This document shows, piece by piece, positions 1 to 21,450 of a DNA stretch of 21,450 nucleotides. Under the pieces are notes generated by a model. That model saw only the letters and a program-made list of their open reading frames with translations, was not told the DNA's origin and searched no databases. Location of the stretch: positions 1-21,450 of IMG/VR virus record IMGVR_UViG_3300023179_003353; one strand, given 5' to 3'. A program made the position numbers and the translations under genes. Source of the stretch: a virus. Positions within the stretch are counted from its first letter, which is position 1. Each line of letters opens with the position of its first letter.

Positions 1-43
1 AAATGATATAGAACGTTTAGAAGACGACTATGGTAGAAATTGA
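1..43 (+). CDS. 3' end of an upstream gene (partial)
   Basis: The frame that starts at base 2 is open from the window edge and ends in TGA at 41-43, encoding an acidic tail ending DDYGRN. The other two forward frames meet a stop within the first dozen bases. The 14-nt overlap with the next start fits the tight packing elsewhere in the window. Too little is visible to say what the protein is. Confidence 0.4.
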   Translation, partial: NDIERLEDDYGRN

Positions 44-563
44 GCTAGCAGACCACTTTGACAGAATGAATAAGGTGGTCTCAGAATTATTAAAGGGTAA
101 CTCTGCAACGCAGATTGCAAGTCTTACTGGTTTTCAAAGAAAAGAAGTTTTAGAATTAATTGATGAATGGAAAAAGGTAATACGAAATGATTCTAGCGCA
201 AAGGATAGGGCAAAAGAAGCAATTACTGGCGCAGATCAACACTATGCAATGCTTATTAAAGAGGCATGGAAAACAGTAGAAGATGCTGATCAAGCAGGAC
301 AATTAAATGTAAAAGCTACGGCATTAAAATTAATTGCAGACATTGAAGGAAAGCGTATTGGAATGTTGCAACAAGTTGGTCTTTTAGATAATGCAGAACT
401 AGCTACACAAATTTCTGAAACAGAACATAAGCAAGAAATTTTAGTAAAAATATTAAAAGAAGTCACAGCGACTTGTCCAAAATGCAAAATGGAAGTGGCA
501 AAAAGACTTTCACAAATAACTGGAATAGTAGAAGCAGTAATAATAGAGGAAAACAATGATTAA
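30..563 (+). CDS. Putative terminase small subunit (HTH protein)
   Basis: A 177-aa, largely helical, charged protein. Residues about 26-48 look like a helix-turn-helix (SATQIASLTGFQRKEVLELI), as in the DNA-recognition end of small terminases. A CPKC pair lies near 149-152, which could bind zinc or be structural. Position supports the call: only one gene separates it from the large terminase, and small and large terminase genes are normally neighbours. The small subunit would recognise the packaging site and load the motor on DNA. The last 8 nt overlap the next gene. Small terminases diverge strongly, so the role is inferred from HTH plus position; another phage DNA-binding protein is possible. 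Confidence 0.6.
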   Translation: MVEIELADHFDRMNKVVSELLKGNSATQIASLTGFQRKEVLELIDEWKKVIRNDSSAKDRAKEAITGADQHYAMLIKEAWKTVEDADQAGQLNVKATALKLIADIEGKRIGMLQQVGLLDNAELATQISETEHKQEILVKILKEVTATCPKCKMEVAKRLSQITGIVEAVIIEENND

Positions 564-1140
564 TTTAAAAAATATGACACAACTTGGAATTGATATTTAT
601 TTATATAAAAATTTTCTTTCTAAAGAAGAAATAGATTTTTATAATAAAATAATTTTATCAATTGAAGAAAAAGATTGGCATCAAGCGAATCCCGAAATTA
701 ATTGGATTTGGCACACAGATCCAGTACCAGAAGTTTTAGAAATAAAAGATAAAATTTCTAAATTATTTTCTGAAGATCTTTTTATAGGACCAGGAAACTC
801 GTTTGTCAGACTATTAAAAGGAGCGGTATGGGGAGAGCATTCAGATGATTATGAATTTAAAGAAATTATAGAAAAATCTAAAAATTATAAAGAAGGTGAT
901 TCTTACACAGAAGAAACTGTTCCAGTTTATGGATTAATTGTTTATTTTAATAATTTTGAAGGTGGACAAATTTATTATCCAAAACAAAATGTTACTTATC
1001 ATCCAAAACCTGGAGACCTTTTAATACATAGCTCATTAGAACATTGTTTACATGGAGTTAAAGAAGTAAAGTCAGACGTTAGATATTCATACAGTAATAA
1101 TATTAGAAAAAAAATTAAGGTGCCTGTTGATGGAGTTTAA
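556..1140 (+). CDS. 2OG-Fe(II) oxygenase, prolyl 4-hydroxylase-like
   Basis: 194 aa. The C-terminal half is a double-stranded beta-helix fold of the 2-oxoglutarate/Fe(II) superfamily: metal ligands H95-S-D97, the strand-turn FEGGQIYYP (134-142), KPGDLLIH (151-158), second His near H166 in LHGV, and R176 placed to bind 2-oxoglutarate. The family hydroxylates prolyl, lysyl or other side chains and is common in aquatic phages; the substrate is unknown. It sits between the terminase genes, an unusual place that suggests a later insertion. The start overlaps the upstream gene by 8 nt, with GAGGA just upstream. The family call is firm; target and benefit are not known. Confidence 0.88.
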   Translation: MINLKNMTQLGIDIYLYKNFLSKEEIDFYNKIILSIEEKDWHQANPEINWIWHTDPVPEVLEIKDKISKLFSEDLFIGPGNSFVRLLKGAVWGEHSDDYEFKEIIEKSKNYKEGDSYTEETVPVYGLIVYFNNFEGGQIYYPKQNVTYHPKPGDLLIHSSLEHCLHGVKEVKSDVRYSYSNNIRKKIKVPVDGV

Positions 1141-2932
1141 TTTTGACGACCTGATAGATTTATTAGATGGTGAAGAATTTGATGAGCGTCCAGTAGATTT
1201 AAAAACATTTGTTACTGGACCACAGTATCTTGGACTACCACCACTATCTGATCATCAGTATACGTTGATTGAAAAAAGTTCTCAAATTTATAAAGAATCT
1301 ACCCTCATAAAACTTTTTGGAGAAGATGAAGGTAAGAGAATATTTAAACAAACAACAAGCGAAGTTATTGCTCAACTAGGCAAAGGTTCTGGCAAAGACT
1401 ACTGTTCTACTATTGCAGTAGCCTATATCGTTTATTTACTTTTATGTTTAAAAGATCCAGCATCATATTATGGCAAGCCTCCTGGAGATGCAATTGATAT
1501 TTTAAATATTGCTATTAATGCTCAGCAGGCTAACAATGTTTTTTTTAAAGGTTTTAAAACAAGAATTGAAAAATCAGAGTGGTTTGTAGGAAAATATACT
1601 GATAAGGCTTCTGAAATTAAATTTGATAAAGCAATTACAGTACATTCTGGACACTCTGAAAGAGAGGCGTGGGAGGGATATAACGTAATTGTTGTCATCC
1701 TTGACGAGATATCTGGTTTTGCCACAGAAAATACAACTGGACATGATCAAGCAAAAACTGCTGATGCAATCTATGATATGTACAGGGCTTCGGTTGATTC
1801 ACGTTTCCCAGATTTTGGTAAAGTAATTTTACTTTCTTTTCCTAGATTTAAAAATGATCCTATTCAAAAATTTTATGACTCAGTTATTGCAGAAAAAGAA
1901 ACAGTTGTTAGAACATATAAATTTAAAATGGATAATGAATTGCCAGATGGCATAGAAGGAAACGAATTTGAAATTCAATGGGAAGAAGACCATATTCTTT
2001 CATATGCAGTGCCTAAAGTGTATGCACTTAAAAGACCAACCTGGGAAGTTAATCCAACAAGAAGTATAGAAGATTTCAAGGTTTCTTTTTATAAAAATTC
2101 TTCCGATGCTCTAGGACGCTTTGCATGTATGCCACCAGAAGCAATTGATGCCTTTTTTAAGTCCAGAGAAAAAATAGAATTAGCATTCAAAAACACAGCC
2201 CTGGCTGTTGATAACTTTGGAAGATTTGAAAACTGGTTTGCTCCAGATCCAGACAAAGAATATTTTTTGCACGTAGATCTTGCACAAAAACACGACCATT
2301 GTGCAGTTTCTATGGCTCATGTCCAAAAATGGGTTAATGTTAAAGTTACAGATACCTATTCTCAACCAGCTCCAATTGTTGAGGTAGATGCAGTTAGATA
2401 TTGGACACCAACAGCTGATAAATCAGTTGATTTTACAGAAGTAAAAGATTATATTTTATCTTTAAGAACAAAAGGTTTTAAAATTAGAGTTTGTACATTT
2501 GATAGATGGAATTCTCATGACATGATGCAACAGTTAAAGCAGTATGGAATTAATACTGAAATTTTATCTGTTGCTAAAAAACATTATGATGATATGGCAA
2601 TGGTTGTAGCGGAAGAAAGGCTTGTGGGTCCACATATACCCCTATTAATAGATGAATTATTGCAATTAAAAATAATGCGTGACAGGGTAGATCATCCCAG
2701 AAAAGGATCTAAAGACTTAGCAGATGCAGTATGTGGTTCAATATTCAATGCTATTAGTAGAACTAGATTTGATGGAAATAACGAAATTAAAGTTCATACC
2801 TATGAATCTTTTATTGAAGATAACGATTTAGAACAAGCAGATGGAGAAAAGGAGTATGTTCAGAATATGATTAGAGCACCAAGAATGCCTGAACATTTAA
2901 AAACATCAATAGAGAACATGATGATATTATGA
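1130..2932 (+). CDS. terL: Terminase large subunit (packaging ATPase-nuclease)
   Basis: 600 aa, full length for the family. The N-terminal ATPase has Walker A GKGSGKD at about 84-90 and Walker B VVILDE at about 188-193 with its catalytic Glu. The C-terminal RNase H-like nuclease shows the expected acidic residues: D383 in HVDLAQ, D458 in CTFDRW, and D529/D532 in SKDLADAV. The protein pumps DNA into the prohead and cuts the concatemer. I start at the ATG at 1130, not the TTG at 1127, because AAGGTG (1116-1121) is then well spaced; the start overlaps the end of the oxygenase gene. The stop overlaps the next ATG (ATGA), suggesting translational coupling. A very secure call and the best phage marker here. 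Confidence 0.96.
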   Translation: MEFNFDDLIDLLDGEEFDERPVDLKTFVTGPQYLGLPPLSDHQYTLIEKSSQIYKESTLIKLFGEDEGKRIFKQTTSEVIAQLGKGSGKDYCSTIAVAYIVYLLLCLKDPASYYGKPPGDAIDILNIAINAQQANNVFFKGFKTRIEKSEWFVGKYTDKASEIKFDKAITVHSGHSEREAWEGYNVIVVILDEISGFATENTTGHDQAKTADAIYDMYRASVDSRFPDFGKVILLSFPRFKNDPIQKFYDSVIAEKETVVRTYKFKMDNELPDGIEGNEFEIQWEEDHILSYAVPKVYALKRPTWEVNPTRSIEDFKVSFYKNSSDALGRFACMPPEAIDAFFKSREKIELAFKNTALAVDNFGRFENWFAPDPDKEYFLHVDLAQKHDHCAVSMAHVQKWVNVKVTDTYSQPAPIVEVDAVRYWTPTADKSVDFTEVKDYILSLRTKGFKIRVCTFDRWNSHDMMQQLKQYGINTEILSVAKKHYDDMAMVVAEERLVGPHIPLLIDELLQLKIMRDRVDHPRKGSKDLADAVCGSIFNAISRTRFDGNNEIKVHTYESFIEDNDLEQADGEKEYVQNMIRAPRMPEHLKTSIENMMIL

Positions 2933-3177
2933 GTTCATACCAAGAAAAAGCAAAAGAATGCAAATGCTGTGGAAAACATGTGCCGCTTCCAACAGTATTA
3001 AAAGAATACAATGGAGTAGTTGTTTGCCCGACTACATTTTCAAACATAATGGAATACAAAAGACTTTGGACTTTAATTGGTTCAAGGCCCGTTGGTAGTG
3101 TAAGAAAACATTTTTCTGAATATGTTCAACAAATAGTAGAGCAAAGTATTGACAAAAATGAGGACGGAACGTTATAA
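2929..3177 (+). CDS. Small Cys-rich phage protein
   Basis: 82 aa, unrecognised. C11, C13, C14 (CKCC) and C33 (VVCP) could form a small metal site in the first 35 residues; the rest is helical and charged (EYVQQIVEQSIDKNEDG). It starts in an ATGA overlap with the terminase stop and has no clear Shine-Dalgarno of its own, so it is probably translated by re-initiation and expressed with packaging. A packaging accessory role is a guess from position only. Confidence 0.7.
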   Translation: MSSYQEKAKECKCCGKHVPLPTVLKEYNGVVVCPTTFSNIMEYKRLWTLIGSRPVGSVRKHFSEYVQQIVEQSIDKNEDGTL

Positions 3178-3187
3178 TTTAAGTCTT

Positions 3188-3261
3188 GCACCAGTAGCCA
3201 AGCTGGTTAAGGCTCCGAACTCATAATTCGGTTATCGTAGGTTCAAGTCCTACCTGGTGTA
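3188..3261 (+). tRNA. tRNA with CAT anticodon (Met or Ile2)
   Basis: A complete cloverleaf reads by eye. The 7-bp acceptor is 3188-3194 with 3254-3260 (one G-T pair at the end). The D stem is GCC/GGC with GG in its loop, and the anticodon stem CCGAA/TTCGG frames loop CTCATAA, giving CAT at 3222-3224. The T arm is GTAGG-TTCAAGT-CCTAC, the discriminator is A3261, and no CCA is encoded. The anticodon stem lacks the three G-C pairs of an initiator. Elongator Met and Ile2 (lysidine-modified, reading AUA) cannot be told apart by eye; Ile2 would suit this AT-rich phage. Confidence 0.93.
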
Positions 3262-3264
3262 CGG

Positions 3265-3864
3265 ATGGGAAAAATGAAAAAAGTTTTAATAGTAGGAGGT
3301 ACTAGTAGCTTATCTTTAAAAGTATGTTCTTTATTAGAAAATAATGGATATCAAATAGACGTAATGACATATAGAAATAATAATAAAATTAATAATTATT
3401 ATAAGTGGATCTATTTAAATTTAGAAGACATATCAAGTATTGATAATTTATTAAACTTAATTCCTAAAAACTATTATTCTAAAATAATAATTTTTTCTGG
3501 CAATGCTTTTATTGAAAATAATAAAGAAAATTTATTCAATATGTTAAAAAAATATTATGAAAGTTATTTATTTAATTATATATATATGACATATAATTTT
3601 TTAGAGAATATAAATGAAAGCGGACAAATCATATCAATATCCTCTTTAGCCGCAAATAAACCAGTTACAGATATGCACTATTCTGCCGTCAAGGGTGGTG
3701 TGCAGTCTTTTTTAAGATCTTTATCTTTAAAAGCCAAGCCTGAGCAAGCATTATTTTCAATATCTCCAGCAACAATAACAGAAGATATAAGAGATCAAAT
3801 AGCACAAATTATTTTAAAAGCAGATTCAAGTTTTAATGGGAAAATTATAGAAATTGGATATTAA
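3265..3864 (+). CDS. Short-chain dehydrogenase/reductase-like protein
   Basis: 199 aa, shorter than typical SDR enzymes (about 250). The N-terminus KKVLIVGGTSSLS (5-17) is a Rossmann beta-alpha turn in which the usual Gly-rich motif is altered to GGTSSLS. FSGNA at 78-82 takes the place of the NAG motif. The catalytic set is present: Ser in ISISS (124-127) and Y139xxxK143. The C-terminus ends just after GKIIEIGY, so little substrate-binding loop remains. The family reduces or oxidises carbonyl/hydroxyl groups with NAD(P)H; the substrate is unknown. The start is 3 nt after the tRNA; ATG 3274 (MKKVLIVGG) is an equally likely start. Confidence 0.85.
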   Translation: MGKMKKVLIVGGTSSLSLKVCSLLENNGYQIDVMTYRNNNKINNYYKWIYLNLEDISSIDNLLNLIPKNYYSKIIIFSGNAFIENNKENLFNMLKKYYESYLFNYIYMTYNFLENINESGQIISISSLAANKPVTDMHYSAVKGGVQSFLRSLSLKAKPEQALFSISPATITEDIRDQIAQIILKADSSFNGKIIEIGY

Positions 3865-3897
3865 TAATATTGTACAATTAGATAGGGAGATGGTAAT

Positions 3898-4194
3898 GTG
3901 GAACAAGAAGATCTAAATTATTACATAGAAATTGGTGCAGTTGAATTAACTGGAATTGATGAAGAGGGACAATTTATGTTTCGAATTACTAGGCTCGCAA
4001 AAGAGTTAGCTCCAGAGTTATGGAAAGCACACCAGCAAAATGTTGATGAAATGCTTATAGATTTATATGAAAAAGGTTTATTAACAGTTTCATACAATGA
4101 GGAATTAGAAGCAACAATAGAATTAACTGACGAAGGAATTGCGGTTGCAGAACAATACGGTTTATTTCAGATTACAAATGAGGAGGAAGAATAA
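3898..4194 (+). CDS. Small acidic protein, winged-helix-like
   Basis: 98 aa, acidic. The pattern of helices followed by EKGLLTVSYN, a strand, and IELTDEGIAVAEQYG resembles the end of winged-helix domains (turn, beta wing, 'LTDEG'), so a DNA- or protein-binding role is possible but unproven. The start is GTG with AGGGAG about 10 nt upstream. A TACAAT box at 3873-3878 may be a promoter, without a convincing -35. The stop TAA overlaps the next ATG (TAATG). No specific family recognised. Confidence 0.7.
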   Translation: MEQEDLNYYIEIGAVELTGIDEEGQFMFRITRLAKELAPELWKAHQQNVDEMLIDLYEKGLLTVSYNEELEATIELTDEGIAVAEQYGLFQITNEEEE

Positions 4195-4352
4195 TGCCTT
4201 GGCAAATTAAACAAGGTGCTTCTGGATGTAAAGGATTTGCTGTTGTAAAAGAAGGGTCTGGAGAATTAGTTGGATGCCATCCAAGCAAATCAAGAGCATT
4301 GGCACATTTAAAAGCGCTATATGCTTCTGAAGCACAAAATAATAAAAAGTAA
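4194..4352 (+). CDS. Stand-alone capsid-protease-associated mini-domain
   Basis: 52 aa. It begins MPWQIKQGASGCKGFAVVKE, continues with LVGCHPSK and ends HLKALYASE. From memory this matches a small module (start MPW, 'AVVK', 'VGCH.s...A..hl.ALYA') found at the ends of phage capsid maturation proteases or as a separate mini-protein near head genes. Here it stands alone. The start overlaps the preceding stop (TAATG) and the stop is 5 nt before tRNA-Arg. Likely head-associated, though no capsid or protease gene is nearby in the window. Confidence 0.75.
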   Translation: MPWQIKQGASGCKGFAVVKEGSGELVGCHPSKSRALAHLKALYASEAQNNKK

Positions 4353-4357
4353 AAATT

Positions 4358-4430
4358 GCCTTTGTAGCTCAGGGGACAGAGCGGATGCCTTCTAAGCATT
4401 AGGTCGCAGGTTCGATTCCTGCCAAAGGCG
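4358..4430 (+). tRNA. tRNA-Arg(TCT)
   Basis: The acceptor GCCTTTG (4358-4364) pairs perfectly with CAAAGGC (4423-4429). The D stem is GCTC/GAGC, the anticodon stem GATGC/GCATT encloses loop CTTCTAA with TCT at 4391-4393, and the T arm is GCAGG-TTCGATT-CCTGC. The discriminator is G4430 and CCA is not encoded. It reads AGA, the Arg codon that dominates this window's genes. Confidence 0.95.
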
Positions 4431-4434
4431 CATT

Positions 4435-4506
4435 GCCTTCATAGCTCAGTGGTAGAGCAACGCACTTGTAATGCGTAGGTCGGGGGTTCAAATCCCTCTG
4501 GGGGCT
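4435..4506 (+). tRNA. tRNA-Thr(TGT)
   Basis: The acceptor GCCTTCA (4435-4441) pairs with TGGGGGC (4499-4505) through two T-G pairs. The D stem is GCTC/GAGC, the anticodon stem ACGCA/TGCGT holds loop CTTGTAA with TGT at 4467-4469, and the T arm is GGGGG-TTCAAAT-CCCTC. CCA is not encoded and the discriminator appears to be T4506. It lies 4 nt after tRNA-Arg, so both are probably cut from one transcript. It reads ACA. Confidence 0.93.
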
Positions 4507-4519
4507 CGATATATAAAAA

Positions 4520-4550
4520 TGATATAATAGAATATAAAACATAAAGGAGG
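4520..4550 (+). promoter_or_regulatory. Extended -10 promoter and strong RBS for dps
   Basis: TGATATAAT at 4520-4528 is an extended -10 (TGn plus TATAAT) with no clear -35 box, just downstream of tRNA-Thr. A near-ideal ribosome site AAGGAGG (4544-4550) sits 5 nt before the ATG. Together they suggest strong, independent expression of Dps. Confidence 0.65.
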
Positions 4551-4555
4551 AATTA

Positions 4556-5008
4556 ATGGAAACTCTGATTCAACAACTAAGAGTATTACAAGCAGATTTG
4601 TTTGTATACTATACAAAAGCTCATGGTTATCATTGGAATGTAGAGGGAATACTTTTTAATCAATTCCATGATTTCTTCTCTGAAATTTATAATGATGCAT
4701 GGAATTCAATAGATGATTATGCTGAATGGATAAGAATATTTGGACAGTTTGCAGATTTTGATGCTGCAAAAGCAGTAATGATTTCAAACGTTAAATATGA
4801 TTTAGGAAATACCAATAATCCAACAGATATGCTAAAATCACTTTTAGTATCTAATGAAAGAATTGTCGAAGATTTAAAAACTGCATTTAATATGGCAAAC
4901 ATTGCTGGCGAGCAAGGCGTTGCTAACTTCTTTGCAGATAGAATTACAGCACATGAAAAGTTTAGATGGAAAATGGTTTCATCTTTAAAAACGATTATCA
5001 ATAATTAA
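4556..5008 (+). CDS. dps: Dps-family ferritin-like protein
   Basis: 150 aa, typical for the family. The inter-subunit ferroxidase ligands fall in place: H26 in YHWN, H38 in FHDFF, then D53 and E57 in DDYAEWIR. Dps dodecamers oxidise Fe(II) with H2O2, store iron and in many species bind DNA, protecting it from Fenton chemistry. No Lys-rich DNA-binding tail is visible at the N-terminus (METLIQQLRV). It has its own extended -10 promoter and a very strong RBS, so high expression is likely. In this phage it would fit with AhpC/AhpD and thioredoxin as protection during infection. A confident family call; dps-like genes are known in some phages. Confidence 0.93.
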   Translation: METLIQQLRVLQADLFVYYTKAHGYHWNVEGILFNQFHDFFSEIYNDAWNSIDDYAEWIRIFGQFADFDAAKAVMISNVKYDLGNTNNPTDMLKSLLVSNERIVEDLKTAFNMANIAGEQGVANFFADRITAHEKFRWKMVSSLKTIINN

Positions 5009-5016
5009 GGAGAAAG

Positions 5017-5640
5017 ATGGCAGCAGTACAAGGTTCTGCAGCAAGACTAGTTGAGGTTGCTTTAGCAGAAGAAGGATATATTGAAGGACCAAAAGACAAC
5101 GAAACAAAATTCGGTGCTTTTACAGGATCTAATTTCCAACCATGGTGTGGAAGTTTTGTTATGTGGTGTGCTAATGAAGCGCAAGTAAAAATGCCAAACA
5201 CGGTATATACTCCAGGTGGAGCACAGGCTTTTATGAAGGCTGGAACTTGGCAAAAAGCAGAAGAAGCAACCCCGCAACCAGGCGATATTGCATATTTTGA
5301 TTTTCCAAATGATGGCGTAGATAGGATTTCACACGTAGGAATTGTTGTTAAAGATAATGGCGATGGAACTGTTATGGTCATTGAAGGAAATACTACAAAA
5401 GCAAAGGCTGGCGATCAAAGAAATGGCGGAGAAGTTTGTTTACAACGCCGTGCATATAAGAAAAAGAATGGCTCTAAGGTCATGCCAAGTAAGCCAGTAG
5501 CAATTGTAGGATTTGGAAGACCAGCTTTTGGTACTCCAGTTAAGAAAAAAGAAATTAAGGCTGCTGCACCAGCAAAACCATCTGTAAAGAAAACACCAGC
5601 TAAGGCTACCGCAAAAAAGTCTACTCCTAAAAAGAAATAA
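5017..5640 (+). CDS. CHAP-domain endolysin with basic tail
   Basis: 207 aa. A CHAP domain spans about residues 5-165: catalytic Cys C44 in PWCGSFVMWC, His H106 in SHVGIVV, and acidic/amide residues in IEGNT (E123, N125). CHAP enzymes cut peptidoglycan as amidases or endopeptidases, so this is probably the lysis enzyme or a virion wall hydrolase. The tail (about 173-207) is rich in Lys, Ala and Pro (TPAKATAKKSTPKKK), like histone H1 tails, and may bind the anionic cell wall. There is no signal peptide, so export would need a holin. AAGGAGAAAG lies just before the ATG at 5017, 9 nt after dps. Confidence 0.9.
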   Translation: MAAVQGSAARLVEVALAEEGYIEGPKDNETKFGAFTGSNFQPWCGSFVMWCANEAQVKMPNTVYTPGGAQAFMKAGTWQKAEEATPQPGDIAYFDFPNDGVDRISHVGIVVKDNGDGTVMVIEGNTTKAKAGDQRNGGEVCLQRRAYKKKNGSKVMPSKPVAIVGFGRPAFGTPVKKKEIKAAAPAKPSVKKTPAKATAKKSTPKKK

Positions 5641-5651
5641 AAATTAAAAAA

Positions 5652-6215
5652 ATGGTTAAAGCTTTTAAATATATACAAAATGCTGTACCAGACGTGCCGT
5701 CCTGGTCCGATTTAATAAAAGCTTTGGATTATAAATTTAATAATCCTCACCCAGAGTTCGTTCATGAGCCTAGGGAGATGTTTATATTTAATAATGAAAG
5801 ATGTACAGACATTTTTAAATACCATTTAATGGATCTTCAGTTCTGGAACGTAGATAACTATAGATCTTTGACAAGTTTAATTCCTCAAACTAAAAATCTT
5901 ATAAATTTTCTTAAAGAAGATGTAAGCGGAGAATGGTATATAAAGTGTTTGATGAATTTAGTTGGCAAAGAAGCAGCCCTGACCGCACACAAAGACGATC
6001 ATCATGTAATTTCTTGGCAGTGCGAGGGAAGCGTTGAATATAGAATATACGAAGATGTTGATTCTGATTTTGGAGTACCAATAGATTTTCATAATTTAAA
6101 ATATGATTCTTATATTTTAAATCCTGGAGATATTATGATTATGCCAGCTGGAACAATACATCAGGCTGTTGTATTTCAACCAAGAGCAACTTTAATTTTA
6201 GATATACCAGTATAA
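5652..6215 (+). CDS. Cupin/JmjC-like Fe(II)-binding protein
   Basis: 187 aa. The C-terminal half reads as a cupin beta-barrel: H113-K-D115 in AHKDDHHV, then SVEYRIY, then LNPGDIMIMPAGTIH with second His H170, and R178 on a late strand. HxD...H with a following basic residue matches Fe(II) and possibly 2-oxoglutarate binding, as in JmjC-type hydroxylases. The N-terminal 100 residues resemble nothing I know. Substrate unknown. No Shine-Dalgarno is visible before the ATG (the preceding bases are almost all A), in contrast to the endolysin. It may act like the other oxygenases in the window; a non-catalytic cupin is also possible. Confidence 0.8.
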   Translation: MVKAFKYIQNAVPDVPSWSDLIKALDYKFNNPHPEFVHEPREMFIFNNERCTDIFKYHLMDLQFWNVDNYRSLTSLIPQTKNLINFLKEDVSGEWYIKCLMNLVGKEAALTAHKDDHHVISWQCEGSVEYRIYEDVDSDFGVPIDFHNLKYDSYILNPGDIMIMPAGTIHQAVVFQPRATLILDIPV

Positions 6216-6238
6216 CAATTTATATAAAAAATAAAATT

Positions 6239-6278
6239 TGCTATAATATATATGGGTCGCCTAACGGGACCCATATAT
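6239..6278 (+). promoter_or_regulatory. Extended -10 promoter with inverted repeat (hsp20)
   Basis: TGCTATAAT (6239-6247) is followed directly by a perfect 11-bp inverted repeat, 6248-6258 with 6268-6278, around a 9-nt loop (GCCTAACGG). Transcription should start near 6254, so the RNA would begin with a GGGTC/GACCC hairpin. The repeat may be a stabilising 5' stem-loop or an operator. An AAAGGAGG ribosome site (6293-6300) follows, outside the hairpin. Confidence 0.65.
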
Positions 6279-6306
6279 TAATTTATTCGCTTAAAGGAGG
6301 AATAAA

Positions 6307-6723
6307 ATGGTAACAACATTCGGCTTGGATCTTTTTAAGGATCCATTTTTTATTGGATTTAATCGAGAGCTAAACAGGTTAAATCATGTACATTCAACTA
6401 ATACTGGTGGATTTCCACCATATGATCTACTTAAATTAAATGACGATAATTATGTTCTCACATTAGCTGTAGCAGGATTTTCAAAAGAAAGCCTTGACAT
6501 TACAGTAGATCAAGGAACATTAATTATTAAGGGAAATCAAATAGAAATCGTTGATGCCGAAGTGCTACATAAAGGAATTGCTACTAGAAAGTTCACTAGA
6601 TCATTTGCTCTTGGAGAATACATGGAAGTAACAAATGCTGAACTTGCGGACGGAATGTTGAGCATTAAGATAACTCGTTTAATTCCAGAAGAAAAAAAAC
6701 CAAAAGCAATCACAATTAACTAA
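6307..6723 (+). CDS. Hsp20 small heat-shock protein
   Basis: 138 aa. The alpha-crystallin domain runs from about 39 to 128: PPYDLLKLNDDNYVLTLAVA, the conserved AGFSKESLDI, and ADGMLSIKITRL (the usual 'GxLxI'). The C-terminal AITI supplies the I-x-I tail motif that docks oligomers. Small heat-shock proteins hold unfolding proteins without ATP, and several tailed phages carry them, possibly to support virion assembly or host survival. The N-terminus (FGLDLFKDPFFIGFN) matches the IbpA/HspA class. It has its own promoter with a 5' hairpin and a strong AAAGGAGG, so strong expression is likely. Confidence 0.94.
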   Translation: MVTTFGLDLFKDPFFIGFNRELNRLNHVHSTNTGGFPPYDLLKLNDDNYVLTLAVAGFSKESLDITVDQGTLIIKGNQIEIVDAEVLHKGIATRKFTRSFALGEYMEVTNAELADGMLSIKITRLIPEEKKPKAITIN

Positions 6724-6734
6724 CTGATAGACCT

Positions 6735-6755
6735 GGGCAAGTCTCTAAACTGCCC
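6735..6755 (+). promoter_or_regulatory. Intergenic stem-loop between hsp20 and FmdB gene
   Basis: GGGCA (6735-6739) pairs with TGCCC (6751-6755) across an 11-nt loop. No run of T follows, so it is not a classic terminator; it could be an RNA-processing or stability element that sets unequal expression of the two genes. Confidence 0.35.
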
Positions 6756-6766
6756 TTAAAGGGAAC

Positions 6767-6946
6767 ATGCCAAAATACGAATATGCGTGTGTTACATGTA
6801 AAAGACACACAGAAGTTAATAGAAGTTTTAACGATGAAGAAGTTGTCCCAAACTGTGCTTATTGCGGAAGCATAACTAGTAGATACTATGGCTCAGTTGG
6901 AGTACAGTTTAAAGGTTCAGGTTTTTACAAAACAGACAATAAATAG
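6767..6946 (+). CDS. FmdB-type zinc-ribbon protein
   Basis: 59 aa. It has the hallmark start MPKYEYACVTC, the second pair CAYC (30-33), and the typical family ending VQFKGSGFYKTD. Four Cys (C8, C11, C30, C33) form one zinc ribbon. The FmdB-like family ('putative regulatory protein') is widespread in bacteria and phages; its molecular role is not settled, but nucleic-acid or protein binding is usual for such ribbons. AAAGGG lies only 3 nt before the ATG, so initiation may be weak. It is probably cotranscribed with hsp20. Confidence 0.88.
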   Translation: MPKYEYACVTCKRHTEVNRSFNDEEVVPNCAYCGSITSRYYGSVGVQFKGSGFYKTDNK

Positions 6947-6975
6947 TTAACTAAAATAAATTAAGCCTCAATACA

Positions 6976-7016
6976 TGATATAATTTCAATGTTTTATAAA
7001 TAAGTTATAAAACATT
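6976..7016 (+). promoter_or_regulatory. Extended -10 promoter with 12-bp inverted repeat
   Basis: TGATATAAT (6976-6984) is followed after 3 nt by a perfect 12-bp inverted repeat, AATGTTTTATAA (6988-6999) and its complement (7005-7016), with a 5-nt loop. The expected start point (about 6991) lies inside the first arm, so this may be an operator or a 5' mRNA hairpin. GGGAGAAAG follows at once as the ribosome site. Confidence 0.6.
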
Positions 7017-7028
7017 GGGAGAAAGCGG

Positions 7029-9575
7029 TTGAGTAGGCTTCTTAGGATAGTTGCTGTAATTGGGGTGATCTTTGGGTCATCCTTTTTTGGTTTTCCAGAT
7101 TCAGCTGCAGCATTACCTACAAATGGTATCAACGCACAAATATATTATTGCCCACAATATGGAGCACAACCTCCCAGGCCATGTAATTCACAACCAGTAG
7201 CAACCACCACAGTCAATCAAATAAATTATAATTGGGGTGGAGGATCTGTTTTAGGAAGTTACGGAGATCGTGTAGAAGTAAAGTTTACTGGATACATAAT
7301 GTCTCCAACTACGGTAAATGCAACTTTTCAAGTAGGTGGAGATGATGGCCAATATTTAAACTTTAATAATACTAATATAATTACAAATTGTTGGTGGGAT
7401 AAAGGAGGCGGAAACTGTCAATCCCAACCAATAATTTTACAAGCAAATACTGCTTATCCATTTACATATTGGTTTTATGAAAATGGTGGCGGAGCCAACA
7501 CTTATTTTTGGTGGAATATAGGTTCTGGATTTCAAATAGTTCCTTCAAATGTTTTTTATTTAACTGAACCAACTCCACCACCATCATTAAATTCACCAAC
7601 ATCATTATCTGGAACAATACAACCAGATGGAATTAACTTATCTTGGGCAGCACCAACAGCAACAAATGCAAATACAGCAGTTGAAAGATATGCAGTTAGT
7701 TGGTCAACATCAAATTTTATAACAAACGGTTGGGGAATTGCAACTGGCAATGTTGGAAGTGAAACTGCATTAAATACTTCAATAACAATTCCATATGATG
7801 TAATATCAAATGATGGCAGAGGAAAAGAATACCAATTTAAAGTAAGAGCAGACAATGATACTTTATCTACCTATTCTCCTGATTCAAATATTATTACATT
7901 ATATGTACCTTTAGCACCTCCTACAATATCATTAACTGCTGGCAATAATTCAATACAGGTTTCTGCTTCACATCAAGATGCCAATACATGGTTTTATCAA
8001 GTTTTAACATCTCAGCAAGGATGTTCAAACCCTTATGATGGACAAACATTGAATACTGAGGGACATCCTTCAAGTTTTACAATTAATAATTTACAAAATG
8101 ATTGTTTGTATCAGATTAAAGTAGCAAACTGGACGGGACAAGTAAATCTATATGCTAGTGCCACTGCTACTCCAATATATACTCCTGCCCCGCTTCCATT
8201 TACTCCACAATATACAATTAATGAAAATGATACGCTAACAATTACTGCCTCAGAAAATAAAGTAATAGACTCAATAAATGCTTGGTATGGAGATCCAAAT
8301 GATGGAAATTTTGGATTAAATGTTTCATCACAATTAACTCAACAGTTTGCTAATGCTGCTAGTGCAAATCTATCTGCTACAAATACTGTTTTTGGAGACC
8401 CAGTTCCAGGAGTTGTAAAAGTTTTAATAGTTTCTATTACTTATAAAGATGCTCCACAACCAGAACCTACGCTAACACCTACCACTACACCCACACCTAC
8501 ACCAACCGTAACAACAACTCCAGAGCCTAGTCCTTCCCCGTCAAGCCCAGAACCCACGACCAGCCCTTCTCCACAGCCTTCTCCAGAGCCTTCTCCAGAG
8601 CCACAGACTCCTCCTCAGCCTCCTGTAGAACCTTCTCCACCATCTCCCCAACCACCTACTCCAGAACCTCCCCCTGTCCGTCCCCCAGATCCAGTTGTAG
8701 TTCCTCCAGTTGTTGAACCAACTCCTGAGCCAGACCCTCAGCCTGAGCCAGAGCCTGAAGTTCCTGTTGAACCAGAACAACCAATTGATCAAAATCCAAT
8801 TGATACACCTGATTCCCAAGACGATACTGAATTAGATCCAGTAGTTGTTCCAGAAGATCCAACTCCGACTGAAGACCAACCTCCTGTGCAAGAAGATCCC
8901 GTTCAAGATAATACAGAGACTCAAGATCCTCAAGAGACCATGGTTGATTCTCAAATTCAGGATGATTCAAAAAATACCTCCGACAACATTACAAGTATAT
9001 CAGAAGATTTAAATTTATCTAATGATGAAAAAAAACAGTTAAATGATGTTGTTAAAGATGCAGATTTATCAGAGGAACAAATAAAAGAAATAGCAAAAGT
9101 AATTTCAGACTCTGGATTGTCTAAAGAACAGGTGCAAGGACTTGTTGATGTTATTGAAAATGCAGATTTATCTAAACAAGAAATTAAACAATTAGCTGAA
9201 TTAGTTAAAAATGATCCAGTAATTGCACAAGCAGTTGAACAATTTAATGAAAGAGCAGCAGAAAATGCAAATGCTCCAATGCCTTATACACTTGCTGATG
9301 CAGCAACAGAGGTTCAAGCAGAACAAATTATTGATGGAGTTACAGAGGCATTTACGGATCCAGGAGCAGCAGCTGCAGCCGTTGGAGAAAGTTTACAAAA
9401 ATTAGCAGCATTTACATCAGATTTATTATCTAATCCAGGTGAAGCATTGGCAAGTTTGGGTTCAGATATGACGGACGATCAAAGAGAAAAAGTTCAAGAA
9501 GTTATTATTCCAGTAATTATTGTTTCTCAAGTCATGAATGCTGTTGCAAATATTTTATCAGCGAGGAGGATCTAA
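7029..9575 (+). CDS. Large secreted PA14/FnIII/Pro-rich repeat protein
   Basis: 848 aa with TTG start, supported by GGGAGAAAG 4 nt upstream and a signal peptide directly after (basic SRLLR, hydrophobic 7-22, likely cut after SAAA). Domains: a PA14-like beta module (about 30-178; GGDDGQYLNFN, ANTYFWWN, Cys at 41, 52, 121, 130), an FnIII-like domain (about 183-295; INLSWAAPT), a second beta domain with two Cys (about 296-385) and one more (about 386-473). Then comes a Pro/Glu/Thr linker (about 474-637), four tandem 17-aa repeats built on xxLSxxxxxxLxxVI (about 660-728), an Ala-rich helical part, and a hydrophobic end (IIPVIIVSQV...ANIL) before SARRI. PA14 modules often bind carbohydrate. It could be a surface adhesin, an exclusion factor or a virion fibre; the signal peptide favours cell-surface display. 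No LPxTG motif is seen. Confidence 0.85.
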   Translation: MSRLLRIVAVIGVIFGSSFFGFPDSAAALPTNGINAQIYYCPQYGAQPPRPCNSQPVATTTVNQINYNWGGGSVLGSYGDRVEVKFTGYIMSPTTVNATFQVGGDDGQYLNFNNTNIITNCWWDKGGGNCQSQPIILQANTAYPFTYWFYENGGGANTYFWWNIGSGFQIVPSNVFYLTEPTPPPSLNSPTSLSGTIQPDGINLSWAAPTATNANTAVERYAVSWSTSNFITNGWGIATGNVGSETALNTSITIPYDVISNDGRGKEYQFKVRADNDTLSTYSPDSNIITLYVPLAPPTISLTAGNNSIQVSASHQDANTWFYQVLTSQQGCSNPYDGQTLNTEGHPSSFTINNLQNDCLYQIKVANWTGQVNLYASATATPIYTPAPLPFTPQYTINENDTLTITASENKVIDSINAWYGDPNDGNFGLNVSSQLTQQFANAASANLSATNTVFGDPVPGVVKVLIVSITYKDAPQPEPTLTPTTTPTPTPTVTTTPEPSPSPSSPEPTTSPSPQPSPEPSPEPQTPPQPPVEPSPPSPQPPTPEPPPVRPPDPVVVPPVVEPTPEPDPQPEPEPEVPVEPEQPIDQNPIDTPDSQDDTELDPVVVPEDPTPTEDQPPVQEDPVQDNTETQDPQETMVDSQIQDDSKNTSDNITSISEDLNLSNDEKKQLNDVVKDADLSEEQIKEIAKVISDSGLSKEQVQGLVDVIENADLSKQEIKQLAELVKNDPVIAQAVEQFNERAAENANAPMPYTLADAATEVQAEQIIDGVTEAFTDPGAAAAAVGESLQKLAAFTSDLLSNPGEALASLGSDMTDDQREKVQEVIIPVIIVSQVMNAVANILSARRI
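8454..8940 (+). repeat. Low-complexity Pro/Glu/Thr-coding tract
   Basis: Irregular short direct repeats (CCAGAGCCTTCTCC-type units) encode PEPSPEP/PTPTP stretches inside the 848-aa gene. The tract is C-rich and T-poor compared with its neighbours, and creates open but meaningless frames on the opposite strand. It encodes an extended stalk or wall-spanning linker and is likely to vary in length between strains. Confidence 0.8.
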
Positions 9576-9788
9576 ATGAAACTAATAATAAAAATGATTA
9601 AAGGATTCTTTTCTTGGGTTAAAGATTCATTTATTGAAATAATGAATCAAACATTTACCCTGCTTGGATTTTTTATTGCATGGTTAACCCTTACTGGAGC
9701 AGCCAGAACCATTGTTGGATGGGCAATAGTTTGGTCAACAATTGTTTGGATTGTTACTTTAAGAATAAGAAATAAAAAGGAGGAATAG
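9576..9788 (+). CDS. Small two-helix membrane protein
   Basis: 70 aa. An amphipathic basic N-terminus is followed by two hydrophobic segments (about 26-41 and 46-62) and a charged tail RIRNKKEE. It starts immediately after the stop of the 848-aa gene, and its ribosome site (GAGGAGG, about 9563-9569) lies inside that gene's last codons, so the two are translated as a pair. It may help insert or hold the secreted protein, or belong to the lysis group with the next gene. Not recognised as a named family. Confidence 0.78.
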   Translation: MKLIIKMIKGFFSWVKDSFIEIMNQTFTLLGFFIAWLTLTGAARTIVGWAIVWSTIVWIVTLRIRNKKEE

Positions 9789-9790
9789 TT

Positions 9791-10039
9791 ATGCAAGGTA
9801 TGCTTAATGTAATTATGCGTATTGTAGCAGTTTTTGCAGCTTCTGGATTATCAGTAATTGGTGCTGGAGCAGTAGTTGGAATTGATACAATGAAGGCAGT
9901 AATGCTTGCTGGTGGCCTCGGCGTTGCCACAGTAGTAGAAAAATTAGCAAGATCCTTCCTTGATGATGGCAAGCTTTCATTAGAAGAAATTAATGAAGCT
10001 TTTAATGCTGTTGATAAAAAAGCAATAAAGGGCAAGTAA
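9791..10039 (+). CDS. Putative holin (small membrane protein)
   Basis: 82 aa. Two hydrophobic segments (about 5-28 and 35-50, rich in Gly and Ala) are followed by a polar tail with DDGKLSLEEINEAF (58-71), an EF-hand-like turn I associate with small phage holin-type proteins. Holins form the membrane lesion that releases the endolysin; the CHAP endolysin in this window has no signal peptide and needs one. AAAGGAGG lies 7-8 nt before the ATG. It is the last gene before a strong terminator. The assignment is from topology and context; another small membrane role is possible. Confidence 0.7.
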   Translation: MQGMLNVIMRIVAVFAASGLSVIGAGAVVGIDTMKAVMLAGGLGVATVVEKLARSFLDDGKLSLEEINEAFNAVDKKAIKGK

Positions 10040-10052
10040 GTCCTATAAATAG

Positions 10053-10079
10053 ATTGGGGTGGCCCCGCCACCCCAATTT
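10053..10079 (+). terminator. Rho-independent terminator
   Basis: A perfect 11-bp stem ATTGGGGTGGC (10053-10063) and GCCACCCCAAT (10067-10077) with a CCC loop, followed by TTT. It closes the unit of the 848-aa protein and the two membrane genes; a new promoter begins 9 nt later. Confidence 0.88.
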
Positions 10080-10087
10080 GTTATAAA

Positions 10088-10096
10088 TGCTATAAT
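10088..10096 (+). promoter_or_regulatory. Extended -10, leaderless-type promoter
   Basis: TGCTATAAT ends 6 nt before the ATG at 10103, so transcription should start at or next to the start codon. No Shine-Dalgarno is present. This spacing is typical of leaderless actinobacterial genes. Confidence 0.65.
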
Positions 10097-10102
10097 TGTT
10101 TT

Positions 10103-10246
10103 ATGAACACCTATAAAATTAAATTAGACGTTGAGATAGAAGTTCAAGCTTTCAATGAAAATGATGCTTCTGATTATGTTAATGATATTTTTAGTGTGGA
10201 CGATGAAATTAAAAATATAAAAATTAATAGTATTAAGGAGAAATAA
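10103..10246 (+). CDS. 47-aa acidic small protein
   Basis: The start is the ATG 6 nt after the -10 box, so translation is probably leaderless. The protein (MNTYKIKLDVEIEVQAFNEN, then acidic residues and a basic end INSIKEK) has alternating beta character and a pattern like 'Y.i.l...i.v.A.ne.dA..yv.d.f', as in small phage proteins of unknown function that adopt a beta-alpha-beta fold. Its stop overlaps the next ATG (TAATG), and its last codons carry the next gene's AAGGAG, so it may act partly as a coupled leader ORF for the head protein. Confidence 0.7.
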   Translation: MNTYKIKLDVEIEVQAFNENDASDYVNDIFSVDDEIKNIKINSIKEK

Positions 10247-11136
10247 TGGCAAAAGAAGGATACAAACCAACTTCTGGAATGCAAGCAGCTGCAAGAAGAG
10301 CTATCAAATGGAAAGAAGATGGAAAAGCAACTGGTGCTGGAACAGCGGTAGGTTGGACACGTGCAGGACAGCTTGCTCGTGGAGAGACGCTAAGTTTATC
10401 CACTGTAAAAAGAATGTATTCTTTTTTCTCCAGACATGAAGTAGATAAAAAAGGAAAAGATTTCTATAATACATCTAACCCATCTAACGGCAGAATTATG
10501 TGGGATGCTTGGGGAGGGGACGCTGGTTTCTCCTGGTCAAGAAAAATTGTACAAAAAGAAAAAAATGTTAGCAAATCTTTTATCAATGAAGATAGCATAG
10601 CAGAAGAGTTGAGTGACATTATAGATGATATTTTAAATCCAATTACAGATATTATTGAAATTGAAGATGATGAAATAGTAAAAATGGACGGACAGACAGA
10701 TTTAGAAGTAGAGCGTCAAAATGAAATTTATAAATCTGATAATGAAGATGAAGATAAATGGGATAATCAATTACAAAAATGTTGGGTAGGATACAAGCAA
10801 ATTGGAATGAAAGAAAAAGGCGGCAAAATGGTTCCAAATTGTGTTCCTGTTGAAAAATCACAGCATGTAGAGGAAGTTAAAAAATCTTTATGGACTGGTA
10901 GACTTGACCCAATTTCTTTTGCTAAAAGAAAATTTAACGCTGAACAAAGAAGAAGAATGGCAGAATCAGGAAATGCAATGCCAGATGGCTCATATCCAAT
11001 TGCGAATAGAAAAGATTTAATGAATGCAATTAGATCTTGGGGTCGTGGTGGTTCAGATCCAAAAGTTAAGTCTCATATTAAACGACGAGCAAAAGAACTT
11101 GGCGCAGAAGATATGATTCCAGAAAATTGGAAGTAA
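10246..11136 (+). CDS. Three-module head/capsid-maturation-associated protein
   Basis: 296 aa built of three parts. (1) Residues 8-103: AARRAIKWKEDGKATGAGTA, SLSTVKRMYSFFSRHEVDKK and IMWDAWGGDAG, a module I know from phage head proteins and capsid-protease extensions. (2) About 173-203: NQLQKCWVGYKQIGMKEKGG followed by VPNCVP, a short Cys module also seen in such proteins. (3) 222-296: KRKFNAEQRRRMAESGNAMP, then DGSYPI, GRGG and LGAEDMIPENW, similar to DUF6582-type C-terminal domains. No protease core is visible, so this is a collection of accessory modules without the enzyme. AAGGAGAAATA precedes the ATG. Likely virion-associated; exact role unknown. Confidence 0.82.
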   Translation: MAKEGYKPTSGMQAAARRAIKWKEDGKATGAGTAVGWTRAGQLARGETLSLSTVKRMYSFFSRHEVDKKGKDFYNTSNPSNGRIMWDAWGGDAGFSWSRKIVQKEKNVSKSFINEDSIAEELSDIIDDILNPITDIIEIEDDEIVKMDGQTDLEVERQNEIYKSDNEDEDKWDNQLQKCWVGYKQIGMKEKGGKMVPNCVPVEKSQHVEEVKKSLWTGRLDPISFAKRKFNAEQRRRMAESGNAMPDGSYPIANRKDLMNAIRSWGRGGSDPKVKSHIKRRAKELGAEDMIPENWK

Positions 11137-11149
11137 TAATAAAAGTCTA

Positions 11150-11179
11150 TTGACATACGTTTATTATATATTGTACAAT
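11150..11179 (+). promoter_or_regulatory. Promoter for tRNA-Asn and the WhiB operon
   Basis: TTGACA (11150-11155), an 18-nt spacer, then TACAAT (11174-11179) gives a recognisable sigma70/SigA-type promoter. It lies upstream of tRNA-Asn and probably also drives the overlapping small genes up to about 12525. Confidence 0.6.
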
Positions 11180-11200
11180 TATATTTATTGAGTTAGTTAT

Positions 11201-11273
11201 TGGCCCATAGCTCAATAGGCAGAGCGGTGAGCTGTTAACTCATAGGTTCCTGGTTCGAGTCCAGGTGGGCCAG
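11201..11273 (+). tRNA. tRNA-Asn(GTT)
   Basis: The acceptor TGGCCCA (11201-11207) pairs perfectly with TGGGCCA (11266-11272). The D stem is GCTC/GAGC, the anticodon stem GTGAG/CTCAT holds loop CTGTTAA with GTT at 11234-11236, and the T arm is CCTGG-TTCGAGT-CCAGG. The discriminator is G11273; CCA is not encoded. Confidence 0.95.
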
Positions 11274-11277
11274 CAAA

Positions 11278-11526
11278 ATGAATGGAGAGACAATGCTTAA
11301 CCTTACGCTAAAAGGCGTAGAAGTATTTATGGATAGAGCAAAGTCTAAAACTCAAGATACTTTTTGGAATAATTATGATCTTATAGTCTGGAAGAAAACT
11401 CCATCTGGATTTACAAATATAAACGGAATGTTTAGAAAAAATTCGTGGGGTACAGCAGAAAAGTTTTCTGTTGATGAAAATGGAATATGGAAGTTACCAT
11501 TAAAATATGTCAAGCATTTTAAATAG
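11278..11526 (+). CDS. Small phage protein of unknown function
   Basis: 82 aa or 77 aa. ATG 11278 is 4 nt after the tRNA; ATG 11293 (MLNLTLKGVEVFMDRAKSKT) has GGAGAG close upstream and may be the real start. The sequence is mixed alpha/beta and rich in aromatic residues (FWNNYDLIVWKK, WGTAEKFSVDENGIWKLP), compact and not membrane-bound. No family recognised. Its end overlaps the WhiB gene by 20 nt. Confidence 0.72.
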   Translation: MNGETMLNLTLKGVEVFMDRAKSKTQDTFWNNYDLIVWKKTPSGFTNINGMFRKNSWGTAEKFSVDENGIWKLPLKYVKHFK

Positions 11527-11815
11527 TTTAGGAATAGATAAAGAAGATTTTAATTGGTACGATATTGCGGCCTGTAAGGGTATGGATACAAATCTATTTT
11601 TTGATAAATATGAGATGGATACAAACATTGCAAAAAGTGTTGACGAAGCTTGCTTAAGTTGCCCAGTATCTAAGATATGCTATCAATCTGGTATAGATAA
11701 TAACGAGTATGGAGTTTGGGGTGGAGTTTATTTAAACTCTGGATCAGTTGATAAAACTAAAAATTTACATAAAACACCAGAAATTTGGAAGAGAATAAAA
11801 AAGAAAAATGCCTAA
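11507..11815 (+). CDS. WhiB-family Fe-S transcription regulator
   Basis: 102 aa. The four cluster Cys are in the family arrangement: C23 in AACKG, then C49-LS-C52-PVSKI-C58. The G-[VI]-W-G-G turn is at 69-73 (GVWGG), followed by a basic end (KRIKKKNA) that would touch DNA. WhiB proteins bind a 4Fe-4S cluster, usually act by contacting the main sigma factor, and respond to redox state. They are confined to Actinobacteria and their phages, so this gene is the best host marker here. Phage WhiB proteins can repress host whiB genes; the target here is unknown. The start lies inside the preceding gene (20-nt overlap). Confidence 0.95.
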   Translation: MSSILNSLGIDKEDFNWYDIAACKGMDTNLFFDKYEMDTNIAKSVDEACLSCPVSKICYQSGIDNNEYGVWGGVYLNSGSVDKTKNLHKTPEIWKRIKKKNA

Positions 11816-12095
11816 TCAGTTTGAACACGGTATAAATCTTTGGACTGGTGAACCAAATAAACCTGTTTTTTATAATAAACAGATGGCTAAAAAAATTAGA
11901 GAATTAAAGTGTCCAGTTAATGATTTAAAAATGGATATTATTAAATATCCAGAGTTTTTAGCAATTAGACTTTATGAAAGTAATTTTAGTCAATATGACG
12001 GATCGTCCAGAGTTAAAGCAATTGAGTATATAGAAATGGTTAAAAATATCATAGAATCTTTTGGTGTAAGGTGTGAGTTGGAGGGTGCCAAATGA
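11808..12095 (+). CDS. Hypothetical phage protein (95 aa)
   Basis: Not recognised. It starts MPNQFEHGINLWTGEPNKPV; the middle has a single Cys (CPVNDLKMDI) and the C-terminal half is helical (SSRVKAIEYIEMVKNIIESF). It overlaps the WhiB stop by 8 nt and the next start by 4 nt (ATGA), so it belongs to the same transcript. The helical end and lack of signal or membrane segments suggest a small soluble cytoplasmic protein. Confidence 0.72.
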   Translation: MPNQFEHGINLWTGEPNKPVFYNKQMAKKIRELKCPVNDLKMDIIKYPEFLAIRLYESNFSQYDGSSRVKAIEYIEMVKNIIESFGVRCELEGAK

Positions 12096-12289
12096 AGGAA
12101 TACTATGACAGAATAGCAGTTGTTTTAATTTATGAAGAACAATGTTATGGAACGGTTGAAAAACTCGGAGTTTATGGATCTGTGGTAAAATATATTAAGA
12201 ACGGCGTAGAGGTGGAAGAGTTATTAGATAATGAAGATTTTGTCATTGTAGATGAAATTGTATTTGAACATATAGAGGAAGATAAATAA
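12092..12289 (+). CDS. Hypothetical acidic protein (65 aa)
   Basis: Not recognised. Mostly beta (DRIAVVLIYEEQ, GTVEKLGVYGSVVKYI) with an acidic tail (VFEHIEEDK), perhaps a small barrel of the KOW/SH3 size class. GGAGGGTG precedes its ATG by about 5 nt, and it is coupled on both sides (ATGA at its start, TAATG at its end). Confidence 0.7.
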   Translation: MKEYYDRIAVVLIYEEQCYGTVEKLGVYGSVVKYIKNGVEVEELLDNEDFVIVDEIVFEHIEEDK

Positions 12290-12525
12290 TGGAAAAAATT
12301 CTATGTTATTCTTGTAATAAAACCAAGAATAAGTTGCATGCAAAAAAGTCTAGCCTATTGGCAATAAATCTTTTAATGTGTGAAACATGTATAGAGTCTA
12401 AATTTGAACCAAGGTGGACCGTAATTCTTGCTGGTAGACAATACGGGGCAGATTTAGTTAGAGATTTTATTTTAAAAAAACGTTATATTGGTGACGACAT
12501 TTCTGCTTCTGAGTTACTAGTTTAA
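12289..12525 (+). CDS. Zinc-finger phage protein (78 aa)
   Basis: Two Cys pairs, C6-YS-C9 and C31-ET-C34, make one zinc site. The second half reads ESKFEPRWTVILAGRQYGAD then DFILKKRYIGDDISA, which I recall as a conserved family in actinobacterial phages, of unknown function. The motif layout (zinc finger then a short helical, basic domain) suggests binding to nucleic acid or a host protein. Coupled by TAATG to the preceding gene, with GAGGAAG upstream. Probably the last gene of the WhiB unit. Confidence 0.8.
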   Translation: MEKILCYSCNKTKNKLHAKKSSLLAINLLMCETCIESKFEPRWTVILAGRQYGADLVRDFILKKRYIGDDISASELLV

Positions 12526-12544
12526 TTAATTAATTAATTTACGG

Positions 12545-12550
12545 TATAAT
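12545..12550 (+). promoter_or_regulatory. Leaderless-type -10 box
   Basis: TATAAT ends 9 nt before ATG 12560. The upstream region is a TTAATTAATTAATTAATT tract without a clear -35, and no Shine-Dalgarno lies between box and start. Confidence 0.5.
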
Positions 12551-12559
12551 ATTCATATA

Positions 12560-12862
12560 ATGAATACTAGTTCCGCTGTTGCATTAGCGCTTATTTCTGC
12601 TGTTTTAAGCGGATTTGGCGTTTCTATTATGTCTTATTTTCAAGAGACAAAAAAGGAAAAAGCTAGAAAAGCAGAAAAAGAGCAAGATGATCTTAAATTA
12701 GAATTAAAAGATTTACAGATCAAATTATATAAATTAGAAAAAGATTTAGATGAGTGGAAGGATAAATATTATTCCACAATACAAGAATTAATTTCAGTAA
12801 GAGCTGAATTAGAAGAAACTTTAGTTAAATTAGCATTAATACATCAAGAATTTGAGGGCTAG
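12560..12862 (+). CDS. Membrane-anchored coiled-coil protein
   Basis: 100 aa. One N-terminal hydrophobic segment (about 6-26, AVALALISAVLSGFGVSI) is followed by a basic stretch and a long charged coiled coil (about 30-97, LKLELKDLQIKLYKLEKDLD). The layout resembles an inner-membrane spanin, but actinobacteria lack a classic outer membrane except in mycolate groups, so lysis is only one option; a scaffold or exclusion protein is another. The start follows a -10 box by 9 nt, giving a nearly leaderless mRNA. Confidence 0.75.
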   Translation: MNTSSAVALALISAVLSGFGVSIMSYFQETKKEKARKAEKEQDDLKLELKDLQIKLYKLEKDLDEWKDKYYSTIQELISVRAELEETLVKLALIHQEFEG

Positions 12863-12882
12863 CACTTCGAATTTAAATTTAG

Positions 12883-12888
12883 TATACT
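12883..12888 (+). promoter_or_regulatory. Leaderless-type -10 box (HslV-like gene)
   Basis: TATACT ends 6 nt before ATG 12895; no Shine-Dalgarno is present. No good -35 at 17 nt. Confidence 0.55.
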
Positions 12889-12894
12889 GTATAT

Positions 12895-13452
12895 ATGACC
12901 TGTATAGTAGCCATTGCCCAAAATGGGGTTGTTCATATGGCAGCCGATCATGCTGCATCAGATGATAAAAGTGGTTGGATTTTAGTAAGAAAAGATCCTA
13001 AAGTTTTCAAAGTTGGTCAGTACGGTATTGCGTTTACAGATAGTTTTCGTATGGGACAAATTCTTCAATACAATTGGATACCACCAAAATATACTCCAAC
13101 AAAAACAAATGCTGGCTTGGATAAGTTTATGAGAACAAAGTTTATTGATTCAGTAAAAGAAGCTTTTAGAGAAAATGGATATGGTAATTTTTCTCCTGGA
13201 GACGAGGGGGATACTGGTGGAATCTTTATGATAGGTGTAGAAGGAAGAATTTTTACTGTTGATGAGGATTTCCATGTTGCAGAAAATGTTGTAAATTATA
13301 TGGCTGAAGGTAGTGGCGGTATGTTTGCACTTGGTGCGTTATATGCAACAAAAAATATTAAAAATCCAAAAACACGCTTAAAATTAGCTTTAGAGGCGGC
13401 CTCAGAGTTTTCCATGAGCGTTTCAGCCCCATTTACATATATTCAAGTTTAG
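12895..13452 (+). CDS. HslV/proteasome-like Ntn hydrolase
   Basis: 185 aa. After removal of Met the chain begins TCIVAIAQNG, with Thr1 as nucleophile as in HslV and proteasome beta subunits. Counting from that Thr, D17 lies in HMAADHAA, exactly where the catalytic Asp belongs, and a Lys in RKDPKVFKVG (K35, two residues beyond the usual K33) follows. The later EGSGGMFALGALYA matches the conserved SGG...A.GA helix start. Such peptidases form rings and normally need an ATPase (HslU, Mpa). No ATPase is in the window, so it may use a host partner, act alone, or process phage proteins. Unlike actinobacterial PrcB it has no propeptide: Thr is residue 2. Leaderless-type promoter. Confidence 0.85.
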   Translation: MTCIVAIAQNGVVHMAADHAASDDKSGWILVRKDPKVFKVGQYGIAFTDSFRMGQILQYNWIPPKYTPTKTNAGLDKFMRTKFIDSVKEAFRENGYGNFSPGDEGDTGGIFMIGVEGRIFTVDEDFHVAENVVNYMAEGSGGMFALGALYATKNIKNPKTRLKLALEAASEFSMSVSAPFTYIQV

Positions 13453-13460
13453 AGTATAAT
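13432..13460 (+). promoter_or_regulatory. Leaderless SigA-type promoter
   Basis: TTTACA (13432-13437), a 17-nt spacer and TATAAT (13455-13460), ending 6 nt before ATG 13467. The -35 lies inside the end of the HslV-like gene. Confidence 0.7.
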
Positions 13461-13466
13461 AGTCAT

Positions 13467-13793
13467 ATGAGGATCTTAAAAACTTTAGGAATAGTCTCAG
13501 TATTGTTTGTAATATTTGATTTTATGCGAGCTTTTTTCAACAGATATGAAGTTGGTATACATTATATAGATAAATTTGAAGAAGAGGATCAAGAGGGTGC
13601 TATTACAGATTATGACAACGCCGTAGATTTGCGGGGGACACCAACTCATATATGTATTTGTGGGTGTGAAATATGGAATCTTAAAGCTTCTTTTGAAGAC
13701 TATCAAATATCTACTTATTTTTTAGATATGGAATGTGCAAATTGTGGTAGTTTGGCAACTGCGCCAACTCCAGTTGATAGAGAAGGTATGTAA
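13467..13793 (+). CDS. Membrane-anchored zinc-ribbon protein
   Basis: 108 aa. An N-terminal hydrophobic segment (about 7-24, LGIVSVLFVIFDFMRAFF) is followed by an acidic linker and a cytosolic Cys domain: C63, C65, C67 (CICGC) and C90, C93 (CANC) with EIWNLKASFEDYQISTYFLD between. From memory this Cys domain recurs in actinophage small proteins without known function. Here it is tethered to the membrane. Leaderless-type start; the stop overlaps the next ATG (TAATG). Confidence 0.78.
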   Translation: MRILKTLGIVSVLFVIFDFMRAFFNRYEVGIHYIDKFEEEDQEGAITDYDNAVDLRGTPTHICICGCEIWNLKASFEDYQISTYFLDMECANCGSLATAPTPVDREGM

Positions 13794-13963
13794 TGAGAAA
13801 ATCAGAAAGACTAAGACTTTTAGAAATGCAAGTACTAAGATTAGAATTTCAATTAGACTCAATCAGGGCATCTATTGATGCATTAATTGAATTAAATAGT
13901 GTGCAGGCTCCAGTGTTGGATGCCAATAAATGGTATACACAAAAACTTTCAAAAAACGATTGA
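13793..13963 (+). CDS. 56-aa coiled-coil protein
   Basis: MRKSERLRLLEMQVLRLEFQ continues as a heptad-like helix (to about residue 36), then a short loop APVLDANKWYTQKLSKND. No family recognised. It is coupled to the membrane zinc protein by TAATG, so the two may form a complex. Its TGA stop (13961-13963) lies inside the -35 box of the next promoter. Confidence 0.7.
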   Translation: MRKSERLRLLEMQVLRLEFQLDSIRASIDALIELNSVQAPVLDANKWYTQKLSKND

Positions 13964-13988
13964 CAGAACTTCTTTCATTTAGTAAAAT
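13960..13988 (+). promoter_or_regulatory. Leaderless SigA-type promoter (subtilase)
   Basis: Consensus TTGACA (13960-13965), a 17-nt spacer and TAAAAT (13983-13988), ending 6 nt before ATG 13995. With a start point about 7 nt after the -10, the mRNA begins at or next to the start codon. Confidence 0.8.
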
Positions 13989-13994
13989 AAAAAC

Positions 13995-14927
13995 ATGAAT
14001 AAAAAAATAATTATGGCGGTAGTATTTTTATTATCAATTTTTCCCACAACATCAATCGCAGCAGTAAAAACTCAAGATGCGATTGTGCAACCAACTTTGG
14101 CTATTTTGGATACAGCATTAGATACATCACTTCCAATTTTTAATGATAAAATTGCTTACGAAGTTTGTATTTTAGAGTGGAATAGTTGTCCAAATGGTAA
14201 AAATTTTATGGAAGGGACTGGATCTGCAGTTCTCCCCTTAAGCATTATGTCTACTAGAGACTTTAATCATGGAACTCAGATGGCTTCAATTGCAGTGGCA
14301 GCTAATCCAAATATGAAAATTGTTTTTATTAGAATTATTGGCAATACTCCATCTGGAGGAAGACAATTAACTGGTCCAAGGTCTGTGGAAAATGCTTTAA
14401 AGTGGGTTACAGACAATCAAATAAGATATAACATCCAGGCAGTTGCTATGTCGCAGGGACACCATAACCTTTTGCCTAAGTCAGAATATTGCCCAATGAG
14501 CTCTAAAGTTCAAGATAATTTAAAAACGCTACTTGCAATGAATGTTCCATTTTTTACTGCAACTGGAAATATTAGAGACTATAAACAAATAGATTGGCCA
14601 GCATGCTTGCCAGAAGCAATTGCTATAGCAGCAACAGATCAGCAAAACGAAATAGCAATGTATAGCAATGTAGACCCAAACTTAACTGATTTTTTTGCCC
14701 TTGGAAACACGACAGCGTTTGTTCCAGGTGGTGCCAAGGTTAATGCTGCTGGTACTTCTGCATCTGCACAGATAGCAGCAGCGCAATGGATTCAAATTAA
14801 ATCTAGTAAACCTAGCCTTTCTTATCAACAACAATATGATTTAATGAAAGGTACTTCAATTAGCACCAGGGGTCGGCAGGGAACGTTTAAGGCCCTCATT
14901 AATCTTCAGGGAGCCCTAAGTGCCTAA
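13995..14927 (+). CDS. Secreted subtilisin-like serine protease
   Basis: 310 aa. A signal peptide (KK, hydrophobic 5-15, likely cut after SIAA near 23) leads into an S8 peptidase domain: D39 in LAILDTALD, H92 in FNHGTQMASI, oxyanion Asn N192 in TATGN, and S255 in AAGTSASAQIAAA. The four positions are in the right order and context, so the enzyme should be active. It would be exported across the host membrane. There is no long prodomain between signal and catalytic Asp, unlike most secreted subtilases. C58, C65, C166 and C204 may form disulfides. Possible jobs: processing surface proteins, blocking superinfection, or nutrient release; none is shown by the sequence. Consensus leaderless promoter. 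Confidence 0.9.
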   Translation: MNKKIIMAVVFLLSIFPTTSIAAVKTQDAIVQPTLAILDTALDTSLPIFNDKIAYEVCILEWNSCPNGKNFMEGTGSAVLPLSIMSTRDFNHGTQMASIAVAANPNMKIVFIRIIGNTPSGGRQLTGPRSVENALKWVTDNQIRYNIQAVAMSQGHHNLLPKSEYCPMSSKVQDNLKTLLAMNVPFFTATGNIRDYKQIDWPACLPEAIAIAATDQQNEIAMYSNVDPNLTDFFALGNTTAFVPGGAKVNAAGTSASAQIAAAQWIQIKSSKPSLSYQQQYDLMKGTSISTRGRQGTFKALINLQGALSA

Positions 14928-15129
14928 TTTAACCGTACTAGAAGAGATTATTAAAGAGGTTGCAATAGAGTTGTATCAGAAGTGGTATAACTCTATTCCG
15001 CCCGAAGAAAGAACTGAAGAATCTTCTAAAGCTATGTCTAATAATGCTAACGAGACAACCCTATTCGTAATTCAAAATTTTATGAATAAGTTTAATGCTG
15101 CTGCTGAGGAACTAAAACAAAATGATTGA
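14920..15129 (+). CDS. Small helical protein (69 aa)
   Basis: GTG start with GGGAG 6 nt upstream, overlapping the subtilase by 8 nt. It is helical and acidic (VLEEIIKEVAIELYQKWYNS, NFMNKFNAAAEELKQ), with no membrane segment or Cys. Not recognised. Coupled to the protease upstream and overlapping the oxygenase downstream by 8 nt. Confidence 0.65.
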   Translation: MPNLTVLEEIIKEVAIELYQKWYNSIPPEERTEESSKAMSNNANETTLFVIQNFMNKFNAAAEELKQND

Positions 15130-15697
15130 TTTGGGTGGATCTCCTGACAATATAATTATTTATGAAAATTTATTAAATCAGGAAGAGCTAGATCAATTAA
15201 TGAATTTTGTAAAACAAGCAGATTTTGATTACCAGGGTTCTGGAGAAAAAACTCCAGAAGAAATAGAGTTAGAAAAATATATTTATAAACAGTATCAAAA
15301 AGATCTTCCAGAAGAAATAAATTTGATTCTGTTAAAACTTTTTACAAAAGCAAAAAATAATTTTGAAAATAAATACGGCATTAAAATTGAACATAGGGTT
15401 GAAGAAAGCGGTCAGTCTATGTTTTTAAATAAGTGGAAAAAAAATATTTCTATGAATGCACACTATGATGAAGAAATCATGAATGATTTTAATGTTTCAA
15501 TTATATATTATTTAAATGATGATTATCAAGGAGGGGAATTGCATTTTCCACAACATAATTTAAAAATAAAGCCAAAAGCAAACAGTGCTGTTTTGTTTCC
15601 AGGAAATAAAAATTATTACCACGAGGTGCTTGAAGTTTTTGGCTCCGACAGGTATACTTCTAGTGCATGGTTCAAATTCTTAGAGGAAGGAAATTAA
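15122..15697 (+). CDS. 2OG-Fe(II) oxygenase, prolyl 4-hydroxylase-like
   Basis: 191 aa. Beta-helix core with H114-Y-D116 (MNAHYDEE), strand-turn YQGGELHFP (135-143), the PKANSAVLFPG segment (151-161), second metal His H167 in YYHEV, and R177 (SDRYTSSAW) for 2-oxoglutarate. The complete triad implies an active enzyme of the P4Hc type. The N-terminal half is helical, like other phage P4H-like proteins. It overlaps both neighbours, with GAGGA 11 nt before the ATG. Substrate unknown. Confidence 0.9.
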   Translation: MIDLGGSPDNIIIYENLLNQEELDQLMNFVKQADFDYQGSGEKTPEEIELEKYIYKQYQKDLPEEINLILLKLFTKAKNNFENKYGIKIEHRVEESGQSMFLNKWKKNISMNAHYDEEIMNDFNVSIIYYLNDDYQGGELHFPQHNLKIKPKANSAVLFPGNKNYYHEVLEVFGSDRYTSSAWFKFLEEGN

Positions 15698-16167
15698 TGC
15701 AAACATTTTTACCAGAATCAAATTTTGATTTAATTGCAGAAAGTTTAGATTCAAAACGTTTGATGAAACAAAGAATTGAAAACTTTCAAATATTAAAGTC
15801 TTTGGCAGGACTTTATGAGTCTGGAGCCTGGTCTAATCATCCTGCTGTTAGAATGTGGGACGGTCACGAAGACTGGTTGCTGCTTTACAATGAATCCATT
15901 ATTAAAGAAGTTATTAAAAGAGGTTACAAAGATAACACCAGGGATCAGTTCTTGCAAGTGTATTGGGATAATTTTTGGGGAGTAGAGTCAGACAAGCCGT
16001 GGTGGCTCGATTCAGAACAACTACATTATAGTCATAAAGGTAGACTATACGAAAAGGATCCAGAGCATTACTGGTTCTACGTAGAGTTTGCTGATTATCG
16101 TAGTTTAGGATACACATGCTGTGAAAATTGTAACTATTTTTGGCCTACACATATGGAGAAAAAATGA
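15697..16167 (+). CDS. Pyrimidine-dimer DNA glycosylase-like protein
   Basis: 156 aa from ATG 15697, preferred because GAGGAAGG sits just upstream and the family begins MQTFLP. Conserved family features: LDSKRLMKQRIENFQIL (24-40 region), SNHPAVRMWDGHEDWLLLYN, SIIKEVIKRGYKDN, and HYSHKGRLYEKDPEHYWFY. This matches the MSMEG_6728/pyrimidine dimer DNA glycosylase group, small proteins related to T4 endonuclease V that cut at UV-induced dimers. In a sunlit freshwater phage a UV-repair enzyme makes sense. A Cys pair near the end (CENC) is an addition. Activity is inferred from similarity only. Confidence 0.82.
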   Translation: MQTFLPESNFDLIAESLDSKRLMKQRIENFQILKSLAGLYESGAWSNHPAVRMWDGHEDWLLLYNESIIKEVIKRGYKDNTRDQFLQVYWDNFWGVESDKPWWLDSEQLHYSHKGRLYEKDPEHYWFYVEFADYRSLGYTCCENCNYFWPTHMEKK

Positions 16168-16469
16168 TTATTGCAACTGATCAAAACCTAGATTTACATT
16201 TACAACAACATAAAGTTCTTGTGGTTGATTTTTGGGCTGAATGGTGTAGACCATGTAAAATGTTCTCCCCCATATTAGATGAAATTTCTAAAGAAAATAA
16301 TGTGTGGATTGCTAAAATAGATATTGATAAAAATCCAATTCAGTCTAATAAGTATCAAGTTACTTCGGTACCCACTACTATTGTTTTTGAGAATGGAAAA
16401 GAAGTAAAAAGAATTGTGGGGGCTAAGCCAAAACATTCCATCCTAGAGGACATAAAGCAATGGATCTAG
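16164..16469 (+). CDS. trx: Thioredoxin
   Basis: 101 aa from ATG 16164, with GGAG 7-10 nt upstream; an earlier in-frame start would sit inside the glycosylase gene. The redox site is W27-C28-R-P-C31-K, so the usual Gly is replaced by Arg (WCRPC). FWAEWC, the helix FSPILDEIS and the cis-Pro loop TSVPTT (about 65-70) are typical. Thioredoxins reduce disulfides; partners here could be AhpC/AhpD, host ribonucleotide reductase, or a phage polymerase. Arg in the CxxC shifts redox potential in related proteins, but the effect here is not known. It overlaps both neighbours. Confidence 0.93.
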   Translation: MIIATDQNLDLHLQQHKVLVVDFWAEWCRPCKMFSPILDEISKENNVWIAKIDIDKNPIQSNKYQVTSVPTTIVFENGKEVKRIVGAKPKHSILEDIKQWI

Positions 16470-16645
16470 GTTTTGTTGACTTTAATTCTTGGATGAAATA
16501 TGGATATGAAAAAAAATGGATATCCGACATATTTTGTAATACTCACGAAGGTTATCCTATGACTGATGAAGAGGAGCTTGAGTGGGAAAATGGTAATGAT
16601 CCATGTTCTTTTCATGTAAAACTAAACGAAGAAATGGTAGAATAA
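16460..16645 (+). CDS. Hypothetical small acidic protein (61 aa)
   Basis: Acidic, with aromatic residues (DFNSWMKYGYEKKWISDIFC) and two Cys (C26, C49). It ends EELEWENGNDPCSFHVKLNE. I recognise no family. Overlaps thioredoxin by 10 nt. The pattern resembles small ATP-cone-free phage proteins of unknown role. Confidence 0.65.
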   Translation: MDLGFVDFNSWMKYGYEKKWISDIFCNTHEGYPMTDEEELEWENGNDPCSFHVKLNEEMVE

Positions 16646-16649
16646 TTAT

Positions 16650-16850
16650 ATGGAAACAAATAAGAGAACACTATTAAAAACTTTAAGTTGGGAAACATTT
16701 CACCTTATTGGAGTTGCTGGAGTAATATTTTTATTTACTGGCGAATGGGAATATGCTAGCCTTGGAGCGCTACTTTACATAGCATGGGAATCAGTTGGAT
16801 ATTTTATTCACGAAAGAGCTTGGGTTAAATTCGGTAAAAGGGTTAAGTAA
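16650..16850 (+). CDS. DUF2061-family membrane protein
   Basis: 66 aa. The family pattern is clear: basic N-terminus then LLKTLSWETFH, a hydrophobic segment with FTGEWEYA, a second segment, and the conserved end YFIHERAWVKFG (HER.W). Two membrane helices at about 18-30 and 34-50. Function unknown; family members are small inner-membrane proteins. It starts 4 nt after the preceding stop with only a weak ribosome site. Confidence 0.85.
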   Translation: METNKRTLLKTLSWETFHLIGVAGVIFLFTGEWEYASLGALLYIAWESVGYFIHERAWVKFGKRVK

Positions 16851-16864
16851 TTTTTAATATTAAA

Positions 16865-17443
16865 ATGATTAATATTATAGAAAATTATTTAAACTCAAGT
16901 ACATGTTCTTTTTTAACAACAACATTTAATAAGTATACACATGAAATACCAGACCCTGGAATTTATGGTGGAATATCTAAATCTGAATTTTGTGAAAATA
17001 TTAAATTAGGTTTTCCAATTACAGAATATACAGAAGATCCAAACTATAATATTTGTGTAGACATAACTACTATGCTTTGCACATCTATGTCTAAAACAAT
17101 TTCAGATAAATACGACCAAGAATATGTCTTAAGAAGTATTTTTTATAGTGACATGCAGGAGGGCGGAGAAAACAAACTTCATGTGGATAATTTTTACATG
17201 GATTTAAATTCTAATGAAATGGTTGCACGTCCTGGCATGGAAAAGGATATAGCTGGATTACTATATTTAAATGAAGAATATGAAGGTGGGGAACTTAATT
17301 TTCCCTCCCAACAATTTGAAATTAAACCTAGTCCAGGATCGTTTGTATTTTTTGAAGGTAGCTTAGATTTACCGCATGAGGTAAAAAAAGTCGTTTCTGG
17401 TAGAAGAAACAACCTAATTTGCTTTTTTACGCCTAAAAAATAA
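16865..17443 (+). CDS. 2OG-Fe(II) oxygenase, prolyl 4-hydroxylase-like
   Basis: 192 aa. Metal ligands H106-V-D108 (KLHVDNF), strand-turn YEGGELNFP (139-147), KPSPGSFVFFEG (154-165), second His H171 in LPHEV, and Arg at 180/181 near the end. The insertion between H106 and the EGGEL strand is longer than in the other two full copies. It follows DUF2061 by 14 nt with no visible Shine-Dalgarno. Complete triad, so probably active; substrate unknown. Confidence 0.9.
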   Translation: MINIIENYLNSSTCSFLTTTFNKYTHEIPDPGIYGGISKSEFCENIKLGFPITEYTEDPNYNICVDITTMLCTSMSKTISDKYDQEYVLRSIFYSDMQEGGENKLHVDNFYMDLNSNEMVARPGMEKDIAGLLYLNEEYEGGELNFPSQQFEIKPSPGSFVFFEGSLDLPHEVKKVVSGRRNNLICFFTPKK

Positions 17444-17466
17444 ATTTAGTATTTTGATTGACTAAA

Positions 17467-17506
17467 TGGTACAATGTATTGATAAGCGGACTTCTAGACC
17501 CGCTTA
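17467..17506 (+). promoter_or_regulatory. Extended -10 promoter with 5' stem-loop
   Basis: TGGTACAAT (17467-17475) is followed by a perfect 7-bp inverted repeat TAAGCGG (17483-17489) and CCGCTTA (17500-17506) with a 10-nt loop. The predicted start point (about 17482) places the hairpin at the very 5' end of the RNA. TAGGAGAT then gives the ribosome site for 17530. Confidence 0.6.
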
Positions 17507-17529
17507 AATATAACCTATAGGAGATAAAT

Positions 17530-17748
17530 ATGTCAATTTCAAACGGAATTGCAGGAGGCGGATTTGAAGCTGCCAAACCAGCAGGAAAGAATAATGTTCC
17601 ACCTCAGCAATATGCTGCTGCACCAAATAAGAATTTTTCAGCAAAAGATATGTCCACTCAAGGAAATGCAGGATTTAATGCAGAAGGTTCTTATGAGATG
17701 GGTAATCGTGCAGAAACAAATGCTTATCCAGAATCAGAGAATATGTAA
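17530..17748 (+). CDS. Disordered low-complexity protein 1 (72 aa)
   Basis: Rich in Gly, Ala, Asn and Pro (ISNGIAGGGFEAAKPAGKNN, VPPQQYAAAP) and nearly free of large hydrophobics, so probably unfolded alone. The centre PNKNFSAKDMSTQGNAGF is repeated in the next gene as PSKAFPSKDVSSQGQAGI, suggesting duplication and a conserved binding motif. Good ribosome site (TAGGAG). First gene of a unit closed by a terminator at 18399. Not recognised; a virion decoration or binding peptide would fit. Confidence 0.75.
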   Translation: MSISNGIAGGGFEAAKPAGKNNVPPQQYAAAPNKNFSAKDMSTQGNAGFNAEGSYEMGNRAETNAYPESENM

Positions 17749-17900
17749 TGACAACAAATAACGTGCCTAATGTAAATTATACAGAAGCACCTTCAAAAGC
17801 TTTTCCGTCAAAGGATGTTTCCTCTCAGGGGCAAGCTGGTATTACAGATAAAATGGTACACACCATAGAAGAAACTAAAAACTTTGGGGCAGGTAACTAA
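17748..17900 (+). CDS. Disordered low-complexity protein 2 (50 aa)
   Basis: Coupled to protein 1 by TAATG, with no strong ribosome site. It shares P-x-K-x-F-x-x-K-D-x-S-x-Q-G-x-A-G with protein 1 and then has its own helical end (ITDKMVHTIEETKNFGAGN). Unknown family; paralogy with its neighbour is the main evidence that it is a real gene. Confidence 0.68.
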   Translation: MTTNNVPNVNYTEAPSKAFPSKDVSSQGQAGITDKMVHTIEETKNFGAGN

Positions 17901-17901
17901 A

Positions 17902-18000
17902 ATGTGTGCAATGTGTGGATGCAATAGTGAGGATTTTATGGGAATGCCATTAAAAGATCCAAATACCATGTCACTTGAATCCGAAAAGGAGAACATGTAA
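17902..18000 (+). CDS. 32-aa Cys-rich peptide
   Basis: MCAMCGCNSEDFMGMPLKDP ends SEKENM. C2, C5 and C7 sit together and could bind a metal. The start is 2 nt after the preceding stop, and its last codons hold the next gene's AAGGAG. Its stop overlaps the next ATG. Short, so support comes from the fully coupled arrangement. Confidence 0.55.
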   Translation: MCAMCGCNSEDFMGMPLKDPNTMSLESEKENM

Positions 18001-18179
18001 TGATACAAAATATTAATGGAGAACCACAAGTTATTCGCTCTGGCGGAATGTTTGCAACTGATTCGTTAAATCCATTGGGATCCAATGCAGCTTATCAAGG
18101 CTTAAATCTTGAAATAACTGAAATGGAATCTGAGTTAGAATCTAAGTTGGAAAACCCACTTAATGCAGAGGAAAACTAA
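18000..18179 (+). CDS. Small acidic protein (59 aa)
   Basis: Starts in TAATG overlap with AAGGAG about 9 nt upstream. The first half is polar and Gly/Asn-rich (SGGMFATDSLNPLGSNAAYQ); the second is an acidic helix (ITEMESELESKLENPLN). Not recognised. Same unit as the three tiny proteins before it. Confidence 0.65.
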   Translation: MIQNINGEPQVIRSGGMFATDSLNPLGSNAAYQGLNLEITEMESELESKLENPLNAEEN

Positions 18180-18182
18180 TTA

Positions 18183-18386
18183 ATGAAAGATGAATTAAAA
18201 AAGGATGATGGAACTGGAATGGTTCCTCCTCCAAATTCAGCTCCAGCTGGAGCAGTAACGAGCCGAGAGGCTACAAGAAAGAATCCTAGACAAGGATTAG
18301 TAATAGATAGAAATAGACACGGTATTCGACGAGAAAGATCTGTAGGAAACGTGCAACCTAAAAAAACTGGAAGAAAAAAAGTTTAA
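18183..18386 (+). CDS. Small basic disordered protein (67 aa)
   Basis: GAGGA precedes ATG 18183 by about 10 nt. Acidic/Lys N-terminus, Pro-rich middle (GMVPPPNSAPAGAVTSREAT), then a strongly basic Arg/Lys end (DRNRHGIRRERS, KKTGRKKV). It could bind DNA, RNA or an acidic protein such as its neighbour. Last gene before the terminator. Not recognised. Confidence 0.68.
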   Translation: MKDELKKDDGTGMVPPPNSAPAGAVTSREATRKNPRQGLVIDRNRHGIRRERSVGNVQPKKTGRKKV

Positions 18387-18398
18387 ATTATAAAACAG

Positions 18399-18424
18399 AA
18401 TAGCCTGCAATGCAGGCTATTTTT
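18399..18424 (+). terminator. Rho-independent terminator
   Basis: A perfect 10-bp stem AATAGCCTGC (18399-18408) and GCAGGCTATT (18412-18421), 3-nt loop, then a run of T. It ends the tiny-protein unit and isolates the AhpC promoter that begins 8 nt later. Confidence 0.92.
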
Positions 18425-18431
18425 GTTTTGC

Positions 18432-18460
18432 TTGACAGCACAATTAGTATTTTGTATACT
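18432..18460 (+). promoter_or_regulatory. Consensus SigA-type promoter for ahpC-ahpD
   Basis: TTGACA (18432-18437), a 17-nt spacer and TATACT (18455-18460). This is the strongest promoter by eye in the window. The 5' leader is short (about 18 nt) and carries AGAAAGAGA as ribosome site. Confidence 0.85.
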
Positions 18461-18484
18461 AATAACCTAACAGAAAGAGATAAA

Positions 18485-19021
18485 ATGAAAACTATTGGAA
18501 ATAAAATTGGTAATTTTGCCGTGACTGGTGTAAAGCCAGGAGCATTAACATACGATGACTCGTCCTTTGAGACCATTACGCAAGACTCTTTTCCAGGAAA
18601 ATGGAAAATTGTTGTCTTTTATCCAAAAGATTTTACGTTCGTATGCCCAACAGAAATTGTTGCTTATGATAAATTAGTAAATGATTTTAATGATAGAGAT
18701 GCAGTGTTAATGACTGGTTCCGTAGATAATGAATTTTGTAAAGTTGCGTGGAGAAATGCACACGACGATCTACGCAAGACTAATTCATGGTCTTTTGCTG
18801 ATACAGCACATCAGTTAGCAAATGATCTTGGCATACATCATTCATCTGGGGTAACATATAGAGCAACTTTTATTATTGATCCAGATAATATTATTCAACA
18901 CGTTACATGTAATAATTTAGATGTTGGACGCAATGCTGACGAGACCCTTAGAATTCTAGATGCTCTTCAAACTGGTGAACTTTGTGCATGTAATAGACCA
19001 CTCGGAGGGGAAACTCTATAG
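18485..19021 (+). CDS. ahpC: Peroxiredoxin AhpC
   Basis: 178 aa from ATG 18485, chosen because AGAAAGAGA lies just upstream and the family begins about here; in-frame codons further upstream lie in the promoter. The peroxidatic site P47-KDF-T51-FV-C54-PTEI and R126 (YRATF) are intact; the resolving Cys is C167 or C169 in GELCACNRP. 2-Cys peroxiredoxins of this type reduce H2O2, organic peroxides and peroxynitrite. It has a consensus promoter and is followed directly by AhpD, which in mycobacteria recycles AhpC. The pair would be unusual in a phage. Confidence 0.95.
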   Translation: MKTIGNKIGNFAVTGVKPGALTYDDSSFETITQDSFPGKWKIVVFYPKDFTFVCPTEIVAYDKLVNDFNDRDAVLMTGSVDNEFCKVAWRNAHDDLRKTNSWSFADTAHQLANDLGIHHSSGVTYRATFIIDPDNIIQHVTCNNLDVGRNADETLRILDALQTGELCACNRPLGGETL

Positions 19022-19530
19022 TGTGGGTAGATCAGTTAAAAGATGCAATTCCAGATTATGCTAAGGATATTAAGTTAAATTTAGATGCTGTTATAAATAG
19101 ATCAACAATTGATCCAGAGCATGCTAAGTACCTAGCTATTTCAGCAGCATTTGCAACTGGCAACTCAAAACTATTAACATTTATTTTAGCTGAAGCTTCT
19201 GATACTACAGAAAGAGATGCTGCATTAACAGCAGCTTCTTTGATGGCTCAAAACAATGTTTGGTATCCATACATTGAGATGGCTGACGATAAGGACCTAA
19301 AAGGGCTTCCAGCACAGCTAAGAATGAATGCAATAGCAAATCATGGCGGAACCACAAAGGCAAAGTTCGAAGCGTATTCTTTGATTTCTTCTATTATTGG
19401 AAAATGTCATTTTTGTGTAAAGGCACATTATGAAACACTAAAGACAGAAGGATATTCAGTAGAGCAACTAAGAGATATTGGTAGGATAGCAGCAACTATC
19501 AATGCCATTTCAAAGATATTGAATAGTTAA
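19021..19530 (+). CDS. ahpD: Alkylhydroperoxidase AhpD
   Basis: 169 aa. GTG start overlaps the AhpC stop (TAGTG). The active site is C129-HF-C132 with H136 three residues on, and E118 upstream, the same four residues and spacing as in mycobacterial AhpD (E118, C130, C133, H137). AhpD is an all-helical trimer that passes electrons from a lipoyl protein to AhpC. In the host the donor is dihydrolipoamide succinyltransferase; here the host would have to supply it. The full catalytic set implies function. GGAGGGG just before the start supports GTG 19021. Confidence 0.93.
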   Translation: MWVDQLKDAIPDYAKDIKLNLDAVINRSTIDPEHAKYLAISAAFATGNSKLLTFILAEASDTTERDAALTAASLMAQNNVWYPYIEMADDKDLKGLPAQLRMNAIANHGGTTKAKFEAYSLISSIIGKCHFCVKAHYETLKTEGYSVEQLRDIGRIAATINAISKILNS

Positions 19531-19532
19531 AT

Positions 19533-20093
19533 ATGAAAGATATACCCAGGATTATTTTTGATAAAAATACTATTGAAATTAATCCTGGTATATACTTAAA
19601 CAAAAACTTTTTTGATTTAAGTATAGCCGATAAATATGTTCGCATTTTACAATCACATAATGAACAAGAGTGGCACCAGCACGAAAACATTGAATCTGGT
19701 GACATAGACGGAACCTTTTGGGAAGATAAATGCGGGGCTGATATTATTAATACATTGGATATACACGATCCTCTGTTAGACGTATTAGCCCCGTCCCATT
19801 GGACATATCAACATATTAATTTTATAAGATTAAGAGCTGGTCAAAGATCTGAAATAAATTTACATCAATCAGCCATATTTGCAGAATATAAGATAGCTTG
19901 GTATCTTGGAAATTTTAAGGGTGGCGAAATAGTTTTTCCAAATTTAAATTTTAAATATCAACCAGAACACAATGATCTTTTAATATTTAAAATAAATTCT
20001 GATACCCATCATTATACTGACATAGTTACTTCGGGAACTAGATACGCATATATGGATTATATAATTCCTCATCCAGGATATTTTATGCCATGA
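19533..20093 (+). CDS. Variant 2OG-Fe(II)-like oxygenase (HxD changed to HxS)
   Basis: 186 aa, same layout as the other P4H-like proteins: FIRLRAGQRSE, strand-turn FKGGEIVFP (128-136), EHNDLLIF (145-152), late His (H159/H160) and R170 in GTRYAYMDY. The place of HxD is taken by H111-Q-S113, so the Asp metal ligand is missing. In known Fe/2OG halogenases Asp is replaced by Ala or Gly and halide fills the site; Ser is unusual. It may be catalytically dead, use another ligand, or have altered chemistry. No Shine-Dalgarno is seen 5' of the ATG. It follows AhpD by 2 nt, so it may be cotranscribed with ahpC-ahpD. Confidence 0.8.
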   Translation: MKDIPRIIFDKNTIEINPGIYLNKNFFDLSIADKYVRILQSHNEQEWHQHENIESGDIDGTFWEDKCGADIINTLDIHDPLLDVLAPSHWTYQHINFIRLRAGQRSEINLHQSAIFAEYKIAWYLGNFKGGEIVFPNLNFKYQPEHNDLLIFKINSDTHHYTDIVTSGTRYAYMDYIIPHPGYFMP

Positions 20094-20203
20094 TGTGTAG
20101 GGCTTGCGGAAATTGCACAATAGATCATACTAAATCATTTGATGATTTTATAGACGAGGCAGACGGGACGGAATGGCAAAATTCACAGATAAAAAATGGT
20201 TAA
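20090..20203 (+). CDS. 37-aa Cys-rich peptide
   Basis: ATGATG overlap with the oxygenase stop. MMCRACGNCT places Cys at 3, 6 and 9; the rest is acidic (FDDFIDEADGTEW). It overlaps the next gene by 31 nt, which is a lot, so its status is uncertain. Similar Cys-led mini-proteins occur elsewhere in the window. Confidence 0.45.
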   Translation: MMCRACGNCTIDHTKSFDDFIDEADGTEWQNSQIKNG

Positions 20204-20361
20204 TAGATCAATATGTTACTCAAAGAAAGTCTGTTGAAGATATAGCTAACCATTGTAATACAACACCACCAATCATTATATCTTGGTTAAATGAATTTAG
20301 TATTTACCGAAAATTACCTTCATGCGTACACAGCAAAATACAATGTCCTAAATGTGGTTGA
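20173..20361 (+). CDS. Small HTH DNA-binding protein
   Basis: 62 aa. KKWLIDQYVTQRKSVEDIAN, then HCNTTPPIIISWLNEFSI, reads as a helix-turn-helix of the type found in phage regulators and at the ends of homing endonucleases. It ends in CPKCG, half of a zinc ribbon, just before the stop, so the protein may be a shortened relative of a longer HTH-zinc protein. GGGACGG lies just before the ATG. The stop (20359-20361) lies in the next promoter's -35 box. Confidence 0.75.
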   Translation: MAKFTDKKWLIDQYVTQRKSVEDIANHCNTTPPIIISWLNEFSIYRKLPSCVHSKIQCPKCG

Positions 20362-20386
20362 CTAGAATATTTACATATACTATAAT
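20358..20386 (+). promoter_or_regulatory. Leaderless SigA-type promoter
   Basis: TTGACT (20358-20363), a 17-nt spacer and TATAAT (20381-20386). The first ATG follows after 6 nt at 20393, but that frame is only 12 codons long (see the uORF). Confidence 0.75.
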
Positions 20387-20392
20387 GAATAT

Positions 20393-20431
20393 ATGAGTGA
20401 ATGGCGGAATAATGGATTTACAGGCTGCTGA
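20393..20431 (+). CDS. Possible 12-codon leaderless ORF
   Basis: ATG 6 nt after the -10 opens a 12-codon frame (MSEWRNNGFTGC, TGA at 20429-20431). It overlaps the start of the gene at 20412 in another frame. It could be a leader peptide that couples or limits translation of that gene, or an accident next to a GTG start at 20397. Real status unknown. Confidence 0.35.
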   Translation: MSEWRNNGFTGC

Positions 20432-20615
20432 GACAGACCATCTAAGACCACCAAGGGACCAGATTAGCTATAAAAAAACAAATTGGAAGTGTCCTTGTAG
20501 TGGATGTACTAAGGCTCGTAAATTAGAACGTGAAACAATAGCAGATCAATTAGTTGAGGCGGGTTACCCTGATGCCGCTGAATTTATCATGAAGGATACA
20601 GATGCGAAAAAGTAA
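20412..20615 (+). CDS. Small Cys-rich protein with CPCSGC
   Basis: 67 aa from ATG 20412, which has GGCGGA close upstream; a GTG at 20397 could also be used and would add five residues. C27, C29 and C32 (KCPCSGCTKARKLERE) resemble a small family seen in actinophages, with 'W.CPC.GC..A...ER'. The C-terminal helix ends DTDAKK. Function unknown. It overlaps the next gene by 14 nt. Confidence 0.72.
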   Translation: MDLQAAETDHLRPPRDQISYKKTNWKCPCSGCTKARKLERETIADQLVEAGYPDAAEFIMKDTDAKK

Positions 20616-20787
20616 TAAGAATCTAACTGAAAAAGGAATGAAACGAGCCGCAAAGAATAGCAAAAGAATTAGAGAAAAGGAACAGCGAATCAAAGATTTA
20701 ATTTGGTTATTGGCTTCAAAGAAACACTGGCATCCAGAAGTATCTAAAATTAGTGTAGAATCTGGACAGGGCCAAGATGGGATCTAG
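20602..20787 (+). CDS. Small basic helical protein (61 aa)
   Basis: Very basic N-terminal helix (KGMKRAAKNSKRIREKEQRI) followed by DLIWLLASKKHWHPEVSKI. Not recognised; nucleic-acid binding is possible from charge. It overlaps both neighbours by about 11-14 nt, as is usual in this run. Confidence 0.65.
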   Translation: MRKSNKNLTEKGMKRAAKNSKRIREKEQRIKDLIWLLASKKHWHPEVSKISVESGQGQDGI

Positions 20788-21016
20788 CAGTATCGAGAAA
20801 ACACCATTCTACGTGCTCCAGGAGGGCCTATACAGGCAATATCAGTATGGCCTACCAGATGAGCCCAGACAGATGGCTCGTTTCATTATGCACATATTAG
20901 AATCTAATGGCTATTATATATCTAATATTAGTCCCAATTCGACAGAAAGTGCGAAAAGTGCGACGGCGGAAGAGAACCCCATGATCCATACTGGATCAAT
21001 TATAGGAGATAAATAA
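20777..21016 (+). CDS. Hypothetical protein (79 aa)
   Basis: Not recognised. FYVLQEGLYRQYQYGLPDEP and MARFIMHILESNGYYI look folded; the rest is polar and Ser/Thr-rich. Bases 20770-20890 use more G/C-ending codons (CTC, GGC, CAG, GAG) than the neighbours, which suggests a separate origin. The stop overlaps the next ATG (TAATG), with AGGAGAT upstream of that ATG. Confidence 0.65.
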   Translation: MGSSSIEKTPFYVLQEGLYRQYQYGLPDEPRQMARFIMHILESNGYYISNISPNSTESAKSATAEENPMIHTGSIIGDK

Positions 21017-21180
21017 TGAATATGTTCACATGTAATTATTGCCTAAGAAAAGGAAGCTACGCTTGGGAAGACGATTTTGGCGGGTTATTATGGTTATGTA
21101 AACCATGTACAGATACTTTAGACTTTGTAAGAGCTATGATTCCTCTAATGGATGAAGGAGGTTCAATTGTTGATGAATGA
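21016..21180 (+). CDS. Small zinc-finger protein (54 aa)
   Basis: TAATG-coupled start with AGGAGAT. C6-NY-C9 and C28-KP-C31 form a single zinc site around SYAWEDDFGGLLW; a helical end follows (DFVRAMIPLMDE). Family unknown. Like the 78-aa zinc protein at 12289 it pairs CxxC...CxxC with a short helical end. Confidence 0.72.
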   Translation: MNMFTCNYCLRKGSYAWEDDFGGLLWLCKPCTDTLDFVRAMIPLMDEGGSIVDE

Positions 21181-21325
21181 TGATTATGGCATGGCTTTAT
21201 GGCAGGATGAAGATGGTTGGCGAGGATATATTGTTAATGTCGATAAATCACTAATTTATTTTAATGACATTCCAAATGAGAGTTTTATAGATGCAATGGA
21301 TCACCTATTGGAGAAATATGAATAA
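21173..21325 (+). CDS. Hypothetical acidic protein (50 aa)
   Basis: MNDDYGMALWQDEDGWRGYI, then an acidic helix ending HLLEKYE. AAGGAGG (about 21155-21161) lies 11 nt before the ATG. It overlaps both neighbours by 8 nt. Not recognised. Confidence 0.6.
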   Translation: MNDDYGMALWQDEDGWRGYIVNVDKSLIYFNDIPNESFIDAMDHLLEKYE

Positions 21326-21450
21326 CTGGGAGGGGCTGACAAAGATAGCCATAATTCTATCTATACTAATAACTCTCTTGTATATACATGGTATAACCCT
21401 ATATATCAAACTATACTCAAAGTACAGTAAATTGTCCAATAACTACGATA
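21318..21450 (+). CDS. Small membrane protein (partial, cut by window end)
   Basis: ATG 21318 overlaps the preceding gene. MNNWEGLTK leads into one hydrophobic segment (IAIILSILITLLYIHGITLY) and then Lys/Ser/Tyr residues up to the window edge; no stop is seen. It uses ATA and CTA codons more than most genes in this window. Function unknown. Confidence 0.55.
   Translation, partial: MNNWEGLTKIAIILSILITLLYIHGITLYIKLYSKYSKLSNNYD

Follow-up and report, generated by a model that had tools for sequence, protein, structure and literature searches.

A conserved leader and three families of tiny, probably disordered proteins in uncultured aquatic viruses assigned to actinobacterial hosts

Positions 17467-18424 of a 21,450-base virus record, the whole of which is referred to here as the window, hold five very short ORFs between a promoter and a terminator, and raise the question of whether such a run is a genuine functional unit and, if so, what its products do. 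A preliminary description had proposed a discrete, undescribed module built from a promoter with a 5′ stem-loop, five coupled ORFs and a terminator, and all of these elements are found at the following positions:

17467..17475, plus strand: extended −10 promoter element TGGTACAAT (clade consensus TGCTATAAT), with T1, G2, T4, A5, A7, A8 and T9 invariant across 64 distinct leaders
17483..17506, plus strand: 5′-terminal hairpin of the leader, 7 bp, with stem TAAGCGG/CCGCTTA and loop ACTTCTAGAC containing a conserved CTAG, identified by folding and covariation
17514..17523, plus strand: CCTATAGGAG element, which contains the Shine-Dalgarno sequence and does not vary among the 64 aligned leaders
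17530..17748, plus strand: ORF1, family A, 72 aa, with head SNGIAGGGF, core NFSAKDMSTQG and tail class NAEGSYxMGNRxETNAYPESENM
17748..17900, plus strand: ORF2, diverged family A duplicate, 50 aa, with tail KMVHTxEETxNFGAG, E 1.5e-6 to ORF1
17902..18000, plus strand: ORF3, N-terminal half of family B, 32 aa, beginning MCAMCGC
18000..18179, plus strand: ORF4, acidic, 59 aa, matching long B proteins over their C-terminal half (MFxTDSxxxLG)
18183..18386, plus strand: ORF5, family C, basic, 67 aa, with GTGMxPPN..SGAVTS...NxHGIRRE...KKxGRKKV
18397..18423, plus strand: intrinsic terminator with a 12-bp stem and a T-rich tail, read from the sequence

The hairpin begins at roughly the +1 position expected after the extended −10 element, and the five ORFs are coupled, neighbours either overlapping at TAATG or lying 1-3 nt apart. 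Comparison of their sequences with those of relatives shows that they represent three families, A (ORF1 and ORF2), B (ORF3 and ORF4) and C (ORF5), so that the earlier count of five proteins, right for the ORFs, comes from a duplication in A and a split in B. The duplicate, ORF2, is shorter than ORF1 and has diverged from it; it has counterparts in loci L006 and L008 and is recovered when the window is searched with ORF1. The motif that the two had been said to share is exact, but it is not theirs alone, as its core (DxSxxGxAG) also occurs in family B. The latter is usually a single gene (MCAMCGC...MFxTDSxxTLG), as in several relatives; it is split in the window and likewise in L048, the closest relative seen, and an equivalent of ORF4 stands as a separate gene in the window, L048 and L030/L031. 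At the relatives' loci, B and C usually overlap by 7 nt.

The composition of the products is also as first described, with one Cys-rich (ORF3, three Cys), one acidic (ORF4, pI 4.1) and one basic member (ORF5, pI 11.3). The further claim that these small proteins are mostly disordered agrees with the AlphaFold (AF2) models of ORF1 (pLDDT 61, pTM 0.15) and ORF5 (pLDDT 65, pTM 0.22), whose low confidence is what would be expected of A and C chains that are disordered on their own.

Relatives of the cassette are present in more than 200 IMG/VR contigs with the order of the genes conserved. A search with ORF1 returned 15 viral loci, and alignment-based searches extended this to 29 loci for A and to no fewer than 141 contigs for C and 261 for B. 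The A-B-C order is constant, with a detected A or B missing at some loci. Because contigs from different samples may derive from one phage, family members were counted as distinct sequences, giving 111 A, 107 B and 109 C proteins. An unrelated marker, the window gene at 15697-16167, was used to define a clade (marker identity ≥64%, ≥4.5 kb of downstream sequence), in which B and C occur in 53/53 testable contigs, all three families in 51/53 and B-C only in 2; six contigs at 41-44% marker identity have no cassette. Hence, the cassette is near-fixed in one aquatic clade and missing from more distant relatives. With A missing in 2/53 and B undetected at some loci, only C looks strictly required.

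Median pairwise dN/dS values of 0.47 (A), 0.34 (B) and 0.19 (C), which are rough because dS is partly saturated, place all three families under purifying selection. The check for in-frame stops and lost conservation that the preliminary description had put forward against itself was run on the relatives and found the ORFs conserved. A chance arrangement is excluded by the identical gene order and leader in scores of independent contigs, and spurious ORFs by the purifying selection, the 107-111 distinct members per family and the 53/53 occurrence in the clade.

Beyond this clade, DNA and tblastn searches of the cultured phages in INPHARED gave nothing significant, and pattern-based scans of GTDB genomes found no homologue. 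The window terminase is ~63% identical to those of Streptomyces phages such as Gilson (Stanwilliamsviridae), in which A, B, C and the leader were not found. A WhiB-like protein in the window indicates an actinobacterial host, and the carriers would on this assignment form a large clade of uncultured aquatic viruses of Actinobacteria. Four tRNA genes are also present in the window (3188-3261, 4358-4430, 4435-4506 and 11201-11273).

Across the alignment of 64 distinct leaders, 99.2% of hairpin cells are paired, and 93 cells carry double changes against 30.8 in shuffles, with 0/500 shuffles reaching 93; shifting the pairing partners along the leader abolishes this signal. The loop-closing pair alternates between U-A and A-U (the latter in 12 sequences) around an invariant CUAG. 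In four divergent leaders, CCTATAGGAG is kept in two and altered in two. Scanning IMG/VR for the leader pattern, with no protein sequence used, yielded 118 loci; gene A lies behind the leader in 113/113 of those with enough downstream DNA, and the full A-B-C set is found in 99 loci with at least 700 bases available downstream. A covariance model places one strong copy, at the cassette, in 15/16 large contigs, and no Rfam family scores above its gathering threshold for the leader. These observations define the leader as a new conserved RNA element specific to the cassette. At the other end, terminator-like sites lie 3′ of C in 53/105 distinct loci versus 8/525 random windows.

Weaker matches to the leader model have only its general build, an extended −10 element with a 5′ hairpin, and precede a putative ssDNA-binding protein adjoining a DnaE-like polymerase gene in relatives and Hsp20 in the window. 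A generic late leader common to all genes was ruled out, as each contig has one strong copy and the weaker matches are of a looser promoter-plus-hairpin type. A T7-type promoter reading of CCTATAGGAG was dropped because the distance to the upstream elements varies. In the window, an extended −10 element runs directly into a long 5′ hairpin at 6239-6310, for Hsp20 (6307), and the same combination at 6976-7029 precedes a large proline-rich protein with a signal-like N-terminus (7029). The putative ssDNA-binding protein gene has its own 5′ hairpin leader in L244 (6752-7476) and L245-L250, with compensating changes (GACGG..CCGTC or GATGG..CCATC). In L313, which has no A, a promoter and hairpin (1400-1500) precede B and both the CTAG loop and CCTATAGG are altered, changes that may tie these two elements to gene A.

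The most unusual feature of the cassette is the swapping of short segments between adjacent tiny genes. Family A combines a constant head (DGxNLxGF) and core (AFPAxDxSxQ) with at least six tail classes, and canonical B has DVTRDGEAGLT, which resembles the A core DVSSQGxAGLT. Hybrids join a B head to an A tail (L046), to an A core and tail (L031) or to a C end (L200), and in G010 two C halves are matched ~4.5 kb apart.

Immediately after the cassette come genes for an AhpC-like peroxiredoxin and a CMD/AhpD-like protein, both in the window (18485-19530) and in L048; the window also encodes a thioredoxin (16140) and a Dps-like protein (4556). At least four 2OG-Fe(II) oxygenase-like genes are spread over its 21 kb (556-1140, 15122-15697, 16865-17443 and 19533-20093), with the profile check covering the one directly upstream of the cassette (16865-17443). 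An HslV-like peptidase (12895-13452, PHROG 1040) and a protease with a signal-like N-terminus (13995-14927, PHROG 3677) both have counterparts in relatives. Most relatives also have a second conserved run of tiny genes upstream of the cassette (L103 8958-9604, L251 12332-12532), including a short LELPxxWKP protein, a protein with a Lys-rich histone-H1-like tail, a basic KKPGSMNKKKTGY peptide and a zinc-knuckle-like peptide; of this region, the window has only the DUF2061-like gene.

Database searches with the cassette proteins were almost entirely negative. Against Pfam and PHROGs, A, B and C gave no significant match (best phrog_30823, E 0.67, function unknown); PADLOC anti-phage defence profiles gave no match, and a PDB sequence search with the A and C profiles gave none. 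A Pup-like modifier was rejected, as there is no Pfam Pup hit and A proteins have C-terminal K, N, M or other residues in place of GGQ/GGE. With its unique conserved leader, downstream terminators, purifying selection and lack of a database family, the locus thus fits the discrete, undescribed module first proposed.

The sole family match is that of B to NCBIfam HypB_prefix_1/2 (NF053667/NF053668), at E 0.04-0.12 and far below the curated cut-offs (14.5 versus 30 bits and 14.2 versus 35 bits), with the scores resting on ~10-20 residues; ORF3 itself matches HypB_prefix_1 at E 0.073, also below cut-off. The motif concerned, MCxxCGC, forms the N-terminus of 105/107 distinct B proteins. Methionine aminopeptidase should cleave a Met that precedes Cys. 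B minus Met1 would present Cys2-x-x-Cys5-Gly-Cys7 together with the N-terminal amine, as in E. coli HypB, whose N-terminal metal-site chemistry is described in PMC7055735. By analogy, B probably uses this site to hold a thiophilic ion, either Ni, Zn or Cu(I).

The cassette is clearly a selected part of the infection programme. We tentatively prefer, as the best reading, a host-directed cytoplasmic set of disordered adaptor proteins. The main sigma factor of the host would read the cassette promoter without phage help, and the hairpin would shield the mRNA 5′ end. As 5′ structures stabilise mRNAs (PMC3997798), abundant expression is a natural inference for the cassette, and its dedicated transcription unit would yield large, roughly fixed amounts of A, B and C. 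Acting jointly in the host cytoplasm, the products would most likely redirect host machinery as adaptors that are disordered and carry motifs, with the basic C in contact with nucleic acid or with an acidic partner, for example ORF4/B, and the exchangeable A tail setting specificity. A host-directed role is favoured by the ordinary extended −10 promoter and by the location of the cassette in G009, where ~30 kb separates it from tail-like genes and the terminase region lies ~13 kb upstream. The other units of promoter-plus-hairpin build, which encode the putative ssDNA-binding protein and Hsp20, also speak for the preferred reading. The wider proposition, that leader-controlled, interacting disordered micro-proteins with recombined segments and one HypB-like metal clasp reprogramme actinobacterial cells as a new kind of infection module, is rather doubtful.

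The peptides could instead be virion-associated, decorating the capsid or packaged within it; the A tails, which vary, would be exposed or act as anchors. Small size, the apparently abundant expression, tails that vary behind a constant head and core, and late functions such as endolysin in the wider region would all suit this role. It is nevertheless unlikely, as the cassette is remote from tail-like genes in G009, no PHROG structural family was matched, 2/53 clade members do without A, and it is hard to see a structural role for the Cys-rich start of B.

Next comes metal or thiol handling, likewise unlikely, in which B would form the functional centre as a small buffer for metals or redox changes (through a HypB-like or CxC thiol site), with A and C as its partners in aiding infection under metal or oxidative stress. 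The near-universal MCxxCGC and the HypB_prefix match fit such a role, as do the AhpC, CMD/AhpD-like, thioredoxin and Dps-like proteins of the window and the retention of B and C without A at six loci. However, A and C are kept at some loci where B is not detected; among the closely read loci, the window and L048 are the only ones in which the cassette is followed by the AhpC and AhpD-like genes; and an unsystematic look noticed no hydrogenase, urease or Ni-SOD genes.

It is quite improbable that the leader is the main regulated part, with a protein or RNA binding the palindromic loop (TCTAGA or ACTAGT) and CCTATAGGAG to switch cassette translation, possibly by autoregulation. The invariance of CTAG and CCTATAGGAG in 64 leaders, the 12 sequences in which the loop-closing U-A becomes A-U, and the A-less L313, which keeps a hairpin without this loop and CCTATAGG, all speak for this reading, but no alternative structure masking the start site was found, and the proposal covers regulation while leaving the function of the proteins unexplained. 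Finally, RiPP-like exported or modified peptides, perhaps hydroxylated by neighbouring 2OG-Fe(II) oxygenases, are very improbable: the C-termini do vary, an oxygenase gene lies directly upstream in the window, and some relatives have oxygenase-like genes close to the cassette, but no leader-peptide, protease or transporter genes are linked to it and in many relatives no oxygenase adjoins it.

The cassette poses a testable question, the effect of tiny disordered phage proteins on a host, in a unit that is short, constant in order, selected and easily synthesised. It is near-universal in a widespread aquatic actinophage clade, yet its families and leader match nothing in the libraries searched. 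The MCxxCGC peptide could be assayed biochemically at once, and metagenomes can readily be screened for the cassette with the leader as marker.

Several known systems resemble parts of this locus. Gilson and its relatives in the Stanwilliamsviridae have, besides the ~63% identical terminase, a small terminase and several flanking genes in common with the window virus, but Gilson has no detected counterpart of the cassette. Like HypB, B has MCxxCGC at its extreme N-terminus, with three Cys and the N-terminal amine available; it differs in being short and without a GTPase domain (no Pfam hit) and in its sub-cut-off match, a comparison that supports saying that B may work like HypB, not that it is HypB. 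The stabilising 5′-terminal hairpins of abundant bacterial and phage mRNAs likewise coincide with or adjoin the likely +1 and stand shortly before the ribosome-binding site, whereas the cassette leader, which has no Rfam family, adds a conserved loop and CCTATAGGAG bound to one operon. Moron or ORFan cassettes such as the P22 pid locus (PMC8835761) also consist of small orphan genes in a separate transcription unit with a terminator. As in morons, the cassette appears to have its own promoter and terminator and is absent from relatives, namely Gilson and the six more distant contigs. Unlike morons, and with no sign of lysogeny-linked expression, it comprises three co-conserved families, near-fixed across a clade, behind a covarying leader.
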